DNA of 64,000 nucleotides from Patiria pectinifera. Taxonomy: Eukaryota; Echinodermata; Asteroidea; Valvatida; Asterinidae. The position numbers and the translations under genes are program-made. Of the stretch, positions 1-64,000 are shown one piece after another. The notes under the pieces are model-generated. The model was not told the origin of the DNA. It worked only from the letters and a program-made list of their open reading frames with translations, and did no database searches. The stretch spans positions 23,450,197 to 23,514,196 of the forward strand of contig CM057149.1 in NCBI GenBank assembly GCA_029964075.1, read 5' to 3'. Positions within the stretch are counted from its first letter, which is position 1. The number at the start of each line of letters is the position of its first letter.

Positions 1-1260
1 TGCATTAATTTTAGTTTGGCAAACAAAGTACAACACAGAGAAACCGACAATTCTGTAGACATGATTTCTTCCATGTGCTTTATGGTGGCTCTGAAGGAAC
101 GTCACAGTTACGAAAGAATGTTTCAAGACAATGCAACAATCATTGTTGCGACACGGCGACTGTATGTACATTTTACGATATCGCGAACAAAAGTTACCAC
201 GAAGAAGAAATCAATATCGTCGTTAAAAGCTAAATAATTAGCTGGCATAAGGGTCAATAGATACCCTTCGTCGAGATCTAAAAAGCAATCACAGTCCCTC
301 TCCTTCCAACAACAACAAAAACGCCAAGATGATGACATACACAACCAAGGCTCACAGACAGCCAGACTTACTGACAGGCACAATGTAAGAATATCCACAA
401 CCATATACGAACAGTGACTGAAAGATAGGCCCATGTCAGTTTAGTGTTTGATTGACAGTCGTCCTGGGACCAACTAAGAATAGCCCCCTGTACACCCAGT
501 CACGTACTCTGGAGAATCCATGCTCCAGAAAGTAGTAAACACACTTCATAAGTTCATAACTCGGGGAAGGCGGGCACACCCCTTTAATCGTGGTTTTAAT
601 TTCGTGCACGGTGACCTAAGGCCGAGTCCGAAATAGGTCACCAGAGCTACATGTACCTGTCTTTGATGGCTTCGTATATTGTCAGCTTTTCCCCAAGGAG
701 TTTAAGTCGTCGAAGACCGAGACAGACAAGTGATCCGGACGTCGCCTTATTCTCATTTTTTTTTGGGGGGGGGGGAAGTCCCCAAGGTCCAAATTTGGAA
801 CGAAATCGAGGCTACTCTTGCAAAAGAAAGAGAGAGAATCGATCGCGTCGTGAATTAGTTGGTTGATAGGCTAGAATCCAATTAATCAACTGAATCTTGT
901 TAGCACAGTCTCTTTCTCTAACCGACACTGCAAAGGGCCCATGAAACCCATGTCGACCTCCATTATGCTGTTGTATTCATGTTATGAACTCCTGCCGAAT
1001 TTTGCAACCTCACCTGCAACAGCCATCTGCATATAATGCACTGGCTACTGAGGTGCCTGACTACATCTTACATGGGTCTAATACCCAGTGTGGGCTTTGT
1101 GGTTCTAAGCAGATGGGAGAACATTAATCAGTTTATTAGATTATAGTTTCTTAGGTGAATCAAGCAAAAAACCTTTAAACGTTTTGACCCACATGAATTT
1201 CTGTACACCTTTGAAATGTGACTGTTTAAGGACGCCTTCTCTTGATTATATTTTCCCCAG
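1..1260 (+). other. 3' part of the last GATA intron
   Basis: This stretch ends in a pyrimidine-rich tract and ttttccccag directly before the GATA exon, so it is read as the last part of an intron. No zinc-finger exon is visible in it on the + strand, so those exons must lie before the window. It holds a short G-run near 765-775 and is otherwise unremarkable. Confidence 0.75.
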
Positions 1261-1659
1261 GTCAACCGGCCACTGACGATGAAGAAAGACGGCATCCAGA
1301 CTCGGAACCGCAAGCTCTCCACCAAGTCCAAGAAGAACAAGGGCAAACTGATCATGGAGTCCATGAAGCCCATGGACGACGGCTACCCCAAGTTCCCCAT
1401 GTTTGCCGAGCAGCACCAGAACCTGGCCCACTCCCACGCCCACTACCACGGGGGCATGTCGGACTACACCATGGCCGGGCCCACCACCACGTCCCTGCAC
1501 CACCCGCACCACCACTCGCACGTGGCGCCCCACTCCATGGCGTACAGTCCGTCCTCGTTGTGCAATTCTCTGTACCAGACGGGGCCGACTCACGTTCCGG
1601 TGCCCTGTAGTCTGCCCATGTCATCCTCTACTGGATCTATGGTCGGAGCTATGGCGTGA
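1261..1659 (+). CDS. gata123: Last coding exon of a GATA1/2/3-class transcription factor
   Basis: GATA factors are nuclear zinc-finger activators binding WGATAR sites. The exon opens after a good acceptor with VNRPLTMKKDGIQTRNRKLS, which is the stretch directly following the second GATA zinc finger in vertebrate GATA1/2/3; the basic run KSKKNKGK continues that DNA-contacting tail. The rest is the poorly conserved C-terminal region, rich in His, Ser, Pro and Met, with a His-rich segment (HPHHHSH). It ends SMVGAMA, close to the MVTAMG end of vertebrate GATA3. The stop is TGA at 1657-1659. The exon starts in phase 0 at 1261, before the first ATG at 1279, so that ATG is not a start. The zinc fingers are off the window. 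In sea urchins the ortholog is called GATAc. The GATA4/5/6 class lacks this C-terminus. Confidence 0.93.
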   Translation, partial: VNRPLTMKKDGIQTRNRKLSTKSKKNKGKLIMESMKPMDDGYPKFPMFAEQHQNLAHSHAHYHGGMSDYTMAGPTTTSLHHPHHHSHVAPHSMAYSPSSLCNSLYQTGPTHVPVPCSLPMSSSTGSMVGAMA

Positions 1660-2764
1660 GCCGTGGGGGTATGACCGTGAAGCTATGGACCATTGATGAA
1701 GAAATAGCCTCGACGGATAGACATTTGCTATCAACCCATGAGGCGCAAAGATAAATGTTAACGGTGCCAAAATAACTCCAGGTATTCAGTGACTTTTCAC
1801 AGTGACTTTCAATCAGTGTTGTGGTCACGTCCATCACAAGTCCTCGATAGTCCTCAAAAGTCAATCACAAGTTGTCGATAGACCTCTTAAAGTCCATCAC
1901 AAGCCATCAAATCCTTAGTTGAATCGCAAGCTTTACAAATGAGCTGTGACAAAGACAAGCCATTCCTTTGTTCTTTATCCGCTGTTACTTTCTCTGGACT
2001 CATGAAAGACTTGTGAGCGGACTTGTGATGGACTCCACTGCAACACTGCTTCCCACGAGATGATGTGACCAATAATATTCATGCAGAGCGGCGCCACCAA
2101 ATAATTCGTCTGATGTTCAAGTAATTGTTTCCAGTTTCATTTTCGAAACAGAGAAAGGAAAAAGAAAGCACATTAGAAAGTAGTCCACGAGGAATTTCAG
2201 TTTTTCAGGTGTGGCCTAGTGATACACTCTCTTCAATGGCGTTCTTGAAGATTGCTCAATTGAATATATAGGCGTAGGCCAGTAACTGCCGCGACAAATT
2301 GGTGCATGGTGCTGAGTGTATACGATCAGTTGCATGATTTTTAAGCACATTGGAACCATTGCATATGGGAACAACATTGCTGTTGCGAAGACAGCATTGT
2401 AACATGGTTTCGCAGCCAAATAATGTCTTTAGTGATTCTTCGCGCCATTTTGTGAATAAATCATTACTGCTGTACATTCAGTATAAAAATACTTGTACAA
2501 AACATTGTTTGATTGTTCACTGTATAGAATTTAAAAAAAAAAAAGGAAAACAATACTTGTACTGTTTCATTGTCTAGAAATGTCAGGCAGTATTCGTATG
2601 TTACTTAAAACGTTAATAAGACTGTGTTGTCCAGTGTGAATGTATCTGTATGTGGGAGAAGTCTTACAAAACTGCATGTCATGCTTTGTTGCATTAATGA
2701 TCAACCACTATACACTTCCTATATAGATGGATCCGGGCACGTGACCACTGTACACTCACGTCAC
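1660..2764 (+). other. GATA 3' flank and probable 3' UTR
   Basis: No coding potential is seen. AATAAA motifs occur near 2455 and near 4830 (the latter followed by T/G-rich sequence), so the 3' UTR could end at either; the sequence alone does not decide. From about 1780 to 2040 the text repeats the word GACTTGTGA and its complement (for example tccatcacaagt and acttgtgatgga), as described in the findings. Confidence 0.4.
1780..2040. repeat. Word cluster built on GACTTGTGA
   Basis: Variants of TCACAAGTC and its complement recur about eight times in this 260 bp, with matching arms at its two sides (tccatcacaagt near 1831 and acttgtgatgga near 2020). The same word recurs at 18950-19085, 19705-19780 and about 35155-35175. 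It looks like a decayed foldback element; no target-site duplication was found. Confidence 0.4.
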
Positions 2765-2876
2765 GAGGCCCCCATCAATGGCGAAAGCATTGTGTCGGCT
2801 ATTGTGCAAAGCTACTGCCCCATGACGGATCATGAACAACAGCTAGCACAATGCTTTCGCCATTGATAGGGGCCTC
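2765..2876. repeat. Hairpin with 30 bp arms
   Basis: Arms 2765-2794 and 2847-2876 are complementary apart from one position and enclose about 52 bp. The arms read gaggcccccatcaatggcg inward from the left. Size and long loop fit a tiny foldback element better than a microRNA precursor. Confidence 0.6.
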
Positions 2877-5340
2877 ATCGATGTAAGCGATGGTATGGAT
2901 TTTACTTCGTGTTCCTAGACCTTGCCTGTGCTAACGAACAAATCATTACCTTAGTTTGCACATTTTGTAAAGTGGTTAGACTGCGAGAGCTTTTATTAGA
3001 GTTCTAGTTTTACATGCGCTGTATGTAATGGAATTTTTGTTGTTGACCATCTTCTACTTTGTCCATCACTACTAAGTACCACAATTAGCCATACATTCAT
3101 GTGGCTATTTATAAACTAATTTGTATCTATTTCCGCTTTTCAGAAATATATTCAAACTTTAGTACTCTCTCTGTCACGAATATTCACTCCCTCTGAAACT
3201 TTGGATCAGACGATTTAGAGGGCGATTTTATTCAATCGATAAGATCGAGTTTTCAATCTAGTTCCGAATGAAGCAATTCATTTTCTTTTTTTCTAAATCT
3301 GTCATAAGATTTGTTTTCATTCGAAATAACCTGCATGGTCACTAGGTTTATTCTTTTGGAAATAAGAGAGCGTGCTGTCATTTAAGACCTAGGCCTACTG
3401 GTTTGTATTTTATTTGGACTTTCAGAAATGACATTATACAATTACCTACAGTAGACAAATCAAAGAAAGTTTCAATAATCAGTCATATTTATTAAAAACA
3501 AAATACAAAATCAGCACAGAATGAACCTGCCTCCCCAGACCGTCTTGCACTTTTATTTTCGAGGGCCACGCCCACTCGGCCAGTCTCAGTCATGCAGTGT
3601 CAAATCATTCATTACACGCGCTCGTCACTCTGATGAACTTGAGATAAGTTGCGTCATCAATTAACCTTGGCATTCCGCAGACATGTTGAAACCTTAGGGT
3701 GTGGGGGCCAACACGCGCATTTGACCTCCTATCTTGAAAAGTGGGTTTCACCCGGCCTCCTCCTCCGCCTCTCCTCAAAAAAATTTCCTGCCGCAAAGTT
3801 TACTTTTGCACATCATCACATTTCACTAATATTAGCGTTGTGTGACTTCGGATCGAGAAGTTCGTTATCAGCAGCGTACGGTTGGGGGAGGCTCACTGGG
3901 GGTTGGACTGACCTGGAGCCGGAAGGAAGAACCCAGTCAAGTTGGTTATAAAGACCATACGATAGACGGAGGAGGAGGGGGTGAAGTATAAAAAAAAAAT
4001 CCCGGGGAGTTTCACAAGGCCCCCGGGCACCATCGGAGCGGGCCAGGATAATCCGGGGGCTTACCGCCGGCTTAAGGGGGATTTCCAGCGTGCCGTCAGG
4101 GCGTGTGAGTGTCCCGGGTGAGTCTGGGCAGGAGTGACAGCCAAGGGGGGGGGGGAGTTGGAATTACGGCGTCTAATTATGGAGTAGGCTGACAAGTGGC
4201 GGTCCGTGGCAAGGCCAATGCGTGGCCTGCTTTGCTTATGGCTCATCGCTGTCGGACTGATAAAAAAAATGGGAATTCTGGAAAATGAACATTTGGAAAA
4301 TGCTCTGCTTTCTTTTGCCTTTCCCCCGTCCATGTTCTTTCCTCCATGCTCCGTCAAAGGTATCGAATATACCATGGACAATGAAAACTTGGGGCAGAGT
4401 TGGCACATCTACCCAGACCTAAAATCATCTGTTTCTATATGAAATTATCAGAATAATGAACAACAAAGTGGAATTGTATAATTCCCATATTTCGGTTGAA
4501 ACAAGCATCAGGGAAAACCGGCTGAAGCTGAGAGCCAGAGCGGTATGCCGAAGGAGGCAGGTTCATACGCGCATGCCATAGAATTTCGAATTAAATATAT
4601 TTTAATTTGCATTATTTTCAGCGTGTTTGTAAGTCTTATAGTGATTTCATGAAGCATCCAAATCAGTTGTTCGGCCCTTTCAGACATTTCTTAACCAACC
4701 GAACTTCATGTGCTTGGATACTCAAGCATACATTTCTTGGAAGTTTCTGAAACAGGAAAGTAGACAAAGGATATTGAATTTGCATCTCTCCGCGTTACCA
4801 GTGTTTGTTTTTGAATTTGTACTTTCCGCAATAAAACATGTTACTGCTTAGTCTTTTTCTGGATGAGTGTTGTAATTGTTTCGCTGAGGCCTACTCGGTC
4901 AAAAGTGCAGGACACACAGCATTATGGTACGGAGTCATTGGGACCGTTCTCGAGCCGGGCTGAACAGTGAACATTAGCGGGAGGAAATGGACATAACTTG
5001 TAACAGGAAGTGTAGAATTTCGTCGGCTGGATTGGGAGGGCTGGTTGAAGGGAACCAGTGTTGACAACTTGACGCTCTCTCGGCCTTTATTTTCTCTCGA
5101 ATTGTCCGAAGGTGCCTCAAGAGTCCTGCTAGTTTATGATTGCTGACGGCCTTAAATGAGCAGGCTATGAGACTGTGTGGGCAGGCCTTTTCACTGCGCG
5201 TCATTTCACTAGGATAGTGTGTCATTCTTGTTCCTTTTGGTAGGCCTTTATGAAACAAGAAAACAAACAAATAAACAACCCTCTTAGCCACCACCCAGGA
5301 CTGCTGCTACTGCTCTAGACCTGCGCTTGATAGCCTTTAA
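2877..5340. other. Intergenic DNA, no gene seen
   Basis: No exon with supportable homology or splice pattern. 3540-4260 is clearly more GC- and CpG-rich than what follows, with a GC-rich patch at about 4010-4140. A plausible AATAAA for the GATA transcript lies near 4830. Confidence 0.4.
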
Positions 5341-7870
5341 TGGTACTTTGCCAGAATCAGCACTCCTTAATTAATAAATGGTACAAAACAAAAATACATG
5401 CACGGCTATGAAATTGAAGCTGTTTTGTGAATTTTTATTTTTTCGCTTTATGAAAAGGCGCATTCGGGAATATGATTTCCTCCGGTTAAAATTTGCTAAG
5501 CTGTATAAGAAAAAAGCAAATGCAAAAAAAAATTAAAAAAATCAAAAAAAAAATCGGCAATCAATTTTCAAATTTGATTTCCAGGTTCTGATTTTTACAC
5601 AAAAACATTTTGAGACTCTTGATGGTTTTCACGTGACGATATTAGCAGATGATGAAAATTGCGTCCGTTCATAAAAAAAAAATGCACTCCCTCAATGGAT
5701 GCATATGACGCACTGGTCATACATGTAACTATATGCTTTTATTTTTTGAGCACTGGTACTTTATAACAAAGATAATTAGTTGATGAATGGATTAAAAGCG
5801 TACCGAATCAATAATTATGTATGTATCGTACCGATATGGTCGCCAACAGACCTTAGGTTTGCGTATTTCATGTTAATACTTCCCCGAACCGAAGTGGTGC
5901 TAATTAGTAATTTAGTAGTATTAGTTTAGCGGGGAAGACTACGCGATTTCTTTTGGCGAACCCATCTTGTATATTACATGCATATACCTTGGATGTTTCA
6001 GTTAACACGATGTAAAGAAGTATTTTAATTAAACAAAAAATGTAAATGTATAAACTAATTATTGTAAATAATGATATTACATTTTAGTGTCAAGTCCGTT
6101 TTAATGTCGAAAGCACATGAAGTATTTTGTAAAGTTCATGATATACCGACAATACTTATATACATTTTCTTGGTATCTATCGATCCGTCCCAGTTTGAGC
6201 ATTTAATTAGACGTATGGCCTATTAAATGCACATGGATTTCGTGGCTAAAATTGTGACTGATATATTACACGAATGATCACGTAGTTTCATTATACTGTT
6301 TTGAGGTACAGCATGGACCAATATTCGCTTATTAAAATGTGCATTGACCAGCATATTGTTTACATTTTTCGTCATATTATCCCCCATTTACTAAGAAAAA
6401 AATATATATTTAAGGACAAAACGGTTGATTTACTAAGTTGCACAAGTTTCCCGAAATCGCCAATTTATTGGAACGGAGAAAAAAAATAGGTTTATACAAA
6501 GCAGTAGTGCACATATCATTATACTGTATACGGCCAGGCATTTTTGCCAGTTTACCTAATTTTATTAAAAGGGAAAGAAAGTCCCGTCTGTTTCTTTAGA
6601 TTATTCAGTCAATCATGTTTGTGTCATCAGCCGGTGCTGCGTCATCTTTCATATTTATTTTTACCTATTCATTCTTTGTATATCGTATTCTGTCCCAAAT
6701 GCAAAGCATGCACTGCATGTGAAAGCAGCACATTCAAGAGGTGATATTCATTTCGTTTTCTTGGGCCACCCACTCTCTTACAGAGTGAAATGTGTAAATT
6801 ATTATAGGCCTAATAAAAATAATAATGGGTAATTTGGGAGAAATTCCCATAGACTTGTGCGCAATTTGGCCAAACTTTAAATGCCCCTAACCTCAATTTG
6901 ACCATATCCCACCTCCAAGAATTTGGGTATTTTTACTAATTGGACCACGAGCTATCGATCAAGGCAATTTGCGACACTAAAATGTTGCCTCTAAATAGGA
7001 GCTGTGATTATTAGGGCGACATTGAAATGTCTCCCTAATGTCCAGTGTCTCCCTAAGGTATAATTTATGACGACAAAATGTCTCCTTAATGTACCAGTAA
7101 CAAGTGCAACGTTATTTACTGATGGTAGCCATGCCACCTCTGGGATATGATTTTTATTGGACCATCATTAGCAACATGGGTACACAAGGATTACAACACA
7201 TTATAAGAAGGAATACGTAATTGGGAAAATGCACTTTAAAAATTCAGAATTCAAAAGTCCAGACAAAAGTTAAGAAACAGTTTTGAATTTAAAATTATCA
7301 TTATTGGTGTAATGGGAACAGATTTAGGAGGAACATTAATGTTTGTTCATCAAACTTGATATCATGTGTTACACACTGTCCCACCTGTAGTACTTCTTAT
7401 TCTGAAATAGTCATATCAGCAAATTCTCGTCCCATATTTTGTGAATTCACGACATGTTTGTTACATTATTATGTTGCGCTGGGCCAATAGATGCTATAGG
7501 GATGAATTGGCATATGATTTACCTGTAAATATGAATTATTAAAATGTTATCAAATAGTGTACAAACTGTTTGCGTGCACTTCTGCCAGGAAACAGTTTCC
7601 TTTCAAAGTATGATATGAACACAAGGAGGACAAATAAATTATATTATTATTGTGGAATTGTTATGTGATGTTGATTCTTTAACACGTGTTTTATTTGTTA
7701 TGTTTTTGGTGTTTGTAGACTCCTGGACGATTGAGGGGAAGGGTTACCCGGATGCAAAATGGGAGGGGGGGGTAGCTAAATTTGCTTTGATAATGAAAGA
7801 GTGCTGAATGAAAGTATCTAAAACTTTCTTGGATTACTAATGTTTAGCAGCGTAGGGTTTAACCGATTTT
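5341..7870. other. AT-rich intergenic DNA
   Basis: Long A and T runs, no gene. A loose word repeat around AAATGTCTCCCTAA occurs three times at about 6975-7100. TAATTAG-type homeodomain core sites occur near 5900-5925. Nothing else was recognised. Confidence 0.4.
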
Positions 7871-8440
7871 ACAGGGTGAGTCAAAAAGAAAGTGACTTAA
7901 TAAGAAACAACAAATTAAAAAAAAAAATATGTAGCTCGCTCCAATTAATAAAAATAACATTCCACGTAATGTGCGTACTATATGTTCACAATTTATGTCT
8001 ATATTAAAATGCAACTGTCCACCAATGATAATTTTCCGTTTAAATACAATGAAATAAGGGCGTTTTCCTGCCTTCATGCATGGACGAATTTTTTTACAAG
8101 AAAGCAGACAAAAATCAACATCATTATTTCGACGGAAAAAAATCCTCATATTTAAAACACAAACTCTGACAGTCAAAACCTTTTAGTCTTGACAAAAATT
8201 ATAAAAATCTCATTTGTATCTGAATGTCTGTTTGTAATCTCTGGGTCTCACTTAGCTCAATAGCTTCCAATGACATTTCATAGATAGCTGTACTCTTTAG
8301 TAATACATATATGCAAACCTTCCGGTATAAAGCATGGACCAATCAGTATTTTTTTTTCAAGTGAGTGGACGAGCATGTTAATTCGTTTAATGTACGCTTC
8401 GGCGTGTCAAATTTAATAGTTAATTCAGGTAAATTTCTTT
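7871..8440 (+). repeat. Dispersed repeat, copy 1 (mariner-like left end)
   Basis: Begins acagggtgagtcaaaaagaa, which resembles mariner-type terminal repeats. The part from about 8190 to 8430, with ctcaatagcttccaatgaca, recurs in the same orientation at 9715-9960. No transposase reading frame is visible. The mariner assignment rests only on the first 20 bases. Confidence 0.45.
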
Positions 8441-9184
8441 TTGACTTCTCTATTCCTTATGAGACAGAATCTATTCCCCCTTCCATGGGATTTCTGCTCG
8501 TGAAAATACCCGTTTAGAAAGATGCCAAGACTGAACATATAGTTTCTTAACATCCACAGTATCCAGACCACCTTCACTTATAATATTCTCTTCATTTCGA
8601 TGGGCTTCAAGCTCGTTATCAATTTTATCTCGAAATCTAAATATTAAGAAAACAAATTATGAAATCATAATATTTGTCAACTGTAATAGAGTTTCCGTTA
8701 TTGAGATGCCTGTCATCACACTATAATGAGATGCAGATTTAGACTCTAAATTCAACGGAAATGAGGTTAGGGAGATACAAATGTAGTTTTAAGTAATTAA
8801 GCATGTCTAGACAAGTTCTTAAGACTCCCAAAGTCACAATTTCAAGCAAGAAATAGCCTATGTTTGTTGTCTTCAAAGTTACTTTCTTATAAATCATTAT
8901 CTGATTCTGGGGCCGTATCACATATTTAACTGCAAATCTCCTCTGACGGGGCCCACGATGATTCAATTTACCAATTTAATCTTGTCTATTTTTTGCTTGT
9001 GATTTATAGTCTGGTCTTCAAATGAGTGATGGCACAGTGCAATGAACTATTAATTCTACGCATTTCAAACCCGAGGTAGGGCAATAGCATCTTATGTATC
9101 AGGCTGTCGAACTCGCCTGCATTTGCGAGATCTTTCAAACGGAACGCTGTGTTTTTGTGTTTTTTTTCTCCTACTGCGAGCCGG

Positions 9185-9330
9185 GCAAGTTTATTTTAGC
9201 GGCTCAAGCCGCGTCCCGTCCCCGTGCATTACGGCCGAACCGAGTGACGGAGACGCGGTCTGGATGCGCGGGCCCGCACCTGCCGTCCGATGTTAACAGC
9301 GGGCCCGCTGAGATGTCGTTTAGCTGCGTT
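9185..9330. promoter_or_regulatory. Isolated CpG-rich patch
   Basis: About 145 bp of CpG-dense sequence stand in AT-rich surroundings, with gcgggcccgc occurring twice about 30 bp apart. No gene starts here that I can see. It could be an enhancer or promoter of the GATA domain, or a remnant of an element; neither is shown. Confidence 0.25.
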
Positions 9331-9609
9331 TATTTTGCTGTAAAATGATTATATGTGTATTGTAATTGGCTTCAGGCACGGAATACCAACAGTTAGTAGG
9401 TTATCATATAAGTGTCATTGAATTTAAGGGAATTCTGTGTCTTCAAGCCTTTGGGAAACTGCATAGCGGGGAAAAAAGAGAGATCATTGCTAATCACTTG
9501 GGCCTATAACCACTATTGCAAACAGTATTAGTCTGTCCGATTGTTAAACCAAATTGATAATAATTATAAAAAGCAACTGTTGACAACACCCTTTTTTTTT
9601 AAATAAATA

Positions 9610-9960
9610 ACGGACTCTACCCAAAAAGAAAACTTTTAGAAAAATCATGCGAATTGTTCCTCATGTTCAAAACACAATATCTGATGGTAAATATAATGTT
9701 TCAGTCTTGATTTGAATGATTTAAATCTCATTTGTATTAAGGATTTGTGCAATCTGTATTTTCTAACGCAGCTCAATAGCTTCCATTGACATTCCATGGA
9801 CAGCTATAAAAATGGCTTCTTTTTGGTAAAACGTGCATAACTTCTGATAGTATGGATCAATTTCAGTAATTTTTTTTAGATGAGTGGAAGAACATGCATG
9901 CTCGTTTAAGATATACGTCATTGGTGTTTCAAGTTTGATTGCTTTTTAAGAAGAAAAAAT
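9610..9960 (+). repeat. Dispersed repeat, copy 2
   Basis: A diverged direct copy of the element at 7871-8440. It starts near caaaaagaaaacttttag and shares the ctcaatagcttccattgaca block and the following 200 bp. Its left terminus is not intact. Confidence 0.5.
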
Positions 9961-10384
9961 ATATAACTTTTTGTGAAAAGACAAATACATACCTCTGACA
10001 TACCCCTCCCTCCCACATTCCCTCCCAATCCCATCACATCATCTCGCACTATCCCCTGTCTCCACCCTTTTCCTCCCCGAGCAACAAGGGAGGGGCAAAC
10101 CGGATGAAACCTGCCGTTGCGATGAAACCTGCCACGTATCTATCCATTTTCAAGGGCAGATCAACCCGAGCCGTGACCCTTAGGTGTTGATATACTTACT
10201 GTCATCACGGAGACGTGTCGAATGGCTTCAAACCCCTCATCTTTTCGCACTTCGAATGCATTTTTTTTTTATATATAAATATATTTATTTAGCAACACCC
10301 CTCCACAAATCCTATCACAACATCTCTATCGGGACATGGTCTCCCCCTTTCCAGAAAGGCTGGACAAGGGTTGTAAAGAGTTGG

Positions 10385-11520
10385 TACACTGTTAAAAAAA
10401 TCTCTGTTCATTAACAGTTGATTCTATTGTCAATTGGCATTACAGGAGTTACTGTTTTTGCACAGTATATTCTACTGTTTCTTTTTTCTCTGTACATTAA
10501 CAGCAGATTCTACTTTATTTGATTTTGTTCAATTACAGGAGATTCTACTGTTTTGCAACAGATGATTAAGTGTTGTCGTTTTGTAACCTAACAGCATATT
10601 CGCTGTTTTTGTTTGTTCCTTAACAACTCTCTGTCACTGAACAAAAGGTTGTTTTTGTTTAAACGGTGATTATTAATGGGGGCCGATAAACGACAAAGTG
10701 TTCATGTTTGTATCGAGGATTGCGAATGACAGGTCCTGTGTGAGCTTCAGTCCACAGATATTCTCGTATAATGAACGTACTTCACATGCAGATACTTGTA
10801 ACACGTCATGTAATAGCGGTGCTATCGATAAAACTCATGAAGGTTCGAATGTAGATGCTTGCACGTTGGCTTACGGCGAGTCATGCTGCAATGACAACCA
10901 GGCAACTTTCAACTGATGTTGTCGTTGACAATCAGGCTTACAAACTGAAACCGCTACTATATAGCGCTTCTCCTTGAGAATGATAGTCATTTACAATACA
11001 AATACAAACATGTAAGCAGAAACGGATTAGTAAATTTGCTCCAAGATGCTACAACATCACACTCACGGTACGCCGCTTTACTCACGGACGCAACGGGAAG
11101 TTGTATGGTACCGTATAGTCCAACTCCCGCGCGCGCCTTCCTTGACAACTTACTGGTACCCTTCAGCGTTTATGCCACAGTAACGTTGCACTACTACCGC
11201 CTACCAGGGAAAAATCACGCGATACGGCCGAACCCTGTACAAAAAAAGATGATTCTCTGTTGACCGACAGCTATGTGACTGTGTTCTAACAGAGTCGAAA
11301 CGGGGGGCTTGTTCAAAACATGATGTTCCTTGTGCGTGCACAGAATTTTAGTTTAACAGTGAATATTCCGTAACCAAACAGAGGAATGGAGAAAACTGTA
11401 CGTAGGCAGGAACAAATTTGTAGATTTACAGAAAAATCCGAAAACAGTAACATCTACTGTAAATTTACAGAAATTTCATCAGAAAAACAACTGTTAAATA
11501 ACGCAATTTTTAACAGTGTA
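10385..11520. mobile_element. 1.14 kb element with TACACTGTTAAAAA terminal inverted repeats
   Basis: Termini tacactgttaaaaa (10385-10398) and tttttaacagtgta (11507-11520) are perfect inverted repeats. Near the left end, phrases of the type taacagnngattctactg recur four or five times, and related acagtaacatctactgt forms appear near the right end. No transposase is recognised in the roughly 70-residue frames inside. It looks like a non-autonomous DNA transposon; the superfamily is uncertain. Confidence 0.65.
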
Positions 11521-11991
11521 TCAAAACAAGTATCGCATCTGAGGTAGACTTATAATCCTAAACAAGCATATTTTTTTCCAACTCATAGCCGGGGAGGTTT
11601 CGAACCCTTCCCTACTAATTCTCAGCCATTCCACAACAGATTGTCGTGAAACTTAGAATGGATATGCCTACAGAGACATCCGTACTGTGTAAGGTTTTAG
11701 CTCAATCGGTCAAACTTCAAGTTCGTAATACATGTATTGCCACTAATTAGGTCATTAGTGAGCACTTTTTCCTTTGCACGATCAATGAAAAACTCGGGGG
11801 GGAGGGGTTCACGGCTAGCGCTAACGCCTGCGTCGGAAAAAAAAAGACATTTCTTGACAAACAATATAATAAACTTTGAATCTCAACGGACTCGCAAGAA
11901 AGCGCAGCATTCAAACCCGACCCTCTCGGCCAGGGGCGTCAATCGTTTTCAAACGTTGGGGGGGGGGGGACATATACCTTGATCAGAATTG
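11521..11991. other. Intergenic DNA, no gene seen
   Basis: No exon or RNA gene is recognised. It contains a G-run at about 11958-11970 that precedes the GCGCGAAGC repeat copy. Confidence 0.35.
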
Positions 11992-12140
11992 ATGCGAAGC
12001 GCGAAGCCCTTACGGCGTGGGGTTCGGGGTCCGCTTAAGGGCCCCGAAGAAAAATAATTGATTCTAGATGCTCTGTGGTGCGATCTGAGTCAATTTCTGA
12101 CCACTTTAACCAATATTTTCTTAGCAAAAGATACGTTGTA
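11992..12140 (+). repeat. Dispersed repeat with GCGAAGCGCGAAGCCCTTAC head, copy 1
   Basis: Shares with 21249-21345 the phrase gcgaagcgcgaagcccttac, then ggcgtgggg and aagggccccg, then tagatgctctgtggtgc. With 14816-14918 it shares the later half (ggccccgaa, tagatgctc, tttctgaccactttaa). Poly-G runs lie close by. Family unknown to me. Confidence 0.6.
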
Positions 12141-14815
12141 GCACATAATAGGGCCCTGTAAATGAGACACGAGTTCAAAAATCTGGGGGGGGGATTTGAT
12201 ATTGTGTCCCCCATCCTTCAAAAAGTGTGTGTGTGTGGGGGCATTTCCCCCCCCCCTGCCCCCAAAGGATTGCTCTTGTTACGATGGTAAAGCGTGATAG
12301 TAATTCGATATAGGGAAATTACACAGGGGGTCTTTGGTATAAGCACAATATACTACCATTATACATGAATATGATTATATAATGTAAAATGAGAAGGGAA
12401 GTTGGCGTACAAAATGTATACAGTAGTAGAGTACGCCTAATAGTGTTTCGGTGTTTCACTTTCAAAATCTTGGTTATTTCTACGGCCTTAGCTTTTGGAT
12501 CTAGTTTCATGAATTTAGTTTCCTGATACAGGCTTGGTATTGGGTCCGTTTTCTTTTACAAAAACAGGAAGCGCAGGCGTTGCAAAGCATTTGGCTAAGT
12601 GTTAAGTCATTACCATAAGACAAAATACGTGCAATTCTTGCGCGTGGGTCGTCCATGCATGGCCTAGGTTATAATGGACTAATGCAGGAAAGAGAGGGCG
12701 CTTTGTGACTACTTTCGAGAGCCCCAGTGGGCGCCGCTCGCGAAGTACGCACGGTACGACTTCTTCCAAATTGACACACCACATCAGAAGAATCAATAAG
12801 TTTGTTAATTCTTAATTAGGTAATTTTCAAGGTGGAGAAAGAAATTGGCTGGAGCGCGAGCGGAGTTTGAACCTGCGACCCGATATCTGTGATTTTCACA
12901 AATCTGCAGCATCTTCGCGTCAGCGCAAGGCATGAGGCGGCAATGTTTCCCTTGGCCCACCCTAGCTCTCACAAGTCTGGCGCTCTTAGGGGCATCTGCA
13001 TCTGCATCTGTTAGCTTCTGTATACAAACGCCTGGTGTGGCTTGCCTATCTCGTACAGTTAGCGCAATGCAAGTCGGTGCAAACTAGTTGTTGGCATGAG
13101 CCAGTATTCTTTTCCGGGGGGCAAAGCACATTATTATTTTCCAAAAATCCCTGTACTTTCTCTTGCATATTCCCAATTGATCATTTGCCTACCCCACCCC
13201 CATTGACATCCCCTGCGGTTAATGTCCATTAAATTAACAGCACTATGACTTCCCACCTCGTCTTCTTTTTTTCTCCTTCTTTTTTTTTTGGGGGGGGGGG
13301 TTGCTTTTCCGGGGGTGGGGTGGGGGGCGGGGCATCCTGGCGACGCCCATGGTTGTTGGTACATTTATGTAGATAAGCCAGCTCGATCTTTAGTAGGTGA
13401 TCCTTGGAGTTTTGTAACGTTGTGGCACAACGGGCCACTTAGGGTAGCAACGGGAAGTATTTTGGTGTACATGTACAACGACTTCTGATAACAGTTCTTA
13501 TTTGCAGAGACGTGCTTATAGATGAATCTCCCAGTACACTGGTGTGCTTTTGGCCTTAATTGGTTGTGGTCAGTGAGATTATAAGTGATGTTGCATGCTA
13601 GGGATGAGACCGTGGGTTTCTTTGTCGCTTGTTCAAAAATCTGTACGGAAACGCAATGCATTCTGGGTAGCTTACTATGGGCTAGGGCCGTTGGGGAGGG
13701 GGGGGGGAGCAAACGGCAATGTGTTCGACTCTCTCTCTCTTTTTAACCGTTGGGGTTGTGGTATTTGCGCACGGAGTCTATACAAAATGTATCCAATGAG
13801 AGCACAAAGGAATAGAGGTCGCCAGTGGTCCAGCATCCTCGGATAAGGCAGTGAGGACAAGCTTAACGCAAATCAATGCAACCTGACCAAACACCATTGT
13901 TGAGAGACCGTGACGTGGTCGTTCCATGGCCGGCGGGGGACACCCTTTGCAGCTCAGGGAAATGCGCACTAACGACCACAAGGTGCTTGCTCTACCTTTC
14001 TCCCTCTCTCTGGGGCCGAGGTTGGGAACTTAGCTGATTGGGAACACGTGGAATCAGAAAACAGAGAACAGGGAATCGGTTGATTCTCAATTACCCAAAG
14101 GCCGTGTACTGGGCATCCTATACCCGAGATGCTGTAGATGCACACTAAGCCTGTGTTTACGGAGAGCGAGTGTGACGGCAAGATTGCCCAGGGAAAATGT
14201 CGAGCCCACGGCGGGTTCAACCTCAAAAAAATGCGCCGCCCTGACATTTCGTCCCTCCCTTTCGCAGCTTTTCAGGGAATATTTTGTTCTTTATCTGTGC
14301 AGGACAAGCAAACATCTGGGATGATGCGAGCGTGCTGAAACACAAGAGGGTCGTAACCTTTGCAAAAATAGGGTGATCGGGAGGGGGACTTTTAGGCGGA
14401 TTTTAAGCTTAAGGGCACAGGCGTCTGTGTGGATATCCTTTGGTAAAGAATCGTGCGTTAAGTATTGGTTATGAAAACTATCCATTGTCTAAATTAAAGT
14501 GAACTAGAAATGTGTTTGTGGACAAACAGCTGTTTCGACTGTTATACATCTTCGGCGGGAGGTGGTCAATGTGTGCCAAGTCTGAAGTCGATCGGATTTA
14601 CGAAAGTGCCAAAGTGTATGGGTAGAATTAAAACGTGTACAAAACCTATGGAGAGGAGTCTGAAAAAAAGAAAAAGGAAAACGAATCTTAACGAAAACAA
14701 GAACTGTTTCGGCTGACTTTTCGAAACAGCTAAAAATACGTCCAAAGGCATGCGTTCATCTTCAAAGTGGGTGCCCAAAAGTTCTTGTTTTGAAGTAAAT
14801 CCACCGCTTAATTAT
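12141..14815. other. Intergenic DNA with homopurine runs, no gene seen
   Basis: Several short open frames exist but none has recognisable domains or splice context. A long polypyrimidine/polypurine run lies at about 13260-13340, with C/T-rich sequence switching to poly-G. GATA-type motifs (TTATCT) are present, for example near 14292, but without context they mean little. Confidence 0.35.
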
Positions 14816-14918
14816 TAAGGGCCCCGAAAATATTTTGGATTGTAGATGCTCAGTGGTGGGATCTGAGGCTATTTCTGACCACTTTAAACATTTTTTTTTG
14901 GAGGAAAGATGGTGTAAG
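14816..14918 (+). repeat. Dispersed repeat, copy 2 (right half only)
   Basis: Carries aagggccccgaaaatatttt, tagatgctcagtggtggg and tatttctgaccactttaa, matching 12041-12115. The GCGAAGCGC head is missing. Confidence 0.55.
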
Positions 14919-14969
14919 CAGTGCCTGCTTTATTTGCGATGCCACTAAAGAGAAAAAATGTTGTTTTGG

Positions 14970-15045
14970 GTTGTTTTTTTTTTGGGGGGGGGGGATGGCC
15001 CCCGTTGGGCCCCTTGGGTGGATGGGGGGGGGGGGGGGGTGAGGC
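14970..15045. repeat. Poly-G rich low-complexity tract
   Basis: Two long G-runs (about 14980-14993 and 15024-15039) flank a short C/G-rich palindromic stretch ggcccccgttgggcc. G-runs of this length can form quadruplexes and are prone to assembly length errors. Confidence 0.6.
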
Positions 15046-16951
15046 CTGGGTACTGGACGTCATTAGACGCGGTGGCGCTTTCCATAATAGAGATGTAGGC
15101 AGTTCTTATTTCACACAAAAAAATGAAAAATGTGTAATAAGCAAAATGACTATAATACTTACTTGACACTGGAAAGCTAATACTGTCTGTTGGATATTTT
15201 ATTGGGGTCGGGAAGGGGGACCACACCCCCGGCGCAACAGCTGGTATGAGGAGTATCCTCCGTGTTCCCGTGTCAAGGTGTACATGTGCATGTATTACGT
15301 CTATGCTGTACCTGCGAGGAATGTTTTCCCACTCGAAGCCTGGCAACCTTTGGGGGATTTTGAAATGAAATCTAAAGATTATTATGAACAAAATATCGGC
15401 AACAAGTTTTCAAAGTAAATGTTACCGTTTTGTGACGAAATCGCAACTGTGCGAATTTGAAAATAGAATATTCCACTTCTCGATGGTCAACTTAAATATT
15501 AACACACTCGGTAAATAATGAATACATGTAGTTAGATGTGAGGAGTACCCAAAAAATTAAACAAAACTACAGATTGAGTTTTTTCCGTCCTTCCATTTTT
15601 ATTTCTGGCCGGGTCAAAACATGCATGAGACAATGCTGCTTGGGAACTGCAAAGCAAAATGTCAATAATAGTAGATACAGTTTCTACAATTTCTGAAATT
15701 CATGGCGCAAAGTTGAAATTTCGTGGCGAAATGTTGTAAGTTTGTGGCAGAATTACGAAGCCAGTGCTTAAAGTGTTAACTGTGTTGTTTCCCATGCGAG
15801 GAATTTTTCATTCAAACCCCTGTTTAGATGCATATAATCGTTAACATTAGCAAGAATCATTACAGTGGACATACACGACCACACGCAAAGTCTACCCCAC
15901 AAAATTTGAAACTTACTTCGGACATCTCACATTGAATAAAGCATTGTAACATTCCAACAACAAATCCTTGGAACCAAAAACTCCATGTGCTTGTAATAAT
16001 CAATTAATAAATCCAATTATGGAAAAATATTTTACATGGGAGTAGTTTACAGACACTTCTGTACAAGGAAATTCTAGTTCAGTTAACTCTACAACTTTGT
16101 TTAAACCTAATTCAATGTTTACTGGCTTTTCATACAAAATGTATACAATGTCATGTACCTGTGTCAAAACCCATCGGCTGCAATTATGCGGAAGAAATGA
16201 TAAACCCTGGTACACTATTAAACAACTTGCATACGGTCATAAAACTCCCCGCACTCCATGGGTTTTAGCAATAAATTCAAAGACCAAACAGGCTGAAAGA
16301 TTCAATTGCAAATTATGTGGTTCTAGAAGATAAAAGTTTAAAAAAAGGGGACTGTAAAAGAACTAACTGAACATGCCACAGTGCCTGGTTCACAAAGGGA
16401 CATTCATGTGACCATAACGTTATAAATATAACAAGTTAAAGAAAAGAATTAAACTGAAATGTCTAAAAGAACAATACCCAGATACAAGACAAAATCAACA
16501 TTTTATGGAGGGAATAAAACAATCAACGAAGTAGTTATCTGAGAAAAAAAAGAAGAAAAAAAAGAAGAAAGTTACTAAAACTAAAACATCATAGCAATGT
16601 CCACCACCAAAGATTTCACTTTTCCCCCAAAAATCAAATTCTAAAACCAAAGAACCACTAGAATGATCATGCAGTGAGCAAAACAATAGAGAAACCAGTG
16701 GTTTGACTGATGTCTTAATTCTGGAAATGAAACTCGAATAAAGTTCATTTTAACATGTACCCCTTTGCTCATACTTATTCATCCTGATCCCACCTCTGCC
16801 ACCGAACTCAAAAACCCAGTTAGAGTCATGTATCAAGCATGTGTACCAAAAAAGGCTTTTTACTTCTCCAGAGACCTTTCTCGGTCCATTTGGGGGTGTT
16901 AAAAAAAAAGCAAAATGTCCTGTAGTTCAGTAGAATTAATCGATGGTTGGT
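15046..16951 (-). other. Region holding the Sec61 3' UTR
   Basis: This lies 3' of the Sec61 stop on the - strand. Complement AATAAA candidates occur near 15596 and 15196, so a 3' UTR of 1.3 kb or more is possible, but I cannot fix the end. No other gene is supported here. Confidence 0.35.
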
Positions 16952-17215
<264 letters not shown>

Positions 17216-17308
17216 TCAGTAACCATCAAATGTTGGGCTTATGATCACCATTCTGTGCTTACAGTGCTGCCTGAGAACCCTGTGTGCAGAATTCACTGAT
17301 ATTATTAA

Positions 17309-17606
17309 ATCGCGGGGCACTGTTGTCCAATGGTTACGGTGTTAGACTCACGTGCCATGGTACATGGGTTCGAATCCTGCCGGGGAACAAGGTGCTTGTG
17401 TTCTTGGGCAAAACACTTTACTACAATTGCTTCTCTCCACCCAGGAGTATAAATGGGAACCTGTGAAGGTAGAGACCAGATTGCGCTGATCTCGAGCTGC
17501 TGCAGAAAGTGAGCTCATGGCCTGACGAACAGGTGTAATAAATGTGAAGCGCTTTGAGACCTTTAGTATAAAGCGCTATATAAGCACTTTATATATATAT
17601 TATGAG
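17309..17606 (+). mobile_element. tRNA-derived SINE, nearly complete
   Basis: The head has an A-box-like caatggttacggtgttaga and a B box gggttcgaatcctgcc. The body includes cttgggcaaaacactttac and cttctctccacccaggagta, typical of a SINE group shared by many deuterostomes. The 3' end repeats agcgctttgag and tataaagcgctatataa and closes in a TA run. It lies in the last Sec61 intron, opposite to the gene. Confidence 0.75.
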
Positions 17607-18226
17607 TATGTACACATGCGCATGAGCCAAAATACCAGTTAGCAGAGATTCTTCTCATAACAGTAAGCACTAAGGACGGCCATGAAAAGGTTTCAGACAA
17701 AAGATTTTAGGCAAATCTATAGCTTACCCACTAATTTTCAGGTTGGTAGAAGCTTAAACTACATGTTATATGTACATGGTTTAAAGTAAAAGCGGTTTAC
17801 ATTGGTGAACATTCAGATCAAATTAATAGGGTCCAATCGAATGACGTCAAAGTACCACGTGACCATCCTGTTTCCCCGTGATTGGCCGCCATTGCAGTAG
17901 GCAAGCATTTGGTTAGCAACCACGTCGTGCAATGTAAAGTAGGCAGTAGGGCTAATGTTCACGTACAATAACTCTGAATTCCTTTGAACAATGGTCACTA
18001 TCCGTGCTGTGTACGATCGTCATAATTGTGCTGACCGTTCCAGCATTGGGTGATGGCTCTGCGTTTTTCTCAGTTTTTGTCACCCATCACAGCTTTGAAG
18101 GCTTGCCTACTACCTCATGTGCACAGCGCTATACAATCTTTGCCTACTACAATGACTTTCTGGTACCCGAATGTAGGCCGGGCCAGTGTGAGAGCTACAT
18201 TGGTTTAGACAGCAAAGGAGTGCTAC

Positions 18227-18303
18227 CTGTTGAGTTCATGGATCATGGATTTCTCTCTGTGTCCTCTCATCACCATCTGCTGGTCCTTGAGTTGCTTGGC
18301 AAC
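18227..18303 (-). CDS. sec61a: Sec61 alpha exon, residues 390-415
   Basis: Encodes VAKQLKDQQMVMRGHREKSM then IHELN and two bases of Arg. Acceptor cttctgttag, donor gtagca. This is the conserved cytosolic loop that contacts the ribosome. At 77 bases it is too short to stand out as an open frame. Confidence 0.95.
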
Positions 18304-18949
18304 CTAACAGAAGAACACAAAGATTAACCAATCAGGTACCCAATCAGTTAAGATCTAAGTCCAATGTGGGCCCCCCTGAGTGGCTACTCAGATACCGGGA
18401 TACGGAGTAGGAATGAGTTGGGGAGAGCCAAAAGAGGGTGCTATTTAGTTACAGGGTTCATTAACAGAAATCTTGATTTTGATGAATAAATTTGGAAAAA
18501 ACCCTGACAATTGCCCAACTCTACAACAGAGCAAGCTATTTCAAAGCCTGTTTTCTCTGTTGTGTAATTCGAACTCCAAGGAAGTAATTAATATGCAAAT
18601 ACGTCGTATCTCCAGAACGGGAGGGGCTATGGAGCTCTATTATATACCAAATGAAAGCTAACAATGTGGGCTTTTCAACTGTATATCACTCAATTTCACT
18701 TTATACAATATAATACCCTTTTTTGTGAAGTGTGTCAAAAATTACGGGTGAACAAATACAAAAAATTTGAAAGCTGGATCATTAAAGAATATGCAAATTT
18801 CAATAGCAAAATTTGACTTTGTGGGAACAAGTTGCATTAGATGGATCACTTATCATAAAGACACTGCAATTTGAGGACATGAACTGATTCTGGGTGAATG
18901 TTGGCTGGAGCAATGCACTTTTTTACAACTTAGAGATGGGTAGCAGCCA

Positions 18950-19790
18950 CAGTGCAGTCCATCACAAGTCAAGTCATTTGCAAATGTAGGTCACAAGTAA
19001 CATGGGATGAACAATGACAAAAGGAATGCCTATGTTACAGATCATTCCAATTGTGACTTGGTAAGATCTGAGGCTTTGCATGGTGGAGATACTAAATAAT
19101 GAAAGGTTTGCGGAAACACCATGTGGGAATAATTTCTCAACTAAGGCCAAAAAAAAAAGTCTCCGGTTTCTGGTATGCGCGCGCGTCGCCGTAGCCATGC
19201 GCGTCGGCAAAATGAAAAAGTTTTTTTTTTAATGAAAGATGATGTCTCAAAACCGCCAAACTCACTGGTTTGACCGGAATTCTGTTGCTGCACAATTTTA
19301 ACGTGTTTTTAGATGGGGTTATGATCGAGAATAATGTAGCTTAATGTAGCCTCTCTGAACGCCCATATATTTGCACTAAGTTTAGTCGGGCACCATTTGC
19401 AGTCATCAGTCGACATTTGAAGCAAAAAAGTCAGGTAAAAAAAAAAAAAAGCCGCGTCGCCGCACCACTTTTTGGACAAGCTCCATACCAGAAACCGGAG
19501 ACTTTTTTTTTTGGCCTAAGAGATGGTTCTGACCAGAGGTATAAACTCGACGTTCTGGTCAGTATATCTCTCCTCTCCTGAAGACGGTCAGAGCATACTG
19601 ACCGGAACGTCAAGTTTATACCTCTGGTTCTTTTCAGAACCATTCTCTTCAGTTGAGAAATTATTCGCACATGGTGTTTCCACAAACCTTTCATTATTTA
19701 ATTGTGACTTGAGTTGAGATTGAAGGACTTGTGATTGACTTATACCCAACATCTGACTGACTTGCGAGGTCGTAACTACAACTTTGGTTG
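18950..19790. repeat. Large foldback element with a second foldback nested in its right arm
   Basis: Left arm 19094-19177 and right arm 19484-19700 are complementary (gaaaggtttgcggaaacacc against its complement), with tccggtttctggtatg at the inner ends. The right arm is split by an insert at about 19520-19648 that is itself palindromic: agaggtataaactcgacgtt facing aacgtcaagtttatacctct. Outside the arms both flanks carry the GACTTGTGA word. This lies in a Sec61 intron. Confidence 0.7.
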
Positions 19791-19821
19791 ACGGCTTCCT
19801 AGGTCATGTCAACAAACTCAC

Positions 19822-20013
19822 ATCCTTAGCAGATGAGCCGGAGACATCGATCCAGGTCTTGGAGAAGAAGGCGCAGGAGGAGAGCATGAAGACAATGTAG
19901 AAGACGGCGTGGATGGGGTCGGTAGCCATGTGGCCGAAGTTCTCCGGCGGGGACATGTAGTAGCACAGACCACCCACCGGATAGGACCGATGGGGGCCAG
20001 AGTCACCCGCTTC
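19822..20013 (-). CDS. sec61a: Sec61 alpha exon, residues 326-389
   Basis: Encodes [40 protein letters not shown] and the TM segment to [12 protein letters not shown]. Acceptor ttccaacaacag, donor gtgagt, both phase 0. The variable loop DSGPHRS falls where family members differ most. Confidence 0.95.
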
Positions 20014-20375
20014 CTGTTGTTGGAACAAGGAGGAAAATTAAAACTTGAGGAAGTTGCTCCGCGAAGAATGTAGATCTGTTCCTTTAAAAGAAGGTTTTAG
20101 TCCTTGGCAGCCATAGCACAAACAAAAATTCATGTCACCATTTTGGACAGTGCCTCTTCATTAGCATTGGTTAAAAATATAACATTTTAGCCAACCTTTT
20201 TCCCAAAATCCTACAAAAAGTCACCAACTTTTTGTCACACATAAAAGGTTCTCACTCCAATCCTAGCCAACTGGGGTAATTGTGGCTGCTGTCAGATTGA
20301 GTACACCGAGTGTGTGCGCTCTCACCATGTGTTAGTTTCTCGATTTGAGGACAACTTAATGACTGGGTTTTCCCT

Positions 20376-20578
20376 TTAACCCTAATGTACCTGATTCCAT
20401 CAAAATCCACACCCCTGTTTTGGAGAAATTCAGAGTTTTCAGATTACCTCGATATTGAATAAGTTGGGGATTTTGATGGATTCAGGACAGTAAGCCTAGT
20501 GGTACTGCAGGATTTTGATGGATTCAGGATAACTCCATATTGAGCAGTTGGGGGACTTTGATGGAATCAGGATCTTAA
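20376..20578. mobile_element. TTAA-flanked word element (word with AT core)
   Basis: TTAA at both ends, left end continuing as ccctaatg. Inside, the word GGATTTTGATGGATTCAGGA or a close variant occurs three times, and once as its complement. The right end lacks the clean GGTTAGGG seen in sister elements, so the boundary is less sure. Confidence 0.5.
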
Positions 20579-20741
20579 CTCCTTGGCTATATGTTTGGTG
20601 CGTACGGGAATGTACGGGGAACAGTGCCTTCAAGCCAGCCGCACTGAATGGCCGGCTTACATTCAGTCAGAACCCCCGGTCTAATCTCCCTGCTTGTTGA
20701 TCACGTGTCAGCACAGTGTTAGCTGCACATGTCAGTAATGT

Positions 20742-20864
20742 GCAGGTGCGGCCTACAAGTCTGGCTGTAACTATACATTGATGGATCAATAGTCATGATA
20801 GCAGGTGCGGCCTTCAAGTCTGGCTGTAACTATACACTGATGTATCAATAGTCATGACAGCAGC
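20742..20864 (+). repeat. Tandem duplication of about 60 bp
   Basis: Two head-to-tail copies of gcaggtgcggcctacaagtc followed by tggctgtaactatacattga, with three or four differences between copies. It is followed by short cagcatgacagcag slippage repeats. Confidence 0.75.
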
Positions 20865-20939
20865 ATGACAGCAGAATGCAGCGATATTCGGTAAGACTAC
20901 AAGAATGTGTATACTTGGTTATGAAATGTTTTATGGGGA

Positions 20940-21182
20940 TTTAGGGAACGTCTCAAAAGTCGGAAAGCTTGCAACGTTCCATCGGGGAACATCACCTGTT
21001 CCGATTGGGAACATGCGTTGTTCCCACTGGGAACAGCCCGGGAATGCTAGGTGTTCCCAAGTAGGAACGTTGGTTTATCTATGCACGTGCACGCTTACTC
21101 GAGAACGGCCTGTTCCAGTTGGGAGCACGTCAGGAGCACAGAACGTTCCCAATGGGAATGGAAATACGGAACAGGAACGTTC
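20940..21182. repeat. Cluster of GTTCC...GGAAC palindromes
   Basis: About nine instances of the half-site GGGAAC or its complement stand here, mostly paired as GTTCC-n4-6-GGGAAC, for example gttccgattgggaac and gttcccactgggaac. Flanking words are otherwise unrelated. It directly abuts the hAT-like element at 21183, whose target duplication cgttc is part of the cluster. Confidence 0.55.
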
Positions 21183-22410
21183 CAGGGGTGTGAGTGGAGT
21201 AAAAAAAAAATAGCTGAAAATAGCTGAACCTGTAAATAACCGAACCTGCGAGCGCGAAGCGCGAAGCCCTTACGGCGTGGGGTCCGGGGCCCGCCCAAGG
21301 GCCCCGGAAAAATTTTGAAATGTAGATGCTCTGTGGTGCATTTTAAAGCCTCCTGGCATGCCTGGGCCAACTATTGGTCGAAATGTTTTGCAATTTATGC
21401 ATGTTTTTAAGTTAAATTTTCCTTCATATTGGCTTGAAACTGCCTAAATGGCCAACTTGTATATGAAAACTGGGAAATTCGACCACGTTTTCCATATTTT
21501 AACTCCTTACTGCATGTACTGCACATCGTCATCGCGTGTTCCGGCTTCTGATCGAGTCGCCTAATTTCTGCCCATTAACCATGTGTTCCATCCAAATCCA
21601 TTTCCACCGATTCGTAACCTGAGGATCGGTCTTGTCAATGTCCGTATCAAACTCCGAACCTCTTTGGATAATAACACATTTGTGTTGCACTGACATCTTG
21701 CGGAATTAATAATGTCAAAATACGTTCGAAACATTTGAAACGACACACTAACGTACGTATCAGCATGCAGCGAAATACGCAGCAGGATGCGTGCATGCAA
21801 TGAAATGCACGCATGAACTTTGCCCCGCATGATGCCCTCTACCGGCGTGGCACGGCGACAATTTACTAGTCTTATTTCAAGGCTTTATATTTGCAACAAG
21901 ACGATGTTTACAGCGAGTTATTGTGGAGATCATCGCGTGTCACTACATGCATAGACACAGGAACGGCCGCAAAGAGTCCCAACGCGCTTCATGGCGCATG
22001 TGTGAATATTCATATTTATCTGCAGCCAATCACAGCGCAATGACTGTTCGTTCCCTGGATGCTGTTTACACGTTGTGTACACACGCGGGTTCGAGCTGAA
22101 AAATGCATGCACATGGCATCGTATAGTACACACGTACGTACGTATATGTACATGTACAATGTACATGTACATTGAATACTCGCTTGCACGCACCCCATCC
22201 CAGAGCTACGTGTTTGTTGTAGAGAGCGGATTGCGTGCGCTCGGCGGCGGCGGCGGAAAATAAAATAAACGGAAATATAATCAATGCATACGCGCGGGGA
22301 AAAAGCGGGGGGAAATCTGGACCATCGGAATAAAAAAAGCGGAAAACAAAATGTGGCACGCTGAACAAAAAAGCGGAAATCCGCTAAATAGCGGAGATTT
22401 CACACCCCTG
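21183..22410. mobile_element. hAT-like element, CAGGGGTGTGA ends, 1.23 kb
   Basis: Terminal repeats caggggtgtgagtgg and tttcacacccctg are flanked by cgttc on both sides (21178-21182 and 22411-22415). The left subterminal words are agctga; the right ones are agcgga and its complement tccgct. A copy of the GCGAAGCGC repeat (21249-21345) is nested inside, and a tgtacatgtacaatgtacat palindrome lies near 22147. No transposase is seen. The hAT label rests on the CAGGGGTG ends and a 5-6 bp duplication. Confidence 0.7.
21249..21345 (+). repeat. Dispersed GCGAAGCGCGAAGCCCTTAC repeat, copy 3
   Basis: The best-preserved copy of the head. It continues with ggcgtggggtccggggcccg and tagatgctctgtggtgc as at 11992. 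It is nested in the hAT-like element. Confidence 0.65.
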
Positions 22411-22609
22411 CGTTCCTTCTTTTTGAGATGCTCCATACTGCACAGAACAAAGACTAGCAGGAAATGTGTCCTGCATCTGAATTTTCTCCAGAACTACCGG
22501 GTCTAGACGGGGATGTTTGCATCTTTTCAGTTTCCGAAAGTCTTAATACGTGTTCCACATACTGTGTATCTGTGAATAAAATAAGGACTAGAAATTCAAA
22601 GACACTCAC

Positions 22610-22666
22610 CGCCCACACTCCAAGCAGATTCACAAAGAAGTTGCCGCTGAATTTCACTGCCATCAT
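22610..22666 (-). CDS. sec61a: Sec61 alpha exon, residues 307-325
   Basis: A 57-base exon encoding MMAVKFSGNFFVNLLGVWA, matching the fly form MLAVKFQGNFFINLLGVWA. Acceptor ctcctattcag, donor gtgagt, both phase 0. Confidence 0.94.
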
Positions 22667-22811
22667 CTGAATAGGAGAGAAAACAACAATCAAGACCAGC
22701 ATATTCAACAATCCAAGGTGGAAATTGTTCCCAGAAGGCACACTTTTTTATAGTAACGCTCACAAACTAGTAAATTTTAGTAGGTTTGCAGGACCAAGAG
22801 AGAGTACGGAC

Positions 22812-22952
22812 CTGAGAGATGACATACAAGTTGGAGACCAAGGTGCTCTGCAAGATGATGGGGATGTTGGAGGTGTAGAAGAGCTTGATGGGGTAGGAGC
22901 TGTACTGGCCACGGTAACGAGCCGACTTGATGGGCAGGTCCACACGGAATCC
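22812..22952 (-). CDS. sec61a: Sec61 alpha exon, residues 260-306
   Basis: Encodes [20 protein letters not shown], then [20 protein letters not shown] and NLYVISQ. This is the conserved cytosolic loop 6 with basic residues that contact the ribosome exit site, followed by a TM segment. Acceptor ends cctgcag, donor gtccgt; both junctions are phase 0. Confidence 0.95.
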
Positions 22953-23089
22953 CTGCAGGTAAAAGGTAAAGTAAGGATAAAGGGAATGAACCTGTGTTCA
23001 CAGGAACGGAGTGCCCATCTCTCTTTCTTTAGCGATTGGGTCCGACTCATATGCTGCTGTGGGGAAACTGACACACCTCCTCCACAGCG

Positions 23090-23272
23090 AGTCTGTTACC
23101 TTCCCAGCAATGAATAATGCCGGTACCCATTTGACACCTGGGTTGAGAGGAGTAATTTAGGTAAAGCAGCTTATACTTAAGGGCACAACACGCATGGCCA
23201 TGGCGGGGCTCGAACCCACAATCCCACAATCATGGGACCTGTGCTCTACTGCTAGACCACACGTGTCCGCAA
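23090..23272 (-). mobile_element. tRNA-derived SINE fragment
   Basis: On the - strand, an A-box-like gtggtctagcagtagagc and a B box tgggttcgagccccgcc are followed by ttacctaaattactcctctc and aacccaggtgtcaaatgggt. The latter is the same body type as the SINE at 17309. The 3' end is missing. Confidence 0.65.
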
Positions 23273-23849
23273 GTTAGAAGAGCCACAAACACATTGTAAA
23301 TCATCATCCCTTATTTTTTTTATTTTTTTTATTTGCTGTTCTGCAAACCTCAGTCTTGCTAACATAAGTGGAAATTTCTGGCCCCTTGGCAAGACCTCCA
23401 TCCGATTTGGAGTTGACAACCTGCCTTATAATTCAATTTACGAATAAGCTGAGTGGAACAGGGTGCAGCTTAAACACCGCTGGGACACAAAAGAGTTTGC
23501 TTTGGTTTACAAAACAAATGAGAGAGGGAGGTTGGGCTGATTTCCTCTCATTTCCAGCCCAGACGCACCGGACGGTGGGACCTCCTTTGACTCCTAGCAC
23601 TGAATGGTCTCAGTTATAGAATATCAATAGTCGGAACACTTTGGGAAGGATGTCAAAACCACACTGTAGACTTGCTCGTTTGTCATTGGATAAAGATGAA
23701 GGTACACACCCAAACACAAGTAAAAAAACCGAAGGGCACCAATATAAGATATTGTGTACATGTGGTTCTATATGGGGCAGTAAACACAATAGAACAATAA
23801 GCCTCACAAGGGAGCCTTTGGAAATCTATCTTCCTCATCAGAGATTGCG

Positions 23850-24240
23850 ATTTCAATAGGAACAATGGAGAGCAAAAGAAGGGAAACAAAGGCGTTCCCC
23901 ACGTTGCTATAACGAACATCCCGGGATCCACAGAATTGTAATAGCTATCGTTCAGCATAGCGATTTTAATCAGCCAGTGCTCTGGTATACACATGCCAAC
24001 TTTTTTGAGTCATGAAATTACAGTTTTTGAGCATACATGAGCGGCTTTTCCCTTTTACTCCTTGGGATTGCTCTTCTGTTGACACGTTTCAGTAACAATG
24101 TTCGGTATGTTTGGTACACAAAAATCGGAAGCAAAGGAAGATGTTCGGTATAGCCGAGTGTTTGGTATAGCGGTGTTCAGTACAGCGACTTTCCAATTTA
24201 TTTGTGTGCGGGCATGCCCGCCTGGAGTAGTACAATTCAT
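23850..24240. repeat. Word-rich stretch built on GTTCGGTATAGC
   Basis: Variants of gttcggtatagc occur several times at 24100-24185, and complements such as gctataacgaaca occur at 23900-23925 and atagctatcgttcagca near 23940. It resembles the other word-filled foldback stretches. Boundaries were not determined. Confidence 0.35.
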
Positions 24241-24460
24241 GCAGTAGCCATGTCTAGTGGACCATTCCAGCTTTGGTCATAAGCCTAACAGCGTTTGGTG
24301 TGGATACATTTCTCACAGCGGTTGTGACCGAATTTGACCTGTGGTCACTGGACAAAAACGTGATCTCATCAGTCAATGCGTAGGGATATCCTATCAAGGA
24401 GTTTGCACAGTATTTTACAGATGCAGATGCACCACATGATTGACAGGTTCAGCCAGCCGA

Positions 24461-24590
24461 ACTCGGCAAGCTCAGTGGTCGACTGGTAAGCAAGAGGTCG
24501 TGGGTTCGAGTCCCACCCGAGTGATTTATTTCTATCACTTGGCACAACACTGAGCATACAGTGTTAATATATCAAATATGGGGAAGGGAA
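24461..24590 (+). mobile_element. tRNA-derived SINE head with shortened tRNA part
   Basis: The end sequences actcgg and ccgagt pair, and gtgggttcgagtcccac forms a perfect T arm. The D-arm and anticodon parts are fused by a deletion, so this is not a functional tRNA. The downstream phrase cacttggcacaacactgagc and atacagtgttaata belongs to a SINE body common in marine invertebrates. Confidence 0.6.
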
Positions 24591-24597
24591 AAAAACC

Positions 24598-25135
24598 AAT
24601 ATTGGGCTGACAAGTACGAAGGGTACGTTCTCATGAGATCTGATTCAAGACACTTCAAAACAAATTTTATGTAAATTTAGAGTCGCTTTTTGGTGTGCAT
24701 AATCGTGACTCCTCGACAGATTTTGAACTCAATATTGGGCCGACAGGTACGAAGGGTACGTTCTCATGAGATCTGATTCAAGACACTTCAAAAACACATT
24801 TTATGTAAATTTAGAGTCGCTTTTTGGTGTGGATAATCGTGACTCCTCGACAGATTTTGGATTCAATATTGGGCCGACAAGTACGAAGGGTACGGTCTCA
24901 TGAGATCTGATTCAAGACACTTCAAAACAAATTTTATGTAAATTTAGAGTCGCTTTTTGGTGTGCATAATCGTGACTCCTCGACAGATTTTGAACTCAAT
25001 ATTGGGCCGACAAGTACGAAGGGTACGTTCTCATGAGATCTGATTCAAGACACTTCAAAAACACATTTTATGTAAATTTAGAGTCGCTTTTTGGTGTGGA
25101 TAATCGTGACTCCTCGACAGATTTTGGATTCAATA
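24598..25135 (+). repeat. Four-unit satellite of 133/134 bp in dimer arrangement
   Basis: Units start at 24598, 24731, 24865 and 24998, each opening with aatattgggc. Units 1 and 3 share gtgcataatcg and tttgaactc; units 2 and 4 share gtggataatcg and tttggattc. The array is thus two copies of a 267 bp dimer. It ends right before the exon at 25256 and lies in a Sec61 intron. Confidence 0.92.
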
Positions 25136-25255
25136 TCATTACCGTAACATTACAAGTCTTGTCAGGGCTGTAGTGGGGTGGGCGTAGACATTGCAGCCGC
25201 TACAAATATGTGGCCCGTGAAACTGACATAATATTAGAATGACAGCCCTACTTAC

Positions 25256-25416
25256 CTGGAAATAGATGACGATGGCAAAGACCAGCAGTGTAGCCATCAG
25301 GTTCATCAGGTTGGGTAGGTTCTGCCTGTAGAAGGCCTCACGCAGGGCACGCACCTTGTCGGTACGGGTGGCCAACAGGTGGAAGAGGGCAATCACAGCA
25401 CCCTCAAACTCGGTAC
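25256..25416 (-). CDS. sec61a: Sec61 alpha exon, residues 206-259
   Basis: Starts with two bases of a Gly codon (phase 1). It encodes [40 protein letters not shown] and [13 protein letters not shown]. Acceptor tgtatttcag, donor gtaagtag. It contains a TM segment and the start of a cytosolic loop. Confidence 0.96.
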
Positions 25417-25625
25417 CTGAAATACATAGGATAGTATGAGGTCATTCTTGGTGTGTAAAGGCACCACATAAACGACCAGCATGCAGTTTATCACCATTCA
25501 GAAATACTGAGTGCCTTTCAGAGAATTTTTGTGTTGGAGCACTGCCATCACCACCAGGCTCAATGGTTTCATATTATTATTTACTTTATTGTTATTTCAT
25601 AATATTTTGGCAGTTTTGATTTTTA

Positions 25626-25922
25626 GTGTTTGCAAATGATCCTTTATGCCTTTTAACAAGTGTCCCAGATTGTTTTCACCTGTTGCACAGTGTGGCATCT
25701 GGAAGGGTGAAAGTGAACGGGCCACTCATTGGTTACCGTGAAGATAAATTAGTGGCAGTAAGTGATTTGCTAGCTAAATGGGAAGATATTGCAGGAACTA
25801 GCACTAGCTTGCTGACTCCACAAGGAAGTGTTTGCAAGTTAGATGGGAATTTTTGTAGGCACTCACTTAATTGTAGAATAGACAAGTTGCCTTCAACCTC
25901 AACAGCTTCCCAGCTTTTATAA
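25626..25922 (+). other. Unassigned 98-codon open frame in a Sec61 intron
   Basis: An open frame without recognisable domain, ending in TAA. It has protein-like composition (for example GYREDKLVAVSDLLAKWEDI) and an AG at about 25690 that could be an acceptor. It might be an exon of an old DNA transposon, since a Crypton-like fragment lies 0.3 kb downstream on the same strand. I do not recognise it. Confidence 0.2.
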
Positions 25923-26249
25923 AAGACGAACGAGCAAATCATAATGGCTTGCTATATAGTTGAGTTACATTTTATCACATTTAATGTGTGTTGTTACTAT
26001 ACCTCATGCATATTCATGATCGAGAGCTGAATTCTCACTGGTCCATTCACCATCAAGTGCTATTTTTGCTGTTTACCAAGCTTGCACAAGGGTATTCAGG
26101 CACAGCGTGAATACGCATGCGTAGTAAGCCATCGCACAGGTTACCCGTGCGACAGTCCACTACGCATGCACTTTACGAAGCAATCATGAAACTGTCGCAT
26201 GTAATACACATGCGCCAACATGCACACATAAATGTATAAGATTCCGAGC

Positions 26250-26457
26250 TGGATAATATTGTGGACAATAAAGATGCCTCCTCTAGGCTCTACTAAAAAA
26301 ATGTTGTCCACAATGCGGTACAAACAGATAGGAGTTACGATATTGCAAAAGAACTAAACTTTTCTGAGGTTAAACAATACTCTTCTGGTGAGCTGGACAA
26401 GTTTCTCCGACGATTTTGTGCCGAGGTGCATACTACAACTGGAAAATTGGGTAACTG
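26250..26457 (+). pseudogene. Crypton-like or KCTD1/QRICH1-type domain fragment
   Basis: The frame reads KELNFSEVKQYSSGELDKFL then RRFCAEVHTTTGKLGN. It recalls the N-terminal part of Crypton tyrosine-recombinase-derived proteins, which have the pattern L-x4-ELdklL-x-qF-x-ElRt-dG. Upstream in the same frame is ELDNIVDNKDASSRLY followed by one in-frame TAA. Inverted sequences ttactatacctcatgcatat (about 25995) and gaggtatagtaaaaca (about 26465) may bound the piece. Confidence 0.35.
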
Positions 26458-26479
26458 AATATGTATGAGGTATAGTAAA

Positions 26480-26640
26480 ACAAATATAATATGGTTTGTT
26501 ACAGGTGAATAGTAGATATTAGCTTCCCTCGGTATTGGAATTTGACGAATGAGTTCCCTCGGCTTCACCGCTTTAACTTCCAATACCTCGTGGAAGCTAA
26601 TATGGACTATCCACCCTCAAACCATGTTATAGTTATATAA
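26480..26640. repeat. Foldback sequence
   Basis: Inner arms atattagcttccctcggtat and its near complement atacctcgtggaagctaata are extended outward by atatggtttg...aggtgaatagt against actatcc...caaaccatgt. The right arm runs up to the splice donor of the exon at 26648. Confidence 0.6.
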
Positions 26641-26647
26641 TATTTAC

Positions 26648-26801
26648 CTCTTCCAGTGTTGACAGTGGCCGGACTAAATGCCCGCCAGACAATGGTCTCA
26701 CATACGTTGGTAGCAATGAAGAGGGAGATACCAGACCCGAGTCCGTAACCCTTCTGCAGCAGTTCATCTAGCAGCAGCACAATCAGTCCAGCAACAAACA
26801 G
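26648..26801 (-). CDS. sec61a: Sec61 alpha exon, residues 155-206
   Basis: Encodes [40 protein letters not shown] and [11 protein letters not shown] plus one base. It includes the conserved [13 protein letters not shown] helix region. Acceptor ccaattcccag, donor gtaaat after AGAG. Confidence 0.96.
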
Positions 26802-27434
26802 CTGGGAATTGGGACAGAGGCAACAAATGGCAAGTTCATACATGATAGTCTTCAAACTGAAACAAGTTTCTTTCAACAGTATGTAAAACATAACTTTCTT
26901 TGGCAATTAGTTTCCAATAACGACGCTTCCATAGAATATTCATGCAACCAAACCTGTAGCATACCTTCTCGTGAAAATAAACTTTGGGGATCACAGGGCA
27001 ATTGCGTGTACTTTAGACAAATCTGAGCTTGTGACTATTGTACGCAGTTTCGCCGACATAAGACCAAAACAACTGTGTTGCCCTCACATGATATATATCA
27101 ATGTATTGTCCAATTACATGACACGAAAATGGACGCGCAACGCGCAGAATCTGAGACAAACAAAACTGAACGTAACAAATTCCATAGGGTTGACCAAGGG
27201 GCATGGCACACACGCAAACGGCGATAGGTCAATACTGGGTCATATGTTCAAATTGGCCTGTGCTGTTCATTAAGAGCACATTTTCTTTTTTCTTTTTGTA
27301 GTCCACACTACAACTACTATGTTTAACACATTTGATTACCAAGCTTTTTGGGTGCGCGTCCGATCTACTGTTTTGCAGAATTGTACATTTTTGATAAGGT
27401 TTTGCGGGGAAAACAATAAAGGACATGCACCAAC

Positions 27435-27544
27435 CTGTATGATGATGAGCAGACAGATGCCGGCACCAATCTCAGCTGGGTCGCCATACATGCCAGTCAT
27501 GACGTACACGATGGCCTGGCCGACAGTTATGATCATACCAAACA
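27435..27544 (-). CDS. sec61a: Sec61 alpha exon, residues 118-154
   Basis: Two bases complete Leu118, then [20 protein letters not shown] and [16 protein letters not shown]. Acceptor tatttcacag, donor gttggt. The 110-base length fits one split codon plus 36 codons. Confidence 0.96.
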
Positions 27545-27802
27545 CTGTGAAATACCAACAAGGGAGACAAACAAAAATGCAATCAGCACAACGAACGAGT
27601 TAAGTGCCGTCCTGTCTACAGTATTAATAGCCCGAGCCATGCAAGTCACAACACAGTACAAATGGTGTGAAAGTCTGCCGAACCTTGCTGCTTTGTGCCA
27701 TCAACATGAGCGCATTAACCGCCTGTTCTGAGACAAATGGAGGTAGTCACATTGAACAATGCCACCTATTGCATCTCCTTACAGTTGGCGACTACATGCT
27801 CT

Positions 27803-28223
27803 TTAACCCTAACCCCCTAGGCCCTTGTTGCTTACAACCATCCTCAATCCTCCAAAATCCTCCAAAATTTTTCAAAATTGTCAGACAGTCCTGCCTCAAA
27901 ATGCATTCATCCTCAATCCTCCAAAATCCTCCTCATCCCAAAACTTTGCACTCGTGTTTAAATGAAGGATAACCAACGCCAAATCCTTCAAAATCATCAG
28001 ACAGTCCTGCCTCAAAATGCATTCATCCTCAATCCTCCAAAATCCTCTTGTGCTTCATTCACCATTCATCCTCAATCCTCCAAAATCCTCATGTGCTTCA
28101 ATCACCATTCATCCTCAATCCTCCAGAATCCTCATTTGATTCAATCACCATTCATCCTCAATCCTCTAGAATCCTCCAAAACCGCCAGGAGGATTTTGGA
28201 GGAGTGAGGTGGGTTAGGGTTAA
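27803..28223. mobile_element. TTAA-flanked word element (GA-core word), copy 1
   Basis: Ends are ttaaccctaacccc and gggttagggttaa, so TTAA flanks a CCCTAACCC terminal repeat, as in piggyBac-type elements. The interior is six or seven repeats of aatcctccaaaatcctc, with the opposite strand ggaggattttggaggag at the right end. No coding capacity. Confidence 0.65.
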
Positions 28224-28398
28224 TAGCCCGAGCCATGCAAGTCACAACACAGTACAAATGGCGTGAAAGTCTGCCGAACCCTGCTGCTTTGAGCCATCAA
28301 CATGAGCGCATTAACCGCCTGTTCTGAGACAAATGGAGGTAGTCACATCGAAAAATGCCACTTATTGCATCTCCTTACAGTTGGCGACTACATGCTCT

Positions 28399-28848
28399 TT
28401 AACCCTAACCCCCTAGGCCCTTGTTGCTTACAACCATCCTCAATCCTCCAAAATCCTCCAAAATTTTTCAAAATTTTGCAACTCCGCCTAAATTTTTCAA
28501 AATTGTCAGACAGCCCTGCCTCAAAATGCATTCATCCTCAATCCTCCAAAATCCTCCTCATCCCAAAACTTTGCACTCGTGTTTAAATGAAGGATAACCA
28601 ACGCCAAATCCTTCAAAATCATCAGACAGTCCTGCCTCAAAATGCATTCATCCTCAATCCTCCAAAATCCTCTTGTGCTTCATTCACCATTCATCCTCAA
28701 TCCTCCAAAATCCTCATGTGCTTCAATCACCATTCATCCTCAATCCTCCAGAATCCTCATTTGATTCAATCACCATTCATCCTCAATCCTCTAGAATCCT
28801 TCAAAACCGCCAGGAGGATTTTGGAGGAGTGAGGTGGGTTAGGGTTAA
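28399..28848. mobile_element. TTAA-flanked word element (GA-core word), copy 2
   Basis: Duplicate of 27803-28223 produced by the 596 bp tandem duplication. Same ends, same word, a few single differences and one short insertion. Confidence 0.65.
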
Positions 28849-29319
28849 TTAAGGGTCCGTCTCAATTCATATCAGTAGCAGGATTCTGAACAACTTCCCG
28901 TAATCTTCCTGTAATGAAAAGCTCAGTATTGGTGAGTGTCCGGGACAAATACAGAGCTTCTTCCGGACAAAGTGAATGATTTCTTTCCGCAACTTGTCCA
29001 GGACTCTTCCCGGATACGACTTGAAATGGGTCCTAAGGCTGTTTGGCCTGGGGATTTGTGATCTGACGAATTTTGTTAAGCAGGGCTGGCTTCTCATTTA
29101 GACAAGTACCTGAATTCCACGTTGTGACACTGGACAGGGCTTCCAGACAAAATACCACACATATAATACCACAAATATCAGGTCCTCCACTAATTTCAGA
29201 CTTACACAAACAACCAATCCTTACAAACACGCATTTGAAGCAACTTTTGAAAAGAAACAGGATTGAAGACAACAGCTTGAACGGCTCCATTTTTGGTGAG
29301 TGGGAAATTTCCGTTAGTA

Positions 29320-29872
<553 letters not shown>

Positions 29873-29961
29873 TCAAAGCCTTGTTGCTTAAAAAGGTCTG
29901 TTATGTAATGAGTGCCCCCCTTTTGAAGTAAGGAACTAACTAGTAAGGATGTGAATTTAGT

Positions 29962-30371
29962 TTAACCCTAACCGCCCTGAATCCTTCAAAATCTTCTTTG
30001 ACAAAGTGGAGGAATTTGGTGGATTGGTGTTACATGGCACAATGGCGTTACTGATTTTATAGGTGGCACTTTGTCAAGGTCTTGGGCCGGACCTTGTGTT
30101 GAGCCATGCATACATATAGGCCTGGATTATGCTTGAAATCCTCGGTACTGTTCCAGTATGTCACTGGCCAAGCCTCAACATATTGACAGTCAGTGCCGCA
30201 GGATTTTGCAGGATTCAGGCAGTGGTCACCCCTCCACGGACCACATTCAAGAAATAATGGAGGAATTCGCAGGATTGAGGCTATATATGCTATTTTTCCA
30301 GGAGGCCAATTGGAGGATTTTGCAGGATTGAGGCTACATTCTAGCAAAAAGGCCTCGGGAGTTAGGGTTAA
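29962..30371. mobile_element. TTAA-flanked word element (CA-core word)
   Basis: Ends ttaaccctaaccgccc and gagttagggttaa. The word ggattttgcaggattgaggc occurs about three times in the right half. The left part has AA and GT versions of the same template, so it may be composite. Confidence 0.55.
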
Positions 30372-30753
30372 TATTCCAAATGTGTTTAATTTTCCTGAAA
30401 CATTTAATCAGAATGCCCATTAAACATGGGACATTGTCATTATTCACTTTGCCTTCAAATTTTACTTAAGAAAGAATTCAGGATGCCTGTAAATCTGTTT
30501 AGTGCACAAAGCATAATATAAAGTGCCTCGCTACCAGGTTACAACCAAGAAACTGATTTTTTTTTTTTTTACATATTTCAGTGATCAGTATTACCACCTC
30601 CAGAGTCAACCAGCTAGACTGTAAGCAATTTACTGTTCATGATGGATTTAATATGTAAAGACCAATCTTCAATGCCTCTCATAAAGGGTGACGCAAACAT
30701 GATGTATTCTTTGTATTTGTTTGAATTGTGCAGAGAAGTTTTGCTCAATGTTG

Positions 30754-30939
30754 CAGGGGTGTGAGTGACCACTGATAAAAATAGCTGAAAACAGCTGGAA
30801 GAAAGTGTACAAAAGCTGAACTTTGGAAATCTCCTATACTTTTGTACACAGCAAATGAGGGAAAAAGCTGGAAAAAAAGCTGAAATTCAAAACAAAAAAA
30901 AGCTGAAATCAGCTTTAAAGCTGAGATTTCACACCCCTG
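30754..30939. mobile_element. hAT-like element, 186 bp
   Basis: Ends caggggtgtgagtg and tttcacacccctg are flanked by the perfect 6 bp duplication atgttg (30748-30753, 30940-30945). The interior is mostly repeats of agctgaaa and its complement. Same family as 21183-22410. Confidence 0.8.
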
Positions 30940-30951
30940 ATGTTGACCAAA

Positions 30952-31223
30952 TTAACCCTAACCCATGAATCCAACCAAATCCAACTGTATCATATACCCA
31001 ATGGAGCCTGTTGGATTGAGCAGTAAAACCCCTTGTGTTAATTCCTGATGCAAAATGTTGGATTCAGCAGGCAACTGAACCGCATTATAATGCCAAGTTG
31101 GACTCTGTTGGATTCGGCAGACAACTGAAAATAAGGCACAGTGGATTGAGCAGGAAACTCCGGTTGGACTCTGTTGGATTGAGCAGGGTAGTCATGAGGA
31201 ACTACTAGGGGGTTAGGGTTAAT
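30952..31223. mobile_element. TTAA-flanked word element (TT-core word)
   Basis: Ends ttaaccctaaccc and gggttagggttaa. The word ggactctgttggattgagca or close forms occurs five times, and once as its complement gaatccaaccaaatccaac. No coding capacity. Confidence 0.65.
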
Positions 31224-31333
31224 TACACGGATTCCCATCACTGCTGTACAGGTGTAGACTCATCCTTACTAACGAGCCCAAGTCCCAACCAACATTTGGG
31301 AAATGTAGTCCATGCGTGCATGCTGGACCTTAC

Positions 31334-31412
31334 CTCTGTTTGACGCCATAATCACACGCATCCAGTAGAAGGGATCAGCTGAATCCGAAGACATAATACC
31401 AAACAGGGGAAT
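31334..31412 (-). CDS. sec61a: Sec61 alpha exon, residues 48-74
   Basis: Encodes [20 protein letters not shown] then IMASNR and one base of Gly. This is the lumenal plug region of the channel. Flanked by gttttag and gtaagg. Confidence 0.96.
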
Positions 31413-31913
31413 CTAAAACAAGTCAAATGGAATATGACTAAACACACATTGCTCCCATTTTGCTTCATTTAAACTCTTAATTGAAGGGCATACGCAATGT
31501 AATGTTTTAAGCGCAATCCCGGAAAATGCACCTTTGCGTCCCATTTTAATTTACTTTCAATTTTTGTTTTGCCATTTTCCAGGTTCTTTTGGTGCCTTTT
31601 TGGTTTTTATACTTATGCAAGTTCCAGATTCATGAGCAAAAGCTATTTCTGACCCAAAAATTGCCAGAATGTTAGATAATTGGCTGTCGTGAATTTTCTT
31701 TTCTTTGGGGATTTTTGTGTCAGTACATGGCAGTGAGCAAACTTTTCTCACAGATGTTTGCAATGAGCAAATGTTTGAGTTCACAATTTGAACAGACAAC
31801 CACTAAACCAAACAGTGTTTTCCTGAAATGACATCACAGCAACAGCGCCCTCAGCTGTCCAGAAAATCTAAAGGTTAAATGTTTTACAAAAGTGCAATAA
31901 GAAGTTAATAAAC

Positions 31914-32158
31914 TTAACCCAAAAAAGGATGTCAAATAGTTTTCATACATTTAATCCTAAACCCCACGGGGTATTCTCTAGGCACCCTGCCAAATGCAAC
32001 AGAATGCAGTGCCAGCCTTGGTACCAGGTACCTACCCTGCCAAATGCAACGGAACGCAGGGGTGGAATGCATCAGATCAGGACACTGCTGAATGCAACAA
32101 CTTGCAACAACTTTTTACCATTGCTGCATCCTATTACATTTAGCAGGGTAACGGTTAA
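31914..32158. mobile_element. Possible TTAA-flanked word element (GCATT word)
   Basis: TTAA at both ends, with a less clear CCCTAA terminus. Inside, ctgccaaatgcaacagaatg and variants occur three or four times; in complement the core is GTTGCATTTGGCAG, close to the GTTGGATTCGGCAG of the neighbour at 30952. Confidence 0.4.
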
Positions 32159-32215
32159 GAGGAGTAAAGAGTTGCACAAGATGTGTTTCTTAGAATAATT
32201 CGTCTTATGGACCCT

Positions 32216-33241
32216 AAAGCCGTGTCCGCACTGGACTTTTTTTTTGGAAGGTTTTACCGAGACAATGGTAAAATGAGAAATGGTCAAATGTGACCACTGT
32301 CCGTACTTGGACTTTCAACACGGGAACTTTTACCCAGACAGCGTGGGAGAGTTTAACCGAGCTGTCACCGATCACATTTTCAGCCGCCGATACTCATTAC
32401 ACACGCCATTTGCATGCACAACATAATCGTTAATACGATATTATTTCATCTTGACACGCTAAATCTTGACGAAAAACCCTATATTTCTGACGCATTGTGA
32501 TGCACGACATCGAAGCCTTGCCACTGTACAATGTTCCGGGCGGCAGCAGTGCCATCGGTAATCGTTGCTTCCCATCGCATGCTAACAGTATCAAAGCTAT
32601 TATATATGATGTAGGACCGGAACCAGTGACTACGGCCTAAGTACGCGTACGGTATGTACCAGTCCATGATGCATCGTACATGACTACAGTAGCGTAACAG
32701 GACGAATTTGGATCGTAGAAAATACCTAACAAACATCGGTGGAGAAAGATAATTTCTGCAAATTAATTCCCAGAACGTGATCTCTCTTTTCTGTGTATGT
32801 ATTTCTCCGTTGAAATATATTTGTAACAAGATTTTACCGCTCAGACTTATGATACACCGCAGCGTGTTTCTACCAAATTTTCGGCCAATGCACGTGCATG
32901 TTCGTGCGGTCTCTGTATGCATAACAGGGCACTCGGGCCAGATGTACGCTTTCCTGAGCCGCTTTTACCGACTCGCACTGTCCGCACTGGACTTATCGTC
33001 TCGGGAAAAGTGACCTGGTCAGTTTTCCTGGGCACCCGGTCAATTTTCCTGGGCAGCAGTTGGCCAGTAAAAGTAACCGCTGGACTCAGGAAAAGTAACT
33101 GAGAGGAAAACGTCCCAGGCTGTCCGCACTGGACTTAAAATGGGAAAACGTCCCAGGCTGTCCGCACTGGACTTAAAATGGGAAAAGTACCCATAGTCTC
33201 GGTTAGTTTGACCAAAACAAGTCCAGTGCGGACAGGGCTTT
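32216..33241. mobile_element. 1.03 kb terminal-inverted-repeat element with internal copies of its own end
   Basis: Ends aaagccgtgtccgcactgga and tccagtgcggacagggcttt are inverted. The end word tgtccgcactggactt or close forms recurs inside at about 32298, 32979, 33120 and 33160. A 45 bp tandem duplication (aaaatgggaaaacgtcccag) sits near the right end. No transposase, no clear target duplication. Confidence 0.7.
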
Positions 33242-33378
33242 GGCCGCCCACAAGGCCAAAGAAACATTATCCTGGTTGTTTCCTGTGGTGATGCACAACT
33301 TGGCAATCTCAGGACAGGATTCATTTTTCAACGCCAAACTTGGGGGAAGGGGGGAGGGGGAGGGGGAGGAGCACTTAC

Positions 33379-33444
33379 CTGGCAGCACACCAAGAAGATA
33401 AACAGCGTTATGGCAGTCCATAATACCTTCTCCCTGAACTGGAT
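33379..33444 (-). CDS. sec61a: Sec61 alpha exon, residues 26-47
   Basis: Encodes [20 protein letters not shown] then CQ: the end of the N-terminal amphipathic part and TM1. Acceptor tgctacacag, donor gtaagtgc. 66 bases, phase 0 at both ends. Confidence 0.95.
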
Positions 33445-33649
33445 CTGTGTAGCAATACATACAATTAACACATTTTAATTTAACTTAACTCCCTTCAAAG
33501 ATTTTCTAAAAAGTACTCCACACAAACTCTAACCCCAGTACTGTGAAGCACATTCTTTACACTAACAATATTTTCAGTGGTTCATGTTCTCAGATCAACA
33601 GGTAAGGATAACATATTTTGGTACGCTTATTTATAATATCTTATATCTA

Positions 33650-34165
33650 ACTTGAGAAACACAAATGTGATGCGATCAAGCTAAATGAGTCGTTTGTCAG
33701 GAACTTTCATTTGGAGATTCAGGCCAAAATAGGGCCATTTCATCACATCTCTCGATGTTCCGAATTCCATAGTTTGTCTAACTTGAGAAACGCAAATGTG
33801 ATGCGATCAAGCTAAGTGAGTCGTTTGTCAGGAACTTTCATTTGGAGATTCAGGCCAAAATAGGGCCACTTCATCACATCATTTCATTACATCTCTTGGT
33901 GTTCTGACTTCAATAATTTGTGAACTAAAGATGGTACCATATCAGTAATGCTGAGATGGTACTCTTTTCAAATCTAAAAATTAATGTGGCCTGACGTTGC
34001 GAACTTAGCAAGTTCTTCTTCAGAGGCTAAAACAGAAATGACAGAGGTACATACATTAACATGGGGGTGCACACAAACTTTTCTTTTCAAATCTGTAATA
34101 AAACACAAATTAAAATTGACCACCGTCGACAAACGACTCATTTAGCTAGATCGCATCACAAATAC
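33650..34165. repeat. Tandem 131 bp repeat with an inverted piece downstream
   Basis: acttgagaaacacaaatgtg starts a 131 bp unit at 33650, repeated at 33781 with few differences. The segment atgcgatcaagctaaatgag and cgtttgtc reappears inverted at 34128-34163. It looks like a foldback element whose left arm was tandemly duplicated. Confidence 0.7.
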
Positions 34166-34273
34166 AGAACGGTTGGTTAAGCAAATGGGAACAAAATATT
34201 GAAAATCACTGGTTCTGCACCTTCTCAATTTTCAACTTGTATCAACGCATACAGTGATTAAAACTTAGCCCAC

Positions 34274-34341
34274 CTTTCTCTCTGGTTTGGAGATTTCTGG
34301 CAGCACCGCACAGAAGGGCTTCAAGACTTCGAGAAACTTCA
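34274..34341 (-). CDS. sec61a: Sec61 alpha exon, residues 3-25
   Basis: After acceptor gtcactgtag, two bases (TG) complete codon 3, then [20 protein letters not shown] and RK, ending before gtgggc. It matches the universal KFLEVIKPFC start of Sec61 alpha, so the missing start exon should hold only seven coding bases. Confidence 0.94.
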
Positions 34342-35586
34342 CTACAGTGACAAAATATTCAAGTACAAAGTTAGGATCATTTTGTCAATCATAGTAAACT
34401 GCAAGACAAGTTTGTTTTTTGTTCAAGTAGGAGGATTGGGGCTGTCCTGAAATCAAGTCCAGAGTAGTCATGTTGTAGATTCGCATGCACAACTATACAA
34501 TCCATGCAATACAGGGTGACTCCTTGCATGGTAGCCATATAATTCATCATGCTAACGTGCAATGAGTCACCTCTATTGCATGGTTTGTAGAGTTGGATCC
34601 ATTTGCGCATGTGCAGTAAACTCACAGCAGCTATCCGAGATGGAGAGTTCGACAAATCGATGAAAAATGAGAAAGTTTCACACGTTCCAGGTACAATTGT
34701 TTGTACCGACAGGGTGAGTTTGGTAAATGAGATTGCATATCAACATTAATAACGATCGTTCGGAAGGCCTGGTTTTGTGAAAATGTAAAAATGAATTTAA
34801 GTTGCAATGACAGAAACATTTGCCATTGCGTCAGGAACGTTATCTGTTGGAACCCGACATAGCCATGTTGCAGTCCTGAGGGCTAGGGTTTCCTACGCTA
34901 AAAAAAAGAAAAAGAGGCGGCCTCCAAAAAGGAAGCGAGCGGGGATGGTAAACATGTTTTTTTTTTCTTTTATTTCACCTGAACTACAAAGTCTAAATGT
35001 GAAAATAATACATACATGTACTTGACAAAGTTCTTTATTTTCGGGTTCATGTTCCAAGTGTGGCCTTTATTTACAGAGGTAGTCCAGTAAATTGGCCTAA
35101 TTTATGGGGCTAATATTTAAGGTAACTCGTAAGGCCCCTACTTGGACTCAACATTGTGACTTGTGACTCGGACTCGACCAGCAAGACTAGTCGACTCAGG
35201 ACTAGAACCAGGTTGGCAATATGGTCATGATAGTGTAGGCCTACACGTCCATAAATGTAAGGGCACAATATGCCAGCTTAACTGGAAAAAAATATGGGAC
35301 CAGTTCACGGCTTTTTTAGTTTTTAACATTTTTGAGTTTTGTAATTTAGGCATAGGCAGCTTACCCCGCAAAACTGTTTGCCTCTACAAAACACCAACTA
35401 AGTACAAAAACGTCCATCACAACCAAGCTATTTCCCACAGAACCGCTGCACAGTTTGCCCCTAAACTCCGTACAATACCTCATGACATACTCACGTTATG
35501 TGCACCAAACAAACATCGGTGGATTCTGTCGGTTTTTCGGCAAAAATGATGAAAAATATGCCCTTTTCGCACTGAGCCAACCTGAC
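34342..35586. other. Probable 5' region of Sec61, no clear exon
   Basis: The start exon of Sec61 and its promoter should lie here or somewhat beyond. Two weak seven-base candidates are noted in the findings. A GACTTGTGA word cluster occurs near 35155-35175. No other gene is supported. Confidence 0.3.
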
Positions 35587-35784
35587 ACTTGAAACGTGCA
35601 CACGCGCAGAATGATCGCAGTCATTTTCGGTTCCATCGCTCGGAGCGCGCCGTGGGGGGTATGGTAGGAGCGGAACGATAATATGCGCATGCGTATAAGT
35701 GCAAGTACGTACCCCCCACGGCGCACTCCGAGCGATCGAACCGAAAATGACTGCGATCATTCTGCGCGCGTGCACATTTCAAGT
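35587..35784. mobile_element. 198 bp foldback element
   Basis: Arms 35587-35661 and 35708-35784 are near-perfect complements. Reading inward from the left they begin acttgaaacgtgcacacgcg and end at ccgtggggggta; the right arm mirrors this. About 46 bp form the loop. The arms are GC- and CpG-rich. No target duplication was found. Confidence 0.85.
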
Positions 35785-35980
35785 CCCCTTGAATATGCTT
35801 GAGAACGAAGCAACACAAAAGGAATGGGAGTTGCTGAAAAAATTGTAAGTCCAAACCAACCACCCTGTTGTGTTGGTGGCTACGCGGTTACGAAGTGGGA
35901 TATAATTTTTTTCGCTATGGTAGGAGAGATTCATACCCTGGACTCCGTTGCATGTACACAATGGAGTCCAACCTGGGCTA

Positions 35981-36446
35981 GGTAATCCTTACTTTTAGGA
36001 CACCTCTATTTTTTACAAGTTCTGTTCAAAACTGACTTTTGCAGATGACTGTCCAGTACCAAAGTGACTTTTGCAGGCTAAAGCAGTCTTTTTTCTTCAT
36101 ATAAACTCAGACTAAAAATAAATAAGATGTTTATTTTTTATCAGCCAATCAGCATCGAGCTTTCATTACATCGAGCTTTCATGTTTGCCATCTTGGTTTT
36201 TGAGTCTGTTTTCTGGTTGTCATCGTCGTCTTTTACCCTTGAATTTCCCTCATAAATCAAAGCCCTGCCCTCTTTCCACAAAATTAAACCTGCTGATATT
36301 CAAGAAGGTGTCATTGCCAATTGTTCAGATGTGCCAAGAAGTATCAGAATGTCAATTTTGAGTGTCATTTTATATAGTCAACTATTTTGGTGAGGCTTAC
36401 TCTTCCTATATACTATAGGAACGGGGTCCTAAAAGTAAGGATTACC
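35981..36446. mobile_element. Non-autonomous hAT-like element, 466 bp
   Basis: 21 bp perfect terminal repeats (ggtaatccttacttttagga plus c) are flanked by the 8 bp direct repeat ctgggcta (35973-35980 and 36447-36454). An 8 bp duplication is the hAT hallmark. The interior is unique AT-rich sequence without coding capacity. Confidence 0.85.
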
Positions 36447-36474
36447 CTGGGCTAGCCTAGGTCATGGGTTACAC

Positions 36475-36594
36475 CTCTATGTTCCGACACCCCTATGTTC
36501 CGACTGCACATATTCCTATTCCTAACCCTAACCCTAACCGGGAGTAACACAATCTAGGTTGTCGGAACATAGGTAGGGGTGTCGGAACATAGAG
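36475..36594. repeat. 120 bp foldback with telomere-like core
   Basis: ctatgttccgac occurs twice in the left arm and gtcggaacatag (once as gtcggaacatagg) twice in the right arm. Between them lies cctaaccctaaccctaacc (36521-36539), a short interstitial telomere-type repeat. It starts 28 bp after the hAT-like element. Confidence 0.7.
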
Positions 36595-37728
36595 CAGTCA
36601 CCAGGTCATGTAGGTCCTAATTTCCAAAGGCAAATGAGGTGACCGGCCGAACACTGCATCGTTTTCTCTTCCAAACATCAACATGATCAATCATGGTTAC
36701 TTTTTGAAGCATAAGTTATTGAACATGTTGAATGGTTTTCCATAGGTCAGTCCATGGAGCTATAGCTCCATGGTCATACTTCCTAGCCACGACACGTCTG
36801 TCTGACTGTTCCCCCTGTGCATGCTGTAGGCTGTACGAGCCTACGCCTCATTTCAACATTGTTGTTCAATCATTTCTTGCAAAGCAAGCACAAGCGCATT
36901 TGGAATGGACGTGGCCCCTCTATTAAATTAAACTAGAAACAACAACATAATCACTGCTTTCCTGTTTTGTACATTAGACTGAACAACTAACCCATTTTGA
37001 TTGCCTGTCCTCTGGTTTGATGGCCAGAGACAACGTGACGGAGCAAGAAATCCGAGATAAATGTAGAAAATCTGGTTGGAATATCGTAGCCGCTGGAAAA
37101 TGGATGACGGAAAGGATTCGCTGGTACTCGTAATATAGCAAGCATCACTGCTTACTGCACGTATCTGTTTCGCAACCAGCGACGATAAGCTGGTTCGGTC
37201 ACGTGACTAAATGCAAACGTGGACGTGTACAAATTAAGGCATGGTAACCCAAGCACGCCTGCTTTCGAAAGCGTTGGTAGAGAGGAAGGGTCTCAGACTT
37301 TTATGTGTCCATTCGCTGCGTGTGATGACATGAAGCAGGTGGTTCCATCCACAGAATAATGACCACTCGTTCATATGAATAAGCATTATGGGGTAGGAAA
37401 CTACCTCCATGGAATAAGTAATTAGCCATCATTCCAAAACCCTTTGACCTGTACAGCTATACAGTGTGAGTCAAAAACACTATGTAAAATTGGCCATAGT
37501 TTTATTCTGCAGCAGTATGGTATGGATAAGATAATTTCATATATATGTACTTTTTAGTGTATAATAGACTCTAATTCCTGCTTCTCAGTCAGGTGACGTC
37601 ACTGGATTAGTTTTCATGCATGACTGCACAGGTGACAATTAAAGGGGTCGGCTGAAATCTGACTTGCACCAACTTTGCATTGAACTGTTTTGTCTTTTTG
37701 TTAGACAATGGTTGCGATCTTTTAAAAC
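36595..37728. other. Noncoding stretch, nothing recognised
   Basis: No exon, RNA or delimited repeat was found. A mariner-like tgtgagtcaaaaacac phrase occurs at about 37465. Confidence 0.3.
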
Positions 37729-37799
37729 GCTCACTGCGATTCGAACTCGGATCACCTGATTAGAAGTCAGGACTTCTTCCAACCAGCCCACGAATGAGC
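37729..37799 (-). tRNA. tRNA-Arg(TCT)-like sequence, probably a pseudogene
   Basis: On the - strand a 7 bp acceptor stem (GCTCATT with AGTGAGC, one G-T pair), a D arm GGGC...GTCC, a perfect anticodon stem CCTGA/TCAGG with loop CTTCTAA (anticodon TCT) and a B box GAGTTCGAATC can be drawn. The T stem has two mismatches and position 8 is C, not T. This points to a decayed tRNA or a SINE head. Confidence 0.45.
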
Positions 37800-38007
37800 T
37801 GTCAACCGTCGATGATTTAAACACTATTATTCCTTGTTTTATAACTTATTCTCTAATTTCCCTGGACATCATGAATATGCATAACGCAGTGAGAGCGCCC
37901 TCTTTTGATATTGTTCGATCTAGTTTTGGAAAAGAAATTCCGCTTCCCGGCCCACCGCCCTAGGCCCTGTTTGCAGGGCTAGGGCGGGGGTACGGGCGAA
38001 GCGCTAT

Positions 38008-39773
38008 GGTAGCAGACCAGTAAATAAACTTCCATAGACCCCAATGGTAAATGCTCCCACTTCAAAAATTCGGGAAAAATACTCACAACTCTCCAAGGTG
38101 TTCGAGACACACATCAAATTAAAGCTTATTTCATCATCTTTCAATTTCTGTTCAATTTACGGGGGGTCAACTGATGACTTTTAGGAGAAATTTCCATCTG
38201 AAGACGATCACCCCTGAAAATAGTCCTGAAGCCCATCGCCATTTTGAAAAACGATGCCTACACTCCATTGCAAAGTAGAGCGCTTTTAGGGTCCAAATTA
38301 CATCAAAATTACACAGAACTGCAAGCTCCAAGTCCTGTGCACGGTTTCCACCCATATTTTTAACAAACCCTCAAGTTCATGGCCCACAGCATGCTCAAAT
38401 ACCGAAGATTTTGAGGGCATGCAAATCGTGATTTGGCCGGCGCAGGCAATTTCGGACCGATTTACTGGTCTGCACCCTATAGAGAAGCGAGGTTTTGAAA
38501 AATTTCTCCAAACCACTTGTACGGCACGAGGAAGGATGGATGACTCACATTTCATCAAAAAATTGCTAGAAAAAAAATCTCTGACTGCGATTTCTGGCCT
38601 GAAAATAAGCCCTCTTTTTGCGGCTACCTTACTGTAGGGCGCCCCCATGGGAGTTAATTTGTTTTTTGATCCTTCCGACACTAATGTAACCTTTATACAC
38701 TTGTTCGCTCGAAATTGCTGTGATCGGAGGACGGTCCATCGGCCCTATTCAGATTTTGGGCGCATTTGTTGCGGAACCGCCATTGGTGACCCCTTTTGAA
38801 ACGCTGCCCCCCCCCCAGGTTCCGCCCCCTGAAAAAAAACCACTCCGCAAACATTTTGACAACAAACGGTGGACGGCGCCATTTTGAAACTACAGAGAAG
38901 CGAGGTTTTGAAAAATTTCTCCAAACCACTTGTACGGCACGAGGAAGGATGGATGACTCACATTTCATCAAAAAATTGCTAGAAAAAAAATCTCTGACTG
39001 CGATTTCTGGCCTGAAAATAAGCCCTCTTTTTGCGGCTACCTTACTGTAGGGCGCCCCCAACGGGCGTTAATTGCGTTTTTGCTCCTTCCGACCCCTAAT
39101 TATCCCCCCCCCCTTGTTCGCTCGAAATTGCTGTGATCGGAGGACGGTCCATCGGCCCTATTCAGATTTTGGGCGCATTTGTTGCGGAACCGCCATTGGT
39201 GACCCCTTTTGAAACGCTGCCCCCCCCAGGTTCCGCCCCCTGAAAAAAACCACTCCGCAAACATTTTGACAACAAACGGTGGACGGCGCCATTTTGAAAC
39301 TACAGGTAGCAGACCAGTAAATAAACTTCCATAGACCCCAATGGTAAATGCTCCCACTTCAAAAATTCGGGAAAAATACTCACAACTCTCCAAGGTGTTC
39401 GAGACACACATCAAATTAAAGCTTATTTCATCATCTTTCAATTTCTGTTCAATTTACGGGGGGTCAACTGATGACTTTTAGGAGAAATTTCCATCTGAAG
39501 ACGATCACCCCTGAAAATAGTCCTGAAGCCCATCGCCATTTTGAAAAACGATGCCTACACTCCATTGCAAAGTAGAGCGCTTTTAGGGTCCAAATTACAT
39601 CAAAATTACACAGAACTGCAAGCTCCAAGTCCTGTGCACGGTTTCCACCCATATTTTTAACAAACCCTCAAGTTCATGGCCCACAGCATGCTCAAATACC
39701 GAAGATTTTGAGGGCATGCAAATCGTGATTTGGCCGGCGCAGGCAATTTCGGACCGATTTACTGGTCTGCACC
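38008..39773. repeat. Nested direct repeat A-BC-BC-A
   Basis: A is 469 bp and appears identical at 38008-38476 and 39305-39773. Its ends gcagaccagtaaat and atttactggtctgc are inverted repeats. Between the A copies lie two tandem copies of a 410-413 bp unit starting gagaagcgaggttttg (38482 and 38895). The first A is flanked by ctat on both sides. It could be two insertions of one inverted-repeat element around a tandem duplication, or an assembly effect; no coding capacity. Confidence 0.85.
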
Positions 39774-39781
39774 CCTATGAT

Positions 39782-40995
39782 CATAGACATAAAGAACCTA
39801 TAGACGGACAGCGCCTATGGAAATCAACGTCAGGGTACCGTAATTTTGACGGCGCCCGATTAGGTATGAAACCATGGGCGGAAGTTTTGAATAAATGTGC
39901 ATGACTCTATGGAATAACAGCGGAAGGAATGATACAAATCGACAATTTCGGTTGAAAACGCATAGATGGTGACTGAAAACCCTGTGAAACGTTCACTTCA
40001 TAATGCTGTACAGCTATGTATTTGTGTGTGTTATTTCAAAATAAATTAATTAGGCCTACAACCGCCGCGAAACGCGGCATGCTAGGTGCTGGGTGCAACT
40101 TGAGCCGTAAACTATACGGTGGGCCCTAAATATTGAATAACTATTGCCGGCTTAGAGTAGGTTTAATATAATAGTATTAAAGTTCATTTAATTAGGTGAT
40201 TTAACTATTTGTTCATGTTTGCTTCATTAGATTCTTCTTAGCGTAGGTTAAACTTCTATTGAGATAATTTGGTTAATTTAAATAGATTTGGTTGATTATA
40301 AGTTCTATACTTCAAGCTTTGACTTTTCTGCATTTAATTCATTGATCCATTTGCTTTACCTAAGGTTAGTTTTATACTCATCTCTGGTATTGATCTACAC
40401 TATTTATTGGGTTACTATCGCCTCATTCTATAAATAATATTCGTAAGGATTTGTGTACATAATATTTGTAAAGATTATTCGTAGCCTATAAATATACAGT
40501 TTGTGCATATTAAATAATTTGTAAATATACAGAACGTCTCAGAAGATTATTATTGGTGTTTGCACGAAGTTGTGGGTGGGAAAACCAGTCCCGAAAATTC
40601 CACTGCACTAATTTCTGGGGGCAGTTGTGACATGCCTAACCCGTCAGGCACATGTATTTTTTAAAATTTGTACTAAGGGAGCCCAGTCAAAGAAGGAGGG
40701 GGGGGGTGGATTTCTGACCCCCTCTGGATCTGCGCCTGGTTGCTACGTACAAACTCTGTGTTATTGCGTACACATTTGGAAAGGTATGTACAAATGTAAC
40801 TAGTTTTAGAATTTAAGGTCCAAAAATCGCACTGTGACGTTCTGCTTGGAGGACCTCACCAGACAGCCGCGTATTGTGTGCGCTTTATGTGTGACGTGCC
40901 GAACAAGTTTGCCCATGATTTTTAAAAATGGCGGCTTCACTGAAATTACGGTCTTGCGCCCCCTGTTGTCCGTCTATAGGTTCTTTATGTCTATG
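39782..40995. mobile_element. hAT-like element, 1.21 kb
   Basis: 29 bp perfect terminal repeats begin catagacataaagaaccta and continue tagacggaca. Flanks cctatgat (39774-39781) and gctatgat (40996-41003) agree at seven of eight bases, fitting an aged 8 bp duplication. The interior is AT-rich and has no recognised transposase. Confidence 0.8.
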
Positions 40996-41003
40996 GCTAT
41001 GAT

Positions 41004-42480
41004 GCACATCATGAACAGCGCCCCCTGGTGTAATGTGGTGTCCTGGTTGATACTGTTTTCGTCTACGTTTTAATCCTAAAACTTAGGGCCGGGGCGGAAT
41101 CCGCCCCTCAACTTTTTTCCGCGATACCCTTGGAAAAAATTTTTTCGCGACCCGAGCTTTCCTGACTTTTTAGCCTCGAGTCTTGCGCATCTTTTGATAC
41201 CGAAGCCATAAAATTCGGAACACGGGTTGTCGCGCAGCGAATAAAATTCCCGGCCCTACGCGCCCTGAAAACTGAATTTCCCCATTTACGTAGCGTACAC
41301 AAAGTCAGAATGCAGAAGCAAATTATTTTTGCCAATGTTCTGTCCGGCGGGCCTTTCTCTACATATGTACGATCTGCATTTTGTTCGTTGTTGGCTGGAA
41401 ATTAAGCTTGCGAGAGGTTGGGGGAGGGGGCTACATAAACAATCTTTACTAATTGTTTTTTAACTCTGCACATGATGTCCACATCTTTGGACCAGTTTTG
41501 GATATCCAGTGCTCTCCAGCAAAAAGAAAAGGGCAATTTTAGGCCCAAATAATGAAGAACGTAAATCGGCAAATTGTGTTTCAACACCATAGAGCAGAGT
41601 AAACAAAGTAAACTTTACGAAAATCTGTAACATCTCAATTAACGTGCAGACCCATCCCCCAGCTCCTGAATTGTGATTCTTGAACTACATTATATTTCTC
41701 CCTCGATTTGATTTACTAACATAAAAATTGCCCCCCCCCCCATTATATTTAAAAGCGCTAATTGAGCCTTTATGTTGACTGTGGCTGTAGCTAACACACA
41801 CCCTATTTGGGGAGAGGTCATACTGTATAACTGGCGGCGATGTGTAATTCTTTACAGACCAGTTTTAGGAGCATTTTTTTTCTCTCAGATGTGACGTGGA
41901 TGTAGTCATGACAACACCATCACTATATTTAATGACATTCCAACAACTGAAATCCACAAAAATAAACTAACAATATTTTTATTTTGTAAATTAAGAAATA
42001 ACATGCCTAAATATTCAAAATGGTGAACGGTCGTCATTTTGGTGAACGGTACGTCAAAGCCGTAGATCAAACTCCTGTTGTCAATTGTAAGAAGAAATTA
42101 AGCTTACTTTATGCCGTTATTGCAAAACTGTGCGAAATACTCAGAGTAAATTCAAATGGCGTTGATACTGGAATGTCAGTGTTAATCGTTTTCATGTAGT
42201 GAATTTGAGCGGCAGCAGGACTTGAGTTAAGACATTTTTCTAAATTATTCACACAAATGAATTGCCATATGAATTGCCAAAACTGCAGTGCAAGCGGTAG
42301 TACAAATTATCTATCACTGCACACGAAGGGAAAAAAACCCAGGTATTATCATATACGACCGTAGGAAAAACACATTGATGGTGAATATTTAAAACCATCC
42401 CTTCTTTAGATGTATTGACGACCGGGCATTGTGTTTACAAAGGTCTCAGCTCTTGACGTACGTACAGCTTAAGAGCAAAC
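41004..42480. other. Noncoding stretch before the receptor array
   Basis: Contains a small palindrome ggggcggaatccgcccc at 41091-41107 and C-runs. From about 42240 it begins to resemble the upstream parts of the other receptor units (for example near 59890). No gene. Confidence 0.4.
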
Positions 42481-42497
42481 TAACCATGATAATGCGT

Positions 42498-42552
42498 CAG
42501 GCAGGGATGCTTACAAATCTCATTAGCGTTAGCATTACTCTCCTACTAGGTA
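42498..42552 (+). promoter_or_regulatory. Conserved distal block, receptor unit 1
   Basis: Reads caggcagggatgcttacaaa then tctcattagcgttagcatta. The same block lies at 47302, 54135 and 60103, about 450-560 bp before each receptor ATG. It contains ATTA homeodomain-type cores. Conservation may reflect recent duplication only. Confidence 0.4.
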
Positions 42553-42726
42553 ATGATTACTATGTGGATGCGATAAAAATGTGAACCCACCTTTTGCAAT
42601 CGATCGTATACGATAGAGTGAGTTGAATTGAACCATGACGTGGAATTGAATAGGTTTTTTTAAGTGAATGGAGAAGGAACAAGAGAGTGTCCTCAATCAA
42701 AATGAAGACAGAAAAGTCATCAGTGA

Positions 42727-42780
42727 CGCGCGCGGTGATGGAGGGACTATCATCAAAGCTTGTCTTTTAAAACTGGCATT
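42727..42780 (+). promoter_or_regulatory. Conserved proximal block, receptor unit 1
   Basis: gcgcgcggtgatggagggac and the following cttgtctttt correspond to 47501-47555, 54333-54390 and 60325-60380. The other three copies contain attaatc, a possible paired-type homeodomain site, which is changed here. Confidence 0.35.
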
Positions 42781-42990
42781 GTTCTAAAAGTATTCATGTC
42801 ATCCAAGCGTGCAATCCGCGATTAAGAAACAACACATACACTACAGTCGAGTGCAGATTATGCCTATACGGTTGTGGACGGTGTTCCTATAGTTGAACAG
42901 TACTCGATCGTTTTATTCGAGTCTCGGTTCTTCTGAAGAATGTGAGCAAATGTCGTTAACAGTCAGTAAGGTGCCAGAGGGAAAGTAAAA

Positions 42991-44124
42991 ATGGAGGAAT
43001 CGGGGAATTTCAGCGGGCAGACTTACACTAGCGGCAATTCAGAGTTATCTACTGGAGAGAAGATCACTTGTATTGGACTGAATGTGATACTGATGGTTCT
43101 GATAGTCGTGGGGAATGGCCTACTCCTGTTTGCAATAATTAAGGCCAAGGAGTTGAAGAGAAGCAGCCGCATCTTTCTGGTTTCGCTGACTGTGGCCGAC
43201 CTTTTCGTCGGTCTTGTTGTCATCCCAGTGCGGGTGGTACCGCAGATCATTGGCATCTCAATCGGCAGCACCTGGTTTCTATCTGACCGGTTCTGCGAGA
43301 CGTTATTCTTTCTAGAAATCTTCGCCATTGGAGCTTCAGTTCTAGCAATACTGGCCCTGAGCATTGAGAGGTATCTGGCCGTGGAGATGCCGCTGAGGTT
43401 CCGCTCCATGCTGACTTCTTGTCGAGCGTTCACCGTGGTTGCTTGCTCCTGGCTCGCAAGCCTCTGCACGGCGTCCATCTTCGTCATCCTCTCGGTGGTC
43501 AACGAGGATAGATTTTTTTTAGTTTTTGACGGATCTTCGTCGCTGTGTGTCATCAAAGGCCTGAATTGGGTGACCCGTTTCATGTTTCTGAGCCTCATCG
43601 TTGTGTTTTTACTCGTACCGTTTTGCGTCACTTTTCTCGCTTCGATTCGCATTCTGCATATCGTGAAGAATCACACCGGGTTTCAGAAACAGGCTCCCAA
43701 CCCGTCCGACTGCAATTCCGCGTGCAGACAGACCTCATCGGCGAGCGGAGCCAAACGGTTTCCCCAGGCCCAACGGACTGGTAATGGAGCTTGCCGTGGA
43801 CTCTGCAAGCGTTTCCTTGACAATAAGAAAGCCTTGGTCACCGTTCTTATTGTCGCACTTTCCTATTCAGCCTCCAGTGTACCGTCTGTCATTTGTGTGT
43901 TGTACATGGAGTTTTTTTCCTACAGTGTTGACCAATTCCTCGTTGAACTAGCCAAGTTGTCATTGTTTACCAGCTGTTTCATCAATGTCATCGTTTACAC
44001 AGTACGAAACAGGGCGTTCAGGGGGTCGGCCAAGCGTCTACTTTTCCGACTGTTCCCTGTCAGATTACGTTGTAACACTGTTAGACGGCACCCAGTCAGA
44101 TCGCAAGCCGACAACCTGAGCTGA
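42991..44124 (+). CDS. Rhodopsin-class GPCR, receptor 1, 377 residues, intronless
   Basis: Seven-TM receptor without introns. The short N-terminus has a glycosylation site (N6-F-S). Landmarks: N42 (1.50), SLTVAD with D70 (2.50), C102 (3.25), E109 at 3.32, ERY 126-128 (3.49-3.51), W154 (4.50), C186 in loop 2, P210 (5.50). TM6 reads SYSASSVP, so the usual W before P is Ser; TM7 reads NVIVY instead of NPxxY. Loop 3 has a basic Cys-rich CRGLCKRFL. The TM2 motif recalls amine receptors, but Glu replaces the amine-binding Asp. Start ATG 42991 is shared by all four paralogs (MEESGNF/Y). Ligand unknown; a chemosensory role is inferred from the tandem intronless arrangement. Confidence 0.9.
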   Translation: MEESGNFSGQTYTSGNSELSTGEKITCIGLNVILMVLIVVGNGLLLFAIIKAKELKRSSRIFLVSLTVADLFVGLVVIPVRVVPQIIGISIGSTWFLSDRFCETLFFLEIFAIGASVLAILALSIERYLAVEMPLRFRSMLTSCRAFTVVACSWLASLCTASIFVILSVVNEDRFFLVFDGSSSLCVIKGLNWVTRFMFLSLIVVFLLVPFCVTFLASIRILHIVKNHTGFQKQAPNPSDCNSACRQTSSASGAKRFPQAQRTGNGACRGLCKRFLDNKKALVTVLIVALSYSASSVPSVICVLYMEFFSYSVDQFLVELAKLSLFTSCFINVIVYTVRNRAFRGSAKRLLFRLFPVRLRCNTVRRHPVRSQADNLS

Positions 44125-44389
44125 ATGTAAGTGCCTTTACCCAAGATACGTACTTGTAGTTCGCAACAGCATTTCTTTGCATTGTACAGCCAAGAGACAC
44201 TTGGGAGTAGTGAGCACTGACTCAATGATTTTCGAAACTAGGAGCTATGGAACTCAGTCTGTGTTGGCTACACTTGCTGTATTACGAGATTTTCTGAAAT
44301 TACATGTAATTTAGCCCCAAAACGCGAGCTACCGTTGGTCGAAACTCCCCACTGCGTTTGAACAAATACTTTCAGAAGGTTGTTACAGA

Positions 44390-45390
44390 ACCTGAATATC
44401 GTGGCGTCGCTGATGTCATACCAGGATAATTCACCAGTGGAGCAGGACTATGGGCAGGGACAGAGAAGTCAATACAGCCATGCAGTCGACCCATGACCAG
44501 GAAAGTATTGAGTGACTTGGTATCGCTGGAGCGATTTTGAGAGGGGGGGCAGACAAAGTGCCTTGCGACGATGAACAATCTGTCGGGTCCTTCATACAAG
44601 ACAAATGATACTGCCAAAGGCACAACAACCGTCACATAACCAGTGGCGTAGCTCGCATTTTTTTTCTCAGTTTCAGCCCCATAATGCCTCGCTATATCCA
44701 TTGACATAAGAAATCGGCTAACAGTTTGGCTAATTGAAAAAAATACAACTTACACAAATCCTTTCTGGTTTGGGAACGAAAAGGGGCATTATCAGGATTT
44801 TGGTGGGAGGGGGCACCTAGGTGGGTACGGAAAATGTGTGTGTGTGTGGGGGGGGGGACTTTCCTCCAGGCCCAACGTGGCTACTCCACTGATAATAACA
44901 TCAGCAGGATGGAAGGTTCTTTTTGGAAGGACTGATTCCCGTAAGGCACCAATGCCATTCAGATTGGACCAGACGATGTTACGCCCTATACGCGCGGTCA
45001 GCAGAGACGGGTACCGAAGATGCTTCTCCAGGGCAATATAGCAGTCACAGATCAGAGTCATGAGTGACATGAAGGACCCACCATCGAAGAGAATTCCTCC
45101 CATGAAATGGGCCTTACAGAACCCCTCTGCAATGTCGACAGGCACCAAAACTACGGCTTCCGTGAGCAGAAGGGACCCGCTTGAGAACAACCCTTCTCAC
45201 AGGTCCGCAGAGATCAGGGACACGATCAACACGCGGCTCATCTGACGGGATCCTCGGGTGACGGAAAAGAAACAGAAGACGTTCCTGCACCTGCTCAGGA
45301 TGGTGCAGACAACGACTGACAGTGAGGAGATGCGGAGAACGTCAAACTATGGACGGGATGACTTGTAGTCCAGCCCGTCCACTAACAGTT
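44390..45390 (-). pseudogene. Decayed GPCR facing receptor 1
   Basis: Fragments on the - strand read as TM1-TM2 (SRVLIVSLISADL), a long TM2-TM3 stretch (FMGGILFDGGSFMSLMTLIC), an ECL/ICL2-like DCYIALEKHLRYPSLLTAR, TM5 (YVTVVVPLAVSFVLYEG) and TM6-like KSLNTFLVMGRLHGC. Stops and frame changes break it, including a stop directly after SADL. It is not a copy of the + receptors; its closest relatives are the - strand copies in units 2-4. A small element interrupts it at 44641-44891. Confidence 0.7.
44641..44891. mobile_element. Small inverted-repeat insertion in pseudogene 1
   Basis: Ends cagtggcgtagctcgc and gtggctactccactg are inverted repeats. The corresponding site is empty in unit 2. The interior has a TG run and a G-run near 44836-44858. 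The left end equals the 17 bp relic at 62174 in unit 4, so one hAT-like family hit two units. Confidence 0.65.
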
Positions 45391-45399
45391 TTCCACCGA

Positions 45400-45852
45400 A
45401 ACGCGCACTTACCCAATGTATTGATATTCATTTGTTTTATTTGATTTTTGTCAAACGTCTTTAAAAAAATTTCGATGGATTTCAATTTTCGATGCTACTT
45501 TGAACCTTGGTATGCATTAATGTGTCGTCATTACAAATAACAAAAATGGAAATCTGAAAATTTTATCGGATATTCGTCATAATAATTATACAAAGGAAGT
45601 ACATGTACAAATCTTTTTTTTTTCTAGTATAGATACCTTTCGATGATGAAGATGCTTTGTTTTGGGCAAAGTTTGTTGTCAATTTTCATTGAAACAAAGT
45701 TTACTCGATGCAGTCACTACAACATAGCGTTTCAGTGTTTTGTATAATTTTAATTCTTTGCATGTAACTGGCTTCCATCGTGCCCAAAACAGGAAGCTTG
45801 GATGAGCTAACTCTTAACTCTAATTTCTTCGACCTCTCATTGGATAGAATTT
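45400..45852. other. Distal flank of receptor unit 1
   Basis: Shares gatacctttcgatga and surrounding A/T-rich text with 50780, 59390 and, in part, the end of the window, so it belongs to the duplicated unit. No gene. Confidence 0.55.
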
Positions 45853-46416
45853 GTTAAAGCCAGAGTCCATCATTATTTTGCAGCCATCCGAAAAGTGACT
45901 GGCGTAATTATTGTTGAAAAACATACTTGGTTGAAAGATAGTAAGGGGACTGAAACTCCCTGTAAAATTATTCTTTCTGGCAAGCTGTCATTTTGAAGTA
46001 ATCAATGAAAGAAGGCCTTTCCAACGATGCGTCTTAAGACGCACCGTAGGAAAATTTAAATTTGTAGTGTGTTTTGTTATATTTGGCGAAGCGCGCGCAA
46101 GCATTGGCACGACGCACACGCGCGTGCGGTTTGCTAAAATTCGTCGGATCAGTGCGCGACATCGGGTAGCCTGCAGCTGCAACCGGCTCAGTGAGAACGT
46201 GTCTCAGACGCTGAATTCAGGCCCAATTCAAAACATGATTCAGCAACTTTTAAATTGAAATTTAGATCCGAGAATGCTGTTTTTCTCGGAATATACAGCT
46301 GAAGCTGAGCTGAAATTTCATCAGGTTAGTTGTTCAGTATCGTTCATTAGATTTTGATCACTTTTGTTGCTTCAAACAAAATGCACAAATTACAAATGAT
46401 GAACTATACCTTTAAC
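45853..46416 (+). mobile_element. TTAA-flanked element, 0.56 kb, complete
   Basis: Ends gttaaagccagagtccatca and tgatgaactatacctttaac are imperfect inverted repeats with TTAA at both ends. A truncated copy lies at 29320-29654. The interior has ggcgaagcgcgcgcaagcat and an imperfect repeat near gctgaagctgagctgaa. Kolobok or piggyBac type by its TTAA only. Confidence 0.65.
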
Positions 46417-47301
46417 AATAAAATGGGTGAACAGTACTGTGTGCCCATGACACGAGCATGCTGAATGTACCTCCATTGATGAAGGCAGTAAGCTGCCCAC
46501 ACGGCTTTGCAATGTCTGCGGTTTCTTCACAACATTTTGTAAATGCCCATTCCCAGCCCCCTGTAAGGGCGCTGGGTACGAGCGGAGTCACTGGCGGCAA
46601 TATTGAACTCACATAATTAATTGGGAAAGATAATCTTGTTCCAAGTTCAAAAGTTTCCATACGTTTTGATGATTTTTTTAGGTGAGGTATAGCGCCCCTG
46701 TTACCTAACTGGAATAGGGCAGTATCCTGAAACATTCCTGTGTTTAAATGCGTTTTTGTTGACATTCGGATATGTGCAGGAAAGCTCGGGTCTTTCAGGG
46801 TATGAAAGTGTTTTATTTGCATTTAACACAAAAATAAATGAGAGCCTAAGAAAAGAAAAGGACAGTATAAATACACTTTTCATCATAGTCTAAGAGAGGA
46901 CTCAGATCGTCAACTCAAAAACGTTTACAGTAAAGACAATTGTCATGTATTTTGACATCCCTTTGGAAGATGAATAGTTTTGTTGATACTTCTGTCTAAG
47001 CCGGGCACTTAATCACTAAAAGCTGACTGAGTCCCCTGTCAACAGGGAAGCATTTCTTTGTCACCCAGCATTAAGCAACACATCCGTGACGGTTATTTTG
47101 ATCAAGAGCTGATGTAATGCTTCCACAATTTCTTGGGCATTCGTGAGCATGCAGTAATTGTGTGCTCGGATTTGTCTAAAATTTAATGTCGACTACAACT
47201 GTATATAATGATGGATGTATTGTTAGCCGGCCACTGTGTTTACATAATGTGTATATAGGTCTCAGCTTCGTACTGCTTACTAGCAAAATAACCCGTTGCA
47301 C
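46417..47301. other. Spacer between receptor units 1 and 2
   Basis: 46575-46720 matches 51125-51260, and 46865-47040 matches 52895-53080, so the duplicated block includes the spacer. No coding sequence is seen. Confidence 0.6.
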
Positions 47302-47360
47302 CAGGCAGGGATGCTTACGAGTCTCATTATCGTTGACATTAATCTTCTACGAAGCACTAA
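47302..47360 (+). promoter_or_regulatory. Conserved distal block, receptor unit 2
   Basis: ccaggcagggatgcttacga, gtctcattatcgttgacatt and aatcttctac align with the blocks of the other units. Confidence 0.4.
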
Positions 47361-47500
47361 TTACTGTTTTGAGCCCGTTTTCTGTCACCGATCGTTTTAA
47401 GCATGAGCGAGTTTGATAGAACAGTGGCGTAGGCTTTTTAATTACCTCAACGTAGGAGAAGTAAGAAAATTTCAAAATGAAGTAAAAAAAGTCATTAGGG

Positions 47501-47555
47501 ACGCGCATGTGGTGAAGGAGGGACAATGATTAATCTTGTCTTTTAGGACAGGCAT
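47501..47555 (+). promoter_or_regulatory. Conserved proximal block, receptor unit 2
   Basis: acgcgcatgtggtgaaggag followed by ggacaatgattaatcttgtc. The attaatc core is shared with units 3 and 4. Confidence 0.4.
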
Positions 47556-47871
47556 TTTCTTTGTCTTTTAATATGACTTGAATGGTTGACAGAACGGTAG
47601 TCGTGAACGGTTAGGCAGCAAAACGTTAACAACGGCGAACAGATATAACACGCATTACATCAACCGCTAGAAGCATACGTTTCATCCAAGTTTGAAAGCA
47701 GTACTTTAGAAACAACACACTTCGGTCGAGTGCAGATAAATCCAACTATTGTGTACAGTGTTCTTTTAGGTGAACAGTACTCTATCGTAATGTTCGAGTG
47801 TGAGGTTCTTTGAACGCACGTAACAGAGCGTATGTCGTTAACAGTCAGAAAGGTGCCGATGGTAAGTGAAA

Positions 47872-48954
47872 ATGGAGGAATCGGGGAATTACAGCGGACA
47901 GACTTATTCAGAGTTATCTACTGGAGAGAAGATCACTTGTATCGTACTGTACACTACACTGATGGTTCTGATAGTCGTAGGAAATGGGCTACTCCTGTAT
48001 GTAATCATCAAGGCCAAGGAACTGAAGAGAAGCAGCCGCATCTTTCTGGTCTCATTGACTGTGGCCGACCTCTTCCTTGGTCTTGTTGTCATCCCAGTGC
48101 GAGTCGTACCGCAGATCATTGGCATCTCAATCGGCAGCATCTGGACCGTGTCTGACCGACTGTGTGAGGCGTCAAACTTCCTTGAAGACTTCGCCATTGG
48201 AGCCTCGGTCCTGGCGGTACTGGCCCTGACCATTGAGAGGTATCTGGCCGTGGAGATGCCGCTGAGGTTCCGCTCCATGCTGACTTCTCGTCGGGCGTGC
48301 ATCGTGGTTGCTTGCTCCTGGCTCATGAGCTTATGTACGGCGTCCATCCTCCTTATTCTATCGGTGGTATACGAGAGTCGATTCGTAGCATTTGACGGGC
48401 CATCGTCACTGTGTGTCATCAACAAACTAAGTGGGGTGACCCTTTTCATGTTTTTGGACTTCATCATTGTGTATTTCCTTATACCACTTTGTGTCACTTT
48501 TCTCGCTTCAATTCGCATTCTTAACATCGTGAAGAACCACACCGTGTATCAGAAGCAAGCTCCAAAAAATGTACCCCAACGGGTGTGTGATGGAGTTTGT
48601 CGTGGACTCTGCAAGTGTTTCCTGCGCAATAAGAAAGCCCTGGTCACCGTTCTCATTCTCACGCTTTCGTATTCAGTCTCCAGTATACCGTTTGTTGTTT
48701 GTATGTTTTACATCATGTTTTCTCCTTATGCTGTTGACCAACTCCTCGTTGAACTAGCCAAGTTGTCATTGTTCAGCAGCTGTTTCATCAATGTCATCGT
48801 ATACACAGGACGAAACAGGGCGTTCAGGGGGTCAGCCAAGCACCTTCTTTGCCGACTGCTCCATGTGAGATGCCACACTGTTAGACGGCACCCAGTCAGA
48901 TCACAATCCGACAACCTGAATGTCAGTGTCTCCACCCAAGATACGCACTTGTAA
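47872..48954 (+). CDS. Rhodopsin-class GPCR, receptor 2, 360 residues, intronless
   Basis: Paralog of receptor 1 with the same plan. The ATG at 47872 is chosen because MEESGNYSG aligns with the other starts; the two codons before it are not ATG-led. TM3 reads CEASNFLEDF, again Glu at 3.32, with ERY kept. TM6 has SSIP, TM7 NVIVY. The N-terminus lacks four residues (YTSGN in receptor 1) and loop 3 is shorter by about 16 residues, which accounts for the length difference. The C-tail ends STQDTHL, close to the TQDTYL of receptors 3 and 4; receptor 1 stops earlier. No break is seen. Confidence 0.9.
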   Translation: MEESGNYSGQTYSELSTGEKITCIVLYTTLMVLIVVGNGLLLYVIIKAKELKRSSRIFLVSLTVADLFLGLVVIPVRVVPQIIGISIGSIWTVSDRLCEASNFLEDFAIGASVLAVLALTIERYLAVEMPLRFRSMLTSRRACIVVACSWLMSLCTASILLILSVVYESRFVAFDGPSSLCVINKLSGVTLFMFLDFIIVYFLIPLCVTFLASIRILNIVKNHTVYQKQAPKNVPQRVCDGVCRGLCKCFLRNKKALVTVLILTLSYSVSSIPFVVCMFYIMFSPYAVDQLLVELAKLSLFSSCFINVIVYTGRNRAFRGSAKHLLCRLLHVRCHTVRRHPVRSQSDNLNVSVSTQDTHL

Positions 48955-49369
48955 GACACAGCAGCCTTTCCTTTCATTGTGGAGCCAGAAGATATTTTGG
49001 TGTAGTACGCTGTACTGACCAGATGATGGTCGAATCTTGCGAACATTTAAGTTGAAGCTCATTCAGTAATAGCATTTTGCTTTCATTGATGGATAATGCC
49101 AAAACATGCTCATGTAGACAACGACACTTGGACAATCGAAGTTGGCACAATGCAACTCAGTCGTGTGTTGGTTAACACTTGCTTATACGAGTATTTGTGC
49201 TGTAACATTAACCCTGCCCCCAAACGCGAGCTACCGTTGATCGGAATTCCCCATCTGGTGCGAACAAATACGTTCAGAGGGTTGCTACAGGATCTGACTA
49301 TCATGGCGGCGCTGATGCCATACAAGGAGAATTCACCAGTGGATTAGGAGTAGACCAGGATTAAGCACG

Positions 49370-50200
49370 CTCACAGGGCAGAGAAGTCAACGCAACCCCG
49401 CAATTCAACAATCAGGAAAATAGTCAGCGACTTAGTCTCGTTGGAGTGGTGTTGGGACGGGTGGCCAGGCGGAGTGATGCTTTCCAGGCGTGCCTTGGAC
49501 GGTGAACATTATGAGTCGGATCCTACCGTATTTAGGCAAATGTTACCGCCAAAGGCAACACTACTGTCACACTTGCATAAACTAACAACAGCAGGATGTT
49601 AAAAGTTCTATTTTGGAAGGACTGGTTCCCGTATTTATAAGGTACCAATGCCATTCCAATTGGTGATACGGCAGGGTTCCAAAATACACATCATGCATAA
49701 GCGACTATAACAATGAAAAACAGTATCCAGAAGGACAAGGCGATGTTATACGCCCGACGCGCGGTCAGCAGAGACGGGTACCGAAGGGGCTTCTCCATGG
49801 CAATCTAGCAATCACAGATCAGAGTCAGGAGCCACATGAAGGATGTTTCCACCAGTAATGCAACACTTGACCAATAATGTAATACCAATCAGACCCACCG
49901 TTGAAGAGACTCCCTCCCATGAAATAGGCCCTCACCGACCGTCCCGCATTGCCGGCAGGGACCAAATATCCTAAGGCTACCGTGACCATGAGGGACCCGC
50001 TTGAGGACAATCCCTGCGCGTAGGTCTGCAATTTTGAGGGACACGATGTGAATGCGGCTCACCTCAGCTCACGGGAACTGCGGATGACGGAAAACCAGAA
50101 CATGATGTTCCCGCTCACGATGAAGAAGACGACGATGGACTGCAGGAAGATGCGGAGAACGTCAAGCCATGAATGGGGAGACTTTTAGTCCAACCCGTCT
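49370..50200 (-). pseudogene. Decayed GPCR facing receptor 2
   Basis: TM1 reads FLQSIVVFFIVSGNIMFWFS then VIRSSREL, with the 1.50 Asn in SGN. Further pieces are FMGGSLFNGG and TM5 (LLLLVYASVTVVLPLAVTFA). It is broken by stops and by short insertions at about 49850-49890. It is the counterpart of the - strand pseudogenes of the other units. Confidence 0.65.
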
Positions 50201-51939
50201 GCGTTGCTGTTGAAAGCGACGTTACCAGAACGTGTAAGAACTATTATGGCATTTGTACATTAATTTTCTCAAATATTTTTTTTTTTATTGAAAACACTTT
50301 TTACTTCAATTTGAAAAAGCGTGAGCTTACGTAGTGAGTGAGCAGTGAGAGGGCTGCTTTTCAAGGGAGCACGACGCAATGTGGTTTCAATTCCCCCTTT
50401 ATAAAAAACTAGGGCCTTCGACTTTATCAGTTGCACTATATCACAGTAAAACAGCTTCATTATAATTACAATTTGCACTTTGAAAGACGCACTCCTTACA
50501 AGAATTAAATAAATCTCCTTTTTAAATCATTTTGAAATTGCGCCGTGACAAATCAATACAAAAATGGATATTGCCAAAGGTCTTAAGATTTTTCTAAACT
50601 TATCTCATTTTTCCCCCGATGCTATTTTGAGCCTTGGATATATTTATAGTTGGCAAAATGCGCCTTCGTTACAAGTAAAAAAAAAAATAACGGAGATCTG
50701 AAAATCCCATCTAATGTATAATCAGGGGTGATAATATTTCAAAATAGGTTTGTCTTACAAGTACAGGTTCGCTTTCCATATACCTTTCGATGACGCAAAT
50801 ACAAGTCTGTTGACAACTTCTTTTGAAACTCAGCTTACTTTGTGCCGTCAGTTCAAATAGCGTTATGTGTTTTGTATCAATATAAATATCACTACTTTGC
50901 ATGTCACTGGTTTCGCTCGTACCAACAGGGCTTTCGGAAGGTCTTATTTCTTCGGGATGTGTGACGTAATTTCTTCGAGCTCCCATTAAATAGAATTTGT
51001 TTGAACAATAACCCTTTTTTTGCCAATTCAATTTTAAATATATCTTGCCAAAATACAATGGTTATAATGTAAAAAATTGTGTTTGGAGCTTTGCACACCT
51101 CAGTACGTGCGCGTAACACGTGGGTGTGGGTTCGAGCGAAGTCACTGGCGGCAATATTGAACTCGCAATATTCATTGGGAAAGATAGTCTGGTTCCAAGT
51201 TCAAAAGTTTCCGACTTTTCTGACGATTTTTAAGTCAGGTAGGCGTCACTCTTTTAATTTAAAAAAATACTTTATCGTTGACACTCGGATATGTAAGGGA
51301 AAGCTCTGGTATTTCCGGGTAAGAAAGTCTTTTATTTACTGAAACGACAAAATGTCCAATATTCAGGTCTTGTGCCTGGAGTATCAGTGGACGGCTTTGC
51401 TGCATCATGTTCAATGTTACAATGTTTGGGTCACTTGACCAACGATCAAATCGGAGACGTTATGTGTTCGCCCGGTTTATAACGAGCCTACATACAATTG
51501 TGTCAGTGTTTATTTGATACAGAAAATTGTAGAATGAGGTTTAAAAAACGACGATTTTCCCCATTCAATTTTCAACCTAACTTGCCAAATACAATTGTAA
51601 TACAATGTAAAAACTGTGTTTGGAGTTTAAGCATATCTAAACACTTCAATGAACATATGGTTTGTTTATACAAGTTTGAATATACGACTGGTTTAGATTT
51701 TTGACGTCTGTGACATGTTTAGTATACGACGAAAACCTGTAAAGTGCCATCAAGTATAAACATTGTAGACGTAAATACAAAATAATGACTTTTCGGGTTG
51801 AAGTCGAATGATGGGCTAAATACACACTTTAATCACTCTTTTTTTATCAGCTGTCTCAGAAAAAAACAAGCTTTAAGATATAACTTGACTTCCTATACGT
51901 TAATATTGATGGCACTAACATGCTTTCATACCGTGCAAT
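50201..51939. other. Distal flank and spacer of receptor unit 2
   Basis: Carries the unit-typical gatgctattttgagccttgg (50618) and tacctttcgatga (50781) phrases, then spacer matching 46575 at about 51125. No intact gene. Confidence 0.5.
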
Positions 51940-52771
51940 ACGTGTAGGTCGGCTACACGTATTGTGGGTAGAGATCTCCCGTCAGTTTCGGAAATTTATA
52001 ATATGTTATATACCAAGTTAAAGAAGAAGTCCAGTGCTATTATCAATGATGAATTTCATCCAGCAAATGAGTTGTTCGATATGTTGAGATCAGGGAAGCG
52101 TTACAGAGTAATCAGATGCAAAACAGAAAGATTCAGGAGCAGTGTGTATCCTACTGCAATCAGGGAACTGAATGGAATTAAGTAATCTTAGAGTGCAATC
52201 TCTTAATCTTTTATGACTTTAGACGTTTGAAGAGTTATTTTAAAATGATATTAATCATGTGGTAGGTTAATATTGTAAATATAAAGTTCAAAATGTATTT
52301 AAATGTGTTTTTTTCCCAGGGGATCAGGGGACTGAATGGAATTAAGTAACCTTACTGTGTTATAATTGTTTTTTCTTGTTAACACTCCGACGCAGAAACT
52401 AGCCCTTTCGGGGACCCAATTTGGTTAATTACCTTAACAACAAAGTCACATGCGGGGTAGCCAAGTGCACGACTTGACCAGCTTTATATTTTTCCCCGGA
52501 GGGACCCCTTACTGTAAGCGTGTTAGTAAATGGGCTTTCTGCGTCGGAGGGTTAATGACTTTTGTCTGTATTTTTTGAGAGAGATATTTTAAGGGGGAAT
52601 TGGTTTAATTATGTGGTAGTTTAGTGTTTGTAATATAAAGTTTTAATGTTTTTAATGTTTTTGAGCACTAAAAAACAACGACACTTTCTATTGTATACCA
52701 TTGTATATAAATAGCAATAAACCAAGACTAATCTAATCTAATCTAATCTAATCTAATCTAATCTAATCTAA
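51940..52771 (+). mobile_element. 5'-truncated CR1/Jockey-type LINE, 3' end
   Basis: An open piece to 52185 encodes SSAIINDEFHPANELFDMLR then SGKRYRVIRCKTERFRSSVY and PTAIRELN. This is the extreme C-terminus of non-LTR ORF2 proteins (pattern DxxHPL...SGRRyR...SFvPxAI). The 3' UTR has an internal duplication of about 165 bp (ctgaatggaattaagtaa at 52166 and 52331) and ends in about nine TAATC pentamers at 52728-52771. Confidence 0.8.
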
Positions 52772-53536
52772 AAAAGGCTAACCATTTCTTGGACACGTGT
52801 GAAAAAGTGGGCGCAAAAAAAGTGTTTAAACTTAGCGGTGTTTTTAACAACTTTCATACATAACCATTAAACAAAGACATAAAAGTTGAGGAAAAATGAC
52901 AGTATAAACTCACTTTTCATCATAGTCTCAGAGAGGACTCAGATCATGAACTCGAAAACTCGCACAGTAAAGACAACTTCCATATTTGAGATCACCTTGG
53001 AAGATGAATAGTTTGGTTGACATTTATGTCTAAGCCAGGCACTCAATCACTGAAAGTTCACTGGGTCCCCTGCTAATGGGCCTCATGCACGAGTCGACCA
53101 TAATAGTGAGGTAAAACGTTAATTTGTGGAAATTGCGAAGACAAATAAAAGCAACTTAATTACTAATTAATTCCAGTCTGCTTCAATGAATGATTTAAAC
53201 TTTGTTATTAAACATTCCCTAATGTTTAAAGTCAGATTTAAAAAAAGACAGTAAAATAAGGCTGCGTTATTATGCCTGAATAAAAAGTCTGGCGCCATCC
53301 TATTTAACAGATAATAATTAATGAAATACATTCTAGGAACTCGACAAAATGCCCAACTCGTACATAAGACCCACACGGAAGCAATTGTTTTGTCACAAAT
53401 TGTATAAAGCACCACAGCCGTGACGGTTATTCTGACCAATAGCTGACATCATGCTCCCACAATTACTTGGGCTTTCGTAGGTATGCAATTATTGTGTTCT
53501 CGGATTTGTCTAAAAAAATTAATGTAGACAATAATT
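52772..53536. other. Spacer before receptor unit 3
   Basis: 52895-53080 is the counterpart of 46865-47040 in the preceding spacer. The phrase tcggatttgtctaaaa near 53500 matches 47168. No gene. Confidence 0.5.
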
Positions 53537-54045
53537 ACCTCCGCCAAGGAGGTTATTTTTTTTCACCGGTGTTGGTTTGTGTGTTGGTTGGTTGGTTGGT
53601 TTGTCTGTGAATGAGATAACTCAAAATAGTTATGAACGGATTTTCATGAATTTTCTTTTAGCGGTGGTCCTTCGATTAGATTTTGGATCTGCATCTGGAT
53701 GCAGGATTTTTTAAAAAGGTTTTTCACTTATCAAATGAAAAACTTTCACCAGACTGCTGTGCGTGAGCAGATTCATGTGCGTGACACTGACCTGGTGACC
53801 CTGCATGCCTTCACCCGCCTAATCTAACCACACAGGTCAATGGACTAGACCATTTTATACAATGGGGGGGGGTCTGACTTCCATTATTGTATATTGCACA
53901 TTTAAAATGTCAACAGGATTGTTCATATTCTCAATTTATTGACAACTTTACCAATGTTGGATATATTCAACTCTTGGGTGTACTAACAACATGGCAAGGA
54001 TCAGCCTTGGCGGCGGTTTGCACACTCAGTGCTTTCTAGTTATGG
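53537..54045. mobile_element. CTCCGCCAAGG-type dispersed element
   Basis: The left end acctccgccaaggaggttat and right end ccttggcggcggtttgcaca are inverted, and the right end runs on to gtgctttctagtta. It contains ttggtttgtctgtgaatgag and acggattttcatgaatttt, the standard text of a repeat widespread in marine animals. It interrupts the upstream region of unit 3; unit 2 shows the empty site near 47205. Confidence 0.7.
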
Positions 54046-54134
54046 ATGTATTGGTACCCGGACACTGCGTTATATACATGTATATAGGTCTGAGCTCCCG
54101 GCGTACAGCTTACTAGCAATGATAATATTATGCA

Positions 54135-54190
54135 TCAGGCGGAGATGGTTACGAGTCTCATCAGCGTTGACATTAATCTTCTACTAAGTA
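54135..54190 (+). promoter_or_regulatory. Conserved distal block, receptor unit 3
   Basis: caggcggagatggttacgag, tctcatcagcgttgacatta and atcttctactaagta match the other units. Confidence 0.4.
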
Positions 54191-54332
54191 CTAATTACTG
54201 TTTCTAGCCCGTTTTCTGCGAACGATCGTTATATACATAAGCGAGTTTGATAGAACAGTGACGTAGGCTTTTTTTGGTATATCTAAACGCACAAGAACGA
54301 AGAAAGTGTCCTTAAAGAAAAAGGTCATTACG

Positions 54333-54390
54333 GACGCGCGTGTGGTGAAGGAGGGACAATGATTAATCTTTGTCTTAGGACTGGCGTTAT
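54333..54390 (+). promoter_or_regulatory. Conserved proximal block, receptor unit 3
   Basis: gacgcgcgtgtggtgaagga, gggacaatgattaatctttg. Shared with units 1, 2 and 4 at similar distance from the ATG. Confidence 0.4.
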
Positions 54391-54648
54391 TTCTGTCTTT
54401 TAATATGACTTAAGGTTGACAGAACGGTGGTTGTGTTGGGTTAGACATTAACACTTCAACAACGGCGAACAGATAGGTAACATGCATTACATATTAGCCG
54501 CTAAAAGCGTTCCTGTCATCCCAGTTTGGAAGCCATGTTGTAGAAGCAACACCCTTATGTCGAGTGCCGATTAGGCGTACCGTTGTGGACAGTGGTTTTG
54601 GGTGAACAGTATACTCGATCCTGTTATTCGAGTAGGGGAAAAGTGAAA

Positions 54649-55791
54649 ATGGAAGAATCGGGGAATTTTAGCGAGTGGACATTTACAAGCGGCAATTCAG
54701 AATTATACAATGGAGAGAAGATCACTTGTATAGTACTGTATGCTATACTGATGGTCCTGATTATCGTGGGAAATTTCCTACTCCTATTTGTTACAATTAA
54801 GGCCAAGGAATTGAAGAGAAGCAGCCGCATCTTTCTCGTCTCGCTGACTGTGGCCGACCTCTTAGTTGGTCTTGTTGTCATTCCAGTGCGGGTCGTACCG
54901 CAGATAATTGGGATCTCCATCGGCAGCACCTGGTACGCGTCTGACTGGTTGTGCGAGGCGTCATACTTCTTTGAAATCTTCGCCTTTGGTGCCTCAGTTG
55001 GGGCGGTACTGGCCCTGACCATTGAGAGGTATCTGGCCGTGGAGATGCCGCTGAGGTTCCGCTCCATGCTGACTTCTCGGCGAGCGTACGTCGTGGTTGC
55101 TTGCTCCTGGCTCGTCAGCATTTGCACGGCGTCCATCTTCATCATCCTCTCGGTGGTCTACGAGGATCGATTCGTAGTCTTTGACGGGTCTTCGTCGGTG
55201 TGTGTCATCAACAGGCTGAATTGGGTGACCCGTTCCATGTTTCTGAGCTTCATTGTTGTGTACTTCCTCATACCGTTTTGTATCACTGTTTTCGGTTCGA
55301 TTCGCATTCTGTACATCGTGAAGAATCACACCGCGTTTAAGAAGATTTCACCTAACCGATCTGACTGCGCGTGCAGACAGACCTCAGCGGCCAACGAAGC
55401 CAAAAAGGTACCTCAACGCATTTGTAATGAAGTTTGCCGTGGACTCTGCAAGTGTTTCCTTGGCAATAAGAAAGCCTTGGTCACCGTTCTCATTGTCACG
55501 CTCTCTTATTCAGCCTCCAGTGTACCCTTTGTCGTTTGTTTGGTGTACATGAAGTTTTCTCCCTATATTGTGGACCAATTCCTCATTGAACTAGCCAAGT
55601 TGTCATTGTTCACCAGCTGTTTCATCAACGTCATCGTTTACACAATACGAAACAGAGTGTTCAGGGAGTCGGCCAAGCGCCTTTTTAAGGTACTTCTCCC
55701 CGTGACATGCAACGCTGTTACACGACAACCAGTCAGATCGCAATCCGACAAGCTGAACGTCACTTCCCACACTCAAGATACGTACTTGTAA
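54649..55791 (+). CDS. Rhodopsin-class GPCR, receptor 3, 380 residues, intronless
   Basis: Paralog of receptors 1, 2 and 4. ATG 54649 aligns with the family start MEESGNFS; the frame is open 22 codons further upstream, but that part corresponds to untranslated sequence in the other units. TM3 reads CEASYFFEIF with Glu at 3.32, then ERY; TM6 SYSASSVP; TM7 NVIVY. It has an N-glycosylation site at the N-terminus and in the loop 3 region a DCACRQTSAANEAKK stretch like receptor 1. The C-tail ends SHTQDTYL. The 5' UTR text is shortened compared with units 2 and 4. Confidence 0.9.
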   Translation: MEESGNFSEWTFTSGNSELYNGEKITCIVLYAILMVLIIVGNFLLLFVTIKAKELKRSSRIFLVSLTVADLLVGLVVIPVRVVPQIIGISIGSTWYASDWLCEASYFFEIFAFGASVGAVLALTIERYLAVEMPLRFRSMLTSRRAYVVVACSWLVSICTASIFIILSVVYEDRFVVFDGSSSVCVINRLNWVTRSMFLSFIVVYFLIPFCITVFGSIRILYIVKNHTAFKKISPNRSDCACRQTSAANEAKKVPQRICNEVCRGLCKCFLGNKKALVTVLIVTLSYSASSVPFVVCLVYMKFSPYIVDQFLIELAKLSLFTSCFINVIVYTIRNRVFRESAKRLFKVLLPVTCNAVTRQPVRSQSDKLNVTSHTQDTYL

Positions 55792-56042
55792 TTCACAACA
55801 GCCTTTTCTTGCTTGCGGAGCAAGTGCGCTGACTTGATAATGATCAAAACTTGCAAACCTTTGGGCTGGGGTTCAAACTGCAATAACATTTTGTACTTCA
55901 ATCATGGACAATACCAGATAATGCTCCGTATAGGCCTACATCGTTTAGACGGTTGCTACGGACCTGACAATAATGGCGGCGCTGATGTCATAGGCTAATT
56001 CACTAGTCCAGTAGTAGACTAGGAGCACGCTCAAAGGCAGAT

Positions 56043-56369
56043 AGGGGCGCCGGAACCGGGGGGGGGGGGGCTAAGGGCACTCCCCCCCCCATTTGCCCAA
56101 GTGGCCCTCTTGCGGACATAAATGTGCCCCTTCGAGCATGAATCTGCCCCCTCGAGATGAAAACGAACCTGCCCCAAAATTTCGGACAATTTGTTGTCAG
56201 TAACCATTTCCCAAAATAGTATAGAGATTTTTGATATGAACGAGGAATATGAAAACCAAGCCCCAAAACCCTTACAATGCGCCCTGAAAATGGGCAAATA
56301 ATGCGTAGTTTGTATAATGGCCGGTTTTGAAGAGCGCCGGCCTATTTTCGAAGATTGAACCAGCGCCCC
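56043..56369. mobile_element. GC-rich inverted-repeat insertion in unit 3
   Basis: The left end ggggcgccggaaccgggg faces right end accagcgcccc. A G/C-run near 56059-56090 could be a foldback. The units 1, 2 and 4 read straight through (ggcagagaagtcaa), so this is a unit 3-only insertion; ggcaga lies close to both ends. Confidence 0.7.
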
Positions 56370-56389
56370 GACGGCAGAGAAGTTAACGC

Positions 56390-57165
56390 AGCCCTGCAGT
56401 TAACCGTCAGAAACTTGGTCATTGACTTAGTATAGTGGGAGCAGTGTTGGTAAGGGTATAGCTAGACGGAGTGTTGTGGGCCATGCAGGTTGCCTTGCCT
56501 GTGATGTGACGGTTAACAATCCGTCAGTGTCAGTACACAGGGCAACACATTTGCAAACTAAGGACATCGGGATGTAAGGTTGTATTTTGGAAGGACTGAA
56601 TCCCGCAAGGCACCAATGTCAAGATTTGGAATTGCACACCATAGACGACCGTAACACTGAGCATCGGTATCCAAAAAGGACCAGGATGTTATCCGCCCTA
56701 CGCACGGTCAAAGGCGAGTACCGAATGGATTTATCGCGGGCAAAGTAGCAGTAACTGATCAGAGTCAAGAGTAACATGAATGAGCAACCGTTGAGGAGAA
56801 TCCCGCACATAACAAGCCGTAGAGGGCCCATGTGGGCAGGCACATGAAATAGGCCGTACAGGGTTCATGTCGGCATGCAGGGTACCAAAGGTTTCTACGG
56901 CTATCGTGGACTAAGGAGTGACCAACTTGAGACCAACCCCGGCCCCTGCGCACAGGTCCCCAATGATCAGACAAACAATGAAAATGCAGCTCACCTTTCG
57001 TATCTTACGGGAACTGCGGATGACGAAAGAGTAGATGTTCCCGCGCAGGATGAAAAAGACAACGGTGGACAGTACGGAGATGCCGAGCCTAACGTCAAAC
57101 CATAGGGGTGACTTCTTGTCCAGCCTGCCCACGGTGCTGTTGAAAGAGACGTTACCCGGATGGAT
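56390..57165 (-). pseudogene. Decayed GPCR facing receptor 3
   Basis: Best-preserved start of the second receptor type: GNVSFNSTVGRLDKKSPLWF with two glycosylation sites, then TM1 (ISVLSTVVFFILRGNIYSFV), VIRSSRKIRKVSCIF and TM2 IVCLIIGDLCAG with D at 2.50. After TM2 the frame breaks; a TM4-like stretch is FWIPMLSVTVVYG. A local duplication of ggcatgtgggc-type text lies near 56830-56860. Confidence 0.7.
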
Positions 57166-57383
57166 ACTACTTTATATGGCATTTTGACATATTTTTTCTC
57201 AAATCTAACTGTTTTTATTATTGAAAACACTTATTTCCTTCAATTTGGAAAACGTGGCTTACACATTCTACTTCTCTAATGAATTGGCTTACGTAGAGAG
57301 TGGGAAGGAGGCAAAATTGCATTGTGGTTTGGTTAAAAATAAAATACCTCCTTTTAGAATGCTCTTTGGCACAATATGACAGT

Positions 57384-59110
57384 AAATTAACTTTAGTATA
57401 CTTAAAAACGATCAAAGCTGTGGGATCAGATAAAGTTACAGGGAAAACTTTGAAGATTTGTTTAAAGCAGCTTGCCCCGATATTTCATGACTTGTTTAAT
57501 GGTTGCTTAATTGTTGCACAGTTCCAAAGATTAGGAAAACTTCAATTTTAACTTCAGTGCCAATGGTATCCAAACCAGGTTGTTTGAATGATTATCGGCC
57601 AGTCGCACTCACTTCAATTGTTATGAAATGTTTTAGCGCATTATCAAAGATATTGTTATGGAACAAACTCAACCTTACCAGACTTACCAGGCCAAAAGAG
57701 GAGTTGAATATGCTGTAATCACACTGTTACATAGCATTTGTGAACACTTAGATAAACCCAAGTCATACGCTAGTATTCTGGTCATAGCTTTTTCCTCGGC
57801 ATTCAATACCATGCAACCTCATATATCTAACCAACAAATTATGACCATGGATATTAATCCTTATTTGTCATTGTGGATAAGTGACTTTCTGTCATTAAAT
57901 CCTTCTCAGACATATAGTTCGTTGCAATACTGAAGCTCCACATGGCTGTGTTTTATCACCATTATTGTTCACACTTTATACCAATGATCTTAGATGTAAT
58001 ATTAGCTCCTGCTCCATTGTCAAGTATGCTGATGATACATCACTGACAGGATTGATTTTGAATGATGATGAGAGTGCATCGTGGATGAAGTCACTCGTTT
58101 TGTTAAGTGGTGTGATGACAATCATTTAACGCTTAATGTTCATAAAACCAAGAAGATCATGTTGGACTTCCGGAAAACAAAAATTAAATTTTAACTTTGA
58201 AGATCAATAATGAGGATGTAGAGACTGTCGCTGAATACAAGTATCTTGGCACTGTTAACGATAACAAATTGACTTGGAACACAAACACTCATAAATGTGC
58301 AGCAAAGCAAACCAGCGGCTTCACTTCTTACGTACGCTCAGATCATTCAATGTCGACCGGGATATCATGTTTTGTTTTATCAAAGTGTCATTTGGTCAGT
58401 GATTACATTTTCATGCATTGAATGATACAGTTATTCGGCTAACAAAAATCTGAAAAAACTTCAGAGAATTACTAGAACTGCAAGTAAAATCATTGGCCTC
58501 AATGTTAAAAAACTTAATATTATTTATGAAAAAGCTTTGCTGGCTAAACTTGAGGTGATCTATGTAGACAAGACTCATCCGTTGAACCCCCTGGTAATTT
58601 TCAGTAGATCGGGTAGAATTGTGCCATTACTAAACCTTCATAGATTCTCGTTCTTGGTGCAATCCACCTTTCTAATGAAGAGCTTTCAGTCTCAATGGAT
58701 TTTGGATGGGGGAGGGGGGTTTGGTTTGGTTGTATAGTTCCTCAGTGATATGAAATTATTTTTAAATCAGTCCATAAGTGCTCGCTTACAGTCACGTAAC
58801 TATTTCAGGTGTGTGTTGCTTGTTTGTGTTTCTATGTTTTATTGATCTGAATAGCAAATCAAATCTTTATGGACACCGTGTAATTTCCTTTCTTCAATTG
58901 CATGTATAGGAGAGCAGATAGCATGTCCGTAATCAAGTGGTGACTGTCATGTAATTAACTTAGACGTGAATGCTCGTTTTTTAGGTCTCTCATCTTTTAC
59001 TGTTTTAAATATATATTCTATGGATACTATAATACTTTTAACTGATTGCACATAGGAGATCATATCTCATGTAATTTTTTACTTGACTAATAAAACGAAT
59101 CTTGAATCTT
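57384..59110 (+). mobile_element. 5'-truncated CR1-like LINE with broken reverse transcriptase
   Basis: RT blocks in order: KAVGSDKVTGKTLKICLKQL, CLNDYRPVALTSIVMKCF (57580-57630), AVITLLHSICEHLDKPKSYA, FSSAFNTMQPH, GCVLSPLLFTLYTND, YADDTSL (about 58024-58044) and NNEDVETVAEYKYLGTVNDN. In the usual FIDFSSAFNT motif the first catalytic Asp is Ala. Several frameshifts separate the blocks. It ends near ctaataaaacgaatcttgaa. The flanking unit sequence resumes with aagcagtttgcc as in unit 4. Confidence 0.85.
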
Positions 59111-60102
59111 AAGCAGTTTGCCATCGAAACACGCACTCATACAATGTATTGACATGATAATCCAATTCTTTTAAAATGGCGCCGTGACTAATAAAAATAT
59201 TTTCTGGTCTGTAGCTTTTCAATCAATTGCAATTTTCGATGTTATTTTGAGCTTTGGAGGCTATGGTTGGCAAAATGCGCCATCATAACAAATGTAAATA
59301 ATGCAATGGAGTTCTGAAAATTCAATCTCATGAATAATCTACAGAATAAAATACAAAATACATATAAGTACATGTTCCTTTTCTAATACAGATACCTTTC
59401 GATAATTTTAAGGTCAGGAATTTAGGAGCCACGTACTGCTACCTTGGGTATCTACCCATTTTATTTGCCAACAAATAATTGTCAGTGTGTTAGTCATTCC
59501 TCAAACTTTGGAAATCACGCATTTCGAAGGCACACTCTTCAATACGAGGCGAAATGTCCAACATACGGGTCTTGTGCCTCGTGTATGCACTCGGACGAGG
59601 GCAGGGTGTGCTAAGTTGTGTTCAATGTTTCAATGTTAGGGTTTCTTGATCAACGATCGAATTGAAGATGTTGTGTTCTGTGTTCGTCCAGCTAGAGAAC
59701 GAGACATAATAATGTGCCGGTGTTTTATGTATACACAAAAACAGCTATTATTTCATGTGGACTAGAAAATCATTGCGGAGTTCCTGGTTTTGATACGACA
59801 CTCTGCGTTTTATGCATTTTTGCTTTTGCACATATTCAAATGTCATGCCTTATGAGCCGTTCTCTCACATTCACAAGACATGGACATAAATTGTCATAAA
59901 AATTGTAAATCGCAGTGCAAGTGGTGGTACGCCGTTATTCATATATCTAGCAAAAATATAGGATAAAGCCATTGGTGGTATACGGTCCTCCTCGAATTTT
60001 TGAATACGTCACTTCTTTTGATGCATTGCCGACAAATCATTGTGTGTACATAGGTCTCATCTTCCGACGTACAGCTTACGAGCAAATTAACCATGATAAT
60101 GC
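59111..60102. other. Distal flank of unit 3 and spacer to unit 4
   Basis: gatgttattttgagctttgg (59238) and tacctttcgataat (59391) are the unit-typical flank. From about 59560 the text matches 51330-51500 (aaatgtccaacatacgggtc), then 42240-42440. No gene. Confidence 0.5.
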
Positions 60103-60160
60103 ATCAGGCAGGGATGCTTATAAGTCATATCAGCGTTGACATTAATCTTCTACTAAGTAA
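60103..60160 (+). promoter_or_regulatory. Conserved distal block, receptor unit 4
   Basis: atcaggcagggatgcttata, tcagcgttgacattaatctt, ctactaagtaa. Confidence 0.4.
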
Positions 60161-60324
60161 TAATTACTGTTTTGGTACGCTCAACATTTGAGCCTACCTT
60201 CTGCGATCGATAGTTATATGGTACAGCGAGTTTGACTGAAAAGTGACGTAGGCGTCTTTTTTAAACAAACGGTGCAAGAACAAGAAAATGTCCTCAGTCA
60301 AAGTTAATACAAAAGCCATTATAT

Positions 60325-60380
60325 GACACGTGGTGAAGGAGGGACAATCATTAATCCTTGTCTTGTGGGACTGGCATTAT
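60325..60380 (+). promoter_or_regulatory. Conserved proximal block, receptor unit 4
   Basis: gacacgtggtgaaggaggga, caatcattaatccttgtctt. Here the core extends to TTAATCC, a better match to a bicoid/otx-type site than in the other units. Confidence 0.4.
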
Positions 60381-60562
60381 TTCTGCCTTTTAATAAGACT
60401 TCACGTTGGCAGAATGGCTCCACTTGAAAATGTGTTCCACTAGTGGACAGTGTTCCTTTAGGTGAACTGTACTCGATCGTGTAATCGCGTTTGAGGTTCT
60501 CTGAACGCATGTGACTGAGTGTACGTCGTTAACAGTCAGAAAGGTGCCTGAGGAAAGTGAAA

Positions 60563-61717
60563 ATGGAAGAATCGGGAAATTTCAGCGGGCAGATTTATAC
60601 CAGTGGCAATTCAGAGTTATCTACTGGAGAGAAGAAAACTGTTATCGTACTGTACACTATACTGATGGTTCTGATAGTCGTAGGAAATGGGCTGCTCCTG
60701 TTTGTAATCATCAAGGCCAAGAAACTGAAGAGAAGCAGTCGCATTTTTCTGGTCTCGCTGACCGTGGCCGACCTCTTAGTCGGTGTTCTTGTCATCCCAG
60801 TGCGGATCGTACCGCAGATCATTGGCATCTCCATTGGCAGCACCTGGACCGCGCCTGACCGGTTCTGTGAGGTGTTATACTTCCTGCAAGTCTTCCTCGT
60901 TGGTGCTTCAGTCCTGGCGGTACTGGCCCTGACCATTGAGAGGTATCTGGCCGTGGAGATGCCGCTGAGGTTCCGCTCCATGGTGACTTCTCGTCGGGCG
61001 TGCATCGTGGTTGCTTGCTCCTGGCTCATGAGCCTTTGCACGGCGTGTTCCCTCGTTATCCTATCGGACTTATTCGAGGGTCGAGTGGTAGTCTTTGACG
61101 GGTCGTCGTCGCTGTGTAAGCCTATCGTTGACATACTGAGTGGGGTGAACCTTTTCAGGTTTCTGTGTTTCCTCATTGTGTATTTCCTCATACCACTTTG
61201 CATCACTTTCCTCGCTTCGTTTCGCATTCTGTACATCGTGAAGAATCACACCGCGTATCAGGAGCAGGCTCACAATCCGCCCCACCGCAACCGTGCGCAC
61301 GGACACACCGCAGCGGGGAGCGGAGCCGAAACACCACCCCAACGGCCGTGCAATGGAGCTTGCCGTGGACTCTGCAAGTGTTTCCTGCGCAATAAGAAAG
61401 CCTTGGTCACCGTTCTGATTGTTACAGTTTCTTATTCAGCCTCCAGTGTACCGTTTGTTGTTTGTATTTTTTCCTTGCTGTTTTCTCCCTACAGTGTGGA
61501 CCAATTCCTCGTTGAACTAGCCAAGTTGTCATTGTTCACCAGCTGTTTTATCAATGTCATCGTATACACAAAACGAAACAGGACGTTCAGGGAGTCGACC
61601 AAACGACTTCTTTGCGTACTACTCCCCGCGAGATGCAACGCTGTTAGACGAGACCCAATTAGATCGCAATCCAACTACACGAGTGTCACTTCATCCACTC
61701 AAGATACGTACTTGTAA
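60563..61717 (+). CDS. Rhodopsin-class GPCR, receptor 4, 384 residues, intronless
   Basis: Longest member of the array. ATG 60563 aligns with the paralogs. TM3 reads CEVLYFLQVF, so 3.32 is Gln here while the other three have Glu. ERY, the loop 2 Cys, SSVP in TM6 and NVIVY in TM7 are as in its paralogs. Loop 3 is more variable and His-rich (HNPPHRNRAHGHTAAGSG). Loop 2 carries a three-residue insertion around LCKPIVDIL. The C-tail ends STQDTYL. No break is seen. Confidence 0.9.
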   Translation: MEESGNFSGQIYTSGNSELSTGEKKTVIVLYTILMVLIVVGNGLLLFVIIKAKKLKRSSRIFLVSLTVADLLVGVLVIPVRIVPQIIGISIGSTWTAPDRFCEVLYFLQVFLVGASVLAVLALTIERYLAVEMPLRFRSMVTSRRACIVVACSWLMSLCTACSLVILSDLFEGRVVVFDGSSSLCKPIVDILSGVNLFRFLCFLIVYFLIPLCITFLASFRILYIVKNHTAYQEQAHNPPHRNRAHGHTAAGSGAETPPQRPCNGACRGLCKCFLRNKKALVTVLIVTVSYSASSVPFVVCIFSLLFSPYSVDQFLVELAKLSLFTSCFINVIVYTKRNRTFRESTKRLLCVLLPARCNAVRRDPIRSQSNYTSVTSSTQDTYL

Positions 61718-62139
61718 TTCATAACAGCCTTCCTTGTTTACGGAGCGAAAAGATGCAGGGCCTACTTTGTTGTTTCAGGGCGCACTGACTCGATTATGCT
61801 CGAAATCTGCTAACATTTGGGTTTAAGCTCAAACAGCAGTAGCATTTACATTTCAATCATGGATAATACCAGAACATGCTCATGTAGACCATGACACTTG
61901 GCCTACCTACTTGTATGGTAGGATCTGTGCAACTCAGTCGTGTGTTGGCTACATTTTTTGTACCTGTATTTAATATTCCGAGCATTCTTGTCGTTACGAA
62001 GCACAACGACGCACCCTACCGTGAATTCCATGAGGTGAGGATACTTACAAAATGTCGCTGTACATTGGCCGCGCTGATGTTATACATTAATTTTTTTCCA
62101 GTCCAGTAAAGGTAGCCTGTATGAACACTCTCAGAGGCA

Positions 62140-62940
62140 GAGAAGTCAAAGCAGCCCTGCGGTTGACCATCAGCAGTGGCGTAGCCAGGAACCATCAGGA
62201 AAGTAGTCGGCTACTCAATATCGTTGGAGATAGTGTTAGGACAGGCGGCCAGGCGGAGTGATGCGGGCCAGGCATGCCTTGTGGTGTAACGGTGAACAAT
62301 CACTCGGATCTGTCAGTGTCAAGGCAAAGAGCAACACCACCATCACACTTGCAAACTAAAAACAGCAGCATGTAGTGTTCTATTTTAAAAGGACTGATTC
62401 CCGCAAGGCACCAATGCCATTTTGATTGGTGTTGAGGCAGGATTGGCAAATACCCACCATAGACGACGGTAACACTGAGCATCGTTATCCAGAAGGACCA
62501 GGGCGATGTTATCCGCCCAATGCACGGTCAAAGGCAGGTACCGAGTGTGCTTCTCCAGGACAAAGAAGCAGTCAGAGATTGTCAAGAGTAATAACATGAA
62601 AGAACCAACGTTGAATTGAATTTAGCCCATGAAATAGGCTTATCAGAGCCCATCTTCGATGTCGGCAGGGGGGTTATGTCCTACGGCTACCTTGGCCAGG
62701 AGGGACCCGCTTGAACCTTTGCCTACAGGTGGTCCGCAACTACCAGGGACACGATGAAAAATGTGGCTCGCCTCACGCCTCTAACGGGAACCCTGCGGAT
62801 GACGAGCAGAAGATGTTCCCACTCCGGATGAAGAAGACAACGATGGACAGTGAGGAGATGCCGAGAACGTCAAACATAGAGGTGACTTGTTGCCCAGCCC
62901 GTTCACGGTGCTGTTGAAAGAGACGTTACCTGGATGGATA
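62140..62940 (-). pseudogene. Decayed GPCR facing receptor 4
   Basis: The start region corresponds to that of unit 3 (GNVSFNSTVNGLGN). The frame is lost within TM1. Later pieces read VGSFMLLLLTISDCFFVLEK, followed by HTRYLPLTVH (the ICL2-type segment) and a TM4-like SVTVVYGGYLPILPQ. A 17 bp transposon relic with 8 bp duplication sits near the 3' end. Confidence 0.65.
62174..62190. mobile_element. 17 bp hAT-like relic with 8 bp target duplication
   Basis: cagtggcgtagccagga is bracketed by accatcag at 62166-62173 and 62191-62198. The 17 bases equal one transposon end, as in the insertion at 44641. Units 1 and 2 lack it. Confidence 0.75.
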
Positions 62941-63091
62941 CTACTTTATAATGACAGTTTGACATATTTTCTCAAATATAACTTGTTTTTATTATTGAAA
63001 GCACTTTTTTTCTTCAATTTAAAAACTGTGGCTTGTAAATTCTTCTGATCTAATGAGTCGACTTGCGTTGTGAGCGGAAAGGGAGCTGTTA

Positions 63092-63615
63092 TTAAAGGGA
63101 AGATACAACATTTGCAAACATAAAAAAACTAAATGATCAATATCACGAAATACCTAACTGGATTGTAAGGGAATGACAGTCTAAAGCATCCTGTAAAATC
63201 GTGGCTCCTGGTGTGCTGACATTTTCAAGACAATTTGTATTGTTCCAACGCTGGTCGGCCGACCAGCGTTGGAGAAAACTGACTTTTTTTCAAAAACTGC
63301 TCCTAATTTTTCATATTTAGCTATTCCGCATTTTCTTTGCAATTGATTACACACCTGTGAAGGGGTACAAGCCTGCTAGACTGATTCTCTGACCGAACAA
63401 TTTCCCCAAAGTCTATAAATTGCTCAGTTTCATCTCAAGTGGGGTCAGGGAACCAAACTACAAGAACATGATTGGTTTTCTTGGTTTTTCCAGCATGTAC
63501 AAGTCCAAAACGTGAAACAAGTCAGTTTAACAATATTTGCTTTAACACACTAATTCTCCAAATCCATTTATTGAAAAAAATTGCAGCAAAAACAAATGTT
63601 GTACATTCCCTTTAA
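63092..63615. mobile_element. TTAA-flanked 0.52 kb element in unit 4
   Basis: Ends ttaaagggaagatacaacat and atgttgtacattccctttaa are inverted repeats with TTAA at the borders. Interior is unique, with a perfect palindrome. It is absent at the matching place of unit 3. Confidence 0.7.
63245..63272. repeat. Perfect 28 bp palindrome
   Basis: ccaacgctggtcgg is followed at once by its exact complement, with no spacer. It could extrude as a cruciform. Confidence 0.9.
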
Positions 63616-63714
63616 TACATGTGGTTTGGTGAAAAATAAAAGGTATGTGACTATTTCATTTGCACAATATAACAGCACAACAACTGATTGCAGTTTAAAC
63701 ACGCACTTATAAAA

Positions 63715-63835
63715 TGTATTCATATGATACTTCAATTCTTTTTAAATGGCGCGGTTACAAATGAAATATTGTCAAAGGTCTTTAGATATTTCAATCAATT
63801 AAAATTTGTGATGCTACTTTGAGCCTTGGTAGTTA
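63715..63835. other. Distal flank of receptor unit 4
   Basis: The flank phrase gatgctactttgagccttgg (63811) is unit-typical and shows that unit 4 continues to near the window end. No gene. Confidence 0.5.
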
Positions 63836-64000
63836 CACACTAAAAACCAACTGGTTAAAAATAACCAATTGGTCACGTTACATTTTGTCATTATAATCAG
63901 TAATTCGGTTAGACCTAAACATAACCAATTGGACACACTATTTTTTGTCATTATAGCCAGTAATTTGGTAGACCTATAAACATCGATTGGTCAACTGGTT
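63836..64000. repeat. Start of an ACCAATTGG-word repeat, cut by the window end
   Basis: cactaaaaaccaactggtta is followed by two direct units of about 63 bp (aaccaattggtcacgttaca... and aaccaattggacacactatt...). The word ACCAATTGG and related ACCAACTGG recur. The right end is outside the window. Confidence 0.6.

Follow-up and report, generated by a model that had tools for sequence, protein, structure and literature searches.

In the piggyBac transposon of T. ni, a CRD dimer binds bp 17–33 of the left end, and bp 34–63 of the RE are almost identical to bp 7–35 of the LE (sections of PMC7351741). In piggyBat of Myotis lucifugus, residues of the CRD loop contact bases at the DNA, and several subterminal sites are present (sections of PMC11707139). 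Short family-specific motifs are also known from the Arabidopsis VANDAL transposons, where they are arrayed in non-coding parts and evolve with the protein that binds them, often through tandem repeat formation (sections of PMC5735166), and coral CMITEs are TTAA MITEs with tandem arrays, tied to piggyBac-like transposons (sections of PMC2872659).

The repeated words that we describe here from the starfish Patiria pectinifera share features with each of these systems. As in T. ni piggyBac, we find a putative TTAA target, CCC tips, a DDE_Tnp_1_7 transposase with a C-terminal zinc domain, and internal repeats (19-bp there) at unequal distances from the two tips, an arrangement that resembles the asymmetric CRD sites of the cited sections. 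Unlike in T. ni piggyBac, the P. pectinifera sites begin near bp 12 and bp 36 with more copies inward, and a single genome has at least eight site sequences. Furthermore, the CRDs of T. ni piggyBac bind a palindrome whereas the P. pectinifera words look like direct repeats spaced by 10 bp, so the docking mode may differ. The likeness to piggyBat lies in a CRD that can be aligned by phmmer and in the several subterminal sites; however, piggyBat has a GCGGGA motif and an imperfect palindrome, the latter on one end only, and no series of words across lineages is mentioned in the sections of PMC11707139 used here. According to the sections cited, the VANC protein has an anti-silencing role, whereas the candidate reader in P. 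pectinifera is the transposase, and the words, unlike VANDAL motifs, have fixed positions relative to the tips. In the portion of the coral work cited, a 75-bp inner region is common to the CMITE families and the tips vary, the reverse of the common tips and varying words seen here. In an open-access library that we searched, no prior report of such a word/CRD series was found.

The window is a stretch of 64,000 nucleotides of P. pectinifera contig CM057149.1, and its elements at 20376–32158 are small piggyBac-type MITEs with TTAACCCTAAC ends. Four of them are complete (271–450 bp), short and non-coding, with common ends and many copies; thousands of words across the genome support the high copy number. 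None of the 110 genome matches listed for the DDE_Tnp_1_7 profile (PF13843) falls inside the window. A preliminary description had named five elements with TTAA borders and CCCTAA-type ends and had read NN, the two variable bases of their words, as AT, GA, GA, CA and TT, and on re-reading all five values are correct. Both TTAA-CCCTAAC ends are present in four of the five. The exception is an AT-GG MITE copy on the plus strand (20376..20579), which has the left end TTAACCCTAA and four words, all with NN = AT, and is truncated at its 3' side; its match to the AT-GG family is lost at about 20579 (alignment to L085, positions 1–223 of 361, and to L087), and alignment to these two members found no right end.

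The next two elements, both on the minus strand, had been taken as separate. The first (27803..28223, 421 bp) is a GA-GG MITE with TTAACCCTAACC at either end, NN mostly GA and a 43-bp tandem array at 28020–28176 that holds part of its words; it belongs to the largest cluster, cluster 0, with 25 of the 49 elements clustered. The second (28399..28848, 450 bp) likewise has NN mostly GA and a 43-bp array, at 28645–28800. The two copies can be aligned from base 27628 up to the right TTAA of the element, and the left boundary is the TTAA at 27624–27627. The region 27624..28848, to which no strand is assigned, is therefore a tandem duplication of one GA MITE with about 175 bp of flank, and these are not two independent elements.

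Further along on the plus strand lies a CA-GG MITE of 410 bp with both ends (29962..30371). Its words with NN = CA are at 30201, 30262 and 30315, the left-tip word (29976) is a decayed copy with NN = AA, and there is an additional GT match with three mismatches; words occupy bp 12–31 and 36–55 from the tips. A TT-GG MITE of 271 bp, also with both ends (30952..31222, plus strand), carries the words TTGGACTCTGTTGGATTSRGCAG and clusters with L105. A possible sixth element had been placed at 31914. It exists as a TT-GC MITE on the plus strand, but it starts at 31951 and ends at 32158, as aligned to L097 (209 bp), with decayed ends TTAATCCTAAACC and GGGTAACGGTTAA, its left start reading ttaatccta, and with a different word, TGCATTCTGTTGCATTTGGCAGG, of the type also found in the piggyBac L016. 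This element entered the analyses of word homogeneity and tip distance as a slice from 31952, one base late.

The words fit one template, NN-c1c2-AYT-YTG-NN-c1c2-AYT-nRG, in which two similar half-sites lie 10 bp, or about one helical turn, apart (the offset-10 score is partly inherent in the template, which has AYT in each half), and at least eight word types are in use as versions of it. In genome-wide counts, which are lower bounds, exact GGATTTTGNNGGATTSAGG occurs at least 6945 + 7376 times against 0 + 0 for the reversed pattern, and TTAACCCTAACCC at least 1734 + 1711 times against 22 + 14. Among the 14,321 exact GGATTTTGNNGGATTSAGG words, NN is GA in 5129, CA or TA in 6115, AT in 1148 and TT in 19, the remaining 11 of the 16 dinucleotides together making up 1910; the 19 undercounts the TT family, whose words are written GGACTCTGTTGGATT and fall outside the counting pattern. 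When NN was left free, GCATT words had TT in 84 of the first 100 listed of 223, and GTATT words (33 + 28) had TA in 44 of 61, with a reversed control of 10 (2 + 8); reversed controls were 0 for the GCATT and the NN-specific counts. NN and the core bases are thus linked across the genome. A chance product of GA-rich low complexity, named in the preliminary description as a possible source of the shared template, is excluded by these reversed patterns and by shuffles, which gave a mean of 5.4 template words where 165 were observed.

For 36 chosen sequences, the four-letter code matched in 0.477 of within-element word pairs and in 0.023 of pairs between families, and a permutation test with one element per family reached this homogeneity in 0 of 2000 cases. 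The expectation that words vary far less within elements than between them was therefore borne out in this set. NN had also been thought nearly constant within an element. Words are indeed alike within and different between elements, but strict constancy is excluded by one MITE family with the fixed order CA-TA-CA, by the CA piggyBac, which has NN = GA in its tip word and a CA/GA mixture inside its 5' end, and by AA words in GA elements.

Such homogeneity could come solely from copying inside elements by tandem duplication, slippage or conversion, with the words binding nothing, and the 43-bp arrays of both window GA elements and an array of repeated TT-GC-type words in L106 fit this explanation. 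Flanking sequence is common to 66 of 378 within-element word pairs, 54 of the 66 being in GA elements. In the other 312 pairs, however, flank identity is near chance (0.28–0.38) while word identity is 0.50–0.89 (family means), words occur in either orientation within elements, and the distances to the tips are fixed in families that have different words. Small tandem copying inside elements, as the preliminary description had suggested, is thus true in part, but it is rejected as the main cause of homogeneity, given unlike flanks around like words, and we regard an account by copying with no binding at all as improbable. It is more improbable still that the words differ between families as a neutral founder effect, one ancestral copy per family having passed on changed positions that no protein reads. 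MITE copies do inherit the words of their master, and the families have diverged, yet the code is kept within elements despite unrelated flanks, where drift from a founder would erode it, and NN is linked to the core genome-wide.

The autonomous piggyBac-type relatives with a variable DNA-binding domain that the preliminary description had proposed to look for are present in the same genome, with TTAACCCTAAC ends, words, piggyBac transposase frames of 817–828 codons between these ends, and a C-terminal domain that differs among them. In L024, L017 and L016 the transposase frame is bounded by TTAACCCTAAC-type ends with words at each end, as it is in L020 with added flank, and the four frames span 800–828 codons. 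A Pfam scan called DDE_Tnp_1_7 in all three proteins scanned (L024, L016 and L020), with zf-Tnp_2 above the cut-off in L024 and L016 and below it in L020. Three Asp residues (DDD), whose columns we take to be the catalytic ones, align in L024, L017, L016, L019, L020 and L018 and are incomplete in L022 and L030. Six Cys columns of the C-terminal cysteine-rich zinc domain are invariant over eight aligned sequences. By phmmer, L024 matches piggyBat, CRD included (E 3.3e-27), and the transposase of entries 6x67/6x68 (E 7.1e-30), of which 6x68 is T. ni piggyBac (a section of PMC11707139).

The CCCTAAC tips agree with CC[C/T]T, given as the start of short terminal inverted repeats in the cited portion of PMC2872659. 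TTAA stands on either side in 36 of 45 fetched elements, whose loci were drawn with a pattern itself containing TTAA, and in the largest cluster the flanks beyond TTAA are mostly unrelated. Within about 8 kb around each of L022 and L030 we found no TTAACCCTAAC-type end pair, apart from one weak one-mismatch match near L022, and no template words except one two-mismatch match 3' of L030. L036, considered as an autonomous origin of the CA words, was rejected by eye, a 29962-type MITE lying upstream of its ORF.

In a scan that allowed two mismatches, 34 of 54 elements had an outward-pointing word starting about 12 bp inside one tip and another starting 35–38 bp inside the opposite tip, against 0 in 50 shuffles. 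Such a word starts near bp 12 of one end in seven of eight families and near bp 36 of the opposite end in all eight; the other 20 of the 54 elements lack one or both of these words, and no AT-GC (0 of 5) or AT-TG (0 of 3) element has the pair. The right-end word of L019 is invisible at one mismatch and visible at two, and 17 further weak matches start at bp 2 and overlap the tip. A recurring position near each tip is what would be expected of a transposase-binding site, and it supports the suggestion of the preliminary description that the repeats may bind a transposase. Binding by another protein in place of the transposase, encoded by the element or by the host, such as a VANDAL-like anti-silencing factor that removes DNA methylation, has a precedent in arrays of family-specific motifs whose evolution follows that of a protein encoded by the TE (sections of PMC5735166), and the extra inward words go beyond what end synapsis may need. 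We nevertheless think this unlikely to be the case, given the recurring distance of words to the cleavage site and a transposase CRD loop that varies with the word; moreover, the next longest uninterrupted frames after the transposase have 264, 214, 156 and 215 codons in L024, L017, L016 and L020, and most frames of at least 100 codons in these elements overlap the transposase.

A transposase with a readable CRD is available for five word types, CA-GG (L024), TT-GC (L016), AT-GC (L019), AT-TG (L018) and TA-GT (L020), and the CRD is complete in four; a sixth type has a GA-GG fragment (L054) with a broken CRD, and no transposase was found for AT-GG or TT-GG. Between the CRD zinc ligands, the loop is 0.88 identical in the same-word pair L024/L017 (catalytic core 0.74) and 0.12–0.50 identical in 14 different-word lineage pairs (core 0.48–0.68), although the same picture would result if, in distant pairs generally, the loop diverged faster than the core. 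The same-word conservation represents one lineage, L024/L017; the loops of L048, L049 and L051 are similar.

We suggest, with a probability of roughly 0.8, that the words are lineage-specific transposase binding sites that co-vary with the CRD, with some tandem copying in addition. The two CRDs of a transposase dimer may sit on the two half-sites of a word, and the offset between the ends could make the LE/RE synapse asymmetric, like that of T. ni piggyBac. Words further inward might raise avidity or titrate the transposase, and small tandem duplications inside elements would multiply words locally. The fast-changing CRD loop would read NN and the core bases, in which case the lineages of one genome would be isolated in recognition while TTAA targeting and tip sequence stay common. 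Whether this amounts to a natural specificity series we judge to be evenly balanced. In such a series one piggyBac clade would keep cleavage, TTAA targeting and a fixed 12/36-bp geometry, its CRD loop would change repeatedly along with a code of two to four bases in a tandem half-site spaced by 10 bp, sister lineages, each with its own MITEs, would be orthogonal, and direct-repeat docking would differ from the solved piggyBac and piggyBat palindromes.

A change of end recognition without loss of transposase function is, in our judgement, hard to study element by element. Here at least eight site versions, five of them with a candidate reader domain, occur in one genome on one template and with one end geometry, which makes a piggyBac-type CRD recognition code directly testable. 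Such a code could guide orthogonal piggyBac tools, and it would give a cause for the MITE families of one genome appearing as variations on one theme. As to the reader domains themselves, the frame of L020 (TA-GT) ends directly behind CFPR in all three copies read, ahead of the position at which the others have their last zinc ligand.

The TTAA-flanked elements share their ends with one another and their short internal repeats, here called words (NN-c1c2-AYT-YTG-NN-c1c2-AYT-nRG, two half-sites 10 bp apart), with piggyBac transposons; the words form a lineage-specific code, set in a recurring end geometry, and the transposase loops that are their candidate readers diverge. By scanning the window (C21:23450197-23514196 of the 613.5-Mb assembly) with up to three mismatches we found the words with the NN that the preliminary description had assigned to each element. 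Its element boundaries needed revision. The supposedly separate elements at 27803 and 28399 are one element, present as two copies in a tandem duplication that starts directly after TTAA; some substitutions separate the two copies, and the second has 29 bases that the first lacks. The duplication (27624-28848) comprises flank and GA MITE, with its left boundary exactly at TTAA, and our guess is that it arose as if from aberrant transposition using ends of two copies rather than by ordinary unequal exchange. The element at 20376 matches the AT family only up to about 20579, and a right end was not found. The element tentatively placed at 31914 in fact spans 31951-32158 and belongs to a family with a different word, TGCATTCTGTTGCATTTGGCAGG; the slice of it used in the word and geometry statistics starts one base late, its positions 35-54 being 36-55. 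At the element ends, for example at 27803-27815, target TTAA plus tip read TTAACCCTAACCC, a sequence similar to the telomere repeat common in animals. Also in the window, a 134-bp unit is repeated in tandem about four times, with 95% matches (24597-25136).

Genome-wide, we counted at least 14,321 exact copies of the word GGATTTTGNNGGATTSAGG and none of its reversed control. By NN these are GA (5129), CA and TA together (6115), AT (1148) and TT (19), with the remaining eleven dinucleotides contributing 1910; words of the window TT family fall outside this count because they have the form GGACTCTGTTGGATT. All sequence compared comes from one genome, and the MITE sample derives from contig C1, where the 100 places listed for TTAACCCTAACCC lie. 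Sixty stretches were fetched from among these, some spanning two places, which with three loci from the exact-word search made 63 loci. In 18 of these a partner end was not found within the fetched stretch and they were set aside; template words, nearly all of known types, are present in 11 of the 18 and absent from 7. The other 45 loci and four window elements gave 49 elements in 11 clusters, with word types GA-GG, CA-GG, AT-GG, AT-GC, AT-TG, TT-GG, TT-GC and TA-GT. Independence does not hold for all copies: L070 and L071 have common flanks in inverted order, and the two window GA elements have common flanks in the same order. Among further loci with TTAACCCTAACCC ends, L121 starts with an apparent further version of the word, TTGCTTTTAGCAGG, and L112 and L122 have a common start with doubled CCCTAA and lack the template word.

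We scanned 36 sequences (12,640 bases), hand-picked across the eight types and including 8 of the 26 GA elements, with fixed AYT-YTG, four free bases and AYT-n-R-G at up to one mismatch. This gave 165 words, compared with a mean of 5.4 and a maximum of 12 in shuffled sequence. As had been predicted, words vary far less within elements than between them, the four free bases being identical in 0.477 of within-element pairs versus 0.023 of between-family pairs. When each family was represented by the element richest in words, the within-minus-between difference amounted to 0.36, and none of 2000 permutations exceeded 0.13. Flanks are not shared in 312 of the 378 scorable within-element pairs, to which TA-GT contributed none (family mean flank identity 0.28-0.38), and in those 312 word identity stays at 0.50-0.89 (family means), a figure inflated by the fixed template positions. 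At the free positions of these pairs identity is 0.56 and 0.69 for the two N, 0.77 for c1 and 0.93 for c2, with the flanks below this at 0.17-0.36 on the left (-20 to -3) and 0.14-0.52 on the right (from +25). The half-sites of a word agree with each other more than with those of other families (family means 0.61 versus 0.38 for c1c2 and 0.32 versus 0.10 for NN), NN agreement being 0 in AT-GC, AT-TG and TT-GC. The best direct-repeat offset is 10 in all eight families and outscores the best inverted arrangement in seven of them, by a narrow margin in TT-GG; this result is partly built in, since the template itself has AYT in both halves.

An autonomous piggyBac-type relative had also been predicted, and several were found. 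A genome search with PF13843 (piggyBac transposase domain) gave 110 matches, from which 30 loci were fetched and scanned. Three transposase loci (L024, L017 and L016) lie entirely within TTAACCCTAAC ends with words at both, as does L020 once flank is added. Their frames, stop to stop, measure 828, 817, 826 and 800 codons, far longer than the second-longest frames (264, 214, 156 and 215 codons). Two more loci, L019 and L018, have one TTAACCCTAAC-type end each; the L018 frame is shorter, its N-terminal part missing in the alignment. Read by eye, the words are GGAGGAATTTGCAGGATTSAGG-type in L017 and L024, TGCATTCTGTTGCATTTAGCAGG in L016, TAGTATTCTGTAGTACTGAGT in L020, ATGCAGTTTGATGCATCTGGCAGG in L019, whose right end gave no word in the template scan at one mismatch, and TTGGAGTTTGTGTGGTTAGGG or GATTGATTGGGTAC in L018. 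In a tree of 22 frames these six form one supported clade with L022, L030 and the distant L036. Using the C-terminal part of L024 as a protein query, we obtained 62 matches and fetched fifteen more stretches; CA-type words are present in L048, L049, L051 and L058, TT-GC words in L050, and GA words at the right end of L054, whose cysteine-rich zinc domain (CRD) ends abruptly past the first zinc ligands. For AT-GG and TT-GG a transposase was not found among the genome loci examined, and their partners may therefore have been lost from the genome or be missing from the assembly.

Outward-pointing words were then located at the ends, allowing two mismatches. In 34 of 54 elements one end has a word starting at bp 11-13, counted from its tip, and the opposite end has one starting at bp 35-38, a geometry that did not occur in 50 rounds of shuffled ends. 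Both positions are occupied in 22/26 GA-GG, 3/7 CA-GG, 3/5 AT-GG, 3/3 TT-GC, 2/3 TA-GT, 1/2 TT-GG, 0/5 AT-GC and 0/3 AT-TG elements; the bp-12 word occurs in every family except AT-TG, and the bp 35-37 word in all eight. An additional match at bp 47 is present in 20 GA ends, and seventeen weak matches begin as early as bp 2, where they overlap the tip; we take the words at bp 12 and 36 as the putative sites in preference to these. The ORF has the 12-bp end on its 5' side in L024, L017 and L016 and on its 3' side in L020; the lineages thus differ in the direction in which the gene faces with respect to the two end types. Between tip and word, a TTTTTGCTAG-like stretch is common to several 36-type ends and may be a second contact. 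The same kind of end asymmetry is known from Trichoplusia ni piggyBac, where, according to PMC7351741, a CRD dimer sits on left-end bp 17-33 and the right end has the same block deeper.

The CRD has the pattern CxxC-loop-GCxxC...C...C and, in L024, aligns by phmmer to that of piggyBat, whose loop residues R543 and E545 touch bases (PMC11707139); we infer that these match loop residues here. The loops read LENDGVTKSGRVKTTRSG and LHNDGVTQSGRVKTTRSG in CA-GG, LRTKKKSTKRVPMTRHG in TT-GC, LRTGRKNSSGNTPVTRHG in AT-GC, ARDKKKTPSGFPVKTHFG in TA-GT and REHNILTKAGLPKSTRRG in AT-TG, and both GC-core lineages have TRHG ahead of the second Cys pair. Across five lineages, too few for a statistical test, the single same-word pair has loop identity 0.88 and catalytic-core identity 0.74, versus 0.12-0.50 and 0.48-0.68 in 14 pairs of different-word lineages. 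Four lineages have a complete CRD. In all three TA-GT transposase copies (L020, L023 and L026) two stop codons directly follow CFPR, ahead of the last zinc ligand found in relatives, and the TA-GT CRD may therefore be incomplete.

In what we take as the most likely mechanism, the CRD would bind the words, two CRDs docking in tandem on each, and the two element ends would form an asymmetric synapse. MITEs could be cross-mobilised by the transposase of the same word, and lineages would be isolated from one another.

Two loci of the clade, L022 (C1:14899576-14900724) and L030 (C9:2880427-2881536), have long open piggyBac-related frames of 748 and 767 codons, in which the CRD Cys pattern is kept and the catalytic Asp positions are altered. 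A pair of TTAACCC ends was looked for in about 8 kb around each and not found, nor were template words apart from one two-mismatch match 3' of L030; their loop identity is 0.59 and core identity 0.49. They are candidates for host-adopted DNA-binding proteins, and similar CRDs occur in L052, L055, L056, L057 and L060. Elsewhere in the window, four similar long single-frame ORFs lie on the + strand (42970-44124, 47866-48954, 54544-55791 and 60533-61717). The first, the only one scanned, encodes a rhodopsin-class receptor (7tm_1), and the four are probably a tandem receptor cluster.
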